From positions 124,001-188,000 of the forward strand of contig NZ_FPBA01000001.1 of assembly GCF_900116515.1 (NCBI RefSeq): a DNA stretch of 64,000 nucleotides. The letters are read 5' to 3'. Origin of the DNA: Geodermatophilus amargosae. Its GTDB lineage: Bacteria > Actinomycetota > Actinomycetes > Mycobacteriales > Geodermatophilaceae. The notes below the pieces were generated by a model. That model saw only the letters and a list, made by a program, of their open reading frames with translations, did not search any database and was not told the DNA's origin. Shown here piece by piece: positions 1 through 64,000 of this stretch (position 1 is its first letter; each line of letters opens with the position of its first letter). The position numbers were made by a program, and so were the translations under genes.

Positions 1-253
1 GCTGCGCAACGCGCTCCTGCCGCTGGTCACCGTCACCGGCGTGCAGCTGGCCTACCTGCTGTCCGGCGTCGTCGTCGTGGAGATCGTCTTCTCCTGGCCC
101 GGGCTGGGGCAGCTGGCCTACCAGGCGGTGCGCGACCGCGACTTCCCGGTGCTGCAGGGCGCCGTCCTGCTGTTCGCCCTGGTCTTCCTCGTCATCAACC
201 TGCTGGTGGACCTGCTCTACAGCCGCATCGACCCGAGGATCGCCCGCCGATGA
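1..253 (+). CDS. dppB: Dipeptide/oligopeptide ABC transporter permease, DppB type (3' end only)
   Basis: Only the C-terminal 83 or so codons are in the window; the open frame runs in from base 2. The visible part has two hydrophobic segments and the family ending with a VVVEIVFSWPGLGQL stretch followed by a cytoplasmic SRIDPRI tail, typical of the last transmembrane helices of DppB/OppB permeases. It would pair with the next gene to form the membrane channel of an oligopeptide or nickel/dipeptide importer. Its TGA overlaps the ATG of the next permease (ATGA), so the two are translationally coupled. Substrate cannot be told from this fragment. Confidence 0.9.
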   Translation, partial: LRNALLPLVTVTGVQLAYLLSGVVVVEIVFSWPGLGQLAYQAVRDRDFPVLQGAVLLFALVFLVINLLVDLLYSRIDPRIARR

Positions 254-1188
254 CGCAGCTGCCGACGCCGGGCGCGACCCCGGCGGCACCGCCGCCCGCC
301 GAGCCCCTGCCGACGGCTGCCCCGGTACGCCCGCGGTGGCGGGAGACGCTCGGGCTGCTCGCCCGCAACCCGACGGCGGCCGTCTCCGCCGTCGTGCTGG
401 TCCTGATCGTGCTGGTCGCGGTGTTCGACGAGACGCTCGCGCCCGACGGCCCCAACGAGCAGGACCCGTCGCTGCAGCTCCAGCCGCCGAGCTGGGCCCA
501 CCCGTTCGGCACCGACGAGTTCGGCCGCGACGTGTTCAGCCGGGTGATCCTGGGGGCGGCGACGTCGCTGCGGGTCGGCTTCCTCTCCGTCGCGTTCGCC
601 CTGGTGGTCGGCACGCTCATCGGCCTGCTCGCCGGCTTCTACGGCACGTGGGTCGACGACGTCCTCATGCGGCTGATGGACGTGCTGTTCGCCTTCCCCG
701 CGGTGCTGCTGGCCATCGCCATCGTGGCCATCCGCGGCGCCGGGCCGGCCAACGCGATCCTCGCGATCGGCATCGTCTACGTGCCGATCTTCGCCCGGGT
801 CACCCGCGCCAGCGTGCTCGGCGTCCGCGAGGAGGTGTACGTGCGGGCCTCGCGGTCGGTCGGCGCCTCGGACTGGCGGCTGATCACCCGGCACGTGCTG
901 CCCAACGCCGCGCCGCCGATCATCGTGCAGACCTCGGTCAGCCTGGCGTTCGCGGTGCTGGCCGAGGCGGCGCTGTCCTTCCTCGGCCTGGGCCCGCGCC
1001 GGCCCGACCCGTCATGGGGGCTGATGCTCGCCGACGGCCGCGGCTTCATCGAGCAGGCCTGGTGGTACGCGGTCTTCCCGGGCCTGGCGATCGTCGTCAC
1101 GGTGCTCTGCTTCAACCTGCTCGGCGACGGGCTGCGCGACGTCCTCGACCCGCGGCAGCGCACGCTCATGGCCGGGAGCGGCAGGTGA
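250..1188 (+). CDS. dppC: Dipeptide/oligopeptide ABC transporter permease, DppC type
   Basis: A 312-residue membrane permease. A proline-rich cytoplasmic N-terminus is followed by a first helix (about residues 45-62), the [15 protein letters not shown] signature of DppC/OppC proteins, and further helices. The EAA-type coupling loop ([21 protein letters not shown]) contacts the ATPases. The ATG overlaps the end of dppB and its TGA overlaps the GTG of dppD, so permeases and ATPases are made from one coupled message. It forms the second half of the membrane channel. Length and architecture are normal for the family. Confidence 0.95.
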
Positions 1189-2216
1189 GCGCCCCGTCGT
1201 TCGAGAAGCCCGCGACGGCGGCCGCGCCGGTGCTGGAGGTCGAGGACCTGCGGGTGGACCTGCGCACCCCGCGCGGCACCGCGCACGTGGTCAACGGGCT
1301 CAGCTACACCGTCGGCCCGGGCGAGACCGTCGCGGTCGTGGGGGAGTCCGGCAGCGGCAAGAGCGTCTCGGTGCTCGCGCTGCTCGGCCTGCTGCCGGCC
1401 CGCACGGCGACGGTGACCGGCCGCGCGCTGCTGCAGGGCGAGGACCTGCTGACCATGGCGCCCGAGCGGCTGCGGCAGGTGCGCGGCCCCGGCGCCGGGA
1501 TGGTGTTCCAGGACCCGATGACCTCGCTGAACCCGGTGCTGACCGTGGGGCGGCAGCTGACCGAGGGCCTCCGGGCGCACGGGCCGGTGTCCAAGGCCGC
1601 GGCCCGGGCGCGGGCGGTCGAGCTGCTCGGCGAGGTGGGCCTGCCCGACCCCGGGCGCGCGGTCGGCCGCTATCCGCACGAGCTGTCGGGCGGGATGCGC
1701 CAGCGGGTGGTCATCGCGATGGCGCTGGCCAACTCGCCGGCGCTGCTCATCGCCGACGAGGCGACGACGGCGCTGGACGTGACGGTGCAGGCGCAGATCC
1801 TCGACCTGGTCGAGCGGCTGCAGAGCGAGCACGGCACCGGCGTCATCTGGATCACCCACGACCTCGGCGTCGTCGCCGGCATCGCCGACCGGGTGCTGGT
1901 CATGTACGGCGGACGCTGCGTGGAGGACGGCACGGTCGACGACGTCCTGGAGCGGCCGGTGCACCCCTACACGCGTGGGCTCCTCGGCGCGCTGCCCGAC
2001 CTGGCCGCCGACCCCGACGAGGACCTGGCGACCATCGCCGGGACACCGCCGGCGCCCACCGACCTGCCCGCCGGTTGCGTCTTCTGGCCGCGCTGCCCCG
2101 TACGCGGGGACGCCCGCTGCGAGACCGAGCAGCCGCCCCTGGCCGTCGTCGGCCGGGGCGGTGCCGGGCTGCCGCACCGGGCGGCCACCTGGTGCGCGGA
2201 GCGGGAGGCATCGTGA
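1185..2216 (+). CDS. dppD: Oligopeptide ABC transporter ATP-binding protein, DppD type
   Basis: 343 residues from the GTG that overlaps the dppC stop. Walker A is GESGSGKS, the signature is LSGGMRQR, and Walker B ends in [13 protein letters not shown]. The C-terminal oligopeptide-transporter domain has the cysteine pattern [15 protein letters not shown], which binds an Fe-S cluster or metal in some DppD/OppD proteins. An open frame extends far upstream, but that part lies antiparallel in frame to dppC, so the GTGA start is preferred. With dppF it forms the heterodimeric ATPase that drives import. Confidence 0.95.
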
Positions 2217-3310
2217 CGGCGCCGGGGGAGGGGGCTCCGGACGTCCTGGTGTCCGCGCGCGGGCTGGAGGTGCACTTCCCGATCCGCTCGGGCGGGGCGC
2301 TGCGCCGCACGACCGGTGCGCTGCGCGCCGTCGACGGCGTGGACCTCGACGTCTACCGCGGTGAGACGCTGGGGCTGGTGGGTGAGTCCGGCTGCGGCAA
2401 GTCCACGCTGGGCAACGCGCTGCTCCGGCTGGTCCCGCCGACCGGTGGCACGGTGACGTTCGACGGCCTCGACGTCACCGGCATGGGACGCAGGCAGCTG
2501 CGGGAGCTGCGCCGTCGGGCCGGGATGGTGTTCCAGGACCCCTTCGCCTCGCTGGACCCGCGGCGCACCGTGGCGCAGACGGTGTCCGAGCCGCTGGAGG
2601 TGCACGGCCTGCACCCGGGCCGGCAGGCCCGCGTGGCCCGCGTGCGCGAGCTGCTGGAGCTGGTCGGACTCGACCCGGCCGTCGCCGCCCGCTACCCGCA
2701 CGAGTTCTCCGGCGGTCAGCGGCAGCGGGTGGGCATCGCCCGCGCGCTCGCCGGCGAGCCGGACTTCCTGGTCTGCGACGAGGCGATCGCCTCCCTCGAC
2801 GTCAGCGTGCAGGCCCAGGTGCTCAACCTGCTGCGCCGGCTGCAGCGGCAGCTGGGGCTCACGCTGCTGTTCATCTCCCACGACCTGTCCGCGGTGCGGC
2901 ACGTCTCGGACCGGATCGCGGTCATGTACCTGGGCCGGGTGGTCGAGGTGGGACCCGCGGCGGCCGTCGCTGCCGCGCCACAGATGCCGTACACGCGGGC
3001 GCTGCTGTCGGCGGTGCCCCTGCCGCACCCGGAGCTCGAGCGGTCCCGGCAGCGGATCGTGCTGCGCGGCGACGTCCCCTCGCCGTCGCGGGTCCCCAGC
3101 GGCTGCCGGTTCCGCACCCGCTGTCCCGACGTCTTCGAGCCGTGTCCCGACGTCGACCCGGCGCTGCAGCCGGTCGGGTCGGCACCCGGGCACGTCGCCG
3201 CCTGCCACCTGCACGGCGTCGTCGGGACGCCCGTCGACGGGTCCGGGAGCACCCCCGCCGCGAGCGGCCCGCCCGGCGCGACGGCGAGCGGGGTCCGCGG
3301 GACCGGCTGA
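2213..3310 (+). CDS. dppF: Oligopeptide ABC transporter ATP-binding protein, DppF type
   Basis: 365 residues starting at the GTG that overlaps the dppD TGA. Walker A is GESGCGKS, the ABC signature is FSGGQRQR, and Walker B includes [12 protein letters not shown]; note alanine-isoleucine where LVCDEPVSALDV is usual. The C-terminal domain ends with the cysteine cluster [14 protein letters not shown]. It is the last gene of the dpp operon; a short hairpin of C and G runs (about 3335-3347) follows. An extra 40-residue Pro/Ala/Gly-rich tail is seen at the C-terminus. Confidence 0.94.
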
Positions 3311-3403
3311 TCCCGATACCCGACCGGCCGTTTGCCCCCGCCGGGGGAGGGCACCGGCCCCCGGTGGCCGGCGCAGGGTGCGCCGCCGGAACGGGGACGT
3401 CTC

Positions 3404-4156
3404 ATGGCAACGAGCAGGACCAGCCGGGAGGCGCCGACCACCGGCCTCTACGGCAGCCGGATCGGACAGAACGCGGGGCGCGCGGCGCTCACCGAGTTCG
3501 TCGGGACGGCGATCCTGGTGTTCGTCGGCACCAGCACGGTGGTGGCCGGGCCCGCCACCGGCAAGACGCTCTACGAGCTGCTGGGTGTGGTGCTGGCCTT
3601 CGGGCTCACGCTGGTGGCGCTCGCCGCCGCCCTCGGCCACGTCTCGGGGTGCCACCTCAACCCCGCGGTCACGCTGGGCCTGGCCGTGACGCGGCGCTTC
3701 CCGTGGCCGGCCGCCGGTGCCTACGTCGTCGCCCAGCTCCTCGGCGGGATCGCCGGCGCGGCCGCGACGTGGGCGGCCTACGGCTCGGCCGCCCGGGACG
3801 AGGCGGTGCTCGGCGCCACCACGCCGCAGGAGGGCGTCTCGGTGGGCCAGGCGTTCCTCGTCGAGGCGCTGGTCACGTTCATCCTGGTCCTGGTCGTGGT
3901 GTCCGTCGCCACCGACGACCGCGCCGAATCGGCGATCGCGCCGGTCGCCGTGGGCTTCGCGCTGGCCGCCGCCATCTTCGCCGCAGGCCCGCTGACCGGC
4001 GGCGCGGTCAACCCGGCGCGCGCCTTCGGCCCGAACCTGCTGGCGGGAGAGCTGTCGTCGCTGTGGATCTACCTCCTGGCCCCGGTCGTCGGCGGCGTCC
4101 TCGCGGCGCTCGTGTACGACCGGCTGCTCTCCTCGGGCGAGCCCCCGGAGGCCTGA
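3404..4156 (+). CDS. MIP family channel (aquaporin/glycerol facilitator)
   Basis: 250 residues with six hydrophobic segments and both NPA half-helices: HLNPAVTLG near residue 85 and GGAVNPARAFGP near residue 203. The arginine after the second NPA is the conserved selectivity-filter arginine. The residue three before the second NPA asparagine is glycine, so neither the AqpZ threonine nor the GlpF phenylalanine is present, and water versus small-solute selectivity is left open. ATG at 3404 is chosen because the upstream in-frame stretch is Pro/Gly rich and non-membrane-like. The stop codon lies inside a hairpin shared with the converging helicase gene. Confidence 0.92.
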   Translation: MATSRTSREAPTTGLYGSRIGQNAGRAALTEFVGTAILVFVGTSTVVAGPATGKTLYELLGVVLAFGLTLVALAAALGHVSGCHLNPAVTLGLAVTRRFPWPAAGAYVVAQLLGGIAGAAATWAAYGSAARDEAVLGATTPQEGVSVGQAFLVEALVTFILVLVVVSVATDDRAESAIAPVAVGFALAAAIFAAGPLTGGAVNPARAFGPNLLAGELSSLWIYLLAPVVGGVLAALVYDRLLSSGEPPEA

Positions 4157-4172
4157 CCCGCCCCCCGGGTCA
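4154..4172. terminator. Bidirectional hairpin containing both stop codons
   Basis: TGACCCG, five C, then CGGGTCA form a perfect 7-bp stem with a 5-nt loop. The aquaporin TGA is the first stem base triplet and the helicase TGA (read on the minus strand) is the last, so one hairpin serves both converging genes. There is no T tract, as is common in high-GC actinobacteria. Confidence 0.55.
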
Positions 4173-5951
4173 GCCCCGGCCGCTGCGGGTCGGGCGCCGG
4201 CCCTGCCGGGATCCCGAGCGCGCGCCCCGGCGTCCGCCGTCCCTGCCGGGACCACGGCCGCGGGGCGCGCTGCAGGGGCGGCAGGTGCTGACCCAGGGCG
4301 CGACCGCGGTGCCGCAGGAGGAGCACGAGCCCGACCCGCTGAGCGCGATGGCGTCGGGGAGCAGCTCGCTGATCGCCTCGGCGCACTCCTCCTCGACCCA
4401 GGCCGCGTCGTCGCCGTCGAGGTCCGCGACGCCGGGGAACTGCCGCAGCAGCGCCTGGGCGTCGCGCGCGGCCGCGGCCGCCTGCTCGAAGTCCTCGACG
4501 CCGCCGTCGACCGGCACGTCGGGCAGCACCAGCTCCGGGCGGACCGGCAGGCCTGCGGCGTGCTGGAGCGCCGCGCGGGCGAGCACCAGCCAGCGGGTGC
4601 GCCGCGGCGGGTCGTAGTCGATCGGCAGGCTGACCAGCCGCCAGACGGTCTGCAGGTCGCCGACGGCGCCCAGCGGTCCGCGCAGCAGCGGCAGCAGTGC
4701 CTGGACCCGCAGCACCAGCTCGCCCACGTCGTCCGGGGTCACCGCCTGCCCGCGGGTGGCCGTGCGGGCCCACGCCTGCCAGCGCACCAGCGCCTCGGGC
4801 AGCTCGGCCGCCTCGACGGCGCCGAGGTCCTCGAGCTCCGGGCGCAGCCGCGGCAGGCGGTCGGGCAGGTCGCTGGGGCGGTCGCCACGGGCCACCTCGG
4901 CCCCGACGGACACCAGCGCGAGCGACGGCGACAAGCCCGCGACACCGGCGAGGACGCCGGCCGTCCCGTGCCCGGTCAGGCCGTAGCGGCCGGCCCGCCC
5001 GGCGATCTGGGCGGCCTCCCAGCTGCGCAGCGGCCGCATCCGGGTGCCGTCGTACTTCATGGTCTCGGCGAACAGCACGGTGCCGGCCGGGACGTTGATG
5101 CCGTGGCCGATGACGTCGGTGGTGACGAGGACGTCGAGCTCACCGGTGGAGAACCGGTCGATGACCTCGCGCCGGGTGGCCGGGGGCAGCGCGCCGTAGA
5201 GGACGCCGACCTTCCCGGGACGGTGCCTGTCGAGCTCGGCGGCGACGGCGTAGACGGCCTTGCGGGAGAACGCGACGACCAGCGTCTGCGGGCGGACGCT
5301 GCGGGCGCGGACGGGCGCGGCCAGCACGTCGAGCCGGGACAGCCGCCGGTGGTGGACGACGTCGACCCGCCCGGCGTCGGCGACCAGCGGGGACAGCGTC
5401 GGGTGCGCCTCGGCCGCGGAGATGACGTGCATCTCGCGGTACTCGCCGGTGAGCAGCAGCTTGGCCCAGTGGTGGCCGCGGTCGGGGTCGGCGACCCAGT
5501 GCGACTCGTCGAGGACGAGCAGCTCGCCGCGCATCGGCGCCTTCTCCACCGTGCAGCAGACGATCGGTGCGAAGGGGTCGACCTCCTCCTCGCCGGTGGA
5601 CAGGCCGACGGCGCCGGGGGGCAGCTGCGCGGCCAGCTTGAGGTAGGCCTCCTGCGCGAGCTGGCGCAGCGGCGCGGCGTAGACGCCGGAGCCGGTGGCG
5701 GCCAGGGCCTGCAGCGACTCATACGTCTTGCCGGAGTTGGTGGGGCCGAGGTGGAAGACGACGTGCTGCGGCGGCGCGGTGCGGACGGGCAGCTCCGGCG
5801 CGGCGCCCTCGACCCAGGCCTGCTGGGCGCGGCGCTCCTCGCGGGCGGCCGTCCGGGCGGCCTCGCGGGCCTCGTCGCGGGCGGTGTCGATGGGATCGGT
5901 GGGATCGGCCGTCGTCCGCAGCGGTGCGCGCTGCCCGGTGGGCGGGCGCAC
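4170..5951 (-). CDS. Suv3-like DEAD/DEAH RNA helicase
   Basis: 593 residues from GTG at 5951. Motif I is GPTNSGKTY (residues 69-77), motif II is DESH (148-151), and the second RecA domain has TTDVIGHGINVP and QIAGRAGRYG (motifs V and VI). The GPTNSGKTY form of Walker A is characteristic of the Suv3/mitochondrial degradosome helicase group rather than DbpA/RhlE types. Near the C-terminus a CSSCG...CRPC pattern could bind zinc. A likely role is ATP-driven unwinding of structured RNA during turnover or ribosome maturation. It faces away from the downstream hypothetical gene and converges on the aquaporin. Confidence 0.85.
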   Translation of the reverse strand: MRPPTGQRAPLRTTADPTDPIDTARDEAREAARTAAREERRAQQAWVEGAAPELPVRTAPPQHVVFHLGPTNSGKTYESLQALAATGSGVYAAPLRQLAQEAYLKLAAQLPPGAVGLSTGEEEVDPFAPIVCCTVEKAPMRGELLVLDESHWVADPDRGHHWAKLLLTGEYREMHVISAAEAHPTLSPLVADAGRVDVVHHRRLSRLDVLAAPVRARSVRPQTLVVAFSRKAVYAVAAELDRHRPGKVGVLYGALPPATRREVIDRFSTGELDVLVTTDVIGHGINVPAGTVLFAETMKYDGTRMRPLRSWEAAQIAGRAGRYGLTGHGTAGVLAGVAGLSPSLALVSVGAEVARGDRPSDLPDRLPRLRPELEDLGAVEAAELPEALVRWQAWARTATRGQAVTPDDVGELVLRVQALLPLLRGPLGAVGDLQTVWRLVSLPIDYDPPRRTRWLVLARAALQHAAGLPVRPELVLPDVPVDGGVEDFEQAAAAARDAQALLRQFPGVADLDGDDAAWVEEECAEAISELLPDAIALSGSGSCSSCGTAVAPWVSTCRPCSAPRGRGPGRDGGRRGARSGSRQGRRPTRSGRG

Positions 5952-6401
5952 GCGGCGGCGGGAGACGGAGGGCTGGGGAGCGGTCTCGGGCAGGAGGGGT
6001 CCTCGGATCGGCGTACGGGGGGAGGCCGAGCGCGGGACGCGCAGCCTGACCGCGGTGCAACACCGGGGACCCCCGGATCATGCCCGCCTCCGATCCGGCC
6101 GCTCCCGCGCCCGGGCGGGCGACACGCCGGGGGCATCCCGGCGCGGACGGGGTCACCGCCCCGGGTCCGGTGCCCGGCCACGCTCGGCGAGGGCCGGGAC
6201 GGTCGACAAGTGGTGGCCGCGGGAGGCGGGTCACCGGTCCGGATCGGCGCTCCGGCAACGATCCGTGTACGCGGCAGTCCGGGCCCGTCCCGGCCGGGCG
6301 GCGGGGAGGGCGCGCGCTCCTACCGTTCCCCCACTGCCTCCGGACGGCGGCAGTGGCCGGCGCGTTCCCGCCGGCCTCCGCGGGATCCCGGGGTGGTCAT
6401 C
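5952..6401. other. Intergenic region between divergent genes
   Basis: 450 bases between the helicase start and the next hypothetical gene, which point away from each other. It must hold both promoters. I see no convincing -10/-35 pair, RNA gene or strong palindrome, and open frames here are GC-driven shadows. Confidence 0.5.
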
Positions 6402-7004
6402 GTGAGTGGCGTCAGCGCACGTTCCGGTGGTGAGGTGCTCGCCGGCGGCCGTCGGCAGGGCTGGTGGCTCGTCGTCGACGCGGAGGACGGGGCCGAGGAG
6501 GTCGTCGCCGGCCCGTTCGCCGAGCGGGCCGAGGCCGGCTGGGCGCCCGCCGCCCTGGAGCCGGGCGCCGCCCTGGTGCACGGGTTCCGCCGGGCGGACG
6601 GCGTCCTCGCCCGGCGCCCCTCGCCCGAGGACGGGGCGTGGCTGGCGCATCTCGGCCGGCAGCTCGACCTGCTGCCCGCGGACTGGGACACCGTGCTCTC
6701 CGACGAGGACGACGCCCTGGGCACGCTGGTGGTCGAGGTGACGGCGGCGCTGTGCGAGGCCGGGCTGGCCCTGGACGACGCCTCCGGGACCGGCGGTGTC
6801 TGCCTCCTCCCCGAGCCCGGCCTCGGCGGCGCCGTCGTCAGCTGGCGGCAGCACGACCGCGTGAGCCTCGACCAGGTCCACGGTGCCGACGCGGACGCCC
6901 TGGGCCAGCTGGTGATGAACCGGACGCTGGCCGGCGTCCTGGCAGCGCGGGGCTTCGCCGTGGACCCGGTCGGCGGCGCCCACCTCGTCCGCCGGTCCGG
7001 CTGA
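6402..7004 (+). CDS. Hypothetical protein
   Basis: About 200 residues; I do not recognise the family. GTG at 6402 (MSGVSARSGG) is preferred; GTG at 6393 is possible. The protein is acidic and soluble, with tryptophans early (GWWLVVDAED) and no membrane segment, signal peptide or obvious motif. Composition and codon bias match real genes of this genome, and the frame ends just before the tRNA gene. The repeated VLA/HLV hydrophobic spacing toward the C-terminus suggests a compact alpha/beta fold, but no function can be given. Confidence 0.6.
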   Translation: MSGVSARSGGEVLAGGRRQGWWLVVDAEDGAEEVVAGPFAERAEAGWAPAALEPGAALVHGFRRADGVLARRPSPEDGAWLAHLGRQLDLLPADWDTVLSDEDDALGTLVVEVTAALCEAGLALDDASGTGGVCLLPEPGLGGAVVSWRQHDRVSLDQVHGADADALGQLVMNRTLAGVLAARGFAVDPVGGAHLVRRSG

Positions 7005-7056
7005 ACCGGCGCACTCCCGGCGGGGGCCCGGAGTGGTCCGTAACATCGGGCCGTCA

Positions 7057-7143
7057 GGAGGGCTCGCCTAGAGGCCGATGGCGGCGGTCTTGAAAACCGC
7101 TATGGGGTCACACCCATCGTGGGTTCGAATCCCACGCCCTCCG
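7057..7143 (+). tRNA. tRNA-Ser (anticodon UGA)
   Basis: Acceptor stem GGAGGGC pairs with GCCCTCC at the 3' end, discriminator G. The anticodon arm GCGGT-CTTGAAA-ACCGC gives anticodon TGA. The long variable arm and the GGGTTCGAATCCC T arm are as expected for a class II serine tRNA of 87 nt. CCA is not encoded. Its 3' part, from 7089, is duplicated at 24570-24624 and is the insertion site of the integrative element. Confidence 0.95.
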
Positions 7144-7146
7144 CTC
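7089..7146 (+). repeat. attL, direct repeat within tRNA-Ser 3' end
   Basis: 58 bp matching 24570-24627 with one difference (C at 7111, A at 24592). It starts in the anticodon loop and runs to three bases past the tRNA end, so the tRNA gene stays complete on this side. Confidence 0.9.
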
Positions 7147-7213
7147 TTGACCAGCGGTTTCGCGCTGCCCGCAAGGCTCCAGTGAAGGGCCGCCCGGCGC
7201 CTTTGATCGCTCG

Positions 7214-7258
7214 CGTGCCCGCTACGTGCCCGTACGGTTCGGGGTCGTGCCCGCTGCG
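7214..7258. promoter_or_regulatory. Candidate integrase arm-type sites, left end
   Basis: CGTGCCCG occurs at 7214, 7225 and 7246. The 21-bp unit at 7214-7234 recurs at 24442-24462 near the right end with one change (A to G). Copies near both ends, one overlapping the integrase 3' end, are what integrase or excisionase arm sites would look like. No binding data are available here. Confidence 0.45.
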
Positions 7259-8352
7259 AGGCGCCCGAGGCGGGCCGCGACCTCGGCGTCGCGCCGCTCG
7301 GCCGCGTGCTGGTAGATCATCGCCGCGCGGGACGACGAGTGGCCGGCACGTCGCATGACCTCGGCCAGGGTCGCCCCGCTCTGCGCCGCCAGGGTGAGTC
7401 CCGCATGCCGCAGGTCGTGCAGATGGACGCCGGGTAGGTCGGCTGCTCGACGGGCCGTGCTCCAGGCGGCGTGGACGTGATGGGCGCGGAGAACTCTCCC
7501 GTCCCTTCGCACGAACAGCCGAGCGGTCGGCAGTGCCGGGGAGCGGGTCCTCAGGTGCTCGGCCAGTGCTGAGACGCCCTGCGGGGGGAGGTGGACGACG
7601 CGCTGGCTGCCTGCCTTCGGTGCGCCCTCCACGGGGCCCACGTCCGTCTCCACGACCTGTCGCTGCACGGCCACAGTGCTGGTGTCCATGTCGACGTCAC
7701 CGATGCGGAGGGCCAGCAGCTCGCCGAGGCGCAGGTGCGCCCAGAAGGCCAGGTCGACGAGGCCCCGGAGGTTCTCGGGCATGTGCGCGGAGAGGTGCTG
7801 TACCTGGTCGACGTCCAGCAGCGGGCGCTCGTCACTGCGGGCCTGGCCCGCACCCGTGATCCGGCAGGGATTTCGGGGGAGCGCGTCGTCTGCAACAGCC
7901 GTGGCCAGGATGGCGTGGAGGAGGGCGTAGGCCTGCCTGGTCGCCGTCGGGCCGGTGGCTGCGCTCGTCTCGGCGTGCCACCGCCGCACAGCGGCCGGTG
8001 TGATCCGGTCGAGCGGCAGGCCGCCGAGCGCAGGGAGCACCCAGCGGTCGAGGGAGTGCTGGTAGGTCTCGCGGGTTCGCACGGCGAGGGGACGACCTCG
8101 AACGGTCCGCTCGGCCAGCCACGCCTGGCTGTACTCGCGGAGCGTGACGCCACTGCGCAAGGGGTCGAGCCACACGCCGCGACCCATGTCCACCTCCACC
8201 GCGGCCAGGAAGCGTGCCGCGTCGGTCTTGGTGGCGAACGTGCTCGGTGCTGACCGGTCCCGGCCGTCCGGGCCCGGGTAGCGGGCCTGCCACCGGCCGG
8301 AGGGCAGCTTGCGCACGCGACCGAAGCGCCTTCTGGTGCTGCTTGCTGGCAT
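7222..8352 (-). CDS. int: Tyrosine-type site-specific integrase
   Basis: 376 residues. The N-terminal region (about 1-60) is an arm-binding AP2-like segment (GRWQARYPGPDG), then a SAM-like core-binding domain, then the catalytic domain. Catalytic residues are visible: Arg in HLRLGELLALR, Lys in PKAGSQR, His and Arg in LHDLRHAG, His in GHSSSR and Tyr in AMIYQH. The gene sits next to attL and reads toward it, as usual for tRNA-targeting actinobacterial elements. It should catalyse integration and, with a small DNA-binding partner, excision. Its stop is TAG. Confidence 0.95.
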   Translation of the reverse strand: MPASSTRRRFGRVRKLPSGRWQARYPGPDGRDRSAPSTFATKTDAARFLAAVEVDMGRGVWLDPLRSGVTLREYSQAWLAERTVRGRPLAVRTRETYQHSLDRWVLPALGGLPLDRITPAAVRRWHAETSAATGPTATRQAYALLHAILATAVADDALPRNPCRITGAGQARSDERPLLDVDQVQHLSAHMPENLRGLVDLAFWAHLRLGELLALRIGDVDMDTSTVAVQRQVVETDVGPVEGAPKAGSQRVVHLPPQGVSALAEHLRTRSPALPTARLFVRRDGRVLRAHHVHAAWSTARRAADLPGVHLHDLRHAGLTLAAQSGATLAEVMRRAGHSSSRAAMIYQHAAERRDAEVAARLGRLAAGTTPNRTGT

Positions 8353-8413
8353 GCTCCGACCTTGGCCGCCTTCGGCTTTGCAGGGAACTCGTCTGTGGAC
8401 GCTGGTCGACGCC

Positions 8414-8632
8414 CTACCGGCAGGGCACCCGGCCGGCCGCCACGAAGGCGTCCAGCGCGCAACGCTCGAGGCGCACGTGCTTGCCGAGCTTGACGTAGAG
8501 GATCCGCCGCTCGCTGATGAGGCGGCGGGCGAAGCGCTGCCCGGTGCCCAGGTACTCGGCCGCCTGGCCGATGGTGAGCAGCTGACCGGAGTCGCCGAGG
8601 GGCTTGTGCCCGTGGGTGGACGCCGGTGGCAT
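8414..8632 (-). CDS. Small helix-turn-helix protein (excisionase-like)
   Basis: 72 residues from ATG at 8632, which has a strong GGAGGAACGCG ribosome site; the longer upstream frame is therefore not used. The core, LLTIGQAAEYLGTGQRFARRLI then KLGKHVRLE, matches the MerR/excisionase winged-helix fold in which a short wing follows the recognition helix. It lies just upstream of the integrase on the same strand. A role in excision or in controlling the integrase is likely but inferred from position and fold. Confidence 0.75.
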   Translation of the reverse strand: MPPASTHGHKPLGDSGQLLTIGQAAEYLGTGQRFARRLISERRILYVKLGKHVRLERCALDAFVAAGRVPCR

Positions 8633-8806
8633 CGCGTTCCTCCGTGGGGTTGTCCGGGCCACCATCAGCGGCCGCCTGCCGTGAGGGTGGCCCGGTTGTT
8701 GCCTTGCGAGGTCCTCCGGCAAGGTCCGAGCGTGTCGCTGAGGGTGCACTCGCCCGGCGGGTAGTGCCTCCTCTATCCCGGCGGGTGTGCCGGTGGTGGC
8801 GTGGGT

Positions 8807-9031
8807 TCACCTCCGGTTCTCCGGGCTGGCGAGGACCTGGCCGTGCTGGGCGTCGATCCAGGCGTGCAGGTCGTCGCGGCGGTAGAGGACGCGGCGGCCG
8901 AGGCGGAAGCTGTGCGGGCCGGTGCCCAGGTGTCGCCAGTAGCGCAGGGTGGCGACGGGGGCGCGCAGGAGGTCGGCGGCTTCGGTGATGGTGAGCAGGT
9001 CGGGCTCGCGGCCGGTGGCGGGCTGGGTCAT
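8807..9031 (-). CDS. Second small helix-turn-helix protein (MerR/Xis-like)
   Basis: 74 residues. The sequence LLTITEAADLLRAPVATLRYWRHLGTGP followed by FRLGRRVLYRRDDLHAWI is a classic excisionase-type winged helix, distinct in sequence from the neighbouring 72-residue HTH protein. It lies between the relaxase and that gene on the same strand. One of the two is probably the recombination directionality factor and the other may be a repressor or relaxosome accessory protein; which is which cannot be decided here. Confidence 0.78.
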   Translation of the reverse strand: MTQPATGREPDLLTITEAADLLRAPVATLRYWRHLGTGPHSFRLGRRVLYRRDDLHAWIDAQHGQVLASPENRR

Positions 9032-9194
9032 GGCGGGCTCCGGATCTGATGCTGGTGGGGGCCTCTTGCCTGTGGAAGGCGTTGTTTCGGGCCGTTTGGT
9101 GGCAGCTCACCGGCACGTTTCTCTGGCCGTCTCCAGTTCTCCTCCAGCACTTCTCCCGCCGAGCCTGCGGCCCGTTCGCTGGAGAACCTCGCGG

Positions 9195-12100
9195 TCAGCG
9201 CCCGAGGGACGGGCCAGCATCCCGACTCCCGGCGGACAGCCCATGGTGGTGCCACAGCTGCGGGCCACCGACCCCGGTCGCCACAGGCACCGGTCGCCGG
9301 GAGCTCGACCGGACGCGGTGGCGCTCGGCGTCTTGGGCGACGCGCCAGGCGTCGCGCTCTCGGGCCAGCCGGTCGGCCGCCTGCTCGGCGAGAGCCGGTA
9401 TGTCCTGCAGTTGGGCGATGCGCGCCCGTGCTGTGGCCAGCCCACGCTGGTCGGCGGCGATGTCGCGGTCGAGGTCGGCCAGCCTGCCCGCCGGGTCCGG
9501 GGTGCGGCCGCGCGCGCCAAACCGGCCCATCTCGTCATTGCGTTGGCGCTCGGCCTCGGCCAGCGCGTGTCGCGCCTGCTCGTGCTCGTGGCGGGCGGTG
9601 TCGGCGGCCGCGCGCAGGACCGCGTGCTCGGGATGGGTGTATTCGGCGGCGCGGCGTGCGGCGGCGCCGAACGCAGTGGCCAGCGCCGGCCGGTCGTCGG
9701 ACGTGTCAGCGAATTGCGCGAGCGGGCCGGGGTCGGCGGGCAGCTGCGGTAGGTGTGGGCGCCACCGGTCGGCCCAGTCGGCGAGCTGCCCTCTGGCGTG
9801 GGTGACAGCGGCCCGTCGCAGCCGGAGCCGGCCCGGGCCGTCCAGCACCACCCGAGCCACGGCGCGAGCCGCGTCCCGTTCGCTGTCCCAGCGACCGAAC
9901 AGGTCCTCGCGGATCCGCTCCGCGTGCGCCATGACCGCTTGGCCACTGACCTCGACCTGCTGCGTGGCTCGGTTCGCGGCGAAGCCCGCCGCTCGGCACC
10001 GGGTTTCGAGGGCTGCAATCTGGTCGGCGTGGCCGGTGTGGATCGGGACGACCTCGGCCAGTCGGTCGCGCAGCGGCTGCAGCAGAGCCAAACGGGTCAG
10101 GCAGCGCTGCTCGGCTGTCCACGCCTCGTGCAGCTCTGCCAGGACCTCCTTGAGCGGGCGAGGCGCGGCGTAGTGGGCGGCCTCGGCGGCGGCGAGCTGC
10201 GCGGCGTGGCCGGGGCCGAGGTCGGCCCGGTCGCGGCCGAACACGGCGACCCACTGCTGTCGCGCCTCGGCCAGGTTGGCCGCGACGAGGTGGGCGGTGT
10301 TGGCGGTGCGGCCGCGGGTCATCCCGACGTAAGCGGCCGCGGCGCCGGTGTGCTCGCCGATCACCACGTGTGTCGTCGGCACGGTGTCGCCCTGCACCCC
10401 GTGCGCGGTGCTGGCGTAGGCCAGCTCGACGTGTGAGGTGACGTAGCCGGCGGGCAGCAGCCGCTGCCCTGCCTCCGTCGGGGCGAGGGCGTGGGGGGTG
10501 ACGTCACCGGGAGCGGCGTTGGCCGGGGTGACGATCAGTTCGCCGTGGCGACTGACGGTGGTGACGGTCCAGATGTCGCGGTTGGCCACGCCCAGGTCGC
10601 GGTCGTTGCGGCGGGTGGCGATACGGTCCCCGGCGCCGATCCGCTGCCCGGCGCGGGTCGTGACCGTGGCGCGGTCGTCGACCCAGCCGTCAGCGACCAG
10701 CCGCTCCCGGACGGCGGCGCCCAGCTCGGCGGCCTGCTCGCGGGTGTCCACCACCACCGCCACGCGCTCGCCGGCGCGGTGATGGGCGGCGGTGAGGGCG
10801 GCCAGCGCCTCCTGAAGCTGCGCAGAATCGGCGTGCAGGCGGACCTGGCCGCGGCCGGCCAGCGTATCGAACACCGCGCTCGGGTCGTCCCCGGTGCGCA
10901 TGGCCAAGGTCAGCTCGGCGTACTTGACGTCCGGAACCGTCAGCTCGGCTTGGTTGGCACGGACAAACCGGTGCACCTCGTCGAGTGTCAGGTGCGCGGG
11001 CGGGTCGACTGCACGGACGGCGAGGTCCAGCACGCCGCCGCGGCCGACCGCGGCCAGCTGGTGACGGTCGCCCAGCAGCGCCAGTCGGATCCCGGCCTCG
11101 TCGGCGATGGTGAGCAGGGCGCGGGCGGTGTCCTGATCGAGCATGCCGGCCTCGTCGACGACCAGCAGATCCCCCGCGCGCAGCCGGGCTGCCGGCGCCG
11201 GCCCGGCATAGACGGCCTCGGTTAGCGGGTCGGTGGCGCCGGCGGCCAGCCGGGTCCAGGCGCCGTGGGTGCTCCACCGCCAGCCGTGCTGGAAGGCCAG
11301 CCACGCCGCCGAACCGGTGGCGGTACCGACCTCGGCGGCGGCGACCTTGGCCGCCTTCAGCGTCGGGGTCACCACCGTCAGCCGGCGCCCCTGCCCCTTG
11401 AGCAGGTCCCGGGCGGCGACCAGCAGAGTGGTCTTGCCCGCACCGGCCGCGCCCTCGATCACGAGCAGCGGCCGGTCGCCGGCCAGTGCGACGGCCGCCG
11501 CAGCCTGCCCGGCGTCCAGCCGCGCCAGCGCGGACGGCGGCAGTGTCGGCTCCGGCTCTCGCCGCGGATTGGTCCCCGATGGAGCGCTGCGGGCGGCGAA
11601 CCGGGCCGTGAGGTCGTCCTCGACGTCGAGCACCGGCTGGGAGGTCCACGCCCGGATGTTCTCGGGCACTCCCTCCCCGTCCAGTAGCGGCACACATCGC
11701 GCCATCGTGCGGGCGGTGAGGTCCTCGGCCAGCTCCATCCGCACGCCGGCGTCGACGACGATGCCGGCGGTGGCGATCAGCTGCTCGACCTCGCCGCGGG
11801 CGTCGGCGGCGTTCCACGCCGAGCGGCCGGCGGCCAGCCGGGTCAGCACCGTCCTCACGGCGTCGTCCCGGTCGATGCTGCCGACCGGTGTCGGTGCCAG
11901 GTGCGCGGGGCGCTTGGGGTCGCGATAGCCCAGGGCGGCCAGCTCGCCGACCCACTGGGCGGTGAGGTCCGCACCGGGTTGCGGGGTGACCTTGTCCGGG
12001 CGGCCCTCGGCCCACGCCCGCGCATCCCACGCCCGCCGCAGCGCCGGCCCCGGGATCTGACCGGGGTGTGCGGCCGTCCACTCTCGTTCGTAGCGGTCCC

Positions 12101-12872
12101 GGTGGCGGCCGATCTGCGCCGCCCGGGCGCTGGACGCACCCACGTACGCGCCCAGCTCCTGCACTTCTCCAGCCGCGTCGAGGGTGTGTCCGTGCGCGGC
12201 CAGCGCGCTCCGGAACTGCGGATCGGTGACGACCGCCGCGTGCCCGATTCCGTTGATCGCGGCGAGGAAGTCGCGCACGCCCACGGTGTGCAGCCCCCGC
12301 CATCTCCCGGCGGCGAAGACGCGGGCGTTGATCTGCAGGTGCAGATGCCGGTGCGGATCCCCGGCCCGGGAGGTGTGGTGCCGCACCGTCACCGCCTCAA
12401 CTGTTTCGACCGGCATCTGCACCTGCCCACCGCGCGGTCCCACCCGGGTATTGGCGTGCTCGGCCAGCCAGCCGATGACCTGAGCCGCGGCGCGGTCCTG
12501 CGCGGCGTCGTAGGCGGCGGCGACGTCCGGATGCAGCGCGGCGGCCAGCGACCAGGACTTCGGGCCGTTGACCACCACCTCGACGAACCGCACGGCGCGG
12601 TCGTCGGTGCGGAGCCGCCCCCGCGCCGCCCCGGTGCCCGGGTCGACGCCAGCCACCCACGCCTCGTAACCGTCCCCGGCCAGCGCGGCGAGCTCCCGCA
12701 CCCGCCCGCCGCCGGCGGTGTAGCGGCACGCGATCCCGGTCCCCTCGGTCAGGTAGTAGTCATCGGCCCGGCCACGGCCGGCCTCCACGTAGTGCCGGGC
12801 GGCCGCAGGCGCACCGGCGTAGATCTTCAGGCCACCGTGCATTTGCCAACGCCACCCGACAATGACCAACAC
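9195..12872 (-). CDS. MobF-family conjugative relaxase/helicase (TrwC/TraA type)
   Basis: 1225 residues from GTG at 12872 with GGAGG four bases upstream; ATG at 12842 is the alternative. The relaxase domain has a double tyrosine (DDYYLTEGTG, about residues 38-39) and the metal-binding histidine triad DPHRHLHLQ (about 173-181). The helicase half has Walker A EGAAGAGKTT, Walker B VVDEAGML and a later SF1 motif region (ELAYASTAHGVQGDT). The C-terminal 300 residues are Ala/Arg/Glu-rich and probably coiled coil. It would nick the transfer origin and unwind the strand for transfer by another element's machinery. Confidence 0.93.
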   Translation of the reverse strand: MLVIVGWRWQMHGGLKIYAGAPAAARHYVEAGRGRADDYYLTEGTGIACRYTAGGGRVRELAALAGDGYEAWVAGVDPGTGAARGRLRTDDRAVRFVEVVVNGPKSWSLAAALHPDVAAAYDAAQDRAAAQVIGWLAEHANTRVGPRGGQVQMPVETVEAVTVRHHTSRAGDPHRHLHLQINARVFAAGRWRGLHTVGVRDFLAAINGIGHAAVVTDPQFRSALAAHGHTLDAAGEVQELGAYVGASSARAAQIGRHRDRYEREWTAAHPGQIPGPALRRAWDARAWAEGRPDKVTPQPGADLTAQWVGELAALGYRDPKRPAHLAPTPVGSIDRDDAVRTVLTRLAAGRSAWNAADARGEVEQLIATAGIVVDAGVRMELAEDLTARTMARCVPLLDGEGVPENIRAWTSQPVLDVEDDLTARFAARSAPSGTNPRREPEPTLPPSALARLDAGQAAAAVALAGDRPLLVIEGAAGAGKTTLLVAARDLLKGQGRRLTVVTPTLKAAKVAAAEVGTATGSAAWLAFQHGWRWSTHGAWTRLAAGATDPLTEAVYAGPAPAARLRAGDLLVVDEAGMLDQDTARALLTIADEAGIRLALLGDRHQLAAVGRGGVLDLAVRAVDPPAHLTLDEVHRFVRANQAELTVPDVKYAELTLAMRTGDDPSAVFDTLAGRGQVRLHADSAQLQEALAALTAAHHRAGERVAVVVDTREQAAELGAAVRERLVADGWVDDRATVTTRAGQRIGAGDRIATRRNDRDLGVANRDIWTVTTVSRHGELIVTPANAAPGDVTPHALAPTEAGQRLLPAGYVTSHVELAYASTAHGVQGDTVPTTHVVIGEHTGAAAAYVGMTRGRTANTAHLVAANLAEARQQWVAVFGRDRADLGPGHAAQLAAAEAAHYAAPRPLKEVLAELHEAWTAEQRCLTRLALLQPLRDRLAEVVPIHTGHADQIAALETRCRAAGFAANRATQQVEVSGQAVMAHAERIREDLFGRWDSERDAARAVARVVLDGPGRLRLRRAAVTHARGQLADWADRWRPHLPQLPADPGPLAQFADTSDDRPALATAFGAAARRAAEYTHPEHAVLRAAADTARHEHEQARHALAEAERQRNDEMGRFGARGRTPDPAGRLADLDRDIAADQRGLATARARIAQLQDIPALAEQAADRLARERDAWRVAQDAERHRVRSSSRRPVPVATGVGGPQLWHHHGLSAGSRDAGPSLGR

Positions 12873-13430
12873 GCCACCTCCAAAAACGGCAGTGGGCCCC
12901 GCGAAGCGGGACCCGGACTACCGCTATGGGTAGCATGCGTGCCGTTCTTAAGTAAAGGCTTAGGCGTTGGCGATAAAGTTTGAGCGTCGCTGGCCCGCAG
13001 TCGGCGCAAGGTCGGCTCATTGGTTGTTCACTGCAGTGATTGATTACTAGTAGTAGGTCGACTGCTCAGTCGTTAAAGACGCGACATTGGATGTGTCGGT
13101 GGCGGCGCATAGCAGTCACGCAGCGAGCATCCCGAGAGACGATGAGATGGGTGTCGAGCAGCCGACTGTCAACGCGATCTGTCGCCCGAGAGATGACTGC
13201 GGGTGCGCGGAGCGGAGCGGGGGGCTCGTTGAGCCTGTAGGGGTCGCTGCGCTGGCCGCTGGGGATGGAGTGGTCGGTGGTCGAGGTGGTGTAGCAGGGC
13301 ATGCGGGACTTGTCGCCGGTTGCGTCCGTGTACGCGGGCGTCGATGACGGCCAGCGGCGCGATGCTGGTTCCGTTCCTGCCGCCGCGACCACGATGAGCC
13401 TGCTGTTCCGCCTCGAGGCCGCGGCGTAGG
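12873..13430. other. Non-coding region upstream of relaxase; candidate transfer origin
   Basis: 558 bases with locally low GC (for example around 12940-13060) compared with both sides. It contains a perfect 12-bp palindrome TCACTGCAGTGA (13028-13039), TACTAGTA just after it, and a hairpin CTACC-GCTATG-GGTAG (12918-12933). Transfer origins commonly lie beside relaxase genes, so this is the best place for one. The short open frames here have poor codon use and I do not call them genes. Confidence 0.4.
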
Positions 13431-14558
13431 TCAGGCGCTGAGGCCGGCCCATACTGCGTCGGCGTCCGGCATCGCGGCGATCTCGTCGCGGATGCGCTCG
13501 GCCGCCGCTCGGAACGCCGGGTCGCCGGTCACCTCTGCGACCGCGGTCCGGATCGTGGTGACGGCGTAGTCCTGCGGGGCGACGACCACCCCCGCGCCGG
13601 CCCGGGCCAGCAGGGCGGCGTTGTGGGGCTGATCGGTCCCGCGTGGCAGGGCGACCTGGGGCACGCCGTGCACGAGGCCGCCGAGCATCGTGCCCGATCC
13701 GCTGTGGGAGACCAGCAGGTCGGCCCGCTCGAGCAGGGCGGCCTGTGGAACGAACTCCGCGACTACGGCGTTGGCCGGCACTGGGCCGAGCTCATGGGGG
13801 TCGAGCCGGCGCCCGGTCGTGGCGACCACGACGCCGTCATACCCCTCCAGGGCCGTGAGCCCGGCAGCGAGGTCGGCGGTGTCGGTGTTCTTGACCGTGC
13901 CGAGGGTGAAGTAGGCGATGGGCCGGTCGCCCGCGAGGACGTCGGCCACCTCGGGCGGCACCGGGCCGGGCTCGCCGGCGCTCGGCCGCAGCGGGATCGC
14001 CGCAGGCCACGGCGGCGGGCCGTCGGGCTGCAGCGAGGGCGGGCAGAGGTCGAGGGCATGCTCGGCCGAGACCTGCGCCCACAGCTCGGGCTCGCCGATC
14101 GCGGCTCCCGCGAGGCCGATGAGGTGGGCGTAAAACGGGAACACCGGCCCGATGCTGTGCACGACGCTCGGCACTTCGAGCCGTCGGCCCAGCAGAGGCC
14201 CCGCCATCTCGAGGACTTCATGGACGACGAGGTCGGGGCGCCACCTTTGCGCCATGACGATCAGGTCGGCGAGTCGGGCGAGGGCCGGGGTGCCGAACAG
14301 CACCACCAGCCCATCCATCATCTTCTGCTCCTCGGGCAGGCGCGGGTCGGCCCAGACCACCTCGTGTGCCGACCACGATGTCGCCCAGGCCGGTCCGACG
14401 GCGTGGACGTCGAGCCCTCGGGTGGCCAGCGGACCGACCAGGTCCGGGCCGGTGGCCACCCGCACGTCGTGGCCGGCGCGCTCAGCCGCCCGCACCAGAG
14501 GCAGCATCGGCAGGACGTGACCGTACGCCGGGCACGAGGTGAAAAGCACCCGTGCCAT
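13431..14558 (-). CDS. MGT-type (macrolide/UDP-sugar) glycosyltransferase, GT1 family
   Basis: 375 residues from ATG at 14558 (MARVLFTSCPAYGHV). It has the GT1 N-terminal GHVLPMLPL acceptor-domain start and the C-terminal nucleotide-sugar motif SHSGSGTMLGGLVHGVPQVALPRGTDQPHNA. These match macrolide, flavonoid and erythromycin-type glycosyltransferases. In a mobile element such an enzyme may inactivate a macrolide or modify a natural product. The longer upstream frame adds a cysteine- and arginine-rich stretch with no GT features and is rejected. Acceptor unknown. Confidence 0.88.
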   Translation of the reverse strand: MARVLFTSCPAYGHVLPMLPLVRAAERAGHDVRVATGPDLVGPLATRGLDVHAVGPAWATSWSAHEVVWADPRLPEEQKMMDGLVVLFGTPALARLADLIVMAQRWRPDLVVHEVLEMAGPLLGRRLEVPSVVHSIGPVFPFYAHLIGLAGAAIGEPELWAQVSAEHALDLCPPSLQPDGPPPWPAAIPLRPSAGEPGPVPPEVADVLAGDRPIAYFTLGTVKNTDTADLAAGLTALEGYDGVVVATTGRRLDPHELGPVPANAVVAEFVPQAALLERADLLVSHSGSGTMLGGLVHGVPQVALPRGTDQPHNAALLARAGAGVVVAPQDYAVTTIRTAVAEVTGDPAFRAAAERIRDEIAAMPDADAVWAGLSA

Positions 14559-14730
14559 GCCGGTCAGCGTGCCAGGTTGGCCGCCTGCGGTCGACGCAGC
14601 CTTTCCGCAATCGTTCCAGGCGTTGATGAAGCGCTCGATGGCGGGGCTGAAACCGCAACCGTGCCAACTTGGACACCTTGAGGCAGTTGCCCGTTGCTTT
14701 CGGCGACTTTCCGGCTCTCGGAACGCGCTG

Positions 14731-14759
14731 AGCCCCGCCGCCACCAGGACGGCGGGGTT
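14731..14759. terminator. Hairpin, probable terminator
   Basis: AGCCCCGCCG pairs with CGGCGGGGTT (one G-T pair) across a 9-nt loop. It lies downstream of the secreted-protein gene on the minus strand and upstream of the glycosyltransferase. No T tract. Confidence 0.45.
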
Positions 14760-14856
14760 CGGTCGCGTCTAGAAGAACAGCGGATTGCCTACGTCCGCCG
14801 AGCCGTGCGATGGCCAGCTCGGGAAGGGCTGGGCCTGACGGCGGTGCCGTTCGACG

Positions 14857-15378
14857 TTAGGCCGCCAACTCCGCGCAGACGTCCGTGGAGCGGCCGTTCA
14901 GCCGGTAGCTGGTCGTCTGGCCATTTCCATCGACGGCCAACCGCACGCGGCCGGTGGTGTAGGCGAGCGGTAGCACCCCGGCGGGCTCGGTGTTCTCCAC
15001 GGATGTCCAGAGCAGGTTGGGGCCCGCTGCGTCGATGGTGAAGGAGCCATCGGGGAAGACGGTTTGCGTTCCTGGGCCGCTGACGTTGTAGGTGATCGAT
15101 TCGCCGGTGTCGTCGTTGGTCACGATCGCTTCCGCATGCCCGGTGAAGCGGAACTCCGTGGCGCCGTTGGGCAGCGTTGTCTCTGTGACCTGCTGGTTGC
15201 TGAAGTACTGGATAGTCACCGGGAATGGGCAGTAGCCCGCGTCGCCAGCGGTGTCCGTACCCGGCAACTGGATGGTCTGGGGCTCCGTCGGTAGCGGATC
15301 GGCTTGCGCGGGCCCAGTCGCGGCTAGCAGCCCGGCGGCGGCAGCGGCGATGACCAAGGACGTGCGCGTCGTCTTCAT
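14857..15378 (-). CDS. Secreted protein of unknown function
   Basis: 173 residues with a clear Sec signal peptide (KTTRTSLVIAAAAAGLLAATGPAQA, cleavage after AQA, about residue 26). The mature part is threonine/glycine rich, predicted mainly beta, and has two cysteines (in GYCPFP and at DVCAEL near the end) that could form a disulfide bond. ATG at 15378 has an AAGGGGGAG ribosome site. Stop is TAA, unusual in this GC-rich window. It resembles the many small exported actinobacterial proteins of unknown role; no enzyme motif is seen. Confidence 0.78.
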   Translation of the reverse strand: MKTTRTSLVIAAAAAGLLAATGPAQADPLPTEPQTIQLPGTDTAGDAGYCPFPVTIQYFSNQQVTETTLPNGATEFRFTGHAEAIVTNDDTGESITYNVSGPGTQTVFPDGSFTIDAAGPNLLWTSVENTEPAGVLPLAYTTGRVRLAVDGNGQTTSYRLNGRSTDVCAELAA

Positions 15379-16263
15379 GGCTCCCCCTTGAGAATGGTGA
15401 CGGGACCGTCACGCAGGGGCACATTGCGGAACAGGATCGTCAGCCGCTAGTGGTTCTCGCGTCGTTCAGTCGCAGGCCTGGGGATGGCCGAAGCGTCCTC
15501 ACCAGTCCTCGATTACGTGGCTACGCCTGGTCACTAAAGGGGGTCGAGTGGCGAAGGGATCAGGATCAGCGGGACGCCTTGATCAGCAAGGGCGGATGGA
15601 GTGGCCGGCCGAGCGGTTGAGTCGGTCCGAGCACGTCACGGGCTCACGTAATCGATGTCGGGGATGAACCTCGTTCGACAGCCGATGTCCTGATCAGCGG
15701 GGTCGTGCTCTTGACCCGGATGCCCACGGCGCTGAAGGTCCTCGGTGTCGCGCTGATCATCGCCGGCGTGGCCCTCCGCAGCCCAACACCGCACTACCGC
15801 TGCCCGCCGACCTCGGCGACCTCGGCGAGGGTTCCTCAACCGCCGCATCGGCCTTAACCGCAAGCTTTGGCGCGACGAGGTGCGGCCAGTGCTGGGGCTG
15901 GTGGCGGTGTCGCAGGGCGACGGCCTCAGTCGCGCGCAGCTCGACGGCGTCACCGGCAAGGACACCGAGGGCCGGACCGTCAACTCCTCTCCCTCCACGG
16001 CCAGCTCGGCATCCGCGAGCGGCCTGGCCCGGGACCCGCCTCCGGCGACCGTGGTGAGCGCGGCGGCCCCAGCTCGTCACGGGGCCGCGCGGGAGCCAGC
16101 GGTCAGAGAGCCGCCCGGCTGTGGCTGCATACCGCACCGGGGCGTGCAACCCTGTCCCGTCCAGCGGATCCGTCGCCATGCCGCCCTCGGAGGAACGCGA
16201 CCGGATTGACGCTCCGACGCAGCTACTGCTGCACTGGTTGCGCATCGTCCGGGGGAGGCAGCC
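15379..16263. other. Degraded region with gene remnants
   Basis: 885 bases with no intact gene. Around 15702-15800 one frame reads TRMPTALKVLGVALIIAGVALRS, like the last helix of an SMR or EamA drug/metabolite exporter. Around 15846-15980 another frame reads NRKLWRDEVRPVLGLVAVSQ then GLSRAQLDGVTG, like the winged-helix part after a NACHT/STAND ATPase domain; it loses frame afterwards. Both are short and frameshifted, so they are suggestions only. The ribosome site GGGGGAGG for the next gene lies at its right end. Confidence 0.3.
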
Positions 16264-17853
16264 ATGCCGACGCGCAATCCCGTTAAGGAAAGCACGGAGG
16301 AAGTCGGGCCTTTCGGCAATCCCGACGGCGCCCGCGCCCAGATCGAGGATCTGCTCAGCAGTTTCGTCGACTTCTCCGGAGCGCCGGCGTTCGGGGACCT
16401 CGCCACGAGGGCCGGGGACGCCTCGGCCCGCGTCATCGTCGGCAAACTCGGCGCCGGGAAGACCGTCTACCTGCGGCGGCTGCAAGACTTTCAGGCCCGC
16501 CAGGACAGCGTCTACGCCGACCACCCTCAGCAGAGCCTCCCGTCGACCGAGCTCATTGTCCGGGCGTGCCAGTGGTTTCCCGAGCACCTGCTCACCGAGA
16601 AATGGATCCGCATGTGGCACCGCGCGATTTTCCGCAGCCTGGCGACGCACCTGCTGTACCACCGGGACCTGTCCGCTCACCTCCCGGGCGATCTGCGCGA
16701 GTCCATCCCCCGCGACTACCGCGGCCTGCTTGGAGAAGCCCGGCGCCCGCGGTCCATCTACAGCCAGCTGGCGACGATCATCAACGAGGCGCACAGCGCC
16801 CACAGCCTGACCAAGTACCTGGACGACGACCGCTGGGACGACCTCGAGTACGACCTGGCGGACGCCGTCCGCGGCTGCCCGCCCGTCTTCTTCTACCTCG
16901 ACGCGATCGACGACGCGTTCCACTACGCCCCGATGTACTGGCTGCGCTGTCAGCTCGGCCTCTTCTACATGACCATGCGGCTGCTCCGGGACGCCCGGCT
17001 CGGCGGCCGCCTGCACATCGTGATCTCCATCCGGGACATCGTGCTGTCCTCGGTCTACCGAGACGAGCACGCTCCCAAGTACATCGGCGAGCCACACATC
17101 CGGGTTCTGGACTGGTCAGGAGAGGCACTCGAGTACCTGCTGCGGGCCAAGATCCGCATGCTCCCGAGCGACTACCGGATGACGGAGGACCGAGACGGCG
17201 AGACCGTGGCCAGCTGGCTCGGGGCGGAGTGGATCCACAACGAGCGGCGAGGCGTCGACGAAAACCTCTCGACCTACCTGCTCAGGCACACCCGGCTCAT
17301 CCCGCGCGACCTCGTCGCCCTCGGCAACGCCCTCTGTCACGAGGTCACCCGCCAGCGTGCGGCGGGCACCGCGGAATTCCCGCCACAGGTGCTCAGGGAC
17401 GTGGTCAGCCGGTGCGCCCGCCGGTTCGGCAACTCGCAGCTGTCCGTCGTCGCCAACCAGCTGGCCTCTGACTTGATGCCGCGGAAGGCGGCGATCCGCG
17501 GCTACGGAGACACCTACATCGGCAGCGAGGAGTACGCCAGCGGCCTGAAGGGGGACGTCCGCGACCTCTTGGGCATCCACGGCAAGGACCTCTTCTCGGC
17601 TGCGGAGCTCGCGCAACTTGAGAGCGCCACGGACGCCACTCTGCAGGGAGAGTGCCATCTGGCCACCGTCCTGTGGCAGAACGGGTTACTCGGCTACCGA
17701 GAGGGACAGCTGACGCACTTCTACAGTCTGAGCCGGATGGACGAGTTCGATATCCCCCGCGACGCCGCGGAGTACGTCCTGCACCCCTGCCTGATCGACG
17801 CGGTGCCTGGGCTGGACTCGGTGGGCAAACACCCCGTCGTGCCCTTCGGCTGA
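16264..17853 (+). CDS. P-loop ATPase of candidate defence module
   Basis: 529 residues. Walker A is GKLGAGKT (60-67) and Walker B is VFFYLDAIDD (208-217), followed by a likely sensor strand GRLHIVISIRD. The rest is helical with RHTRLIPRDLVALGNALCHEV near residue 345, similar to STAND/Orc-like ATPases used as sensors in bacterial immunity. The strong GGGGGAGG site supports the ATG. Only 10 bases separate it from the FRG gene, so the two are surely one operon. It probably binds ATP and switches or scaffolds the partner; no ligand can be named. Confidence 0.75.
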   Translation: MPTRNPVKESTEEVGPFGNPDGARAQIEDLLSSFVDFSGAPAFGDLATRAGDASARVIVGKLGAGKTVYLRRLQDFQARQDSVYADHPQQSLPSTELIVRACQWFPEHLLTEKWIRMWHRAIFRSLATHLLYHRDLSAHLPGDLRESIPRDYRGLLGEARRPRSIYSQLATIINEAHSAHSLTKYLDDDRWDDLEYDLADAVRGCPPVFFYLDAIDDAFHYAPMYWLRCQLGLFYMTMRLLRDARLGGRLHIVISIRDIVLSSVYRDEHAPKYIGEPHIRVLDWSGEALEYLLRAKIRMLPSDYRMTEDRDGETVASWLGAEWIHNERRGVDENLSTYLLRHTRLIPRDLVALGNALCHEVTRQRAAGTAEFPPQVLRDVVSRCARRFGNSQLSVVANQLASDLMPRKAAIRGYGDTYIGSEEYASGLKGDVRDLLGIHGKDLFSAAELAQLESATDATLQGECHLATVLWQNGLLGYREGQLTHFYSLSRMDEFDIPRDAAEYVLHPCLIDAVPGLDSVGKHPVVPFG

Positions 17854-17863
17854 GGAAAAGGAC

Positions 17864-18619
17864 ATGGGCATCGAGCACGTTCCGTACGGGTCCTGGCAGG
17901 AGTTTAAGGCCTCGGTCATCCAGGACCTCTTCGAGGACGACATCTTTCGCCCCGGGCGCTTCGTCTTCCGCGGGATGGGCAGCGACAACTGGCCGCTGGT
18001 CACGTCCTTCGACCGCCAGTTCGACAAGCTGCCCGCACTGCAGCGCGTGCAACTGTGGGAGCGGATGGTGCATTCCTTCAGCGACCTCGCCAGGAGGGCG
18101 GGGGTGGACGGCTCGACTCTGCAGGACGAACCCCGGCTGCTGGCCCTCGGCCAGCACTACGGCTTGCCGACTCGGCTCCTGGACTGGACCGAGAGCCCCT
18201 ACGTCGCCTCGTTCTTCGCCTTCCGGCGGGCTCTCACCGAACTGGTGGCCGAGCCAGGGCGAGTCGCCGTCTGGGCACTCGATACCAGCGCGCCGATCTG
18301 GTCGCGGGCCTACGGGGTGGAGCTCTACAAACCCGAGGACGCCGGCCAGAATGAGCGGCTGCGGCGGCAGGGCGGCACGTTCACCCACTCCCGGACGACA
18401 CACACCACCCTCGAGGACTACGTCGACACCATGCAACCGGCGCAGCCGGTGTTGTGGAAGTTCACCGTCGCCGTCCACGAGGCCGCTGCGGCGCTCGCCG
18501 ATCTGGACGCCATGGGCATCAACGCCCAGGCCCTCTTTCCCGACCTCACCGGCGTCACCGAGGCGGCAGCTCTGCATGTGCTCGTCGAACTCTTCCGCGA
18601 CCGCGTGAGACCACGGTGA
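17864..18619 (+). CDS. FRG-domain protein, partner of the P-loop ATPase
   Basis: 251 residues. The FRG motif is in FVFRGMGSDNW (F35-R36-G37), and the second hallmark, QHYGLPTRLLDWTESPYVA, lies at about 96-114 with ALxFFAF following, as in the FRG family. Known FRG proteins often sit in variable or defence-rich regions, but the biochemical activity is not settled as far as I know. It follows the ATPase by 10 bases with its own AGGAAAAGGAC site. I infer that it is the effector and the ATPase the sensor. Confidence 0.8.
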   Translation: MGIEHVPYGSWQEFKASVIQDLFEDDIFRPGRFVFRGMGSDNWPLVTSFDRQFDKLPALQRVQLWERMVHSFSDLARRAGVDGSTLQDEPRLLALGQHYGLPTRLLDWTESPYVASFFAFRRALTELVAEPGRVAVWALDTSAPIWSRAYGVELYKPEDAGQNERLRRQGGTFTHSRTTHTTLEDYVDTMQPAQPVLWKFTVAVHEAAAALADLDAMGINAQALFPDLTGVTEAAALHVLVELFRDRVRPR

Positions 18620-19096
18620 GCGCGGGAGCCTCGGGCGGACCGGACGCGTCAGCCCGGGAGCCTGATTGAACCGCTTCCCGTTGGCGGATGCGTTGCAGCG
18701 AGCAGTACCCCCACCGAAAGTAACCCACAGGGGTCTAACCGGCGGTCTCGGGCGCCAACGCGACCATCGCGGTCGCCGGTGTCCCTTAGCCGCTGAATCC
18801 GGCTGCCTACCTGCGCTCGCTGGTTCGCAGGCAGTCCGCGGAACGTCCGCAAACCACCGACGACAACCAACGCCGCCCAACGTCCAGCGAGCCGCAGTTC
18901 CCAGAAGCGTGCGATGGGATCCCCGCATGGCTAGTTTTGGATCCTCTACCCCGCGGACTGAGTCATGACGCTTCCATGATTTGCGATGCGACGATGTGAT
19001 AGGCGCAACCCTGCGCTCGTTGACTAACCCGATTTGGTTGGGTTATCGGAGTGGACTGGTTGACTCGAAACGGGGAATGTCCGCACTATTGTTGGT
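18620..19096. promoter_or_regulatory. Upstream region of lsr2 with inverted repeat
   Basis: 477 bases without a gene, AT-richer toward the right. TAACCC-N9-GGGTTA at 19025-19045 is a perfect inverted repeat. TTGACT at 19060 and TATTGT at 19087 could be a promoter, but the 21-base spacing is poor. No ribosome site precedes the lsr2 ATG, so a leaderless or near-leaderless message is possible. Confidence 0.35.
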
Positions 19097-19429
19097 ATGG
19101 CAACGAAGACGACGATTGTTCTGGTAGACGACCTGAACGGCCAGCCCGCCGACACGACGCTGCGTTTCGGTCTGGACGCCCGCGAGTACGAGTTGGACTT
19201 GACGGATGCAAACGCTCAGGAACTGCGCGAGCTGTTCGGTCGCTACATCTCGGCAGCCCGTAAGGTGTCCGGTCGCCGGCGCAAGTCCGCAGCTCCGGCC
19301 AAGCCGGCCTTCGCTGCGGTTGACCCAGCGGCGGTGCGGGCCTGGGCAAAGGGCAAGGGTATTGACGTCTCGCCGCGCGGCCGCATCAAGGCGGACGTGA
19401 TCGAGGCGTACCGGGCCGCGGGTCATTGA
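19097..19429 (+). CDS. lsr2: Lsr2 nucleoid-associated xenogeneic silencer
   Basis: 110 residues. The N-terminal half (ATKTTIVLVDDLNGQPADTT, residues 2-21) is the dimerisation beta-sheet; a basic linker (GRRRKSAAPAK) leads to the C-terminal DNA-binding domain with the AT-hook-like loop SPRGRIK (in VSPRGRIKADVIEAYRAAGH). Lsr2 binds AT-rich DNA and silences foreign genes, the actinobacterial counterpart of H-NS. Being carried on the element, it may silence cargo or reduce its cost. It ends at a strong hairpin terminator. Length is normal. Confidence 0.95.
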   Translation: MATKTTIVLVDDLNGQPADTTLRFGLDAREYELDLTDANAQELRELFGRYISAARKVSGRRRKSAAPAKPAFAAVDPAAVRAWAKGKGIDVSPRGRIKADVIEAYRAAGH

Positions 19430-19445
19430 CCGGACCCCAGTGACC

Positions 19446-19485
19446 AGGAGGCGCCGGATCCCGACCCAGGGGTCCGGCGCCTCCT
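19446..19485 (+). terminator. Strong hairpin after lsr2
   Basis: AGGAGGCGCCGGA pairs perfectly with TCCGGCGCCTCCT, extended by four more pairs (one G-T), giving a 17-bp stem with a 6-nt loop. It begins 17 bases past the lsr2 stop. Confidence 0.8.
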
Positions 19486-19819
19486 GCTGTTGGGTCCCGG
19501 AGGGGAGCCGGCCGACGGCCTCGGCGATGCGTGGCCGTCCAGCCCACCGCCCCCAACTTGAGGGCTGCCGGTGCAGTTCATGTGGACGACCGTCCTTGTC
19601 CACTGACGGGAGTAGCCGCAGGTGCCACTCGCGTGCCCGGTGGCCGAGCCTCCTCGCGACCTCGGCCGGATTCGCGAGGGCTCCGGTCCGCACTCGGTCC
19701 GCAGGGGGTCCGCAAGCCGTCCGTTCGAGGCCGATCATGCCCAACCGCGACAAGCGCTGATTGCGCAGGTCAACGCCTCAGTGCCGTGATCCTGCGCAGG
19801 TCGGCAGTGCGGTCCAAAT
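19486..19819. other. Intergenic, nothing recognised
   Basis: 334 bases between the lsr2 terminator and the dehydrogenase remnant. No gene, repeat or RNA is seen. Confidence 0.5.
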
Positions 19820-20454
19820 CATGTCCGGGATGAAGCGTGGTTCGTCGTCGAGTCCCTTCCGGAGCGGCCGAAGACCAAGGTCCCGATCTTCGGCGAGCTC
19901 GACCGGCTCGCCCCGCTTGACGCGATTATGGCGACCAATTCGTCGTCGTACCCCTCGAGTGAGGTGATCGACGAGGTCGAGCACCGCGAGCGGGTGCTCA
20001 ACATGCACTTCCTCACACCGCCCGGGTCGCGTGCCTGTGAGCTGATGTCCTGCGGTCACACGGAGGCGGTGGCCTTCGAGCGCCTCAAGGCGACGCTTTC
20101 GCGCCACGGCCCGGCGCCGTTTCGCGCACACGCTGAGTCGCGGAGCCTCATCCACAACCAGATTTGAGCCGCAATCAAGTGCGAGGCGCGCATGGTCGTG
20201 GCGGAGGGCGTCGCCTCGTCGGCCGAGGTCGAGCTCTACGTGCATGTCACTAGCTCGAAGAGCGGGCCTTTCTGCAGAATGGACCGGATCGGTCTGGACG
20301 TCGTAGTCGACATCGAGGGGAACTACACCGCGCACCGGACTGGTCCCTTTGAGACCCCGCGAGCTGGTGCGTCAGCACTTGCCGAAGGTCGGCTCGGCAT
20401 CGAGTCTGGCCGCGGCTCCACGACGACTACGAGACGCCGGGAGGCGCATCATGA
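19820..20454 (+). pseudogene. 3-hydroxyacyl-CoA dehydrogenase, truncated and interrupted
   Basis: The frame reads EAWFVVESLPERPKTKVPIF then MATNSSSYPSS and LNMHFLTPP, parallel to the intact dehydrogenase domain encoded at 22383-23360. The NAD-binding start is missing. At 20165 TGA replaces the TGG of the conserved NRIWAAIK segment (here NQI-stop-AAIK), and the 3' end is frameshifted: the original ending HDDYETPGGAS appears in another frame and stops at the TGA overlapping the ATG of the CoA-transferase. It was therefore once coupled to that gene. Confidence 0.85.
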
Positions 20455-21659
20455 GCGAGTCGCTCTTCAGCGGCCTGAAGGTCATCGACTGCGGCAGCTA
20501 CATCGCCGCCCCGGCGGCCACGACGATCCTCGCCGACCTCGGCGCAGACGTGGTCAAGATCGAGCCGCCCGGCGCCGGCGACCCTTACCGCCAACTGCCG
20601 AAGATCCCCGGCAACCCGATCTGCGAGCACGACTACGCCTGGCTACTGGATTCGCACAGCAAGCGCGGCCTCGCCCTGGACCTAGCCTCCCCCGAGGGCC
20701 AGGAGGTACTGCACCGCCTGGTCGCGGACGCTGACGTCTTCGTCACCAACTACCCCCTGCGGGTCCGGGACAAGCTGCACATCGACTACGAAACCCTGTC
20801 CGCCCTCAACGACCGGCTCGTCTACGGCTCCTTCACCGGCTACGGCGAGACCGGCCCCGAGGTCGCCAAGCCGGGCTTCGACGCCACGTCGTACTGGGCT
20901 CGCTCCGGGATGATGGACCAAGTCCGCAACTCTTCCGAGGCGACCCCGGCACGCGCCGTCATCGGCCAGGGCGACCACCCTTCCGCGATGAGCCTGTACG
21001 CCGGCCTGGTGACCGCGCTCTTCCAGCGCGAGCGCACCGGCAAGGGCACCAAGGTGTCCTCCTCGCTGCTGGCCAACGGGCTCTGGGCGAACAGCTACCT
21101 CGCCACCGCGGCCCTGTGCCGCGCCGAGTTCATCCCGCGGCCGCGGCGGGAGAACCTCTTCAACGCGCTCAGCTGCCACTACCAGGCCGCCGACGGCAAG
21201 TGGTTACTGCTGACGATCCTCAACGAGGACCGGTACTGGCCGGTGCTGGCGCGGTGCGTGGGACGGGCGGACCTGCTCACCGATGAGCGCTTCGCCACCA
21301 AGCCCGACCGGCTGCGCAACGCCCACGCGCTGATCGTCACGCTGGACGAGGTGTTCGGCAGGCACGAGCGGGCGCACTGGGAGAGGGTGCTCGGCGAGAA
21401 CAACATCGTCTTCGACATCGTCGCGACGCCGGCCGACATCCCGCACGACCAGCAGTTGCACGCGAACGGGTTGGCCGTCTCTTTCCCCGAGGACGAACGC
21501 GTCAGCACCGTCGCCGTCCCGTTCCGGCTCGCGAACCTCCGGACCGTGCCCCCACGGCTGCCGCCCTCGATCGGCCAGCACACCGACGAGGTCCTCGCCG
21601 AGCTCGGCTACGACGCCGAGCGGACCGCCGCGCTGCGGGCAGCCGGCACCGTCGCGTGA
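20451..21659 (+). CDS. CaiB/BaiF (family III) CoA-transferase
   Basis: 402 residues from the ATG in the ATGA overlap with the broken dehydrogenase. Starts with LFSGLKVIDCGSYIAAP and LADLGADVVKIEPP, as family III enzymes do. The catalytic aspartate is expected in KPGFDATSYWARSG (about residue 144). The family transfers CoA between carboxylic acids by a glutamyl/aspartyl-CoA intermediate. Substrate unknown; the neighbouring dehydrogenase remnants suggest breakdown of a CoA-activated acid. It remains intact although both flanking genes are broken. Confidence 0.92.
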   Translation: MSESLFSGLKVIDCGSYIAAPAATTILADLGADVVKIEPPGAGDPYRQLPKIPGNPICEHDYAWLLDSHSKRGLALDLASPEGQEVLHRLVADADVFVTNYPLRVRDKLHIDYETLSALNDRLVYGSFTGYGETGPEVAKPGFDATSYWARSGMMDQVRNSSEATPARAVIGQGDHPSAMSLYAGLVTALFQRERTGKGTKVSSSLLANGLWANSYLATAALCRAEFIPRPRRENLFNALSCHYQAADGKWLLLTILNEDRYWPVLARCVGRADLLTDERFATKPDRLRNAHALIVTLDEVFGRHERAHWERVLGENNIVFDIVATPADIPHDQQLHANGLAVSFPEDERVSTVAVPFRLANLRTVPPRLPPSIGQHTDEVLAELGYDAERTAALRAAGTVA

Positions 21660-21727
21660 GGCATCGAGCCCGACCCCGGGGCGATCGGGTCGCGTGACTC
21701 CCTGAGCAAACATCAAGGGAGAACAGC

Positions 21728-21852
21728 ACGAAGACAACAATCACTTACCTATTTGGCGTCGAGCACCCCATCATTCAGGGCGGCATGCACTGGGTGGCTT
21801 CGCCGGGATGGTGGCGGCGGTGTCGAGCGCGGGCTGGCTGAGGATCATCCCG
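21728..21852 (+). pseudogene. Nitronate monooxygenase (2-nitropropane dioxygenase) 5' fragment
   Basis: After AAGGGAGAACAGC the expected ATG is ACG. The frame then reads TYLFGVEHPIIQGGMHW, the conserved FMN-enzyme start, and a one-base loss near 21796 moves GFAGMVAAVSSAGWL into another frame. No more of the barrel can be followed. The start loss, frameshift and truncation make it nonfunctional. Confidence 0.55.
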
Positions 21853-22382
21853 ACCGCGCGAGCCACCCGCGGTTCATCGGGGTGGCAGGACGACCGCGGG
21901 CCGCGTCCGTGATTGACCGGGACCTGGCGGCGGTCCACGACCTGGACGGGGAGCCGCCGGCCGCGTCGTCGTGCGTACTAGTCCGCCGGCTGGCCTGCTC
22001 ATCCACGCCAGCTGCGACCGCCGCTCCGTGCTGGGTGGGGTTCGAGCTCGGGCCGGTCAGGGGCCCCGCCTTCGAGCGTGCTCAGCGGCGCCCTTCGACG
22101 CGAGGAGCCGTGACCGCCGTTAAGCCTGCACGGCTGGGCGGCAGCGAACGTCACCGCGGCGCACATCGGGTTGACCGTGTGCGAGTTGGACGGCCCGATG
22201 TCGATTGAGACGGACTGCTGGTCGGCGTCGACCGGTATAAGGCCACGGCCCCGCCGTCGCTGGCACCGGGCTGCTCGCGTCTCCCGGCACCGGGTCCCTC
22301 CCACCCCGGCAGCTGTGGTGCCCGATCGTCGAGGCCGTCGCCGGACACGCCCGAGCGGCCGGGTGGCCGGGTGGCTCGCGGG
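21853..22382. other. Intergenic, nothing clearly recognised
   Basis: 530 bases after the nitronate monooxygenase fragment. A stretch near 22122-22240 reads like a short piece of a coding sequence (AANVTAAHIGLTVCELDGP) but cannot be assigned. Probably decayed catabolic genes. Confidence 0.35.
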
Positions 22383-24188
22383 TCAGTCACCGGAGTACTT
22401 GTAGAAGCCCTCTCCGGTCTTCACCCCCAGCTTGCCCGCCTCGACGTAGGCGCGGAGGAGCTCGCGCGGACCTTCTGGCAGGTGCGGGTTCTCCGCGGCG
22501 TAATGGTTCTCGATGTCCAGGACGACGTCGAGCCCGACGGCGTCCATCATCTGGAAGGGACCGCGTGGCATCCGCCAGTTGACCTTGAACATGCCGTCGA
22601 CGTCCTCGTGCGTCGCTACTCCCTCCGCGACGACCTGGAGGGACTCGCGTTTGATGGCTGCCCAGATGCGGTTGAAGATGAAGCCGGTGCTCTCCTTGCG
22701 GGCCTCGAACGGGTGGATGCCGAACTCGGGCAGGATCCTGTGCAGGGAGTCGAGCAGGCCGCGGTCGGTCTCGCCGTCCGACATCAGGTCGACCGCGTTC
22801 GAGCGCGGCGGCATGTAGAAGTGCATGTTGCACAGACGGGACTTGTCCCTCACCCGCTCCGACATCAGTCGGGAGGCGTACGACGACGAGTTCGTCGCGA
22901 AGATCGTGCCCTCCGGGGCGGCGGCGTCGATCTCGCCCCAGAGCGGGATCTTGATCTCCAGGCGTTCCGGGACGGCCTCGACGACCAGCCACGCGTTGTC
23001 CAGGGCCTCGGTGAGCGATGGTGCGACCTTCGCGACACCGGCCTCGGTGTCAGCTGCTCCACGGCTGTCCAGGAGATCGGGTAGCTGTGTGGCCACGAAC
23101 TCGACCGCGGCGGTCGCCTGTTCGGTGCTCGGGTCGTGGATGGCCACGGTGCCGCCTCGGGAGGCGAACATCAGGGCGATGCGGCGGCCGAGCGTCCCGG
23201 CTCCGATCACGGCGACGGGGCGCTGTCGGATGTCCTCGAAGGTGTAGGTGTACCGCACGGCCTCCAGGAGAGCTTCCGACTCGATCCCGGCGACGCCCGT
23301 CAGCGGCTCGGCGAGGTGGGCGATCACCCGGGGCGGCGCGGGATCCGGCGTCGCGTCGTCGCCGGGGATCGGCACGGCGGAGATGCGCCCGCCGAGGTCG
23401 GTCACGTAGGTGATCCCCGCGTCCTGGTCGACAGCGAGACCGATGGCCTCGTGGAACCCGCTCGCGAGGATCTGTGGCGGCTCGCCCTCGGCGCCGGCCG
23501 GGGGGAGCGGTGCCCGGTTCAGGGTGTTGCCTTCCGGCGGGGCGCCGCGGTCGGTCCAGTAGAGTGTGTTGCCGACGATCTCCAGGTCGATCGGCTCCGG
23601 GAGGCCGTCCCAGAGCACCTCGATGTCGGAGCGGGCGTCGGCCGTCTCGCGCTCCGGGATCCGGAGCCCGGCGCGCAGAATGCGTCCCCTCCCACCGTCC
23701 GCGGGGCCCTTCTGTGACCAGTAGAGGTGGCCGCGCGCGGTGTCGACGGCGACGCCGACGCACGCGTGTAGCGACTCGTCGTCGGGGGTGTTCACGACGA
23801 GGTCGGCCCGGTCCGTGCCGTCGACGCGCACGCAGCTGACCCGGCATCCTTCCCGGTCGCTCCAGTACAGGACGCCGTCGGCGAGCGTCAGCTGTTTCCC
23901 GGTGGTGATTTCACCGGCGGTCAGGACGTCCGTGGCGTCGGTGCCGTCCAGCGAGACGGAGTGCACTCCGCCGTTGCGGCTGGAGAAGTCGAACCCGTCG
24001 TCGGCGGTGGGCATCCGGCGCCCGGCGCCCATCGTCGTCCAGTAGACGCGGCCGCCGGCTTCGTCGACGGCGACACCGTCCGGTGCCGGGCCTGCTGCGT
24101 CGTGGAGGGTCTCGACCCGGCCGTCCGGGAGGCTGATCCGGTAGATGGTGCGGGACCGGACCGCCAGCACCACGAGCGCCTTGAACAT
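22383..24188 (-). CDS. YWTD beta-propeller fused to 3-hydroxyacyl-CoA dehydrogenase
   Basis: 601 residues from ATG at 24188, which has a strong AAAGGAGG site. Residues 1 to about 310 form a six-bladed propeller of LDL-receptor class B type: four YWTD-like strands (VYWTTMG, LYWSDRE, LYWSQKG, LYWTDRG). From about 317 a Rossmann domain begins (VIGAGTLGRRIALMF), followed by the catalytic-histidine segment CNMHFYMPP and the C-terminal 3HCDH domain (NRIWAAIKRES, GEGFYKYSGD). It should oxidise a 3-hydroxyacyl-CoA with NAD; the propeller may bind substrate or a protein. The fusion is not one I know. Confidence 0.8.
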   Translation of the reverse strand: MFKALVVLAVRSRTIYRISLPDGRVETLHDAAGPAPDGVAVDEAGGRVYWTTMGAGRRMPTADDGFDFSSRNGGVHSVSLDGTDATDVLTAGEITTGKQLTLADGVLYWSDREGCRVSCVRVDGTDRADLVVNTPDDESLHACVGVAVDTARGHLYWSQKGPADGGRGRILRAGLRIPERETADARSDIEVLWDGLPEPIDLEIVGNTLYWTDRGAPPEGNTLNRAPLPPAGAEGEPPQILASGFHEAIGLAVDQDAGITYVTDLGGRISAVPIPGDDATPDPAPPRVIAHLAEPLTGVAGIESEALLEAVRYTYTFEDIRQRPVAVIGAGTLGRRIALMFASRGGTVAIHDPSTEQATAAVEFVATQLPDLLDSRGAADTEAGVAKVAPSLTEALDNAWLVVEAVPERLEIKIPLWGEIDAAAPEGTIFATNSSSYASRLMSERVRDKSRLCNMHFYMPPRSNAVDLMSDGETDRGLLDSLHRILPEFGIHPFEARKESTGFIFNRIWAAIKRESLQVVAEGVATHEDVDGMFKVNWRMPRGPFQMMDAVGLDVVLDIENHYAAENPHLPEGPRELLRAYVEAGKLGVKTGEGFYKYSGD

Positions 24189-24569
24189 CGGTTCCTCCTT
24201 TGTCAGCCGGCGTAGATGGGTTCGATCAACTGGGCGTACTTGGCGCTGATGAACCGGGATGTCGGTCGGGAGGCCTTGCGCCGTGGCGCAAGGAACGACG
24301 TGCTCGGCGTCAAGAGTGATGAGCGCGACCCCGTAGGGCCTGCGGTCGCCGTACATCATCACCTGCGAGATGAGCAGATCTGTAGTGCCGGCCTGCCTCG
24401 ATCAGAAGCGAGCAGCCTCCTCGCGCCCGGAGACCAACGGCCGTGCCCGCTGCGTGCCCGTAGTACGGGCATGCAGCGGCTATCGGCGGTAGCCAGTGGT
24501 CTCAGCAAATCCGCCCTTGACCTGCGAAAACGATTGATCGCTGTTGGTTCGGGGAGCCTCGGTACCTAG
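24189..24569. other. Right-end non-coding region with arm-type site copy
   Basis: 381 bases inside the right boundary. At 24442-24462 lies the second copy of the 21-bp CGTGCCCGCT(G/A)CG unit found near attL, followed by an inverted partial copy (TACGGGCATG, 24464-24473). No gene is seen. The dehydrogenase promoter must lie at its left end. Confidence 0.45.
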
Positions 24570-24627
24570 CTTGAAAACCGCTATGGGGTCAAACCCATCG
24601 TGGGTTCGAATCCCACGCCCTCCGCTC
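24570..24627 (+). repeat. attR, partial tRNA-Ser duplicate
   Basis: 58 bp, identical to 7089-7146 except A at 24592. It has the anticodon 3' side, variable arm, T arm and 3' acceptor strand but no 5' half, so it is not a functional tRNA. Confidence 0.9.
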
Positions 24628-24631
24628 GCGG

Positions 24632-24988
24632 TCAGCCCGACGACGGCGCCGCGTCCCGGGAACCGGCGGTGCTCAGCGCGGCCGCCAGCGCGTCGAGCGC
24701 GCCGGGGACGAGCCGGAACCAGGCCCAGACGCCACGCTTGTCGCGCGTCAGCAGCCCGGCGTCGACGAGCACCTTGAGGTGGTGCGACACCGTCGGCTGG
24801 GACAGCCCGAGGGGCTCGGTCAGGTCGCAGACGCACGCCTCCCCGCCCTCGTGCGCGGCGACCAGGGACAGCAGGCGCAGGCGGGCGGGATCGGCGACCG
24901 CCTTGAGGACGCGGGACAGGTCGGCGGCCTGCTCGGCGGTCAGCGCCTTCCGGACCAGCGGGGTGCAGGACGCGACGTCGACGCTCAC
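24632..24988 (-). CDS. arsR: ArsR-family metalloregulator
   Basis: 118 residues from GTG at 24988. The HTH contains CVCDLTEPLGLSQPTVSHHLKVL; the Cys-x-Cys before the recognition helix is the arsenite/antimonite site of ArsR. An additional cysteine (SCTPL) near the N-terminus may be the third thiol. It is divergent from arsC, with two operator-like repeats between them. It should repress the ars genes until As(III) or Sb(III) binds. The longer upstream frame covers the operator and arsC and is rejected. The gene starts just outside the element, five bases from attR. Confidence 0.92.
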   Translation of the reverse strand: MSVDVASCTPLVRKALTAEQAADLSRVLKAVADPARLRLLSLVAAHEGGEACVCDLTEPLGLSQPTVSHHLKVLVDAGLLTRDKRGVWAWFRLVPGALDALAAALSTAGSRDAAPSSG

Positions 24989-25008
24989 GGGGCCAGCATG
25001 GCGCAGAG

Positions 25009-25057
25009 ATTGACTCCCGTCGATGCGTTGTGCAGGCTGGCATCGACGCGGGTCGAT
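25009..25057. promoter_or_regulatory. Two ArsR operator-like repeats
   Basis: ATCGAC-GCGG-GTCGAT at 25042-25057 is a perfect inverted repeat, and ATTGAC-TCCC-GTCGAT at 25009-25024 is the same with one change. The centres are 33 bp apart, between the divergent arsR and arsC genes, one copy on each side. Confidence 0.65.
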
Positions 25058-25109
25058 GGACGGGGACCCCTGACCGCGAGGACCGCCTGACGATGAGCGA
25101 GAGCACCCG

Positions 25110-25535
25110 ATGACCAGCACGTCCGCGCCCAGCGTCCTGTTCGTCTGCGTCCACAACGCCGGCCGGTCCCAGATGGCCGCCGGCTGGCTGCGTTCCCTCG
25201 CCGGGGACGCCGTCGAGGTCCGCTCGGCGGGCTCCCTGCCCGGCGACCGGGTCAACCCGGCCGCCGTCGAGGCGATGGCCGAGGTCGGCATCGACATCAC
25301 CGACCAGCGGCCGAAGGTGCTGACCACCGAGGCGGTCGAGGCCTCCGACGTCGTCATCACGATGGGCTGCGGCGACGCCTGCCCGGTCTTCCCCGGCAAG
25401 CGGTACCTGGACTGGGCGCTCGAGGACCCGGCCGGCAAGGGCGTCGAGTCCGTGCGGCCGATCCGCGACGAGATCGAGCGCCGGATCCGCGGGCTGCTCT
25501 CCGAGCTGCAGGTCGACCCCCTCGCCCGTCCCTAG
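25110..25535 (+). CDS. arsC: Arsenate reductase, low-molecular-weight phosphatase type
   Basis: 141 residues. The CX5R loop is CVHNAGRS (residues 13-20), and later cysteines appear in GCGDACPVFPG, giving the C-x(n)-C relay used to pass the disulfide to thioredoxin or mycoredoxin/mycothiol. It reduces arsenate to arsenite for export. ATG at 25110 overlaps the stop of a possible six-codon leader (25092-25112, MSESTR). It ends at TAG that overlaps, by three bases, the TAG of the converging transporter. Confidence 0.93.
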   Translation: MTSTSAPSVLFVCVHNAGRSQMAAGWLRSLAGDAVEVRSAGSLPGDRVNPAAVEAMAEVGIDITDQRPKVLTTEAVEASDVVITMGCGDACPVFPGKRYLDWALEDPAGKGVESVRPIRDEIERRIRGLLSELQVDPLARP

Positions 25536-26747
25536 CCGTTCCCGCGTGCCGACCACGCGAGACCCACGGCGGTGAGGACGAGCGCGGCGAGCACCGCCGC
25601 GGCGGCCGCGTAGCTGCCGACCGCCTCGGCCAGCGCCGTGCCGGCCCAGGGGGCGAGCGCGGTCGCCGCGGTGATCGGCGCGGCGAAGAGTCCGGAGAGC
25701 GTCCCGTAGTGAGCCGTGCCCCACCGGTCGGCGACCGCGGTCGCCTGCAGCAGGGTGCACGCGCCGCGGACGGCGCCCAGGGCGACGGCGGCTGCGACGA
25801 GCGCCGCGGGCGGGCCGGTCAGGACGGCGAGGACGCCGAGCGCCAGCGCCGAGGCGCCGATGAGCGCGACGGTCCGGCCGGTCGGGCTGGTGTGTGCGCT
25901 GAGCGGGCCGTAGACGACACGGCCGAGCAGCTGGCCGGCGCCGAGCAGGCCGAAGGTGGTCGCCGCGAGGGCGGGGGAGAAGCCGCGACCGGTGAGCAGC
26001 GGGATCAGCGTCAGGCTCGTGGCGTACAGGCCGAGCGCGGTCAGGGTGAGCGCCGCGGACAGGGCCAGGAACTCCCGGCTGCGCGCCTCCGGCGGCATCC
26101 GCCCGCGGTGGACCTCCTTCCGGTCGGTCCGCGGCCAGGGGCGGTGAGCGTGAGCGCGTGCAGCGGGACGGTCACCACCGCCAGCACCCCGGCGAGCACG
26201 AGGTAGGGCCGCGCCAGCCGAGCTCGGTCACGAGGACGCTGGTCAGCGGTGCGAAGAGGGTGCTGGCCAGCCCCGCCACGAGGGTCAGCGTGGTCAGCGC
26301 GCGGACCCGGCGGTCGCCGTACCAGCCGATGAGGGCCGCGAAGGCGGCCTGGTAGAAGACGGCGGACATGGCTGCACCCGCGACCAGCCAGGCCGCCAGG
26401 AAGGCGGCGTAGTCGGGTGCCAGCGCGATCGCCACGGTCGCGGGGACCGCCAGCACCGAGCCCGCCGTCATGACCCGCCGTGGGCCGTGGCGGTCCAGCC
26501 AGCGCCCGACCGGGATCCCGGCCACGGCGGAGACGACCAGGCCCGCCGAGAACGCCGCCGTGGCCGCGGGAGCCGACCAGCCGGTGTCGGCGGTGATCGC
26601 CACCAGGGCCACGGGGAAGGCGTAGTAGAGGACGCCCCAGCTGGTGACCTGGGTGACGCACAGGCCGACCAGCGCCCGCCGCGCGTGGTGCCGGGAGGTC
26701 CCCGTGCCGGCGGGCGCTGTCGTCGTCGCCTCCTCGTCAGCCGCCAC
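25532..26747 (-). pseudogene. MFS transporter in the ars cluster, two frameshifts
   Basis: A 12-helix major facilitator by layout: six helices upstream (VGLCVTQVTSWGVLYYAF... GWYGDRRVRALTTLTLVAGLA) and five or six downstream (SREFLALSAALTLTALGLYA...). The frame breaks twice, at about 26215 (after TELGWRG; next YLVLAGVLAVVTVPLHAL) and at about 26145 (LTAP to WPRTDRKEVHRGR). Each fits loss of a single base, and the net change breaks the protein. The start is GTG 26747, overlapping the flavoprotein gene end. Either true pseudogene or base-call error; it was likely the arsenite or organoarsenical exporter. Confidence 0.8.
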
Positions 26748-28131
26748 TGGATGACGAGGAGGCGACCAGAGCCGGTGCGGGCCCCTCCGCCGACCGGCCG
26801 TGCTCCGAGCCGGTCGCGAAGCCCACGCCGGTGCCGCAGCCGGCCACCTCGGCCGCCTCGCGGTCGCCGAGGTCGGTGGAGCAGACGCCGGTCCCGGGCA
26901 GGGCCAGCTCCACGCGGGCCGCGGCCGCGGTGTCACCGGCGAGCGCGGCGGCGACGGAGCGGACCTGCTCGTAGCCGGTGGCCAGCAGGAAGGTCGGCGC
27001 GCGGCCGTAGGACTTCGTGCCGACGACGTAGAGGCCCTCGTCGGGGTGCGCCAGCAGGTCCGCGCCGTGCGGGGGGACCGTGCCGCACAAGTGGAAGTCG
27101 GGGTCGATCAGCGGCGCCAGCGCCGCGGGCGCCTCGAGGCCCGGGTCGAGGTCCAGGCGGACCTCGCGCAGCACGTCCAGGTCGGGACGGAAGCCCGTGG
27201 CGCCGACGACGGAGTCGACCAGGAGGTGCACGGCGGCGCTGTCGCGGCCGGTGCCGGCCACCGCGAGCCGGCCGCCCGGCGCCGGGGTCAGCGCGCTGAT
27301 CGTGACCTCGCGGAGGAGGGTGACCGCTCCGTCGGCCACCGCCGCCCTCAGCGACGAGCCGAGCAGTCCACGCGCCGGCAGGCCGTCGGCGTCCCCGGCG
27401 CCGTAGAGGCGGGCCGGCGAGCGGCCGCGGATCACCCAGGTGACCTCGGTGCCCGGCTCCTCCTCGCGCAGCCGGACGAGCGCGAGCAGCGTGGTGGCCG
27501 CCGAGTGGCCCGTGCCCACCACCAGGGTGTGCCGGCCGGCGAAGCGCGCGCGGTCGCCGCCCAGGACGTCGGGCAGTGGCCCCGTCAGCCACGCCCTGGC
27601 CTGCTCCTCGCCGACCGCCGGGAGTCCCGCCGCGCCGAGCGGGTTGGGCCGGCCCCACGTACCCGAGGCGTCGAGCACCGCGCGGGCGAGGACGTCCTCG
27701 ACGCGTCCCTCCCGGACCGTCCGCACGAGGTAGGGACGTCCCTCCCGGCCGACGGTCCGTGTCTTGTCGACGCCCTGGCGGCTCACGGCCTGCACCCGCG
27801 TGCCGGTGCGGATGCGTCCGGCCAGCTGCGGCGTGGCCGCCAGGGGAGCGAGGTAGGCGTCGACCAGGTCGGCGCCCGTGGGCAGCGCGTCGCGGTCGGG
27901 TGACTCCCAGCCCTGCGCGTCGAGCAGGCGGACGGCGGCGGCGTCGACGTCGTACTCCCACGGCGAGAACAGCCTGACGTGTCCCCACGCGCGGACCGCT
28001 GTGCCGACCTCCCCGCCGGCCTCCAGCACCAGCGGCTCGAGACCCCGCTCGAGCAGCTGCGCGGCCGCGGCCAGGCCGACCGGCCCCGCCCCGATCACCA
28101 CCACCGGCAGCTGTGACGTCGTCCCGTCCAC
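26737..28131 (-). CDS. FAD/NAD(P)-dependent oxidoreductase, ArsO-like
   Basis: 464 residues from GTG at 28131 (GAGGAG nine bases upstream). FAD-binding VVVIGAGPVGLAAAAQL at residues 11-27, NADP-binding VVGTGHSAATTLLAL near 200, and the ATG motif GATGFRPDLDVL near 325. The layout matches flavoprotein monooxygenase-like proteins reported in actinobacterial ars operons (ArsO). It lies between the second arsR and the MFS gene and overlaps the MFS gene by 11 bases. Its reaction, possibly organoarsenical or arsenite oxidation, is not established. C-terminal 60 residues are Gly/Ser-rich. Confidence 0.8.
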   Translation of the reverse strand: MDGTTSQLPVVVIGAGPVGLAAAAQLLERGLEPLVLEAGGEVGTAVRAWGHVRLFSPWEYDVDAAAVRLLDAQGWESPDRDALPTGADLVDAYLAPLAATPQLAGRIRTGTRVQAVSRQGVDKTRTVGREGRPYLVRTVREGRVEDVLARAVLDASGTWGRPNPLGAAGLPAVGEEQARAWLTGPLPDVLGGDRARFAGRHTLVVGTGHSAATTLLALVRLREEEPGTEVTWVIRGRSPARLYGAGDADGLPARGLLGSSLRAAVADGAVTLLREVTISALTPAPGGRLAVAGTGRDSAAVHLLVDSVVGATGFRPDLDVLREVRLDLDPGLEAPAALAPLIDPDFHLCGTVPPHGADLLAHPDEGLYVVGTKSYGRAPTFLLATGYEQVRSVAAALAGDTAAAARVELALPGTGVCSTDLGDREAAEVAGCGTGVGFATGSEHGRSAEGPAPALVASSSSSGG

Positions 28132-28177
28132 CCCGACCAGCTCCTCATCCCATCGACGGACATCGATGCCGCAACGT

Positions 28178-28193
28178 AACAGTGAATGCTGTT
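28178..28193. promoter_or_regulatory. Candidate operator between flavoprotein gene and second arsR
   Basis: AACAG-TGAATG-CTGTT, a perfect 5-bp inverted repeat in the 93-base divergent promoter region. It differs from the ATCGAC repeats near arsC, so the two ArsR proteins probably read different sites. Confidence 0.45.
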
Positions 28194-28224
28194 GATGACA
28201 ACCGACGCCTGTCATACTGGGAGC

Positions 28225-28602
28225 ATGAGCCAGGACCTCGGCGTGCGGCTGCTCGACCCCGACGGGCTCGCCTCGGCCGCGGGGCAGGCGCAGCTGCTCG
28301 CACCGCAGCTCAAGGCGCTGTCCGACCCCAACCGCCTGCACCTGCTGCTGCTCCTCGCCGACGGGCCGCGGTCGGTGCGGGAGCTGACCGAGCTCAGCGG
28401 CATGAGCCAGACCCTCGTCAGCCACCACCTCGCGCCGCTGCGCGAGCAGGGGCTGGTCACGGTCACGCCCCGGGGGCGCAGCAACGTCCACGCGCTGTGC
28501 TGCGAGGCCCTCGCCGGCCCGGTGCGGCTGCTGGCCACCCTCGCGTCGCTCACCCCCGAGGGCGCCGACGCCTGCTGCTCCGACCGGCCGATCGGGTCTT
28601 GA
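28225..28602 (+). CDS. Second ArsR/SmtB-family metalloregulator
   Basis: 125 residues from ATG at 28225. The HTH is SVRELTELSGMSQTLVSHHLAPL; unlike the other ArsR it lacks CxC before the recognition helix. Cysteine pairs occur later, CCEALAG and ACCSDRPIGS at the C-terminus, so its metal site is probably built from these. Divergent from the flavoprotein gene and upstream of merR, it likely controls both directions. Confidence 0.88.
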   Translation: MSQDLGVRLLDPDGLASAAGQAQLLAPQLKALSDPNRLHLLLLLADGPRSVRELTELSGMSQTLVSHHLAPLREQGLVTVTPRGRSNVHALCCEALAGPVRLLATLASLTPEGADACCSDRPIGS

Positions 28603-28637
28603 CCCCGGACCGGGGTCCAGGGTCCAGCATCTCCGGC

Positions 28638-29078
28638 GTGACCACGACGACGTCCCGCGGCCTGCGCGTGGCGGAGCTGGCGGCCGCCGTCGGCGTGCCG
28701 TCGGACACCGTCCGGTACTACGAGCGCGCCGGCCTGCTCCCGCCGCCCGCGCGCACCGCGGGCGGCTACCGCAGCTACGACGCCGGAGCGGTCGACCGCC
28801 TGCGCTTCATCCGGGGCGCCCAGCGGCTGGGCCTGCGGCTGTCCGACATCCGCGATCTCCTGTCGGTCCGCGACACCGGCACCTGCCCGTGCGAGCCCGC
28901 CGAGCAGCTGCTGCGCCGGCGGCTGACGGAGGTCGACGCCGAGATCGCCCGGCTGGTCGCGCTGCGCACCGAGATGGCGGCCATGGCCGACGCGCTGCCC
29001 GCGGCGGCCTGCCCGCCCCCGAGCCCCGGCACCTGGTGCCCACCGACGGGGGGAGGTGATCCGACGTGTGCGAGCTGA
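28638..29078 (+). CDS. MerR-family heavy-metal-responsive regulator
   Basis: 146 residues from GTG at 28638. N-terminal HTH: LRVAELAAAVGVPSDTVRYYERAGLLPPP, then GGYRSYD. The C-terminal part has GTCPCEPAEQL and later ACPPP, CPP and TCAS cysteines suited to a soft or divalent metal. It lies 35 bases after the second arsR, and its final 13 bases overlap the start of the tiny cysteine-rich peptide gene. It likely activates metal defence promoters; the metal is not known. Confidence 0.85.
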   Translation: MTTTTSRGLRVAELAAAVGVPSDTVRYYERAGLLPPPARTAGGYRSYDAGAVDRLRFIRGAQRLGLRLSDIRDLLSVRDTGTCPCEPAEQLLRRRLTEVDAEIARLVALRTEMAAMADALPAAACPPPSPGTWCPPTGGGDPTCAS

Positions 29079-29125
29079 CCTGCGACTGCGAGTGCGACGA
29101 GACGTGCGACTGCGGCTGCTGCTGA
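29066..29125 (+). CDS. 19-residue cysteine-rich, metallothionein-like peptide
   Basis: GTG start preceded by GGGAGGTGATCCGAC, a near-perfect Shine-Dalgarno match to the 16S rRNA 3' end. The peptide is MCELTCDCECDETCDCGCC: 8 cysteines in 19 residues, the rest mainly Asp and Glu, in CxC and CC patterns. It overlaps the end of merR in another frame and is followed by a hairpin terminator. Composition and the metal-resistance setting support metal binding (As, Cu, Zn or Cd). No homologue is known to me. Confidence 0.65.
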   Translation: MCELTCDCECDETCDCGCC

Positions 29126-29145
29126 CCGCGGCGCGCCGCTGACCT

Positions 29146-29174
29146 GACGCCCCGGGCCCGGGACCGGGGGCGTC
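29146..29174 (+). terminator. Hairpin after the merR/peptide operon
   Basis: GACGCCCCGG pairs with CCGGGGGCGTC (one bulged G) across an 8-base loop, 20 bases past the peptide stop. Confidence 0.5.
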
Positions 29175-29272
29175 GTCCGCGCGGCCGCGTGTCCCCGCCG
29201 ACACGCGGGACCGGCCTCACCCCGACGGGTGGGTCGGCTCATCCGGAGGCCGCCGACCGCCGAAGATGAGGC

Positions 29273-30313
29273 GTGGCCATCCCCCGGGGACTGAGAGCCC
29301 GGCAGCCCTCTGCCGCGGCGCGGTCCCTCGTCCTGATGATCGGCGTCTCCGCCGTCGTCCTGGCCGGGGTCAGCTTCTTCGGCACCAATGCCGCGACCAC
29401 GGTCACCGTGACGGCCACCTGGATCGTCGTCGCCTTCCTCGCCTCCCTCGCGCTGGTCATCCACGTCGCCGACCCCGACCGGCTCGACCGGGCCGGCGTC
29501 TACGTCGCGGTGGGGGCGCTCGGGGCGCTGATCGCGTGCGGGCTCAACCTGGTCACCCAGGACTCCTCGGCCGGCGCCCAGGCGTTCCTCGCCTTCCCGG
29601 TGCTGTGGGCGGCCTCGCACCTGCGCCGCACCGCGGTCGTCGTCGTCACCGCCACGGCGGTCGTCGCCAACGCGATCGTGGTGCCGATGCTGGTGCCGCT
29701 CGACGTCGGCATCAGCGACGTCCTCCTGACCGGGGTCGTGCTCACCGTCGTCGCCGCGATGCTCGAGCGGGCCGGGGGCATCCAGGAGCGGCTGGTCGAG
29801 GCGCTCGAGCAGCAGGCCACCGTGGACACCCTCACCGGGCTGGTCAACCGCCGCGTCTTCGACGACGCGCTCGCCGTCGCGCTCGCCGGGCCGGCCGCCG
29901 ACGACGGCACCGCCCTGCTCCTGCTCGACGTCGACTCGTTCAAGCAGATCAACGACCAGCACGGCCACCCCGTCGGCGACGACGCCCTCGTCCACCTCGC
30001 CGGCATCATCCGGCGGCAGATCCGCGCCGGTGACGCCGTCCTGTCCCGGCTCGGCGGCGACGAGCTCGCCGTGCTGCTGCCCGGCTGCACCGCCGACGTC
30101 GCCGTCGCCCGCGCCGAGTCGGTGCTCGAGACCGTGCTGTCGACGCCGCTGTCGCTCCCCGACGGCAGCCTGCTGGCGATGTCGGTCAGCGTCGGCGTGG
30201 CCCACCGCACCGCCGGCGCGCTCGGGATGCGCGAGTTCTACGCCGCGGCCGACCGTGCCCTCTACCGCGCCAAGCGCGCCGGTCGCGGCCGCGTCGAGGT
30301 CGCCCCCGCCTGA
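29273..30313 (+). CDS. Membrane-bound diguanylate cyclase (GGDEF domain)
   Basis: 346 residues. The first 170 residues hold five or six hydrophobic segments; a short coiled coil (EQQATVDTLTGLVNRRVF) links to the GGDEF domain. The signature is RLGGDELAVLLP, a GGDEL variant that keeps the catalytic aspartate and glutamate. An inhibitory I-site (RxxD) is not obvious. It should make cyclic di-GMP in answer to a membrane signal. GTG at 29273 gives a basic N-terminus before the first helix. No EAL domain is attached. Confidence 0.9.
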   Translation: MAIPRGLRARQPSAAARSLVLMIGVSAVVLAGVSFFGTNAATTVTVTATWIVVAFLASLALVIHVADPDRLDRAGVYVAVGALGALIACGLNLVTQDSSAGAQAFLAFPVLWAASHLRRTAVVVVTATAVVANAIVVPMLVPLDVGISDVLLTGVVLTVVAAMLERAGGIQERLVEALEQQATVDTLTGLVNRRVFDDALAVALAGPAADDGTALLLLDVDSFKQINDQHGHPVGDDALVHLAGIIRRQIRAGDAVLSRLGGDELAVLLPGCTADVAVARAESVLETVLSTPLSLPDGSLLAMSVSVGVAHRTAGALGMREFYAAADRALYRAKRAGRGRVEVAPA

Positions 30314-30338
30314 GGCGCCGCCCCCGGGCCTGCCCGTC

Positions 30339-31235
30339 TCACGCGCGCAACCAGGTGTCCCCCTCCGCCCGGACCGCGCCGGCGCGCTGCAGCCGGGCGA
30401 GGTGCTGCTCGGCGGTGCGGCGCTCGACCGCCGCCACGAAGGGCAGGGCGACGTGCGGCCGGTACACCAGCCGGTGGTCGACGATCTCGGCGAGCGTGCG
30501 CGGTCTCTCCAGGAGGCCCAGCAGCGTCTCGTCGCGTCGGGTGACGACGGCGGCGAAGGTGTCGAGGGCGGCCAGGAACGCCGCGCGCCCCTCCACCACA
30601 CCGCGGTGGTGCGCGGTGCCGTACCAGCGGGCCTCGACGTCCCGCAGCCGCCCGAACGAGGCCTCGAGGGCGTCGAGATCGCTGCCGACGTCGCCGTAGT
30701 AGGGGCCGAAGCCGGTGAGGTCGATGTCGCCGACGAACAGGAACCCGTCGGGCTCGACCAGCAGGCCACAGTGGCCGGCGGTGTGGCCGGGCAGGTGGAC
30801 GACGGTCATCGTCCTGCCGCCGAGGTCCAGGACGTCGCCGTCCTCCATCGGCCGCACGGCCTCGTGCCCGGTGACGCCGAAGGCGGTGCGCAGCTCCACG
30901 CCGAAGGCGCCGGCGGCGGCCTCGTCCATCCCGAAGCCGGCCACCAGGACCTCCGGGTCGCGGACCGCCGCGGCCTCGGCCGGGTGCACGTGCGCCGGCA
31001 CCTCGGGGAAGCCGTGCAGGCCGGCGACGTGGTCCTCGTGTGCGTGGCTGACGACGGCGAGGTCGACCGGTCCCACCTCCCTGCCGCGCCGGCCCACCTC
31101 GATCGACGGGTCGACCAGGGCCGTCGCCTCACTGCCGGAGACGAGCAGCGAGTTGCCGCACGGGTAGCGGCCGTTCTCGGGGGAGGACAGGAGCGTGACG
31201 CCCCCGTAGCGGACGTCGTCGGAGCGCGCGGGCAC
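30339..31235 (-). CDS. MBL-fold metallohydrolase
   Basis: 298 residues. The metal-binding motif is SHAHEDHVAG (HxHxDH, about residues 62-71), with LPGHTAGHCG later and GDIDLTG containing the bridging aspartate. A C-terminal winged-helix-like part (LAEIVDHRLVYRP and AEQHLARLQRAGAVRAEG) is as seen in LACTB2/glyoxalase-II-like hydrolases. It hydrolyses an ester, thioester or lactone; substrate unknown. It converges on the diguanylate cyclase gene. Confidence 0.85.
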   Translation of the reverse strand: MPARSDDVRYGGVTLLSSPENGRYPCGNSLLVSGSEATALVDPSIEVGRRGREVGPVDLAVVSHAHEDHVAGLHGFPEVPAHVHPAEAAAVRDPEVLVAGFGMDEAAAGAFGVELRTAFGVTGHEAVRPMEDGDVLDLGGRTMTVVHLPGHTAGHCGLLVEPDGFLFVGDIDLTGFGPYYGDVGSDLDALEASFGRLRDVEARWYGTAHHRGVVEGRAAFLAALDTFAAVVTRRDETLLGLLERPRTLAEIVDHRLVYRPHVALPFVAAVERRTAEQHLARLQRAGAVRAEGDTWLRA

Positions 31236-31324
31236 GGGTACGACCCTGGCACGCGGCCCGGCCGGGCCGTCCGCGTGTTCCTCGTGGGGTCCCGCTCGTC
31301 ACGGCGGCGGAGGACGGAGGCGGG

Positions 31325-31446
31325 ATGCGGGACGTGCTGTCCACCCTGACCCGGGACGTCCTGTTCGGGCCGTTGGAGACCCCAAGCGGACCGAGGCGGT
31401 GATCAACCGGCTGCGGACCGAGGTGGGCGACCCGCGGCTCATCTGA
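31325..31446 (+). pseudogene. Possible N-terminal fragment of a GntR/FadR-type regulator
   Basis: A frame MRDVLSTLTRDVLFGPLETP shifts into PKRTEAVINRLRTEVGDPRLI ending at TGA 31446. The second part resembles the opening of FadR-subfamily GntR regulators. Very short, so the assignment is weak. Confidence 0.25.
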
Positions 31447-31488
31447 CCGGGCGGCCGCGACACGACGGGCCCGCGGCCGGGGCGCCGC

Positions 31489-32598
31489 TCAGCGCAGGTG
31501 GCGGGCCGCGGCCACGAGGGCGCGGGCGGTGAGCCGGCCGTCGGCCAGGCCGAGCGCCACGACGTCGTCGAACACCCGCTGGTCGGCCGCCGCCGCGCGG
31601 AAGGCCGCGTCCATGACTCCCGGCCAGCGGCTGATCCACGACGCCGCCGACGCCGACCGGTGGTGCCCGCCCAGTCGCCGCCGCAGCGCCCGGCGGTGCA
31701 CCGCGCCCGCCCCCGTCCCGGCCGCCGCCGCGTGCCCGGCGAGCGCCCCGGACAGCACCGCGTAGAAGATGCCCTCGCCGGTCATCGGGTTGATCAGGGA
31801 CGCGGCATCGCCGGCGAGCAGCACCCGGCCGTCCGGCTGGCGCGGCCGGCCGGTCGACAGGGGCAGCCGGTGCGCCTTCAGCCCCTCCGGCTCGATCCCG
31901 GGCAGCAGCCGGTGCAGGCCCTCGACCAGCGCGGCCCGGTTCGCCCCGCCCGAGACCAGCTCGCCGTAGCCCACGTTGGCCCGCCCGTCGCCGAGCGGGA
32001 ACGACCACGCGTAGGCCGGCCAGCGCTGCTCGGTGGTGACCAGCACCTGGGTGCCGGCCTGCCCGGGCAGCTCGGGGGCGTAGCCGCGCAGCGCCACAGC
32101 CATCCGGTCGTCGGGGTTGCGCGCCAGGCCCAGGGCCCGCCGGACGACGGACTCCGCGCCGTCGGCGCCGACGAGCACCCCGGCCCGCGCGACCCCGTCG
32201 ACGTCGACCCCGTCGGGACCCGGCGCCACCGTCCGGACGGCGTGCCGGCGGAACTCCGCCCCGGCGTCCAGCGCCGCGGCCAGCACGCGGGCGTCGAACA
32301 CCTCGCGGGGCACCACCGACGACGGCCGGTGCGTGGCCCGCTCCACCGTGGCGCCGCCGGGCGAGCGCAGCGACAGCCGCGGGGCGGGGGCGTACCCGGC
32401 GGTCAGCGCGGCGACGTCGACGCCGAGCCCGGCCAGGACGTCGAGCGCCTCGGGGGCGATGCCGTCGCCGCAGACCTTGTCCCGCGGGAAGTCGGCACGG
32501 TCGAGCACGAGCACCGCGGCGCCGGTGCGCCGCGCGGCCACCGCCGCCGCCGCGCCCGCCGGGCCGCCCCCGACCACGACGACGTCCCAGCGCTCCAC
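31489..32598 (-). CDS. Geranylgeranyl-reductase-family flavoprotein
   Basis: 369 residues from GTG at 32598. FAD motif WDVVVVGGGPAGAAAAVAA, then FPRDKVCGDGIAP, the KxCGxG signature of geranylgeranyl reductases, and GRVLLAGDAASLINPMTGEGI binding the FAD. These enzymes hydrogenate isoprenoid chains of archaeal lipids, chlorophyll or menaquinone. In actinobacteria a menaquinone or polyprenyl reductase (MenJ-type) is likely. Only 10 bases separate it from the hydrolase remnant upstream. Confidence 0.88.
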   Translation of the reverse strand: MERWDVVVVGGGPAGAAAAVAARRTGAAVLVLDRADFPRDKVCGDGIAPEALDVLAGLGVDVAALTAGYAPAPRLSLRSPGGATVERATHRPSSVVPREVFDARVLAAALDAGAEFRRHAVRTVAPGPDGVDVDGVARAGVLVGADGAESVVRRALGLARNPDDRMAVALRGYAPELPGQAGTQVLVTTEQRWPAYAWSFPLGDGRANVGYGELVSGGANRAALVEGLHRLLPGIEPEGLKAHRLPLSTGRPRQPDGRVLLAGDAASLINPMTGEGIFYAVLSGALAGHAAAAGTGAGAVHRRALRRRLGGHHRSASAASWISRWPGVMDAAFRAAAADQRVFDDVVALGLADGRLTARALVAAARHLR

Positions 32599-32608
32599 GG
32601 CAGCGACG

Positions 32609-33013
32609 CTAGGCAGCGCCGCGGTCAGCGGCCAGCCGGAGCCGGGTCGGGCCGGGCGAGCAGGGCCCGCCAGGACTCGCGGTCGTGCGCCACGGCTCGG
32701 TGGTGGCGAGGAGGTCCAGCAGGGTCGTGACGAACCGGTCCGGGTCGTCGAGGTGCGGCCGGTGCCCGGCACCCTCGAAGACCTCGATCCGCGCGCCGGG
32801 CACCCGCGCACGGACGGCGTCGGGGTGGCCGAGCAGGTCCGGCGCGATGACCGTGTGCCCGGCGGCGGCCGGCCGCTCCAGGACACCGTCCCGGGTGGAC
32901 GAGGTGGTGCCGAGGCCGTGCACCAGCAGCAGCGGCGGGCCCTCCCCGCCCACGAGGAACGACCGGCGCTGCCCGTGGACCACGCGGGTCTCGCGGACGA
33001 CGGGGGTGGCCAT
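32609..33013 (-). pseudogene. Alpha/beta-hydrolase with internal deletion
   Basis: 134 codons remain in frame. The front is normal (RSFLVGGEGPPLLLVHGLG, oxyanion loop HGLG; AAAGHTVIAPDLLGHPD). Immediately afterwards comes the last part of the fold (VPGARIEVFEGAGHRPHLD, catalytic-His region). The nucleophile elbow GxSxG and about 150-180 residues between them are missing. An active enzyme of this fold needs all of these, so it is probably nonfunctional. Confidence 0.7.
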
Positions 33014-33072
33014 CGCACCACCACACCACCGCGCCGTTCCGGGCCTGTTCCGTCCCGGTGAACGGGCGCAGG

Positions 33073-33624
33073 ATGGCTCCCGTGTCCGTACCCGACGAAC
33101 GCGACCTGCTGCTGCGCCTGCTCGCCGGCCAGCGCACCGCGCTGCGCAACGCCCTGCTCGGCCTGACCGAGGAACAGGCGCGGGCCACGCCGAGTGCCAG
33201 CGAGCTGTCGCTGTCGGCGCTGGTCCAGCACGTGACCCAGGGCGAGCGGGCCAACGTCGCCGGGCGCATCGGCCGCCGTCCGCACGCGCTGGAGTCCGAT
33301 CCGCAGACGGAGTGGATGGCCGGGTTCACCGTCGCCGCCGGCGAGACCGTCGAGGTGCTGCTCGACCGGCAGGCGGCGGTGGCCCGCGAGACCGAGGAGG
33401 TCGTCCGCGCCGAGCGCGACCTCGACCGCGTGGTCGACGTCCCCGACGGTGTGGCGCAGTGGCTGCCGCCCGGCACCGTGTTCACCGTGCGGTGGCTGCT
33501 GCTGCACCAGGTGGAGGAGCAGGCCCGGCACGCCGGCCATGCCGACGTCATCCGCGAGTCGATCGACGGCAAGGGCGCCTGGCAGCTGGAGGCCGAGGCG
33601 CAGGGCATCGCCGCCCCGACCTGA
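33073..33624 (+). CDS. DinB-like (DUF664) protein
   Basis: 183 residues from ATG at 33073; GTG 33082 is possible. A four-helix bundle with His residues at SLSALVQHVTQGER, and HQVEEQARHAGHAD; in DinB/mycothiol-S-transferase proteins three such histidines bind a metal. DUF664 members may be mycothiol- or bacillithiol-dependent transferases. No operon partner is clear. Converges with the LOG gene. Confidence 0.82.
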   Translation: MAPVSVPDERDLLLRLLAGQRTALRNALLGLTEEQARATPSASELSLSALVQHVTQGERANVAGRIGRRPHALESDPQTEWMAGFTVAAGETVEVLLDRQAAVARETEEVVRAERDLDRVVDVPDGVAQWLPPGTVFTVRWLLLHQVEEQARHAGHADVIRESIDGKGAWQLEAEAQGIAAPT

Positions 33625-33636
33625 AGCCGGAGGTAG

Positions 33637-34206
33637 TCAGCGGGGAGTCGTGGCCCACGTGCGCGGCGGGTGCTCGTAGCCCTCGACGAAGGCCAGCAGC
33701 CCGGCGGCGTCGGTGACCACGCCGAGCGCGTCGAGTCGGCGCTGCTCGAGGTAGCCGTCGTCGGCCATGCGCTGCAGCTGGGCCAGCAGCGGTTCCCGGA
33801 ACCCGTCGACGTCGAGCAGCACCACCGGCTTGGCGTGCAGGCCGAGCATCCCCCAGGTCCAGGCCTCGAAGAGCTCCTCGAGGGTGCCGGCGGCGCCCGG
33901 CAGCGCCACGAAGGCGTCGGCGAGCTCGGCCATCCGCGCCTTGCGCTCGTGCATCGAGCCGACGACGTCGAGCCGTGGCAGCCGGGGATGGGCGAGCTCG
34001 TCGTCCACGAGGTGCTGCGGGATCACCCCGACCACCTCGCCGCCGGCGGCCAGGGCGGCGTCGGCGACGACGCCCATCAGCCCGACGTGCCCGCCGCCGT
34101 AGACGACCCCGACGCCGGCCTCCGCCAGCCGGGTGGCCAGGTCCGCCGCCGCCCGGCGGTGCGACCCCAGCCCCGGCCGGCTGCCGGTGAAGACCGCGAC
34201 GCGCAC
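33637..34206 (-). CDS. LOG-family protein (cytokinin riboside-monophosphate phosphoribohydrolase-like)
   Basis: 189 residues from GTG at 34206 ([12 protein letters not shown]). [11 protein letters not shown] is the conserved nucleotide loop and [11 protein letters not shown] the SMHxRK element. The second signature, PGGxGTxxE, reads PGAAGTLEE with the second glycine replaced. LOG enzymes release the base from nucleoside monophosphates. It follows the MaoC gene by seven bases on the same strand. Confidence 0.9.
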
Positions 34207-34213
34207 CCTCGGC

Positions 34214-34672
34214 CTAGCCGCCGTAGTAGCGGAAGACCGGCTCGGCGATGCACACGGGCTTGTCGCCACCCTCGCGCTCGACGACCGCGGCGAGGGTCAG
34301 CTGCAGCCCGCCGGCGACCTGCTGGACGTCCTTCAGCGTGGCGGTCAGCCGGACGCGCGAGCCGACCGGCACCGGCGAGGGGAACCGGACCTTGTTCAGG
34401 CCGTAGTTGACGCCCATCGCGGTGTCGGTCACCGCCAGCACCTGCCCGGACAGCGAGGCCAGCAGGGACAGGGTCAGGTAGCCGTGGGCGATCGGCCCGC
34501 CGAACGGGCTCTCGGCCTTGGCCCGCTCGACGTCGACGTGGATCCACTGGTGGTCACCGGTGGCATCGGCGAACGTGTCGACGTGCTGCTGCGTCACCTC
34601 GAACCACTCGCTGCTGCCGAGCTCGCGCCCGGCCAGTCCGGGCAGTTCGGCCATCGTCGTCGTGGTCGTCAT
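34214..34672 (-). CDS. MaoC-like hotdog-fold dehydratase
   Basis: 152 residues. The hydratase-2 motif [12 protein letters not shown] (Asp and His catalytic pair) and [11 protein letters not shown] are clear. It probably hydrates an enoyl-CoA or acts as an (R)-specific hydratase-like protein (NodN group). ATG 34672 has no strong ribosome site, and a run of ATG/threonine codons follows it. Divergent from the Nudix gene. Stop is TAG. Confidence 0.9.
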
Positions 34673-34747
34673 GGGGTGCTCCCGTCGTCGGGGTCGGCCT
34701 CGCCGCCGTGGTCCCGCCGGATCCTGCCAGTGCGGTTCACTGGACCC

Positions 34748-35236
34748 GTGGCGACCATCGGGCTGACCGTGACCGACGGCTGGACCACCTGCTCGCTCGG
34801 CCACCGGCACTGGGGCCGGGCCGGCGCCGCCGGCCTGCTGGTCCACCGCGACGGCGACGGCGGACCGGAGCTGCTGCTGCAGCACCGCGCGCTCTGGTCG
34901 CACCACGGCGGCACGTGGGGGACGCCCGGCGGCGCGCTGCACCTGGACGAGACCCCGGAGCAGGGCGCGCTGCGCGAGGTGGAGGAGGAGCTCGGGCTGC
35001 CCGCCCGCGACCTGGTGCTCGGTGCCCGCTCGGTCGACGACCACGGCGGCTGGGCCTACACCACCGTGCTGGCCCGCCCGGTCGGCGACCTCGACCCGGC
35101 CCGACTGCGGCTCGACGGCGAGAGCACCGGCGTGGCGTGGGTGCCGCTGGCCGGGCTGCACCAGGTGACGCTGCACCCGGGGCTGGCCGGCTCGATGGCC
35201 CGCCTGCGCCCGCTGCTGGGGGCGGCCGCGGCCTAG
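34748..35236 (+). CDS. Nudix hydrolase
   Basis: 162 residues from GTG at 34748. The Nudix box reads GGALHLDETPEQGALREVEEELGL, with GX5EX7REVEEELG intact. It would cleave a nucleoside diphosphate linked to another group; the substrate cannot be told. It has 75 bases of divergent promoter with the MaoC gene and overlaps the converging EEP gene by three bases, each ending in TAG. Confidence 0.9.
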   Translation: MATIGLTVTDGWTTCSLGHRHWGRAGAAGLLVHRDGDGGPELLLQHRALWSHHGGTWGTPGGALHLDETPEQGALREVEEELGLPARDLVLGARSVDDHGGWAYTTVLARPVGDLDPARLRLDGESTGVAWVPLAGLHQVTLHPGLAGSMARLRPLLGAAAA

Positions 35237-36039
35237 CCGGGGGTGACCGTCACGGTCAGCGCCCGGTGGTCGCCCACCGGCAGTGCCCGCGCGCCGGCGT
35301 CCCGGGCCGTCACCGGGCCCAGCGCCAGCAGGTGGTCGAGCTGCAGGCGCGGTCCCGACGCCGGGAAGCTCGCCGCCCGGACCAGCGTGGTGGCGCCCAG
35401 CAGCCGCGCCGGCACGCTCCCGGGCAGGTTGAGGTCGCCGGCGACCACCACCGGCCCGGGCAGCGACGCCGCCCACCGGCGCAGCCGCCGCAGCTGGCGC
35501 ACCGCCGTGGGCGGCGAGAACGACAGGTGGGTGGCCACCACGGTCAGGCCGTCCAGGCAGGCGGCGACGGCGACCCGCGGCTCGTCGGGCACCCACCACA
35601 GCCGTGCCCGGCCGGTGGCGGGGTCCGGCGCCCGCAGCGGCAGCCGGGCGCGGCCCGAGCCCAGTCCGAGCACCGACCACGCGCGCACGGGACGGCAGGA
35701 CAGCAGCGCGACGCCGTAGGCGGGACCGGGCACGGCCCCGTCCGGTCCCCGCAGCGCCGGCTCCGCCGCCGTCCAGGTCTCGCGGAACGGGCTCGGCGTG
35801 CCGTCGAGCGTGGCCGCGTGCCGCCAGTCCGCGGCGCCCAGCGCCCGGGCGAGCACCGCGGCCTGGTCGGTGCCGCCGGAGCGGCCCTGACCGGCGTCCA
35901 CCTCCTGGACGGCGAGCACGTCGACGTCGAACCCGGCGACCGCTGCCGCCAGTGCGGCCGGTGTCAGGACCCGGCCGTCGGGGCCGCGGCCGGAGGCCAG
36001 GTTCAGGGTGCCCACGCGCAGGGCGGCGCCGTCGGGCAC
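35233..36039 (-). CDS. Endonuclease/exonuclease/phosphatase-family protein
   Basis: 268 residues from GTG at 36039. Motifs of the family are LRVGTLNLASG (metal-binding Asn), VLAVQEVDAG (Glu), VVAGDLNLPG (Asp/Asn) and VGDHRALTV (catalytic Asp-His). It is a Mg-dependent phosphodiesterase-like enzyme with unknown target. Longer upstream frame includes an Arg/Thr-rich stretch without family features and is rejected. Confidence 0.9.
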   Translation of the reverse strand: MPDGAALRVGTLNLASGRGPDGRVLTPAALAAAVAGFDVDVLAVQEVDAGQGRSGGTDQAAVLARALGAADWRHAATLDGTPSPFRETWTAAEPALRGPDGAVPGPAYGVALLSCRPVRAWSVLGLGSGRARLPLRAPDPATGRARLWWVPDEPRVAVAACLDGLTVVATHLSFSPPTAVRQLRRLRRWAASLPGPVVVAGDLNLPGSVPARLLGATTLVRAASFPASGPRLQLDHLLALGPVTARDAGARALPVGDHRALTVTVTPG

Positions 36040-36178
36040 CCGGCTGACGCTAGCCGGGCGCGGGGGTCCCCGCCTGTCGCCCGAACGCGCTGGTCCGGGG
36101 CGCATCCGTTGCGCCGGTACGTCGTCGTACCGATCTTCTGAGCACCGTCTCACCGGTCGGACGGGGAGGAGCTGACCC

Positions 36179-36688
36179 ATGGTCGCGCGGCACCGTGCGA
36201 CGGACGGCGTCGTGGCAGGGGAGCTGCCACCCGCCGGGGAGAGCGCTGCGCAGCGCCTGTGCTGGCGCGTCCTGATGTCCTTCGCCGTCACCGGCCTCGT
36301 CGTCGCACTGCTCATGGCCACGGCCCGGACGGACGCCCCGGAGGCCGCGGCCGCCGATCCCGGCTCGGGCGTCTACTCCGACGACTCCGCGGTCGCGCAG
36401 CCCTCGACCCACGCCCGGCTGACGCCCTCGTTCGGCGTCCCCGGCACCCCCGACGGCTTCCCCTTCCCCGGCTTGGGTACCACCGCGTCCTCGGTGCAGC
36501 GCGCCGGTGACGGCTCCGCGCCCTCCACCGGGCTGACCGGCCTGTCCGACGCCGTGAGCGGGGTCGTGGGCGGTGCCACCGAGGCCGTCGGTGAGGTGGT
36601 CGGCGGGACCACCGACGCCCTGGGCGGCGCCGTGGGCGGTGTGGTCGGCGGCGTCACCGGCGGCGGAGGCGGACTCCTCGGCGGTTGA
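36179..36688 (+). CDS. Hypothetical single-pass membrane protein with Gly/Val repeats
   Basis: 169 residues. One transmembrane helix (about 32-50, MSFAVTGLVVALLMATA) is followed by a low-complexity exterior part: a Ser/Thr/Pro section and a tail of repeats such as VGGATEAVGEVVGGTTDALGG. ATG at 36179 has a good GGGGAGGAG site. The tail resembles surface or wall-associated low-complexity regions. No homologue or role recognised; the composition makes a coding assignment less certain at the end. Confidence 0.6.
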   Translation: MVARHRATDGVVAGELPPAGESAAQRLCWRVLMSFAVTGLVVALLMATARTDAPEAAAADPGSGVYSDDSAVAQPSTHARLTPSFGVPGTPDGFPFPGLGTTASSVQRAGDGSAPSTGLTGLSDAVSGVVGGATEAVGEVVGGTTDALGGAVGGVVGGVTGGGGGLLGG

Positions 36689-36731
36689 CGCAGCCACTGC
36701 CCGGTCGCGGGCGCACGGATAGGTTCGGGGC

Positions 36732-37622
36732 ATGAGCGCCCGCGACGACGTCTCGGAGATCTTCGACAGCGCCGCGTGGCAGCCCGTCGACGGGTTCGAC
36801 TTCGGCGACATCACCTACCACCGCGCCGTCGACGCGGGCGTCGTGCGGATCGCCTTCGACCGGCCCGAGGTCCGCAACGCCTTCCGCCCGCAGACGGTCG
36901 ACGAGCTCATCTCCGCGCTCGAGCACGCCCGACTGTCCACCGACGTCGGCTGTGTCCTCCTCACCGGCAACGGCCCCAGCCCGAAGGACGGCGGCTGGGC
37001 GTTCTGCTCCGGCGGTGACCAGCGGGTGCGCGGGAAGTACGGCTACGAGCACGACATAGGGCGCAGCAGCGGCCGGCTGCACGTGCTCGAGGCGCAGCGG
37101 CTGATCCGGTTCATGCCGAAGGTCGTCGTCTGCGTCGTCCCCGGGTGGGCGGCCGGCGGCGGGCACAGCCTGCACGTGGTCTCCGACCTCACCCTGGCCA
37201 GCGCCGAGCACGCGCGGTTCAAGCAGACCGACGCCGACGTCGGCAGCTTCGACGGCGGCTTCGGCTCGGCCTACCTCGCCCGCCAGGTGGGGCAGAAGTA
37301 CGCCCGCGAGATCTTCTTCCTCGGCGACGAGTACTCCGCCGAGGACGCCTCCCGCATGGGCATGGTGAACCGGGTCGTCCCGCACGCCGAGCTCGAGCGC
37401 ACCGCGCTGGACTGGGGACGGCGGATCGTCGCCAAGAGCCCCACCGCCCAGCGGATGCTCAAGTACTCGTTCAACTTGATCGACGACGGCCTCGTCGGTC
37501 AGCAGCTCTTCGCCGGGGAGACGACCCGGCTGGCCTACATGGCCGAGGAGGCCGTGGAGGGCCGCGACGCCTTCCTGGAGAAGCGGGATCCCGACTTCTC
37601 CCGCTTCCCCTGGCACGTCTGA
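36732..37622 (+). CDS. menB: 1,4-dihydroxy-2-naphthoyl-CoA synthase
   Basis: 296 residues, crotonase fold. Characteristic MenB features are YHRAVDAGVVRIAFDRPEVRNAFRP, GWAFCSGGDQRVRG, the oxyanion glycine GWAAGGGHSLH, and KQTDADVGSFDGGFGSAYLAR. The C-terminal FSRFPWHV is also typical. It cyclises o-succinylbenzoyl-CoA in menaquinone synthesis. It is not beside other men genes here. A hairpin follows. Confidence 0.96.
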   Translation: MSARDDVSEIFDSAAWQPVDGFDFGDITYHRAVDAGVVRIAFDRPEVRNAFRPQTVDELISALEHARLSTDVGCVLLTGNGPSPKDGGWAFCSGGDQRVRGKYGYEHDIGRSSGRLHVLEAQRLIRFMPKVVVCVVPGWAAGGGHSLHVVSDLTLASAEHARFKQTDADVGSFDGGFGSAYLARQVGQKYAREIFFLGDEYSAEDASRMGMVNRVVPHAELERTALDWGRRIVAKSPTAQRMLKYSFNLIDDGLVGQQLFAGETTRLAYMAEEAVEGRDAFLEKRDPDFSRFPWHV

Positions 37623-37624
37623 CG

Positions 37625-37674
37625 GCCTCCTGCAGGGTCCCGCCGCGAGCTCGCGAGCGGTGGGGGCAGGAGGT
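37625..37674 (+). terminator. Hairpin after menB
   Basis: GCCTCCTGC (37625-37633) pairs with GCAGGAGGT (37666-37674, one G-T), enclosing the palindrome CGCGAGCTCGCG. Followed by CCTT only. It starts just after the menB stop. Confidence 0.45.
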
Positions 37675-37693
37675 CCTTACCCGAGGAGGAACC

Positions 37694-38026
37694 GTGATCG
37701 TCGAGGTGGTGGGGGGCGCCGAGGAGCGTCCCGAGGTGCGGGTCGTCGACACCGACGACCTGTCCCGGCTGCACCTGGCCCTGGGCCAGGTGACCGACGA
37801 GGAGGCCGACGAGGTCCTGCGCGAGGCGGGTCTGGGCCGGCTGCAGGACGACGGCATCGGTGTGCTCGACACCGCGGCGCTACGGGCCGCCGCCGAGCCC
37901 GACGCCGACGTCGCCGACTGGGCCGAGCGCTGGGACCGCATGGTGGAGGAGGCCCGCAGCCGCGGCTGGGTCAGCGAGGACGGCGCGACCCTGCAGGTCC
38001 ACGTCGAGGGCGCGGCCGGGGCCTGA
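37694..38026 (+). CDS. Hypothetical protein
   Basis: 110 residues, strongly acidic and soluble. GTG at 37694 follows GAGGAGGAACC, a very good ribosome site, so the gene is probably real. Sequence begins MIVEVVGGAEERPEVRVVDTDDL, then helical segments; no known motif. It may be a small core actinobacterial protein. Confidence 0.7.
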   Translation: MIVEVVGGAEERPEVRVVDTDDLSRLHLALGQVTDEEADEVLREAGLGRLQDDGIGVLDTAALRAAAEPDADVADWAERWDRMVEEARSRGWVSEDGATLQVHVEGAAGA

Positions 38027-38145
38027 CACAGGGGGGTTGCGCGCGTCCGGTCGGGTGACCGGCCCGCGCTGGTCGTTGTGGTCACTCCATCGACAGGCCA
38101 GTATGTGGCGGTGCGCAACCTGATGTCGTACGAACGAGTTCGCCC

Positions 38146-38742
38146 GTGAGCGGGACCCCCGGCCGGCCGCTGAGCGCGGAGCTGTCCGAGCAGCTGGTGG
38201 CCGTCGCCGTCGACATCCTCGCCGAGGAGGGCTGGGGCCGGCTCAACAGCGACCGGGTCGCCGCACGGGCGCGCGCGGGCAAGGCCGGCATCTACCGGCG
38301 GTGGCCGTCGATGGCCGCGCTGGCGCGCTCGGCGGTCAGCCGCTTCACGCTCGTCCACGCGCCGGAGGACGAGGGCTCGGTCCGCGCCGACCTCGTCGCG
38401 CTGGTGGGCTCGTGGCGCCGGCCGCTGTCACGCGAGGAGCGCGCGGTGGCCAGCCTGGTCGGCGCCGCCCGCCACGACGAGGACCTGCGCGCCGGGCTCG
38501 ACGCCGCGCTGGTGCACCCGCTGACCGAGAGCGTCGAGGAACTGGGGCGGCGCTGGGCCGACCGGGGCGACGACGTCCCGGCCGAACGGCTGGCGCTGCT
38601 GCGCTCGGTGCTCGAGGCGTTCTGGTGGCAGCGGCTCACCGCTGCCGGCGACGGCGGGATGGTCGCCGAGCACGTCGAGCAGGTGGTCGACGACGTCCTG
38701 CTGCCGCTCGTGGCACCGGCCGCGGAGCCCGCCCGGCGCTGA
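38146..38742 (+). CDS. TetR-family transcriptional regulator
   Basis: 198 residues from GTG at 38146. HTH near residues 30-55: ILAEEGWGRLNSDRVAARARAGKAGIYRRWPSM. The C-terminal ligand domain is all-helical (TetR_C type). A palindrome TCGTACGA lies at 38126-38133, a possible autoregulatory operator. It converges on the other TetR gene. Confidence 0.9.
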   Translation: MSGTPGRPLSAELSEQLVAVAVDILAEEGWGRLNSDRVAARARAGKAGIYRRWPSMAALARSAVSRFTLVHAPEDEGSVRADLVALVGSWRRPLSREERAVASLVGAARHDEDLRAGLDAALVHPLTESVEELGRRWADRGDDVPAERLALLRSVLEAFWWQRLTAAGDGGMVAEHVEQVVDDVLLPLVAPAAEPARR

Positions 38743-38773
38743 GCCGGTACCGAGCCGGTACCGAGCCGGCGCC
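38741..38773. repeat. Three tandem copies of an 11-bp unit
   Basis: GAGCCGGTACC twice, then GAGCCGGCGCC, in the 53-base gap between two converging TetR genes, overlapping the first gene's stop. Confidence 0.8.
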
Positions 38774-38795
38774 GCGTGCCCGGCCGCGCGACCGG

Positions 38796-39482
38796 TCAGA
38801 CGGCGCGCAGGGCCGGGACGGTGTCGTCCGCCAGGACCGGGACGACGAGCTCGGCCTCGTAGCGGGTGAGCAGCCGCTCGGCGAGGGCGCGCGTCGCCGC
38901 GGCGACCCCGGCGGCCTTTCCCGGCGCGGGCAGCGGGCAGCGGGGCTGGGTGACCAGGGTGCGGCTGACCGCGAGCCAGGTGGCGGCCACGACCGCGGCT
39001 GCAATCCGGGGGTCGGCGGGCACCCGGTCCTCGGCGCCGGGACCCGTCCAGGCCTCGACCAGCGCGTCGCGCAGCCGGGCTTCCGCGGTGTGGTGCAGTT
39101 CCCGCTCGGACGCCTGCAGTGCCGGCGAGCGGTCCAGGTCGGCGATGGTGCAGCGTCCGGTCGGGTCGCCCAGCCGCTCGACGAACCGCCCCACGGACGC
39201 GACCAGGTGCTCGCGCAGTGCGGTCAGCGCGGGCACGCCGGCGGGACGCTCCCGCACGGCGGCCGCCGGGCCGTCCACCCACGGCGTCCGGTCGGCCCAG
39301 TAGAGCTCCTCCTTGGTCGCGAAGTGGTTGAACACCGTCTGCACCGCGACGCCGGCGGCCGCCGCCACCTCGGCGATGGGAACGGCGTCGAAGCCGCGCT
39401 CGGAGAACAGTCGCTGCGCCGTGTCCCGCACGTGCGCGCGGGTCTGGGCCTTCTTGACGGCCCGGCGGTACTGATCACTCAC
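38796..39482 (-). CDS. TetR-family transcriptional regulator
   Basis: 228 residues. HTH: AQRLFSERGFDAVPIAEVAAAAGVAVQTVFNHFATKEEL. The C-terminal half is all helical and distinct from the neighbouring TetR protein. It is divergent from the alcohol dehydrogenase gene with 242 bases between, so it may regulate that enzyme. Confidence 0.9.
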   Translation of the reverse strand: MSDQYRRAVKKAQTRAHVRDTAQRLFSERGFDAVPIAEVAAAAGVAVQTVFNHFATKEELYWADRTPWVDGPAAAVRERPAGVPALTALREHLVASVGRFVERLGDPTGRCTIADLDRSPALQASERELHHTAEARLRDALVEAWTGPGAEDRVPADPRIAAAVVAATWLAVSRTLVTQPRCPLPAPGKAAGVAAATRALAERLLTRYEAELVVPVLADDTVPALRAV

Positions 39483-39724
39483 GGTGCGAACCCTAGCAAC
39501 GCTGCGTGGCGGGTGCCCTCGTCACGGAACGAGGTCAACCGGTCGGGGCATGCCGGTCGCGGCCACTCCGGCCCTGACCAGCGCCGTCGTCCCCGACACG
39601 GACCCGCCGAGACGTCTGGCACCGGGTGCTACCCGGCGTCGGACGCCGCCCGGCCGTGGGGTTGGCTGGGCGCCAGACGACGGCGTCCGCGGGGTGGCGC
39701 CGGGCCAGGAGGAGGGCCGGACGG

Positions 39725-40837
39725 GTGGAGACCAGGGGGGCGGTGCTGCGCGAGGCGGGCACCGAGTACGAGATCGTCGACCTGGAGGTCGTGGACCCCG
39801 GGCCCGGTGAGGTCCTGGTCGAGATGGCCTACGCGGGCCTGTGCCACTCCGACGAGCACCTGCGGCACTCCAACCCCGGCGGGCGCTACCCGATCGTCGG
39901 CGGCCACGAGGGCTCCGGCGTCGTCCTGGGGGGCGGCCCCGGCGTCACGTCCGTCGCGCCCGGCGACCACGTCGTCACCAGCTTCCTGCCCGCGTGCGGG
40001 CACTGCCGGTACTGCGCGAGCGGCCGGTCCAACATCTGCGACAAGGGCGCCACGATCGCGATCGGGCAGCTGCCCACCGGCACCTATCCCTTCCGGCTCG
40101 ACGGGGAGCCACTCGGCGGGTTCTGCATCGTCGGGGCCTTCGCCCGCCACACGGTGCTCAGCGAGTTCTCCTGCGTGAAGGTCGACGCGCACCTGCCGCT
40201 GGACACCGCCGCCCTGCTCGCCTGCAGCGTCCCCACCGGGTGGGGGTCGGCGGTCTACTCCGGCGGCACCCGCCCGGGCGACGTCGTCGTCGTGGTGGGG
40301 CTGGGCGGCGTGGGCGTCAACGCCGTCCAGGGCGCGGTGCACGCCGGCGCGGTGCACGTCATCGGCGTCGACCCGGTGGCCATGAAGCGCGACTTCGCCC
40401 GGTCGCTGGGCGCCACCCACACCGTCGCCGACGCCGGCGAGGCCGCGCAGCTGGCCCGGGAGCTGTCGCGGGGCACCGGCGCCGACGTCGTGGTCGTGAC
40501 GGTCGGCAAGATGTCGGCCGGCGTCATGGCCGGCGCCTCGGCGTGCCTGGGCAAGGGCGGCACGCTGGTGCTCACCGCGCTAGCCGACCACCCGCGCGAG
40601 GGGCACGTGGACCTCAACGGGCAGATGACCACGGTGTTCGAGCACCGCGTGCAGGGGTCGCTGTTCGGGTCGTGCAACCCGTTCCGCGACATCCCGATGC
40701 TGGCGCGCATGGCCGAGGAGGGGCGGCTGGAGCTCGACCGGCTGGTCACCCGCAGGTACTCGCTCGACGAGGTGAACGCCGGCTACCGCGACCAGGCGGC
40801 CGGCGAGACGATCCGGGGCCTGCTGGTCCACGGCTGA
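39725..40837 (+). CDS. Zinc-dependent, NDMA-type alcohol dehydrogenase
   Basis: 370 residues from GTG at 39725. Catalytic zinc: GLCHSDEH and GGHEGSG. Structural zinc: CGHCRYCASGRSNIC. The Rossmann motif is VVGLGGVGVNAVQGA. The length and CxxCxxC spacing match the group with tightly bound NAD reoxidised by NDMA in vitro and, in many actinobacteria, by mycofactocin. No mycofactocin gene is visible. Likely alcohol or aldehyde oxidation. Confidence 0.88.
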   Translation: METRGAVLREAGTEYEIVDLEVVDPGPGEVLVEMAYAGLCHSDEHLRHSNPGGRYPIVGGHEGSGVVLGGGPGVTSVAPGDHVVTSFLPACGHCRYCASGRSNICDKGATIAIGQLPTGTYPFRLDGEPLGGFCIVGAFARHTVLSEFSCVKVDAHLPLDTAALLACSVPTGWGSAVYSGGTRPGDVVVVVGLGGVGVNAVQGAVHAGAVHVIGVDPVAMKRDFARSLGATHTVADAGEAAQLARELSRGTGADVVVVTVGKMSAGVMAGASACLGKGGTLVLTALADHPREGHVDLNGQMTTVFEHRVQGSLFGSCNPFRDIPMLARMAEEGRLELDRLVTRRYSLDEVNAGYRDQAAGETIRGLLVHG

Positions 40838-40924
40838 GCGGTTGCCCGCGCCGGGACCGGGGCAGTGCCCGGGCGTGAGCCCACTCGTGATCCCGGTCCG
40901 CGACGTCGACGGCACCCCGCCGGC

Positions 40925-41875
40925 ATGACCCTCCGGGTCGGCCTGGTGGGGGCCGGCGGGGTCGGCGCCCGGCACGGCCGCACGCTGAGCGCGCTGGACG
41001 GCGTCATGCTGGTCGGTGTGGCCGACGCCGTCCCCCCGGCGGCCGCGGCCCTCGCCAGCGAGCTGCGCGTGCCGGCCCTCGACATCGACGCGCTGCTGGG
41101 CTCCGGGCTCGACGCCGTCTGGCTGTGCGTGCCGCCGTTCGCGCACGGCGAGCTGGAGCTGGCGGTGGTCCGGGCCGGCCTGCCGCTGTTCGTGGAGAAG
41201 CCGCTGGGCACCGACCTCGCCGTCGCCGAGGAGGTCGCCGCCGCCGTCGCCGCGGCCGGGGTGCCGACGGCGACCGGTTACCACTGGCGGCACCTGGACA
41301 CCGTGGCCGCCGCCCGCGCGGTGTGCGCGGCCGCCCCGCCGCGGCTGCTCGCGGCCACCTGGTTGGACAAGGTCCCGCCGCCGGCGTGGTGGTCGCGCGC
41401 GGACCGCTCGGGCGGTCAGGTGGTCGAGCAGGCCACGCACGTGCTCGACCTGGCCCGCGTGCTGGCCGGCGAGGTCACCGAGGTGCGGGCGCTGACCGCG
41501 CCGTCGTCAGCCGAGGGGCGCGACGTCGACGACGCCACCGTGGCGCTGCTGCGCTTCGGCTCCGGCGCGGTCGGCACACTCGCCGCGGGCTGCGCGCAGC
41601 CGGCGAAGACCCGCGCCGGCCTGGAGGTCTCCTGCGCCGGCGCCGCGCTCGAGCTCACCGAGACCGCGCTGGCGGTGACGACGGCGGAGGGCACCACGCA
41701 CACCGAGCCGGCCGTCGACGCGCGCACCGCCGTCGACCGGGCCTTCGTGGAGCTGCTGACCACCGGCACCCGCGCCGAGGGGCTGGTCGACTACGCCGAG
41801 GCGCTGCGGACCCACCGGCTGGCCGTGGCGATCGCCGAGTCCGCCCGCAGCGGCGCCGCCGTCCGATACGGATAG
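40925..41875 (+). CDS. Gfo/Idh/MocA-family oxidoreductase
   Basis: 316 residues. N-terminal Rossmann fold (RVGLVGAGGVGARHGRTL), then EKPLGTD, the family EKP motif (Lys in the active site), and a C-terminal sheet domain. NAD(P)-dependent oxidation or reduction of a sugar or similar compound. Starts at ATG 40925. Stop is TAG. The adjacent genes are a dehydrogenase upstream and a glycosyltransferase converging from downstream. Confidence 0.9.
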   Translation: MTLRVGLVGAGGVGARHGRTLSALDGVMLVGVADAVPPAAAALASELRVPALDIDALLGSGLDAVWLCVPPFAHGELELAVVRAGLPLFVEKPLGTDLAVAEEVAAAVAAAGVPTATGYHWRHLDTVAAARAVCAAAPPRLLAATWLDKVPPPAWWSRADRSGGQVVEQATHVLDLARVLAGEVTEVRALTAPSSAEGRDVDDATVALLRFGSGAVGTLAAGCAQPAKTRAGLEVSCAGAALELTETALAVTTAEGTTHTEPAVDARTAVDRAFVELLTTGTRAEGLVDYAEALRTHRLAVAIAESARSGAAVRYG

Positions 41876-41882
41876 CCCGACC

Positions 41883-43070
41883 TCAGGGCATGGGAGAGCG
41901 GGGCGCGACGATGCGCGGGCCGGTCGTCGTGCGCACCCGCGCGCGGCGGACCACCTCGGCGTAGAGCCGCTCGTAGGCCGCGGCCATGACCGGGGGCGCG
42001 AACCGCCGCCGCGCCTCGGCCGCGCACACCTCCGGGTCGATCTCCCCGATCCGCGCCAGCGCCGCGGTCAGGCCCGCCTCGTCGTCGGCGAGCAGGCCGG
42101 TGCGGCCGTCGTCGACGAGCGAGGGCAGGCAGCCGCGGGCCAGGGCGACCACCGGCGTCCCGGCCGCGAGCGCCTCGCAGGCCGCCGTGCCGCCGGGTTC
42201 CTCCCAGCGGACCGGCGTCAGCAGCGCCCGCGCCCGGCGCAGGAGGTCGGCCTTCTCCGCGCCGCTCACGGTGCCCACCCAGCGCGCCCGGTCGCCGTCG
42301 AGCAGGGGCTCGACGCAGTCGAGGAACCACGCGACGTCGGGGTGGGACAGCGCCGGGTGCCCGGGGGTGGCCAGGGCGGTGTCCAGCGCGGCGCGGTCGG
42401 TCAGCGGGCCGACCGGGCCGGCGAGCACCACGGGCACACCGGCGGCGCGGCAGGCGCGGACGGCGGTGTCGGTGCCCTTGAGCTCGCACAGCCGGGCGAG
42501 CACGAGGACGGCGTCGTCGCGGTCCTCCCGCGGCACGGGCGGAGGGCCGTCGACCGGCACCGCCAGCGGGACGGCGCCCAGCGTCTGGCGCCGCAGCCGC
42601 TCGGGCCCGCGGGCCACCTGGTTGTCGGACACCCCGGCGAAGAACACCCGGCCGCGGCCGTCGAAGCACTCGTAGAAGTGGGCGTTGCGGTGCAGGTCCC
42701 AGTGCAGGGTGTGCAGCACCGGGGGCGCCGCCCGGCCGAGCGCGGCGAGCACCGCCGGGCCGACCACCTCCAGGTGGGTGTGCACCAGGTCGAAGGCCCC
42801 CGTGGTGGCGGCCACGGCGACGGCCTGCGCGTGGGCGTGCGCGATGCCGACGACCTGCGCGTACGGGGCGCCGAGGACGTCGAAGTGGCCGGTGGGGAAG
42901 GCGCTGACGAGGCCGTCGACGGGCAGCGGGGAGTCGCCGGAGGCGGCCAGGACGACGGTGTGGCCGCGCCTGCGCAGCTCGGCGGTCAGCGTGGCGACGA
43001 CGTTCTCCAGCCCGCCGTAGCCCGCGGGCGGCACCGGCAGCCAGGGGCCGGCGTCCATGAGGACCCGCAT
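41883..43070 (-). CDS. Glycosyltransferase family 4 protein
   Basis: 395 residues from ATG at 43070, overlapping the TGA of the first gpgS (ATGA). N-terminal GT-B domain: PPAGYGGLENVVATLTAELRRRGHTV; C-terminal donor site: LTPVRWEEPGGTAACEALAAGTPVVALA, with glutamates in the EX7E arrangement. It probably transfers a sugar to glucosylglycerate or another acceptor in the same pathway. Confidence 0.9.
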   Translation of the reverse strand: MRVLMDAGPWLPVPPAGYGGLENVVATLTAELRRRGHTVVLAASGDSPLPVDGLVSAFPTGHFDVLGAPYAQVVGIAHAHAQAVAVAATTGAFDLVHTHLEVVGPAVLAALGRAAPPVLHTLHWDLHRNAHFYECFDGRGRVFFAGVSDNQVARGPERLRRQTLGAVPLAVPVDGPPPVPREDRDDAVLVLARLCELKGTDTAVRACRAAGVPVVLAGPVGPLTDRAALDTALATPGHPALSHPDVAWFLDCVEPLLDGDRARWVGTVSGAEKADLLRRARALLTPVRWEEPGGTAACEALAAGTPVVALARGCLPSLVDDGRTGLLADDEAGLTAALARIGEIDPEVCAAEARRRFAPPVMAAAYERLYAEVVRRARVRTTTGPRIVAPRSPMP

Positions 43071-44023
43071 CAACGGCCTCCGGACGCCGCCGCCCGGACC
43101 GTGGTCATCGGTGGTCGCTCGCTCACCGCCACGTTCCAGCTCACCGCCTCGACGCCGTCGGTGGTGCGGAGGAACTGCAGCAGCTGCGAGGCGGGGTCCC
43201 CGGCTCCGGGACGGCGGGCCATCGCCGTCTGCAGGATCTGCCCGGCCATGCGGCCGAGCGCGGCGTCGGACTGGTGGGCGTGCTGGCGGGTACCGAGGTC
43301 GACCTGGGCGAGCGCGTCGACACCGGCCAGCCCCGCGAGGTCGATCAGCAGCCCGAACTCGACGCCGTAACCGGAGACGAACGGGACCCGCTCGAGCAGC
43401 TCGCGGCGGCCGGCGTACTCGCCCGACAGCGGCTGGACGAACCCGGACAGCTCCGGCCAGAACGCGTTGAGCAGCGGCCGGGCCAGCAGCTCGGTGACCC
43501 GCCCGCCGCCGGAGGGGACGATGCCCTCGGTCGTGGTGAGCGGCCGGTCGTAGAGCGCCTTGACGTAGCCGATGGCCGGGTCGGTGAGCAGCGGGCCGAG
43601 CAGGCCGACGACGTACTGCGGATCGAAGCCGACCAGGTCGGCGTCGACGAAGACGACGAGGTCGCCGCTGGTGGCCGCCAGCGACTTCCACAGTGCCTCG
43701 CCCTTGCCCGGCACGCGGCCGTGGGAGGGCAGCACGGTGCCGGTGTCGACGACGCGAGCCCCGGCGGCCGCGGCGACGGCGGCCGTGCGGTCGGCGGAGC
43801 CGCTGTCCACGACGACGACCTCGTCGACCAGGGGGTCGCGGTCCACGAGCCCGGCGCGGATGACGCCGACGATCGCGCCGACGGTGGCCTCCTCGTCCAG
43901 CGCGGGGAGCACGACGCTGACGGTGCTCCCCTGCGCACGCTTGGCCGCTGCCAGGTCGGCGGCGGTCCAGGACGTGGCGGTGTAGGTGCGCCGGCGCAGC
44001 CAGCGGTGGACGTCAGGGCGCAT
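43070..44023 (-). CDS. gpgS: Glucosyl-3-phosphoglycerate synthase, copy 1
   Basis: 317 residues. GT-A/GT81 motifs: VVLPALDEEATVG, VDSGSADRT, metal-binding DADL in VVFVDADLVGFDP, GKGEALWKSLAA, SGEYAGRRELLERVPFVSGYGVE. GpgS makes glucosyl-3-phosphoglycerate from NDP-glucose and 3-phosphoglycerate, the first step to glucosylglycerate or methylglucose lipopolysaccharide. Overlaps the GT4 gene start. Confidence 0.9.
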   Translation of the reverse strand: MRPDVHRWLRRRTYTATSWTAADLAAAKRAQGSTVSVVLPALDEEATVGAIVGVIRAGLVDRDPLVDEVVVVDSGSADRTAAVAAAAGARVVDTGTVLPSHGRVPGKGEALWKSLAATSGDLVVFVDADLVGFDPQYVVGLLGPLLTDPAIGYVKALYDRPLTTTEGIVPSGGGRVTELLARPLLNAFWPELSGFVQPLSGEYAGRRELLERVPFVSGYGVEFGLLIDLAGLAGVDALAQVDLGTRQHAHQSDAALGRMAGQILQTAMARRPGAGDPASQLLQFLRTTDGVEAVSWNVAVSERPPMTTVRAAASGGR

Positions 44024-44153
44024 GGTCTCTGCTCCCCTTGGTCGGGTGCCGGCTCGGCCGCCTGGCACGGGACCCCCGTCGCGCCACTATGCAGTACGGC
44101 GGGCTCCACCGGGCCTGCCGCGACGTCGTGACCTGCAGTGATCCCGCGCTCCC

Positions 44154-44187
44154 TCGTGCTCTGCCCCCCGTACGGGGCAGAGCACGA
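44154..44187. terminator. Perfect 14-bp hairpin between two gpgS genes
   Basis: TCGTGCTCTGCCCC pairs without mismatch to GGGGCAGAGCACGA; loop CCGTAC. Lies downstream of the second gpgS on the minus strand and upstream of the first. No T tract. Confidence 0.7.
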
Positions 44188-44211
44188 CCGTCGGCCGGAG
44201 GTGTCCCGGGC

Positions 44212-45180
44212 TCAGACCGCGCCGGCGCGGGAGGCCCGGTACTCGGGGACGGTGACCATGGGCGGCCGCTCGTCGACCGCCACCAGCGTGCTGACAGGGA
44301 CGAAGCCGCCGTCCCCGGCGCGGTACTGGGTGAGCAGCCCGCCGACGTCCGCGGAGCCGCTGCGGGCGAGCACCGCGGAGACCACCTGCCCGGCCATGCG
44401 GCCGAGCGCCTCCTGGTCCTGCGAGGTGTGCCGGCGCACGCCGAGGTCGACCTGCGCCAGACCGCCGAGGCCCAGCAGCCCGAGCAGGTCGACCAGCAGG
44501 CCCACCTCCACGCCGTAGCCGGAGACGAAGGGCACCTGCTCGAGCGCCTCCCGACGTCCCGCGTACTCGCCACCCAGCGGCTGGACGAAACCGGCCAGCT
44601 CCGGCCACAGGGCGTTGAGCAGCGGCCGGGCGGTGAGCTCGGTGACCCGGCCGCCGCCGGCGGGCACGGAGCGGCCGTCGACCTCCAGCGGCCGGGTGTA
44701 GCAGCCCTTGACGTAGCCGACCTGCGGATCGGTGAGCAGCGGCGCCAGCAGGCCGGGCACGTAGTGCCTGACGTCGCCGAGCAGGTCGGCGTCGAGGAAG
44801 ACGAGCAGGTCGCCGGTGGTGGCCGCCAGCGACTTCCAGAGCGCCTCGCCCTTGCCGGGGCGGGTGCCGTGGGCGGGCAGCACGTCGGCCGCGGCGACGA
44901 CGTCGGCCCCGGCGGCGCGGGCCACCTCGGCGGTGCGGTCGCCGGAGTCGGAGTCGACGACGAGCACCTCGTCGACCAGCGGGACCCGGCGCACCCACCG
45001 GTCGACCAGCTCGCGGGCCAGCCGGCCGACGGTGGCCTCCTCGTCGCGCGCGGGCAGGACCACGCTCACCCGGTGCCCGCCACGGCGCTTGGCGCGCAGC
45101 AGCGCGGCGACGTGGAGGTCGGCGAGCGAGCGGGCGGGGGTCGTGCGGCCGGAGAACCAGGCGCGGGCGTCGGGTCGCAT
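44212..45180 (-). CDS. gpgS: Glucosyl-3-phosphoglycerate synthase, copy 2
   Basis: 322 residues and clearly paralogous to the 43070-44023 gene along the whole length (VVLPARDEEATVG, VDSDSGDRT, VFLDADLLG, GKGEALWKSLAATTGDL, GGEYAGRREALEQVPFVSGYGVE). It has an added C-terminal part. A tandem pair suggests gene duplication with different substrates, for example glucose versus mannose donors. Start at ATG 45180. Confidence 0.88.
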   Translation of the reverse strand: MRPDARAWFSGRTTPARSLADLHVAALLRAKRRGGHRVSVVLPARDEEATVGRLARELVDRWVRRVPLVDEVLVVDSDSGDRTAEVARAAGADVVAAADVLPAHGTRPGKGEALWKSLAATTGDLLVFLDADLLGDVRHYVPGLLAPLLTDPQVGYVKGCYTRPLEVDGRSVPAGGGRVTELTARPLLNALWPELAGFVQPLGGEYAGRREALEQVPFVSGYGVEVGLLVDLLGLLGLGGLAQVDLGVRRHTSQDQEALGRMAGQVVSAVLARSGSADVGGLLTQYRAGDGGFVPVSTLVAVDERPPMVTVPEYRASRAGAV

Positions 45181-45255
45181 CGGACCACTCTCGTGGACCG
45201 CCCGGCGCCGGCGCCACGGTGCCGGGCCGCTGTTCACGCAGCCGTGGCCTGCCGG

Positions 45256-47418
45256 TCAGACACGGCTGGGATCGCGCAGCGCGGCCGGGCTGTCCGGCCC
45301 GACCCGCGCGCCCCGCCCGTCCGGCTCGGGGTGCCCGAGCTCGGTGAGCCAGCCGCGCAGCACCCGGTGCAGGTGCTCGGCGCCGACGATCTCCCCGGGC
45401 GGGCTGAGCAGCCGCGGGTACGCGAGGAAGCCGCGCTGCTGCGGGCCGCCGAGACCGCCGTGCGACCCGACGTGCGGCTCGAACGGCGAGGCCTCGTCGG
45501 TGTCGGGGTCGTACCGGCTGTTGACCATCACGTCGGGGCAGTGCGGGAACGACGACACCCGCGCGACCAGCGCCGGCGCGTGCTCGCCGTAGGACGCCAG
45601 CGGGTCCTCGCCGATCACCTCGCCGGAGGCCAGCCGGTGCAGGCCGTCGCGGCCGAGCACGACCGGCCCGTGCTCGTCGGAGTGCACCAGCGCGAACCCC
45701 ACCCCGTCGTGGTCGACCAGCGCGGGCAGCAGGTCGGGCCAGTGGCGCTCGATCTCCTCGAGCGGCACCCGGCCGGGCAGGTCGGGGAGGGAGATCCCGG
45801 CGGTGTGCCCGGAGACGACGACCACGACGCCGGGCGCCACCCGCGCGACCCGCCCCGGCTGCCCCGACGACGTGCGGTGCGTGTGCTCGTCGGCGCCGGC
45901 GGACTCGACCCGCTCGCGCAGCCTGCGGGCGATCGGGCCGGGGCCGGACGCCGCCTCGGCGAGGGCGGAGGCGACCTGCCAGCCCTCGGCCGGCCGCCGG
46001 CTGTCGCGGGGCTCGGGGCCGCGCTGCCCGGGCGCCGGCGAGCCACCGCAGTGCCGGCCGACGAAGGACTCGATCGTCTCCCCGAAGCGCTGCGCGAAGG
46101 CCTCGCCCTGGGTCTGGCCGTGGTCGGAGAGCAGGACCAGGTGGTAGTGCCGCGGCGCCAGTTCGGCGGCCCGGGCCAGCCGGCCGACCTGCTGGTCGAT
46201 GCTGCGCAGCACCTCCAGGGTGTCGAAGCGCTCGACGCCGCTGTGGTGGGCCACCTCGTCGTAGCCGAGGAAGTCGGCGTAGACGACCGGCCGGGCGGCG
46301 AGCATGTCCTCGAGGATCGCCGCGACGACGACGTCGCGGGCGATGACCGTCGTCCCCGGCCGGGCCAGCGGGTAGATGCCGCCGCGGCTCACCCGCGGGC
46401 GTACGTCGGCGCGGCGCTGCCGGGCCGCGGCGACCAGCTCGCGGTAGACGTCGGCGAGCGAGACCGCCAGCGTGCGCAGCGCGTTCACCGGGTTGGCGAA
46501 GTAGGCGTAGTAGCCGGCGCCGACCCGCTCGCGGCGCCGGAGGCCGCGCCGCGCCGTCACCAGTGGCAGCGCGCTCATCGTGAGGCTGACGTGCGGGGCG
46601 TCGCCGCTGAACAGGTTGCCGCGGCTGGCACCGCCGCCGGCCAGCAGCCCACGGCCGTCGGAGTGCCGCCGCTCGACCTCGGCGGCGTCGGCCGGGTGCG
46701 ACACCGCGACCACGTGGTCGCGGTCCTTCTCGTAGTAGCGGAACCCCGGGATGTCGTGGTTGGAGCCGTGCAGGATGCCGCAGACCGAGGCGCCGGTCTG
46801 CGAGCTCCAGTCCGTGTGCCACACGGTGAGCGCGTGGCTGCCGGACCGCAGCCACGCGGCCAGCGTGGGCATGGACCCGTCGCGGACGGCGCGCCGGACC
46901 GTGTCGGCGCCCAGCCCGTCGATCTGCAGGAACAGCACGCCCGGCGGACAGGGGCCGGGACTCGCGGCGCGGACGGCGCGGCGGCGGGCGCGGCGGAAGA
47001 ACACCTCGTCCTCGTCGATGGCCAGCGCACTGCTCACCACCGCCGTCACCGCCGCCATGGCGACGGCGACCAGCACCGCGGTGCCGAGGTCGGCCACCAC
47101 CACGCCCGGGATCGCGAAGGAGATCGCCAGCACCCCCCCGCCGAGCAGCAGGAAGCTGCCCACGCCCAGCGTGAACAGCGCCAGCGGCAGCGCCACCCGC
47201 ATGACCAGCGGCCAGGCCACGCCGGCGAGCAGGCCCAGCAGGAGAGCCGCCAGCGGTGGCTGCCACCAGGCGGACATCGCGAAGCCGTCCAGCCACCGGT
47301 CGAGACCGACGAGGGCCAGCGTGGCCAGCACCCAGGTGAGCAGCACCCGCGCCGTCGCCCGGCCGCGACCGAGCACCCGGCCACGCGCAGCCGACCGCGA
47401 CGAACCGGACCGGGTCAC
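45256..47418 (-). CDS. Membrane alkaline-phosphatase-superfamily (nucleotide pyrophosphatase-like) protein
   Basis: 720 residues from GTG at 47418 (GTGA overlap with DedA gene). Five hydrophobic segments in the first 130 residues, then a soluble phosphatase-like domain: metal/nucleophile region LFLQIDGLGADTVRRA, SNHDIPGFRYYEK, YADFLGYDEVAHHSG and LLSDHGQTQG, matching the type I phosphodiesterase fold. It may hydrolyse a phosphodiester or transfer phospho-groups at the membrane surface. Neighbouring genes suggest envelope glycan or lipid processing. Confidence 0.82.
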   Translation of the reverse strand: MTRSGSSRSAARGRVLGRGRATARVLLTWVLATLALVGLDRWLDGFAMSAWWQPPLAALLLGLLAGVAWPLVMRVALPLALFTLGVGSFLLLGGGVLAISFAIPGVVVADLGTAVLVAVAMAAVTAVVSSALAIDEDEVFFRRARRRAVRAASPGPCPPGVLFLQIDGLGADTVRRAVRDGSMPTLAAWLRSGSHALTVWHTDWSSQTGASVCGILHGSNHDIPGFRYYEKDRDHVVAVSHPADAAEVERRHSDGRGLLAGGGASRGNLFSGDAPHVSLTMSALPLVTARRGLRRRERVGAGYYAYFANPVNALRTLAVSLADVYRELVAAARQRRADVRPRVSRGGIYPLARPGTTVIARDVVVAAILEDMLAARPVVYADFLGYDEVAHHSGVERFDTLEVLRSIDQQVGRLARAAELAPRHYHLVLLSDHGQTQGEAFAQRFGETIESFVGRHCGGSPAPGQRGPEPRDSRRPAEGWQVASALAEAASGPGPIARRLRERVESAGADEHTHRTSSGQPGRVARVAPGVVVVVSGHTAGISLPDLPGRVPLEEIERHWPDLLPALVDHDGVGFALVHSDEHGPVVLGRDGLHRLASGEVIGEDPLASYGEHAPALVARVSSFPHCPDVMVNSRYDPDTDEASPFEPHVGSHGGLGGPQQRGFLAYPRLLSPPGEIVGAEHLHRVLRGWLTELGHPEPDGRGARVGPDSPAALRDPSRV

Positions 47419-48104
47419 GCCGGCCGGCACGGGGTCGGGCTGGTCTCGTCGTCGGGCTGCGCCTCGGACTCGGCTGGCTGCGCTTCGGGCTCGGACGGCC
47501 GTACCTCCGGCTCGAGCTGCCGCCTGCGGCGCGATCCGGCCAGGTTGAGCACCGCGCCGACGACGAGGACCAGCAGCGCGGCCACCAGCGTCGCGATGAG
47601 CGGGCTGTCGAAGATGCCGCCACTGGCCACGCCGAGCAGCGCGTAGGCGACCGCCCACAGGCCGGCGGCCAGCAGCGAGGCGGGCAGCAGCCGCCGCCAC
47701 GGATAGGCCAGCGCGCCGGCGGCCAGCAGCACGGGGATGCGGCCGGCGGGCAGCAGCCGGCCGGCGACGACGATCTGCCAGCCGTGCAGGCGGAACTGCT
47801 CGCGGACCTCCTCGATGCGGTCGGCGTGCTGGCCCCGGGCCACCCAGCGCACCGCGGCCGGCCCGCCGAACCGGCACACGGCGAAGGTGACGACGTCGCC
47901 CAGCCAGGCGGCGAGGGTGGCCACCACGAGGACCGCGACCAGGTTGAGCTCGTGCGCGGTGATCGCGAACGCGGCCGCCGCGCCCACCACCGCGCCGGTG
48001 GGCACCACCGGCACGATCGAGCCGAGCAGCACCCCGCCGAAGAGCACGGGGTAGCCGACCGAGGACCCGTCGGTCCAGCCGGAGGCGAGCAGGGTCGTGC
48101 TCAC
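47415..48104 (-). CDS. DedA/VTT-domain membrane protein
   Basis: 229 residues from GTG at 48104. Several membrane helices with the re-entrant segment typical of VTT proteins: VPTGAVVGAAAAFAI and VAGRLLPAGRIPVLLAAGAL. The tail is a charged low-complexity stretch of Glu/Ala/Pro (SEPEAQPAESEAQ). DedA proteins support lipid (undecaprenyl-phosphate or phospholipid) flipping. Translationally coupled to the genes on both sides. Confidence 0.85.
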   Translation of the reverse strand: MSTTLLASGWTDGSSVGYPVLFGGVLLGSIVPVVPTGAVVGAAAAFAITAHELNLVAVLVVATLAAWLGDVVTFAVCRFGGPAAVRWVARGQHADRIEEVREQFRLHGWQIVVAGRLLPAGRIPVLLAAGALAYPWRRLLPASLLAAGLWAVAYALLGVASGGIFDSPLIATLVAALLVLVVGAVLNLAGSRRRRQLEPEVRPSEPEAQPAESEAQPDDETSPTPCRPA

Positions 48105-48910
48105 GGCGCACCCGCCACGGTGGGGAGCTCGACCGCGCCGCCGGGCTCGGTGACGACGACGGTGGTGGGCAGCCCGCGGGCGGCGACCGCGTCGGCGAAG
48201 ACGCGCGGCGGTTCGGTCAGCAGCCGCCGGTAGCGCCGGGCCAGGCCGGGCACGACCGTCCCGCCGGCGAGGGTGAGCGTCCCCCAGTGCACCGGGACGG
48301 CGACCCGCGGGCGCAGCCGCGCCACCGCCTCGGCGGCCCGCCCGGGATCGAGGTGGCCGGGGCCGAGCGTCGGGCCCCAGCCCCACACCGGCACCAGCGC
48401 GACGTCGATGCCGCGGTCGCCGATGCGGGCCATCCCGTCGAACAGGTCGGTGTCCCCGCAGGCGTAGACGGTGGCGCCGGCGCCCTCCACGAGGTGCCCG
48501 ACGGCGGCGGCGACGGGGCCGTGGGTCAGCCGCGGGCCCCAGCGGTGGCCGCTGTGGACCGCGGGGACGGCGGTGACCCGCAGGTCGCGGTGCACCAGCG
48601 ACTCGCCGGGCGCCAGCTCGTCGACCCACCGCACGCCGTGCGAGCGCAGCCACGCGCCGGCGCCGCGGGGGACGACCACGCGGGCGTCGTCGTCCAGCAG
48701 CCGCAGGCTGGGCAGGTGCAGGTGGTCCTCGTGCAGGTGGCTGACCAGCACCAGGTCGACCCCGGACCAGGCGGCCGCGGGCGGGAGGGGGACGACCCGC
48801 CGCAGCGGGCCGACGACGCGGGTGAGCACCGGATCGGTCAGCACGACGGTGCCGGCCAGCTCGACGCGGACGGTCGAGTGGCCGATCCAGTGCAGGCCGG
48901 GACCATCCAC
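48101..48910 (-). CDS. MBL-fold hydrolase (UlaG/NAPE-PLD-like)
   Basis: 269 residues from GTG at 48910. Metal motif SHLHEDHLHLPS, with GHST near the start, HSGHRWG and GDTDLFDGM in the middle and PVHWGTLTLAG near the end. This arrangement matches UlaG/N-acyl phosphatidylethanolamine phospholipase D-like proteins. It is the first gene of the coupled minus-strand group. Substrate unknown. Confidence 0.87.
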   Translation of the reverse strand: MDGPGLHWIGHSTVRVELAGTVVLTDPVLTRVVGPLRRVVPLPPAAAWSGVDLVLVSHLHEDHLHLPSLRLLDDDARVVVPRGAGAWLRSHGVRWVDELAPGESLVHRDLRVTAVPAVHSGHRWGPRLTHGPVAAAVGHLVEGAGATVYACGDTDLFDGMARIGDRGIDVALVPVWGWGPTLGPGHLDPGRAAEAVARLRPRVAVPVHWGTLTLAGGTVVPGLARRYRRLLTEPPRVFADAVAARGLPTTVVVTEPGGAVELPTVAGAP

Positions 48911-49019
48911 CCGGCCAGTATCGACCCGGGCACCGACGGGTCCGGGACCTCTTTTCCCCGCCGGGGGCGTTCACTCCGGCGCGTCGCTCCGGGTGCGGCG
49001 GGGACGGATGCGTTCCACC

Positions 49020-49295
49020 ATGCGTCCCATGACCTCAGTGGAGGGGGACCCGGGGTCGGGTCTGCGGACGGCGGAGCTGTCCGGCGAGCTGCGGCGCATG
49101 GCGCTGCACCTGGAGACGGCGGCGGTGCTGGAGCTGCGCGCGCAGCGCACGGCCGACCCGCTGCAGGTGGCCGTCCTGCGCCGGCGCGCCGAGCAGCGGC
49201 GGCAGGAGGCGGCACGGCTGCGCGAGCGGCTGGCCGCCTGCGGGCTGGCCCTGCCGCCCCGCGGCCAGCGGACGCCTGGCGTGACCCCGGTCTGA
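49020..49295 (+). CDS. Small coiled-coil hypothetical protein
   Basis: 91 residues from ATG at 49020 (49029 is an alternative). Residues 18-75 have heptad-like Leu/Ala/Arg (ELRRMALHLETAAVLELRAQ and LRRRAEQRRQEAARLRERLA), so a helical hairpin or coiled coil is likely. No family recognised; no clear ribosome site. Confidence 0.5.
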   Translation: MRPMTSVEGDPGSGLRTAELSGELRRMALHLETAAVLELRAQRTADPLQVAVLRRRAEQRRQEAARLRERLAACGLALPPRGQRTPGVTPV

Positions 49296-49320
49296 TCCCG
49301 GGAGGGCTAGCGTCGCGTCC

Positions 49321-49725
49321 GTGGCCACCTGGGCGGACGTGCGGCGCCTGGCCCTCGCCCTGCCCGGGGCCGTGGAGGGCACCTCGTACGGCGGACAGGC
49401 GTGGAAGGTGCGCGACAAGGCCTTCGTGTGGGAGCGCCCGCTGCGCCGTGCCGACGTCGCGCACCTCGGAGACGCCGCCCCCCACGGCCCGGTCCTCGGT
49501 GTCGCCGTCGCCGACGAGGGCGTGAAGCACGCGCTCATCGCCGACGACCCCGCCGTCTACCTCACGACGCCGCACTTCGACGGGTACGCCGTCGTGCTCG
49601 TGCGGCTGGACGCCGTCGACGTCCCCGAGCTCGCCGAGCTGGTCACCGAGGCGTGGCTGGCGAAGGCGCCGAAGCGACTGGCGCAGGAGCACCTCGCCGC
49701 CGGGCGGACCGACCCGGCGACCTAG
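49321..49725 (+). CDS. MmcQ/YjbR-family protein
   Basis: 134 residues. ALALPGAVEGTSYGGQAWKVRDKAF and the later DDPAVYLTTPHFDGYAVVLVRL are typical of the YjbR double-wing DNA-binding-like family. Family function uncertain. GTG at 49321 begins directly after the previous gene's gap. Stop is TAG. Confidence 0.88.
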   Translation: MATWADVRRLALALPGAVEGTSYGGQAWKVRDKAFVWERPLRRADVAHLGDAAPHGPVLGVAVADEGVKHALIADDPAVYLTTPHFDGYAVVLVRLDAVDVPELAELVTEAWLAKAPKRLAQEHLAAGRTDPAT

Positions 49726-49804
49726 GGGGGACCGCCTCCGGCACCGATGCGACCCCGGGACGTTCCGGAGGCCGGATGCGCCGAGGAGTGGCAGAGTCCA
49801 CACG

Positions 49805-52800
49805 GTGAAGACCTGGCTCGACGCCTGGCCGGTGTTCCGGCAGCTGACCGGCCCCGACCCGCTCGGACGCGGTGCGGCGGCACGCAGCAGGGCGACGGAG
49901 AACGTGGTGAGCCGCACGGCCACCGCCGACCGCGTCGTGCAGAGCGTGTGCCCCTACTGCGCGGTGGGTTGCGGGCAGCGGATCTTCGTCAAGGACGAGC
50001 AGATCGTCCAGATCGAGGGCGACCCGGACTCGCCGATCAGCCGCGGCCGGCTGTGCCCCAAGGGCAGCGCCAGCAAGTCGCTGGTCACCAGCCCGACCCG
50101 CGTCACGACGGTCAAGTACCGCCGCCCGTACGGGACGGAGTGGGAGGACCTCGAGCTCGACACGGCGATGGAGATGATCGCCGACCGCGTCCTGGAGGCC
50201 CGGCGCAAGGGCTGGCAGGACGAGAACGGCGGCAAGCGCGTGAACCGCACGATGGGGTTGGCGAGCCTCGGAGGGGCGACCCTCGACAACGAGGAGAACT
50301 ACCTCATGAAGAAGCTCTACAGCGCCATGGGCGCGATCCAGATCGAGAACCAGGCGCGCATATAGCACTCCGCCACGGTGCCCGGTCTGGGTGCCTCGTT
50401 CGGTCGTGGTGGCGCCACGAACTCCCAGGAAGACCTCGCGAACTCCGACTGCATCGTCATCGAGGGTTCGAACATGGCCGAGTGCCACCCGGTGGGTTTC
50501 CAATGGGTGGCGGAGGCGAAGGCGCGCGGCGCCAAGGTGGTCCACATCGACCCGCGGTTCACCCGCACCAGCGCGATCGCCGACCTGCACGTGCCGCTGC
50601 GCATGGGCACCGACATCGCCTTCCTCGGCGGCCTGATCCGGTACGTGCTCGACAACGAGCTGTACTTCAAGGAGTACGTGGTCGCCTACACCAACGCCGC
50701 GGCGCTGGTGGGTGAGGACTTCGTCGACGCCGAGGACCTCGGTGGCCTGTTCTCCGGCTTCGACCCGGAGCACAACCAGTACGACGAGGCCAGCTGGCAG
50801 TACGAGCCGGAGGAGGCGCCGCACTCCGGCTCGGACGACCCGGCGGGGGCCGCGGAGCAGGACCGCAAGGAGCAGGACCCCGAGATCAAGAAGACCGACA
50901 AGGCCCAGGCGGCCGGCAGCGGCGGCCCGCCGATCCCCGCCAAGCCGAAGCGGGACGAGACGCTGCAGCACCCCCGCACCGTCTTCCAGGTCCTCAAGCG
51001 GCACTTCGCCCGCTACACCCCGGAGATGGTCGCCGAGGTCTGCGGCATCGAGCCGGAGGTGTTCCTGCAGGTCGCCCGCTGGGTGACCGAGAACAGCAAG
51101 CGGGACCGGACGACGGCGTGGGTCTACTCGGTGGGCTGGACGCAGCACAGCGTCGGCGCGCAGTACATCCGCACCTGCTCGATCCTGCAGACGCTGCTGG
51201 GCAACATCGGCCGTCCCGGCGGCGGCATCCTGGCGCTGCGCGGGCACGCCAGCATCCAGGGCTCGACCGACGTCCCGACGCTGTACAACCTGCTGCCGGG
51301 CTACCTGCCGATGCCGCACGCGATGCAGCACGCGACGCTCGACGAGTACTGCGCCGACGCGGCCGGCAAGGCCGGGTTCTGGGGCAACAAGCGGTCCTAC
51401 ACGGTCAGCCTGCTCAAGGCCTGGTGGGGCGACGCCGCGACCGCGGAGAACGACTTCTGCTTCGACTACATGCCGAAGATCGACGGCGACCACAGCTCCT
51501 ACCGCCAGATCGCCGACATGATCCAGGGCAAGATCGCCGGCTACTTCCTCGTCGGCGAGAACCCGACGGTCGGGCACCCCAACGGCCGGATGAACCGGTT
51601 CGGCCTGGCCAACCTGGACTGGCTGGTGGTCCGCGACCTGCAGATGATCGAGTCGGCGACCTTCTGGAAGGAGTCGCCGGAGATCGAGACCGGGGAGCTG
51701 GCGCCCGAGACGATCGCCACCGAGGTCTTCTTCGTGCCCGCGGCGTCGCACGCGGAGAAGGAGGGGACCTTCACCCAGACCCAGCGGCTGCTGCAGTGGC
51801 GCCACAAGGCCGTCGAGCCGCCGGGCGACGCGAAGAGCGACCTGTGGTTCTACTACCACCTCGGCCGCATGCTGCGGGAGCGGCTGGCGGACTCCACCGA
51901 CCCGCGGGACCGCCCCCTGCTGGACCTGACCTGGGACTACCCGACCCACGGGCCGGACCAGGAGCCCAGCGCCGACGCCGTCCTGCGCGAGATCAACGGC
52001 GTCGGTCCCGACGGGCACGCGGTGTCGGGCTACATGGAGCTGAAGGACGACGGCTCGACGACGTGCGGCTGCTGGATCTACTCCGGCGTCTACGCCGACG
52101 AGGTCAACCAGGCCGCCCGCCGCAAGCCCGGCCGCGAGCAGGGCCAGGTCGCCTCCGAGTGGGGCTGGGCCTGGCCGTACAACCGGCGCATCCTCTACAA
52201 CCGCGCCTCGGCCGACCCCGACGGCAAGCCGTGGAGCGAGCGCAAGAAGTACGTGTACTGGGACGAGGAGGCCGGTCGCTGGACCGGCGCCGACAACCCG
52301 GACTTCGAGGCGACCAAGCGGCCGGACTACGTGCCGCCGGACGGCGCCCGGGCACAGGACGCCATCGGCGGCAGCGACCCGTTCATCATGCAGGGGGACG
52401 GGAAGGCCTGGCTGTACGCGCCCGCGGGGGTGGTCGACGGCCCGCTGCCGACGCACTACGAGCCGGCGGAGTCCGTCGTCGAGAACGCCCTGTACAAGCA
52501 GCAGGCGAACCCGACGATCGAGCACATCGAGGGGCCGTGGAACCGCGAGAACCCCGCGCTCAGCCCGGTCTTCCCGTTCCAGGTGACCACCTACCGGCTC
52601 ACCGAGCACCACACCGCCGGCGGGATGAGCCGCACGCTGCCCTACCTGTCCGAGCTGCAGCCGGAGTTCTTCGTCGAGGTGAGCCCGGAGCTCGCCGCGC
52701 TGCGCGGCCTGACCAACGGCGACTACGCCACGCTGGTCAGCACGCGGACCGCGATCGAGGCGAAGGTGCTGGTCACCGAGCGGATGCGGCCGATCCGGCT

Positions 52801-53095
52801 GCGCAGCGGCCAGGTCGTGCACCAGATCGGGATGCCCTACCACTGGTCCTACAGCGGCATCTCGACCGGCGACTCGGCGAACGACCTGCTCGGGATCGTG
52901 CTCGACCCGAACACCCACATCCAGGAGGACAAGGTCAGCACCGCCGACATCCGGCCGGGACGGCGCCCGCGCGGCCCGGCGCTGATCGACTTCGTCGAGT
53001 CCTACCGCCGGCGGGCCGGCGTGGGGTCCGGACGGGTCGGGGTGAACGGCCGCGACCCGGTCGCCGCCGAGGCCGGCGAGGGATCCCAGCTGTGA
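49805..53095 (+). CDS. fdh: Formate dehydrogenase catalytic subunit, selenocysteine at UAG codon 187
   Basis: 1096 residues if TAG at 50363-50365 is read through. The first 186 codons have the [4Fe-4S] cysteines (C49, C52, C56, C84: CPYCAVGCG and LCPKG). The frame before the stop is IENQARI and after it HSATVPGLGASFGRGGATNS; in Sec enzymes U lies between QAR(V/I) and H. Downstream are molybdopterin-binding segments GSNMAECHPVG, HASIQGSTDVPTL, GENPTVGHPNGR and KEGTFTQTQR. A charged insertion (about 330-375) is unusual. No Tat signal. GTG start. Oxidises formate, passing electrons to the FeS subunit. Confidence 0.92.
50377..50395 (+). promoter_or_regulatory. Candidate bacterial SECIS hairpin after the UAG
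   Basis: GGTGCCC-GGTCT-GGGTGCC: a 7-bp stem (two wobble pairs) with apical loop GGUCU. From the recoded codon to the loop are 18 bases, matching E. coli fdhF as I remember it, and the loop is the same. SelB should bind it. Confidence 0.8.
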
Positions 53096-53120
53096 CCACC
53101 GGAGCAGGGAGGAGGCCGGC

Positions 53121-54188
53121 ATGACCTCGATCAGCTCGGCGAGCCCGGCCTTCACGGGCCGCGACCCGGACAACCGGCTGTTCGGGCCGCTGCCCGACGT
53201 CCAGGGCGAGGCCGGCTACGACACCGACCACCCGGCGCGGGTGGGCTTCTTCACCGACACCTCGGTGTGCATCGGCTGCAAGGCCTGCGAGGTGGCGTGT
53301 AAGGAGTGGAACACCCTGCCGATGGACGACTCGCACGGCGTGCGCGACGTCATCGGGCTGTCCGGGATGTCCTACGACAACACCGGCCAGCTCGGCGCCA
53401 ACTCCTGGCGGCACGTGGCCTTCATCGAGCAGACCCGCACCGTCGACCTGCCGACGCCGACCTTCGGGCGCCCCGGCGACGACCGCCAGGGCTCCGGCCC
53501 GTCGGTCGCCGAGGGCCAGAACGACGACAGCCTGGCGACGGCGCAGCAGTCCGGCGTCCTCAACGCCGAGGCGCTCAGCGAGTTCGACCCGCAGACGGGG
53601 CAGACCGGCTCGGACAAGCAGATCCGCTGGCTGATGAGCTCCGACGTCTGCAAGCACTGCACGCACGCCGGGTGCCTCGACGTCTGCCCGACGGGTGCGC
53701 TGTTCCGCACCGAGTTCGGCACCGTCGTGGTGCAGGGCGACATCTGCAACGGCTGCGGCTACTGCGTGCCCGCCTGCCCGTACGGCGTCATCGACCAGCG
53801 CAAGGACGACGGCCGGGTCTTCAAGTGCACGATGTGCTACGACCGGCTCACCGACGGGCTGCAGCCGGCCTGCGCCACCGCCTGCCCCACGCAGTCGATC
53901 CAGTTCGGCAACCTCGAGGAGCTGCAGGCCCGCGCCGACGCGCGGCTGGCCACCCTCCAGGGCCAGGGCGTGGAGACCGCACGGCTCTACGGCCGCGACG
54001 AGGACGACGGCGTCGGCGGCGCCGGGGCGTTCTTCCTGCTGCTCGACGAGCCGGAGGTCTACGGCCTGCCACCGGACCCGGTGGTGACCACCCGTGACCT
54101 GCCCTCGATGTGGCGGGCCGCCGCGGCGGGCGCCGCGATGATGGTCGGCGTCGTCGTCTCCGCCTTCGTGGGACGGCGGCCCCGGTGA
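53121..54188 (+). CDS. Formate dehydrogenase iron-sulfur subunit
   Basis: 355 residues. Four cysteine groups suit four [4Fe-4S] clusters: CIGCKACEVACKEW, CKHCTHAGCLDVC, CNGCGYCVPAC and CTMC...CATAC. One hydrophobic C-terminal helix (MWRAAAAGAAMMVGVVVSAFVG) anchors it. It transfers electrons from the catalytic subunit to the membrane partner. It starts 26 bases after the catalytic gene; its TGA overlaps the GTG of the next gene. Confidence 0.93.
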   Translation: MTSISSASPAFTGRDPDNRLFGPLPDVQGEAGYDTDHPARVGFFTDTSVCIGCKACEVACKEWNTLPMDDSHGVRDVIGLSGMSYDNTGQLGANSWRHVAFIEQTRTVDLPTPTFGRPGDDRQGSGPSVAEGQNDDSLATAQQSGVLNAEALSEFDPQTGQTGSDKQIRWLMSSDVCKHCTHAGCLDVCPTGALFRTEFGTVVVQGDICNGCGYCVPACPYGVIDQRKDDGRVFKCTMCYDRLTDGLQPACATACPTQSIQFGNLEELQARADARLATLQGQGVETARLYGRDEDDGVGGAGAFFLLLDEPEVYGLPPDPVVTTRDLPSMWRAAAAGAAMMVGVVVSAFVGRRPR

Positions 54189-55240
54189 CGGAGGGACTGG
54201 CCACACCCGGCGCCGGGTGGCGGCGGGCCGACGGGCCGCCGGCGGAGCAGCGGGCGAAGCGGCGTCGCAAGGGGGGACGGCGCGGCGGCCGCGGGGGCGA
54301 GGTCCCCATGGTCGAGGACGCCGAGTTCACGTCCTACTACGGCCGCCCGATCATCAAGCCGCCGGTGTGGAAGTCACCCGACGTGCCGCTGTACCTCTTC
54401 CTCGGCGGGATGGCGGGGTCGTCGTCGATCATCGCCGCGGTCGCCGACGTCACCGGCCGGCCGTCGCTGACCCGCACCGCCCGGTTCACCGCCGGCGGCG
54501 GGGCGGTCGCCTCGGTGGTCTTCCTCATCCACGACCTCGGCCGGCCCGAGCGCTTCCTGCACATGCTGCGGGTGTTCAAGCCGACCTCGCCGCTGTCGGT
54601 CGGCTCCTACATCCTGGCGCCGTTCGGCGCGGCGGCCGGTGCGACGGCGGCCGTCGAGCTGCTGGGCTGGTTCCCGCGGCTCAAGCGGTTCGGCGGGGTG
54701 GTCTCGGCGCTGTTCGGCGGACCGCTGGCCACCTACACCGCGGTGCTGCTGGCCAACACCGCGGTGCCGTCCTGGCACGCGGCGCACGACCAGCTGCCGT
54801 ACGTCTTCGGTGGCTCGGCGATGGCGGCCGGCGGCGGCGTGACGATGGTCTTCACGCCGGTGGCGGAGGCCGGGCCCTCGCGGCGGACGGCGGTGGCCGG
54901 GGCGGCCATCGAGCTGGCCGCGATGCACCGGGTGGAGAGCGGGCACGGCATCGTCAGCGAGCCGTACCACGAGGGCCGGCCCGGGACGCTGCTGCGCATC
55001 GCCAAGGGCTGCACGGCGGCGGGCGCGCTGCTGACCGTCGCCGCCGGCCGGAACCGGGCCGGTGCGGTGGTGGCCGGGGCGCTGCTGGCGGCCGGGTCGC
55101 TGCTCACCCGCTTCGGCGTCTTCGAGGCCGGGCTCGTCTCCGCCAAGCACCCGAAGTACACCGTCGTCCCGCAGCGCGAGCGGCTGGCCGCCCGGGAGGC
55201 CGCGCGGCAGAACGGGCACGCGCCGAGCGTCACCCGCTGA
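54185..55240 (+). CDS. nrfD: NrfD/PsrC-family membrane subunit of formate dehydrogenase
   Basis: 351 residues from GTG at 54185 (GTGA overlap). A basic N-terminus (RRRKGGRRGGRGG) precedes a segment YYGRPIIKPPVWK and then about 7-8 transmembrane helices (LYLFLGGMAGSSSIIAAVAD, VVFLIHDLGRPERFLHMLR). This is the NrfD type, which passes electrons to quinone without heme. It makes this a quinone-linked formate dehydrogenase. An internal ATG at 54309 is an alternative start. Confidence 0.9.
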   Translation: MTEGLATPGAGWRRADGPPAEQRAKRRRKGGRRGGRGGEVPMVEDAEFTSYYGRPIIKPPVWKSPDVPLYLFLGGMAGSSSIIAAVADVTGRPSLTRTARFTAGGGAVASVVFLIHDLGRPERFLHMLRVFKPTSPLSVGSYILAPFGAAAGATAAVELLGWFPRLKRFGGVVSALFGGPLATYTAVLLANTAVPSWHAAHDQLPYVFGGSAMAAGGGVTMVFTPVAEAGPSRRTAVAGAAIELAAMHRVESGHGIVSEPYHEGRPGTLLRIAKGCTAAGALLTVAAGRNRAGAVVAGALLAAGSLLTRFGVFEAGLVSAKHPKYTVVPQRERLAAREAARQNGHAPSVTR

Positions 55241-55249
55241 GAGCGGCCT

Positions 55250-56092
55250 TCAGCGCCGAGGGCTCCTGGGCCGGTCGGCGAGGTGCTCGGCGTAGGTCCG
55301 CGGCGGGCGGCCGAGCAGGGCGGTGAGCACCCGGGGGCTGCCGGTGAACCCGTGCGCGCGGTAGGACGCGAACATCGCCCGCAGGCACCGGCGGGCGTAG
55401 CTGCCGTCGTCGGCCGGCGGGTCGACGTCGACGGCGGTCACCTCTCGGCCGAGGTGGGCACCGGCCAGCCGGGCGAGGTCGGGCGCGGTGAGCGCCTGCG
55501 GTCCGGCCGCCTCGAAGGTGCCGCTGTCCAGGCCGTCCTCGGTGAGCAGCACGGCCGCGGCCTCGGCGACGTCGCGCACGTCGACGAGGGACTGCGCCCG
55601 CTCCAGGCCCCACGGGCTGGGCAGCCGGCCGCTGCCGGCGGCGGCGCCCACCTGCGCGTCGAGGTTGTCGGCGTAGGCGCACGGCTGCAGCACCCGCCAG
55701 CGGGCGGCGGTCCCGGCGACGGCGTCGTCCAGCGCCTCCTCGACGCGGTCCTTGGCGGCGTGGTGCGGCATCGACCGCAGCTGTGGCCGCAGTACCGAGT
55801 GGTAGACCAGCCGCGTCGCACCGGCCTGCGCGGCGGCCCGCAGCACGGCGGGGGCGCCGGTCTCCTCGCGCGGGTCGAAGTTCGGCCAGACGAGGTACAG
55901 CGCGCGGGCGCCGGCCAGCGCGGGGGACAGGTCCCCGGTGAGGTCGGCGGCGACCACCTCGGCGCCCAGCGACTCGAGCTCCGGCCGCGGCCCGGGGGTG
56001 GCGACGACGGCGCGCACCTGCTCGCCGCGCGCCCGCAGCGCTCGGACGACCGCGGTCCCGGTGGGTCCGCCCGCGGCGGTCACGACGATCAC
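55250..56092 (-). CDS. NmrA-like NAD(P)-binding protein
   Basis: 280 residues from GTG at 56092. Rossmann start VIVVTAAGGPTGTAVVRALR (GxxGxxG with substituted first glycine region), then WPNFDPRE and AYADNLDAQ. Atypical SDR of the NmrA/HscARG kind, often a redox sensor or reductase on small substrates. Converges on the formate dehydrogenase operon with 9 bases between. Confidence 0.86.
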   Translation of the reverse strand: MIVVTAAGGPTGTAVVRALRARGEQVRAVVATPGPRPELESLGAEVVAADLTGDLSPALAGARALYLVWPNFDPREETGAPAVLRAAAQAGATRLVYHSVLRPQLRSMPHHAAKDRVEEALDDAVAGTAARWRVLQPCAYADNLDAQVGAAAGSGRLPSPWGLERAQSLVDVRDVAEAAAVLLTEDGLDSGTFEAAGPQALTAPDLARLAGAHLGREVTAVDVDPPADDGSYARRCLRAMFASYRAHGFTGSPRVLTALLGRPPRTYAEHLADRPRSPRR

Positions 56093-56124
56093 CGGTCCGA
56101 CCCTAGAGACCGGTGGCGCCCGGC

Positions 56125-58242
56125 TCAGGCGCCGGCGGGGTCCGCCGGCACCGAGGCGGGCACGTCCGTCGGTCCGGCGGCCGGCGGCCGGGGCCGGTCC
56201 TGCGGGTGCAGGCGGACGGCGACCAGCGCGACGTCGTCGTCGAGGTGGCCGTCGACCATGTGGTGGACGAGCACGTCGCACAGCTCCTGCAGTGGCCGGT
56301 CGCCGAAGTCGGCCAGCGCCGCGGCGAGCCGGGCGGTCCCGGCGTCGAGGTCGGCGTCGCGGCGCTCGACCAGGCCGTCGGTGTAGAGCAGCACGGTGGA
56401 GCCGCGCTCGAGCTCGACGACCGACTCGCGCCGGGGTGCCTCCGGGTCGACGCCGAGCAGCATGTCGGCGCGCTCGGTGGCGAGGAGCCGGACCTCGCCG
56501 CCGGGCGTGAGCAGGATCGGCGGCGTGTGCCCGGCGTTGGACCAGCGCATCCGGGTGGTGCCGCCCGCGATCTCGCTGCGCGTCTGCTCGAAGCGGGCGA
56601 CCGCGGCGGTGGCGAGGGTGCGGAAGCGCAGCAGCTCCATCGCGCGGTCGAGGTCGCTCAGCACCGCTGCGGGCCCGGCACCGGTGCTCAGTGCGATGCC
56701 GCGGACGAGGCTGCGGAGCTGGCCCATCGTCGCGGCGGCGGCGGAGTCGTGGCCGGCGACGTCGCCGATGACCAGCGTGGTGGCGCCGTCGGCCTGCAGG
56801 AACGCGTCGTACCAGTCGCCGCCGACGGCGGCCGCCTCCGCGGCGGGGAAGTAGCGGACGACGATCTCGGCGTGGTCGGGCTCCGGCGGTGCGGTGAGCA
56901 TCGAGTGCTGCAGCTGCAGGGCCAGCTGCCGCTGGGCGCCGTAGAGGCGGGCGTTGTCGAGGGCCATGCCGAGGCGCTCGGCGACGTCGCGCAGGGTGGT
57001 GACCTCGTCCGCGGTCGGCCCGCGGCCGTCGGTGTAGAGGAGCGACACCAGGCCCAGGGTCTGGCTGCGCCCGCGCAGGGGGAGGGCCAGCGCCGCAGTG
57101 GGTGCCAGACGGGACAGCAGCTCCTGCGGCTCCCCGGCCGGGGTGGTGGCCACCGCCTGCTCACCGGTCAGGTGCAGCGGCTCGCCGGTGGTGAGCGTCC
57201 GGACCACCGCGGGGATGCCGGCCAGCGCGGCCGCGCGGGACCGGGCGTAGCGCTGCAGCAGGTCGCGGGAGTCCTCGTCGGCGTGCCAGCTGCTCACGGC
57301 CCGGGTGTGGCCGTGCTCGTCGAGGACGCTGACGATGCACGCGTCGGCGAGCGCGGGGACGACCATCCGCGGCACCTGTCCGGTGGCGACGTCGGCGTCC
57401 ATCGACCCGGCCAGCTCGGTGCTGATGCGCGCCACGGTGAGCGTCCGCTCGGCGGTGCGGCGCAGCTCCTCCTGGGCGCGGACCCGGTCGGTGACCTCGA
57501 TGAAGTAGACCGACAGGCCGTCGGCCGTCGGCCAGGCACGCAGCTCGTACCAGCCGTCCAGCGGTGCGGGGTAGTGCGCCTCGAAGGACACCGGCTGGCC
57601 GGTCTCGACGGCGCGGCGGTAGCTCTCCTCGAACAGGGAGCTGACGGCGGCGGGGAAGGCGTCCCAGATGACCTCGCCCAGCAGGTCCTCGCGACGACGG
57701 CTCAGCAGCCGCTCGGCCTCGGCGTTGACGTGCGTGAAGCGCCAGCCGGGGCTCAGCGAGTAGAAGCCGGCCGGCATCGCCTCGAGGACCTCGGCCACGC
57801 CGAGGGCGTCGCCGCGCTGCTCGGTGACGTCGTAGGCGGCGCCGAGCAGCCGGGTGGCCACGCCGTCGACGCCGCTGAGCGCGCGACCCTGGGCCGACAC
57901 CCAGCGGATGGCGCCGCCGGGCAGGCAGATGCGGTAGAGCGCGCTGAAGTCGCCGCACCGGTCGATCGCGGTCTGCAGCGCGGCAGTGACCTCGGCGCGG
58001 TCGTCGGGGTGCAGCCGGGCGGTGAAGCCCTCGATGCTCCGCTCGAAGGTCGCGTCGTCGTAGCCGAAGAGCGCCACGAGGCGCTCGTCCCAGTCGAGCA
58101 CGCCGGTGACGAGGTCCCAGTCGAACGTGCCGATCCCGGCGGCCTGCATCGCCAGCTCACCGCGCAGCGACGTGGCCATCTCGTCGACGTGCCGGCGGGC
58201 CGGGGCGCTCCCCAGCGGCCGGGTCTGTCCTGCGTCCCCCAC
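56125..58242 (-). CDS. PAS-PAS-GAF-SpoIIE (PP2C) phosphatase
   Basis: 705 residues from GTG at 58242. Two PAS domains (residues about 35-150 and 155-280), a GAF domain (about 285-450), then the PP2C domain: GGDWYDAFL, IGDVAGHDSAAAATMGQLRS, MRWSNAGHTPPILL and DDDVALVAVRL. It dephosphorylates an anti-anti-sigma factor (SpoIIAA type) in response to a signal sensed by PAS or GAF. The upstream start is uncertain. Confidence 0.9.
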   Translation of the reverse strand: MGDAGQTRPLGSAPARRHVDEMATSLRGELAMQAAGIGTFDWDLVTGVLDWDERLVALFGYDDATFERSIEGFTARLHPDDRAEVTAALQTAIDRCGDFSALYRICLPGGAIRWVSAQGRALSGVDGVATRLLGAAYDVTEQRGDALGVAEVLEAMPAGFYSLSPGWRFTHVNAEAERLLSRRREDLLGEVIWDAFPAAVSSLFEESYRRAVETGQPVSFEAHYPAPLDGWYELRAWPTADGLSVYFIEVTDRVRAQEELRRTAERTLTVARISTELAGSMDADVATGQVPRMVVPALADACIVSVLDEHGHTRAVSSWHADEDSRDLLQRYARSRAAALAGIPAVVRTLTTGEPLHLTGEQAVATTPAGEPQELLSRLAPTAALALPLRGRSQTLGLVSLLYTDGRGPTADEVTTLRDVAERLGMALDNARLYGAQRQLALQLQHSMLTAPPEPDHAEIVVRYFPAAEAAAVGGDWYDAFLQADGATTLVIGDVAGHDSAAAATMGQLRSLVRGIALSTGAGPAAVLSDLDRAMELLRFRTLATAAVARFEQTRSEIAGGTTRMRWSNAGHTPPILLTPGGEVRLLATERADMLLGVDPEAPRRESVVELERGSTVLLYTDGLVERRDADLDAGTARLAAALADFGDRPLQELCDVLVHHMVDGHLDDDVALVAVRLHPQDRPRPPAAGPTDVPASVPADPAGA

Positions 58243-58441
58243 TGTGCCCTTCCCGGTCACGCACCACGTCGCGGGTGAGCCCGTCCCGGTGGCTGGAGAC
58301 GTGGTCGCTCCATGTGTACCCGGCCGATCCGTTGTGGGCAATCCACCCGGCACGGATCACACGTCGGCCGATGTCTCGCCGTCCGCTCTCCGGGTACTAC
58401 TCCAGCAGACCACGGGGGCCGTCCGTTCGGCTGGGGGACAC

Positions 58442-58840
58442 GTGCCGTGGTGGGTGTGGGCGCTGGTGCTGTGGGCGGTCCTCGGAACCGCCCTGGCGGT
58501 CAGCGTGGGCAAGGTGGTCGAGGCGGCCGATCGGCGTGAGCTGCGGGGCCAGCGGCCGGCCTGCGAGGACGATGAGGAGGCCTCGCCCGGGAGGGGCGCA
58601 AGGCGTCCTGAGCGTCGCGTCCCCACGCTGCCGTCCTGCGGAGCGCTCCGTAGCCTGACCGTGCCGAGGCGTCACCACGGGCGCCGGGGGAACGGCAGGA
58701 GGTCGCGTGGCGTGGTGGATGTGGTTGCTGATCGGGTGGCCGGCGGTGGCGTTCGGTGCGGCCGTCGCCATCGGCAGGGCGATCCGGATGGCGGAGCGGC
58801 GCGAACACCGCCGGCGTCGCACCGGCGAGGACTTCGATGA
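58442..58840 (+). CDS. Small membrane protein (related to next gene), 3' end uncertain
   Basis: From GTG at 58442: one transmembrane helix PWWVWALVLWAVLGTALAVS, then basic residues. The same pattern (WW-x-W, helix, AERRE-like end) recurs in the gene at 58707. The open frame continues to 58840, overlapping that gene and losing natural composition after about residue 60, so an internal frameshift is possible. Confidence 0.4.
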   Translation: MPWWVWALVLWAVLGTALAVSVGKVVEAADRRELRGQRPACEDDEEASPGRGARRPERRVPTLPSCGALRSLTVPRRHHGRRGNGRRSRGVVDVVADRVAGGGVRCGRRHRQGDPDGGAARTPPASHRRGLR

Positions 58841-58862
58841 CGCCGACTGGGACGTGGCGTGA
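58707..58862 (+). CDS. Small membrane protein, 51 residues
   Basis: GTG at 58707 follows GCAGGAGGTCGC, a strong ribosome site. MAWWMWLLIGWPAVAFGAAV is a transmembrane helix; the tail (GRAIRMAERREHRRRR then GEDFDDADWDVA) is basic then acidic. Too short to assign to a family. Probably a tandem paralogue of the gene at 58442. Confidence 0.55.
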   Translation: MAWWMWLLIGWPAVAFGAAVAIGRAIRMAERREHRRRRTGEDFDDADWDVA

Positions 58863-58940
58863 CCGCCCTCGGCGGTGAGACCGGTCAGTCGGTCGGACCG
58901 AGGATCCTGGCGCGGCGGTCAACGCACCACGCGTGGGGCC

Positions 58941-59507
58941 TCACCCGGGTGGGACCGCCGCGCCGACGGCGGTCTGCTGTGCGGCGAGCACCAGCAGGAC
59001 GGTCGATGCCGAGGCGAGCACACCGACGCCGACGACGACCGCCAGGACGACGCCGGCACCGCCCGCGGTGCGCCGGGTTCCGGCCCAGGCGACCACCCCC
59101 GGGCGGGCGAGCAGCACGAGTCGCAGCACCGGGCCGGTCAGGAGGGCGAGGCCCAGCCCGAGCGCCAGGACGTCGGCGGTCGACAGGGCGCCGCCGGACG
59201 CGTCTAGGCACACCACCAGCAGCAGGACGCCGCACAGGACGGCGTCGGCGCAGGACGCCGGCACCAGCGGGGCGCTGCGCAAGTGGCGCAGCAGCAACAG
59301 CCCGCCGAGCACCTGCGCCGCGCCCAGGGCGCTGATGCCGAGGACGGCGACCGCCGCGGGACCGAGGTCCTCGAGTCCGGAGCCTGAGACGGCCACGTCC
59401 ACGCTCTGCCAGACCACGCCACCCAGGTAGAGGCCGCCCTGGAGGAACGCCAGCAGTGCGGCCGCGGTCGCGGCGCCCGGGCGGGTGGCCGCCGTCGGGG
59501 AGTCCAC
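58941..59507 (-). CDS. Hypothetical membrane protein
   Basis: 188 residues from GTG at 59507 with CAGGAGG upstream. Five hydrophobic segments: AALLAFLQGGLYLGGVV, AVAVLGISALGAAQVLGG, ADAVLCGVLLLVVCL, ALGLGLALLTGPVLRLV, GVVLAVVVGVGVLAS. Family not recognised. Confidence 0.65.
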   Translation of the reverse strand: MDSPTAATRPGAATAAALLAFLQGGLYLGGVVWQSVDVAVSGSGLEDLGPAAVAVLGISALGAAQVLGGLLLLRHLRSAPLVPASCADAVLCGVLLLVVCLDASGGALSTADVLALGLGLALLTGPVLRLVLLARPGVVAWAGTRRTAGGAGVVLAVVVGVGVLASASTVLLVLAAQQTAVGAAVPPG

Positions 59508-59569
59508 GGATCGCCTCCTGGTCGCGACGGCACCGTACGCAGCCGCCCGGCCGCAGAGGATCACCGCGA

Positions 59570-60681
59570 GCCCGCGGGCCGTCAACGGGCTGCGGCGCGC
59601 AGGGCTGGAGGAGCCCGGCCCGGGTCTCGGCGGTCAGGGCGGTGCGCACGGCGGCGTCGACGGTGGCGGAGAACCCGGGGTCGGCCTCGGGGCAGGCGAG
59701 GACCGCGTCGACCATCTCCAGGTGGACGTCGTCGGTGACGACGACGCTGTCGTGATCACCTGCCGGGAGAAGGTGGCCGGCGCGTCCGGGTTCAGCCGCG
59801 GGTAGGTGGCCGAGGAGACCATCACGAACGGCTCGGCGTCGGAGCGGGCCAGCTCGCCGAAGGCGGCCACCTGCTCGCTGACAGCGGTGGTGACCGGATC
59901 GGTGACGCCGGCGACCTCGTCGGTGTTGGCGTCGACCGGGCCCAGCCCCGGGAAGTGCTGCAGCGTGGGGGTGACGCCGTGGGCGGCCAGCCCGTCGGCC
60001 ACCGCGTGCACGTGGGGGACGACGTCGGCCGCGGTGCTGCCGTACTGGCGGCCGAAGGCGCCGATCGGGTCGGTGGCCGCCTCGCTGCCGGCCGGGACGG
60101 CGTCCGCGACCGGCACGAGGTCGAGGGTGACCCCGGCCGAGGCGAGCTGGGCGCCGAGGGTGCCGGCGAGCGCAGTGACTGATCGGGCGGCAGCTGCCCC
60201 TGCTCGTCGGCGGCCGGCAGCCGGTCGAGGCCGGGACCCTGCAGCGCCTGCACCTGACCGCCCTCCCGGTCGGCGGCGACCCAGGGGCGCGGTCCCGGTG
60301 CGTCGGAGGCCCAGCGGACGGTGACGGCGGCGAGATCGGCAGCCGGTGCCCGCGAGCGGCCGCCGAGGAAGACGCCTCCCACGCCGTCGGCGAGCAGGTC
60401 GTCGCCGGGGAAGAGGTCGTCGAGCTCCACGCCGACGACGAACAACTGGGCCACCTGCGCGCGGCAGTCCATCCTGGCGAGGGCCGCGTCCACCGCTGCT
60501 CGACCGGGGCCTCGGCCCGGGGCGATGTCGTCGCGTACGGGCTCGTCGTGGTGGTCGCTGCCGAGGTGGTGCTCGCCCGCGTGCTCGGGGACGGGTCCTC
60601 TGCCGGCCCGGAGCAGGCAGTCGGGAGCAGGCAGACGAGCGCGACGGGGTGGCCGCTCGGGACCCGGGCGGATAGGCGCAT
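59570..60681 (-). pseudogene. GH3-family (NagZ-like) lipoprotein, frameshifted
   Basis: Start ATG 60681 gives a lipoprotein signal (VALVCLLPTACSGPAED; lipobox LPTAC). The frame changes at about 60490 (to RMDCRAQVAQLFVVGVELDDLF, then VAADREGGQVQALQGPGLD), at about 60190 (to VTALAGTLGAQLASAGVTLD, HFPGLGPVDANTDE) and at about 59760 (to VVVTDDVHLEMVDAV). These are ordered pieces of the GH3 N-acetylglucosaminidase fold, so at least three indels have broken the gene. Left end approximate. Confidence 0.8.
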
Positions 60682-60774
60682 CGGGCTCCTCGGTGCCGCA
60701 GGGAGGCGACGTCGACGGCGGTGTCCCCAGTGTGCCGACCCCGGAGGACGTCCTCCGCACGGCACCATGGGCCG

Positions 60775-61485
60775 GTGCGGACGACATGGCTGAGGGCGGG
60801 CGTGCTCCTCGCCGTCCTCGCCGCCGGCACCGTCGTCGCGCTGACCGTGGAGCTGCCCGACGTCGCCGCGCTGCGGCGCTGGGTGGCGGGCGCCGGCGCG
60901 GCGGGGCTGGTGCTGCTGGCCCTCGCCAAGGGCGCCCTGCTGGTCGGGCCGGTGCCGCGGTCGGCGCTGTGCGTGCTGCTCGGCGTCGTCCTGGGGTTCT
61001 GGACGGGGCTCGCGGTGTCCCTGGCGGGCGGGATGCTCGGCGCGCTCGCCGCCTTCGGCCTGTCCCGGTCGCTGGGGCGCGAGACCGCCGTCCGGCTGGC
61101 CGGCCCGCGGCTGGCGGCGGTCGACCGGGCGGTCGCCGGCCGCGGGTTCGTCGCCGTCCTCGTCGCCCGCGTGCTGCCGGTGATGCCGTACAGCGTGCTG
61201 AGCCACGCGGCGGGGCTGTCGGCCGTGCCGCTCGGGGCCTACGCGGCGGGGACCGCGCTGGGGCTGGTGCCCACCACCGTGCTGCAGGTGGGGGTGGGCG
61301 CCTCGGTGCCAGGACTGACCGCATGGGCCGCGCGCGCCGGGTCGCCGGTGGGGGTGGCCGGCGCGTCGGTGGTCGTCGTCGCGGTGGCGGGCCTGGTGTG
61401 GTGGCGGTCGCGGTGCGAGGACCCGGGAGTGCGCGGACGCGGCTCGTCGACCGCCCGTCGCGGTCGGGCCGGGACGTCGTCATGA
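60775..61485 (+). CDS. TVP38/TMEM64 (VTT) family membrane protein
   Basis: 236 residues from GTG at 60775. VTT core: LLALAKGALLVGPVPRSALCVLLGVVLGFWTGLAVSLAGG and LVARVLPVMPYSVLSHAAGLSAVPLGAYAAGTALGLVPTT, as two pairs of helices. Similar fold to the DedA protein at 47415 but a different subgroup. Divergent from the GH3 pseudogene. Confidence 0.85.
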   Translation: MRTTWLRAGVLLAVLAAGTVVALTVELPDVAALRRWVAGAGAAGLVLLALAKGALLVGPVPRSALCVLLGVVLGFWTGLAVSLAGGMLGALAAFGLSRSLGRETAVRLAGPRLAAVDRAVAGRGFVAVLVARVLPVMPYSVLSHAAGLSAVPLGAYAAGTALGLVPTTVLQVGVGASVPGLTAWAARAGSPVGVAGASVVVVAVAGLVWWRSRCEDPGVRGRGSSTARRGRAGTSS

Positions 61486-61691
61486 GCGCCTTGTTCCCGA
61501 TCGAGTAGGACGGGCACTGCCTGGCTGTCCGCCGCCCCGCTCCCTGTCGTCGGCCGCTCGAGCGCCGCCGACGGCGACCACGAGCAGTCACCGAGCCACC
61601 GGCTCATCCGTTTACGGAGGGTCACGGGCACGCGGGTCGAGGTGTCCCGGCGGTGCCGTCCCCGTCCCACGGGCGTGAGGTCGTCGCGCTC

Positions 61692-61720
61692 GGCGGGGAC
61701 CCGTCCTTAGGGTCCCCGCC
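61692..61720. promoter_or_regulatory. Perfect hairpin ending at the acyltransferase start codon
   Basis: GGCGGGGACC pairs exactly with GGTCCCCGCC across a 9-base loop; the next base is the A of ATG. It may be a terminator for the upstream gene or block ribosome access. Confidence 0.55.
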
Positions 61721-62799
61721 ATGTTGCTGCGGCTTCCGGGCTCCTCCCGGCAAGCCGTCCGCCCTGCTCACCACACGCCGGGGACGGACGTCCGGCTGCT
61801 ACCCCGACTCACCGCCCTCCGGGCCTTCGCCGCGCTGTCCGTCTTCATCTACCACCTGGAGTTCGAGGGGGTCGTGTCGATCCCCGGGAGGTGGACGGAG
61901 CTCGGGTTCTTGGGGTGGCGTTCTTCTTCGTCCTGTCGGGGTTCGTCCTGGCGTGGGGCACCCGGCCGGACCTCCCGGCGCGGACCTTCTGGCGTCGTCG
62001 CTTCGCCCGCGTCTACCCCAGCGACTTCGTCATGCTCGCCGTCGCCATGGCGGTGCCCGTCGTGCCCGTGCACCGGGACGCGGAGGCGGCTCTCGCCAAC
62101 GCGTTCCTGATCCGGGCATGGTGGAGGGCCGACGACGTCGCCTACGGGATGAACGGCGTCTCCTGGTCGCTGAGCTGCGAGGCGTTCTTCTACGCCGTGT
62201 TCCCGCTCGCCGTGCTCGTCGTCCGTCGGTTGCCTGGTGGTTTGTCATGGTCCCTGGTGGCCCTGGGCCTGGGCCTCGCCGTGATCGCGTACCTGGCGCG
62301 TCCGGGCCTGGCCGACCACCTGCCGTTGGTCCGTGTGAGCGAGTTCCTCCTCGGACTGCTGGCCGGCATCGCCGTCCGGGACGGCTGGCGGCCCCGCGTG
62401 CCCGGCGTGGCCGCCGCGGCCGCGTTGACGGTGGGACTGGCTGCGGCCTCGGTGCTCCCACCCGTGGTGAGCAACGCAGTCGTGGCCGTGCCCTTCCTGC
62501 TCGTCGTGCTGCACATGACCGGCCGCGACCTCGACGGCCGGTCGGGCTGGCTGCCGAGCCGGGTGCTGGTCTTCGCCGGTGAGGCGTCCTTCGCCTTCTA
62601 CCTCGTGCACGAGCTGGTCATCGTCAACCTCGCGCCGGTCCTGCCCGACGCCCGGGCGGTTCAGGTGGCCGTCATCAGCGCCGCCGCGGTGGTCGCCGCC
62701 GTCATGTTGCACCTGGTGGTGGAGCGGCTGTGCAACCGGCTCCTCCGCGACCGTTCGCCGAGCCTCGCGCTCGCCACACCCACCCACGAAACCCGCTGA
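61721..62799 (+). pseudogene. Acyltransferase 3 (OafA-like), one frameshift
   Basis: Frame one reads RLTALRAFAALSVFIYHLEF, the family start with histidine, to TELGFLG; after a lost base at about 61913 in GGGGTGGCG the next frame carries on VAFFFVLSGFVLAWGTRPD to the end. Ten helices in all. It would transfer an O-acyl group to a glycan. If the base is missing only from the assembly, it is an intact 360-residue protein. Confidence 0.75.
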
Positions 62800-62998
62800 C
62801 CCCGACGGTGCCGGAAGCCCACGCGGCATGGACGTCGACGAGCAGTTGATCATTCCCCGGACGCATCGCCCGCCTCACGAGTGTCCACGCCGGCCGAGGA
62901 ACATCCTCGGCCGGGCTGTTGGAGCTGGGCCGCGCCGCCGCCCATCGGCAGTCCGTGCGTGACGAGTCGGGCCGCCCGACCCCGACCCGTGTCGGGTC

Positions 62999-64000
62999 TC
63001 AGCCCCTGGCGACCGCGGCGGGGACAGGTCGCACCCGCTTCCCGCGCCGTGCTACCGCGCCGGAGACCCGTCGAGCAGCGAAGCCCGTCCCGGCCACGAA
63101 CCGCTGGACGGGTCCGAAGCTCACGGCAGCCGGGAGCCCGACCACGTGCAGGCCTGGCACGCTCGACTGCAGATCGCGGTCGAGGATCGGGGAGCCGGCT
63201 ACCGTGGACACGCCTGCGCGCAACCGGGGGTCCAGGAACAGAAGCCGGCCGAGGTCCACGCGATAGCCCGTGCCGACGATGACGTGATCGGCGCCGAGCA
63301 CACTCGTCCCGTCCGGCCCCTCGACGGTCAGCTCGGCACGGTCCCCCGACGCTCGAGCGGCCGTGATGTGCGATGCCACGGTCACCGGGACCACTCCCTC
63401 GATGCGCGGCCTGAGCCACCACCCTCCGGCCGGCCCGAGTGTCGTCTGCACCAGGTGCACCCGCTTCTGCTCCGGTAGGCGCCGGTACGCGCCCGGCAGC
63501 TCGGCGCAGAACAGCAGCTGCCAGCTGGTACCGATGGTGGACACCGGATGGCGGACCCGACGGGGCCACGACTTGCCGGCCGGGTTGACGTTCCAGCCGA
63601 TCCGGTCAGCCCGTGCCAGCACCTGGGGTCGGGCGCCTGCCTCGTGCAGCAAGGCGGCGGTCTCCAACGCGCTCTGACCTGCGCCGACCACGACGACGTC
63701 CCGACCCGTGAAGTGGTCGAGGTCGGCGTGTGCGCTGCTGTGTGTGACCCGATGACTTGGGAGGCCGGCCAGGACATCCGGGACATGGGCGTAGGCCAAC
63801 ATGCCCGTCGCGAGGACCACACGACCCGCGGACAGCGTCGAGCCGTCCCCCAGGTGCAACCGGAAGCCGTCACCGTCCCGGGTGAGGGTGGTGACCTCCA
63901 CCTGCTCGACGTTCGGCACGTGTCGACGCTGGAACCACTGTCCGTAGCCGGCGAACGTGTCTAGCGGGACCGGGTGCCCCAGGTCGCGGTACTCCAGGCC
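62999..64000 (-). CDS. FAD-dependent NAD(P)-binding oxidoreductase (5' end beyond window)
   Basis: 334 codons visible, frame still open at 64000. VVLATGMLAYAHVPDVL and DVVVVGAGQSALETAALLHEAG (NADP site) and VGTGYRVDLGRL are flavin monooxygenase/lysine-hydroxylase-type motifs. The N-terminal FAD site is outside. Likely an N-hydroxylase or Baeyer-Villiger-like enzyme; substrate unknown. Confidence 0.85.
   Translation of the reverse strand, partial: GLEYRDLGHPVPLDTFAGYGQWFQRRHVPNVEQVEVTTLTRDGDGFRLHLGDGSTLSAGRVVLATGMLAYAHVPDVLAGLPSHRVTHSSAHADLDHFTGRDVVVVGAGQSALETAALLHEAGARPQVLARADRIGWNVNPAGKSWPRRVRHPVSTIGTSWQLLFCAELPGAYRRLPEQKRVHLVQTTLGPAGGWWLRPRIEGVVPVTVASHITAARASGDRAELTVEGPDGTSVLGADHVIVGTGYRVDLGRLLFLDPRLRAGVSTVAGSPILDRDLQSSVPGLHVVGLPAAVSFGPVQRFVAGTGFAARRVSGAVARRGKRVRPVPAAVARG

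Follow-up and report, generated by a model that had tools for sequence, protein, structure and literature searches.

The fdhA locus and its in-frame TAG

The window, a stretch of 64,000 nt of the soil bacterium Geodermatophilus amargosae (GCF_900116515.1, contig NZ_FPBA01000001.1, positions 124,001 to 188,000, forward strand), contains a gene for the catalytic subunit of formate dehydrogenase (FDH), followed by genes for two further subunits. The features are as follows.

49805..53095, + strand: fdhA, formate dehydrogenase catalytic subunit, with a GTG start (NF041513; PDB relatives 1h0h_A and 1kqf_A)
50363..50365, + strand: in-frame TAG at the selenocysteine (Sec) position of fdhA (sequence, alignment with 1h0h_A, family conservation)
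53121..54188, + strand: fdhB-like iron-sulfur subunit (TIGR01582, 177.5 bits, under the cut-off of 334.7)
54296..55240, + strand: probable membrane subunit, NrfD-like, start uncertain (weak TIGR03148 match, E 5.5e-4; gene order)

From position 49805 the fdhA frame runs through 186 codons, a TAG, 909 sense codons and a TGA at 53093-53095. The TAG at 50363-50365, in the context GCG CGC ATA TAG CAC TCC GCC ACG GTG, is the sole interruption of the frame 49805-53095, and reading through it with Sec at residue 187 gives a protein of 1096 residues. The half before the TAG matches the first part of the NCBIfam model NF041513 with 334.2 bits and the half after it matches the last part with 1554.8 bits. 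The read-through protein gives one match of 1916.6 bits, covering model positions 2-1067 of 1067 (cut-off 1400). When the protein is aligned by phmmer with the solved formate dehydrogenase 1h0h_A, the residue encoded by the TAG stands opposite the residue written X (Sec) in QARI-X-HSATV. The initial annotation had placed a TAG exactly at the Sec site of formate dehydrogenase, which is borne out by this alignment and by a TAG in the relatives as well. The frame also continues past the TAG as it had described, in the same frame to 53095, with 909 sense codons where 910 had been counted. The order of the NrfD-like gene in the window is the one seen in plasmid selenium/FDH clusters, in which the gene is annotated nrfD.

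A SECIS-type hairpin downstream of the TAG

A candidate recoding element was found by comparing the sequences that follow the Sec site.

50377..50395, + strand: SECIS-type hairpin with a 7-bp stem and a 5-nt loop, GGUCU, at 50384-50388 (comparative pairing, covariation)

The hairpin starts 11 nt past the fdhA TAG. In the fdhA genes with UAG, which are those of the window and its relatives, all seven pairs can form in 31/31 sequences (217/217 cells of the alignment pair). The corresponding figures are 8/15 sequences for the UGA genes of the order (98/105 cells) and 0/8 for the genes with Cys (30/56 cells). When the UAG and UGA genes are taken together (35 distinct sequences), 98.4% of the cells pair and three pairs are changed on both sides. 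The covariation is 0.256 compared with 0.089 in shuffled alignments, and none of 500 shuffles is as high, a figure that is not to be read as a probability because the rows are related. Every measure drops when the partners are slid along the alignment. Columns 18 and 30, both third codon positions, pair as C-G, G-C, G-U, U-A and U-G. It should be mentioned that the hairpin of the window, folded as a single sequence, is no better than its shuffled versions (z -0.06), so that the hairpin is a comparative result. We take its loop and spacing to agree with those of the E. coli fdhF SECIS.

Selenocysteine machinery and a second UAG selenoprotein gene

In the genome of the window (G000), a single locus exceeds the Rfam cut-off for tRNA-Sec, namely G000:C22:151574-151665 with 66.6 bits. 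ARAGORN assigns it the anticodon CTA (CUA) and prints it as tRNA-Pyl. Since tRNA-Sec(CUA) is printed under this name, routine annotation can hide the use of UAG for Sec. The call is made for the tRNA-Sec(CUA) genes at L001:1497-1592, L102:9832-9927 and L210:7597-7693. Beside the tRNA of the window's genome lies selB (TIGR00475, 267.7 bits, cut-off 242.25), with a selA frame between the two. Used as a query, this SelA retrieves the SelA of other loci; the SelA family model was run on the Coriobacteriia-labelled SelA described below only. On the other side of the tRNA is a putative selD frame, which begins with a glycine-rich stretch, as is usual, and has a Cys at the Sec/Cys site, as judged by eye only. 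A tRNA-Sec with a CUA anticodon, together with selA and selB, had been left by the initial annotation to be sought in the full genome; the tRNA is there and adjoins both genes, with the selD frame identified by eye nearby.

The same genome holds a second gene of this kind, a UGSC-family gene at G000:C44:58389-58886, with one TAG in the motif ALAD-U-GSC. A strong hairpin folds past this TAG, at the same distance as in fdhA (both seen in L247).

UAG as an ordinary stop

Other genes of the window end at TAG, including the gene just upstream of fdhA.

7222..8352, - strand: integrase gene with a TAG end (Pfam PF00589)
25110..25535, + strand: arsC-like (LMWPc) gene with a TAG end (Pfam PF01451)
40865..41875, + strand: Gfo/Idh/MocA oxidoreductase gene with a TAG end (Pfam PF01408 on 40925-41875)
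49321..49725, + strand: YjbR/MmcQ-type gene just upstream of fdhA with an ordinary TAG stop (Pfam PF04237)

An MFS gene ending at TAG only just passes its Pfam model (33.5 bits, cut-off 33.4). Eight other TAG-ended genes had been named in the initial annotation; Pfam confirms the integrase, LMWPc, MFS, Gfo/Idh/MocA and YjbR/MmcQ genes, and the MaoC, Nudix and EEP genes fall outside the filtered listing. Its view that UAG is normally a stop and is recoded in context agrees with these Pfam-confirmed genes. A crude ORF picker returned 50 ORFs in the window, 37 ending at TGA, 12 at TAG (the fdhA stop among them, as well as some frames that are probably spurious) and one at TAA. Outside the Sec sites, UAG is an ordinary stop in this genome.

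Extent of UAG within the Geodermatophilaceae and placing of the switch

The anticodon arm with CUA is present in 101 of 112 Geodermatophilaceae genomes. Of the 11 genomes without it, nine make up the three genera g5, g6 and g7, and the other two, both incomplete, belong to g9. Seven of the nine (G066, G068, G069, G070, G072, G073 and G074) have a tRNA-Sec(UCA); for G071 the two hits inspected are tRNA-Ser, and the tRNA-Sec search gave no strong hit in G067. Some tRNA-Ser pass the tRNA-Sec cut-off, and the 110/112 genomes with a match over it are therefore no count of tRNA-Sec. The CUA arm is matched twice in G037 and in G095. One contig of Blastococcus endophyticus (NZ_JABGCI010000003.1; L205, L219) has two tRNA-Sec(CUA) genes of differing sequence. 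In an alignment of 16 tRNAs, the last pair of the anticodon stem is C-G in the 3 with CUA and U-A in the 13 with UCA.

The search for FdhA in the 112 genomes gave 115 matches over the cut-off in 99 genomes (matches listed, with a hand count in line with the tally). One in-frame stop, TAG, is found in 113/113 of the listed matches that span the site, and the remaining two begin after it. At 31/31 inspected loci, those of the window and of L048-L077, this TAG is at the Sec position. Because the family matches spanning the site carry one TAG too, the TAG in the window can be taken, on sequence evidence, as real and not as a base error. The search of the order covered 397 genomes, Geodermatophilaceae included. 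Outside the family, the matches listed have one TGA or no stop, save G321, which has one TGA and one TAG, and Cys occupies the Sec site in the eight inspected loci of order relatives without a stop. No TAA at the FDH Sec site occurs among the matches listed in the family and order searches.

The two fdhA copies of G079 (L110 and L111, on contigs C12 and C4) are split or broken, one of them with two in-frame TGAs, and a motif scan of these copies gave no Sec site. In G074, whose tRNA-Sec is UCA, a match to the SelB model at L126 (G074:C4:7469-8629) scores 200.7 bits, below the cut-off, and contains one in-frame TAG; the match may be to an EF-Tu gene in which one base is wrong.

A tree of 41 SelA rows unites the 26 Geodermatophilaceae rows from CUA genomes in one clade with support of 100/100. 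Its sister is a pair of rows from UCA genomes of g5 (99/98). One row of the tree, L270, is labelled UCA from its TGA FDH, the tRNA not being found on L270. The Coriobacteriia-labelled SelA sits far from the CUA clade, on a branch that was flagged as long. The simplest reading of these sequences would be one switch from UGA to UAG inside the Geodermatophilaceae. The switch involves two bases in the codon and two in the anticodon. A route through UAA/UUA is possible, the intermediate being found in none of the FdhA matches listed.

Reading of the fdhA TAG

The TAG of fdhA is almost certainly a selenocysteine codon, read by means of tRNA-Sec(CUA), SelA, SelB, the putative SelD and the hairpin. 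Among the competing accounts, the one that fares best holds that UAG is mostly a stop, with readthrough as a low-level regulatory event that yields little enzyme. UAG ends other genes of the window, and release factor 1 (RF1) therefore acts on it. However, the hairpin and the 909 codons downstream of the TAG are conserved, and UAG-programmed Sec was reportedly described by Mukai et al. in 2016 in Geodermatophilus and Blastococcus, with labelling in those genera, so that we consider mere low-level readthrough unlikely. It is highly improbable that another amber tRNA reads the codon, whether a pyrrolysine tRNA or a general suppressor charged with one of the standard amino acids. The name tRNA-Pyl printed by ARAGORN would favor such a tRNA, but the Rfam model for tRNA-Sec matches the CUA tRNA above its cut-off, selA and selB lie beside the tRNA gene, and the codon is at a Sec site, where the eight order loci without a stop have Cys, the usual substitute for Sec. 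The possibility that a nonsense mutation has made fdhA a pseudogene, or that the TAG is a sequencing error, can practically be dismissed despite the default meaning of an in-frame TAG and the broken fdhA of the relative G079, given the single TAG in every listed family match spanning the site, its position at the Sec site wherever inspected, and the frame and hairpin kept downstream of it.

The selenocysteine reading draws on the observed codon and its conservation, the tRNA, selA and selB, the covariation of the hairpin and the second UAG selenoprotein gene. By analogy with the known mechanism of bacterial SelB, SelA together with selenophosphate from SelD would convert Ser-tRNA-Sec(CUA) to Sec-tRNA-Sec, which SelB would deliver to the ribosome while also binding the hairpin 11 nt past the UAG. 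Insertion of Sec would then lead to the predicted selenoenzyme of 1096 residues. The competitor in this scheme would be RF1, which reads UAG, in place of release factor 2, and some truncated product would be expected from this competition. UAG may remain a stop elsewhere because the other genes are without the hairpin.

Comparison with known systems

The UAG system of Geodermatophilus and Blastococcus is of the same family and has the same codon, the same CUA tRNA-Sec and the same FDH and UGSC selenoproteins as found here. The window differs from it in nothing; the present analysis covers more genomes and maps the boundary with the UCA genera. With the standard bacterial UGA system (SelA, SelB, SelD, tRNA-Sec(UCA) and SECIS), the genome shares the parts (SelD by its putative frame), the gene order and the type of hairpin, and the UGA relatives in the order share the FDH hairpin with the gene of the window. 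In contrast to the standard system, the codon is UAG, the anticodon is CUA and competition would come from RF1. Two plasmids, NZ_CP110115.1 and NZ_LR134459.1, carry a selB-selA-tRNA-Sec-selD-nrfD-FeS-fdh set with the same genes as here, but the tRNA-Sec of these clusters is UCA and the genes are on plasmids. Since plasmids of Arthrobacter and Tsukamurella (L252, L253) carry sel genes along with an FDH cluster, the UGA system can be plasmid-borne. In pyrrolysine decoding, UAG is likewise read by a CUA tRNA; the tRNA of the present case, however, belongs to the Sec family and has sel genes beside it, and the residue occupies an established Sec site.

Two probable selenocysteine codons in Geodermatophilus sp. 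LHW52908

In Geodermatophilus sp. LHW52908 (G058), FdhA and UGSC both carry TAG and the genome's own tRNA-Sec(CUA) is on contig C11 (NZ_QVQH01000019.1). A second tRNA-Sec, with the anticodon UCA and a score of 81.8 bits, is located at C17:1173-1263. Among the matches listed for the 112 genomes, UCA and CUA tRNA-Sec occur together only in this one. About 315 bases from the UCA tRNA, on the other strand and divergent from it (L101:1173-2157), is a CMD/AhpD-like frame with a TGA in the motif CFY-U-MESH. The place of this TGA is taken by Cys (in C-x-x-C) in 19/19 aligned homologues from other genomes of the family. The protein is over the cut-off of TIGR01926 (peroxidase-related; 112.6 vs 81.8 bits) and below that of NF041238, the family named for the CFYUT (seleno)protein motif (51.7 bits, cut-off 175). 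Past the TGA there is a hairpin with the loop AGUUU, a loop also seen in 4/15 UGA FDHs; its distance from the codon is two bases shorter than in FDH, and taken alone the hairpin is not significant (z 0.04). The contig of the UCA tRNA also has a match to the ALIL pseudoknot (RF01497, 65.8 bits) at L101:9125-9253.

Kilobases 2-6 of C17 have a G+C content of 0.59-0.65 compared with 0.69-0.77 in most of the remaining first 20 kb, and a DDE transposase fragment is found at the end of the contig. The UCA tRNA is identical at 72/91 positions to its best match within a small set and at 60/91 to the host's own tRNA-Sec. The stretch at 48-52 kb of C17 matches 25/25 other Geodermatophilus genomes, at 81-85% in most long matches; the contig thus appears to belong to Geodermatophilus, a placement still compatible with a misjoin in its first kilobases. 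One SelB over the cut-off is found in the genome. We read these sequences as a UGA selenoprotein gene that may have been acquired together with its own tRNA by a host using UAG for Sec, and both tRNAs would presumably be served by the single SelB of the host.

An apparent second lineage in a Coriobacteriia-labelled assembly

A scan of GTDB species genomes for long-armed tRNAs with CTA gave 93 stretches, 89 of them of the Geodermatophilaceae type, three with no tRNA-Sec, and one, L210, from a metagenome-assembled genome (MAG) labelled Coriobacteriia. The three, L163, L188 and L195, were set aside, their sequences not being those of a tRNA-Sec. The Geodermatophilaceae-type tRNAs include those of a Jatrophihabitans-labelled MAG (L146, on a 4.8-kb contig), which is probably a binning error, and of a Frankiales-labelled MAG (L173), whose SelA falls inside the Geodermatophilaceae CUA clade. 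Three viral stretches matching the CUA tRNA pattern were rejected, none scoring as tRNA-Sec: two IMG/VR contigs have CTA-anticodon tRNAs (L300:6364-6457 and L302:1928-2017) that are plain tRNA in Rfam and resemble amber suppressors, and the third, L301, has no tRNA shown.

The Coriobacteriia-labelled MAG (JAUNNF010000009.1, 35% GC) contains the following features.

L210:2319-7693 and L279:4895-6205: selA, selB, tRNA-Sec(CUA) and the TAG-bearing genes for GrdA and a GrdB-type protein (profile and tRNA matches)

The tRNA-Sec(CUA) scores 64.2 bits and is the only tRNA-Sec match of the MAG over the cut-off. The 66-kb contig also has genes for glycine reductase and the thioredoxin system (by eye) and a YedE-type selenium transporter. 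GrdA has 158 residues with a TAG at 44 (NF040748, 274.6 bits, cut-off 130). A GrdB-type protein of 437 residues, with a TAG at 351, scores 672.0 bits against TIGR01917 (cut-off 602.2) and 683.4 bits against the GrdF model (cut-off 800). By their motifs, we take residues 44 and 351 to be Sec sites. The folds past the two grd TAGs are weak. The SelA of the MAG is 33% identical to that of the window's genome. Because the genes and the tRNA are on one contig, their link cannot be a product of binning.

UAG is an ordinary stop in the MAG, where 921 ORFs of at least 150 aa in 1.39 Mb end at TAA (619), TAG (215, including the grdB-type stop) or TGA (87). The codon-usage scoring of its in-frame stops proved too blunt, as grdA and grdB are absent from the candidates printed. 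A scan for known Sec motifs gave 324 unfiltered places (163 TAA, 92 TGA and 69 TAG), mostly loose CxxU/UxxC, among which we claim Sec for GrdA and GrdB only; one more TAG that loosely fits the GrdB motif, at L295, was rejected as it has no other support. The CUA tRNA pattern is present in 0/40 relatives of the MAG. The case is one assembly, with the Coriobacteriia label as given and unusual at 35% GC, and its sequences apparently represent an independent origin of UAG-encoded Sec. Taken together, it is probable that UAG-encoded Sec arose at least twice, as the MAG suggests, and that one cell can hold two Sec codes, as LHW52908 suggests.

Relation to published work and significance

PMC5330540, with reference to Mukai et al. 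(2016), describes a CUA tRNA-Sec in the Geodermatophilaceae and names FDH and UGSC as the selenoproteins, and the initial annotation was right in pointing to such a tRNA-Sec for Geodermatophilus and Blastococcus. The system also appears in PMC5133445, and Mukai et al. (2016) is cited here via PMC10778597 and PMC8124441 as well. With the window, a further genome joins this published exception to the genetic code. Neither "Geodermatophil" nor "Coriobacter" occurs in the main text of PMC13188914, a 2026 review, or of PMC7609411. A literature search combining selenocysteine, UAG and Coriobacteri found nothing. Titles and beginnings of abstracts, the scope of the search, contained no report of the LHW52908 and MAG cases, whose novelty is provisional. 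What goes beyond print, provisionally, is the placing of the switch inside the family, the two tRNA-Sec of LHW52908 and the lineage of the MAG.

Since the switch from UGA to UAG maps to one branch within a single family, closely related genomes are available for studying its steps. If true, a second lineage with UAG-encoded Sec would mean that such a switch has happened more than once. Two Sec codons in one natural genome, if true, would mean that a Sec code can travel as a codon-plus-tRNA cassette and work beside another, which is what the builders of orthogonal selenocysteine systems aim for.
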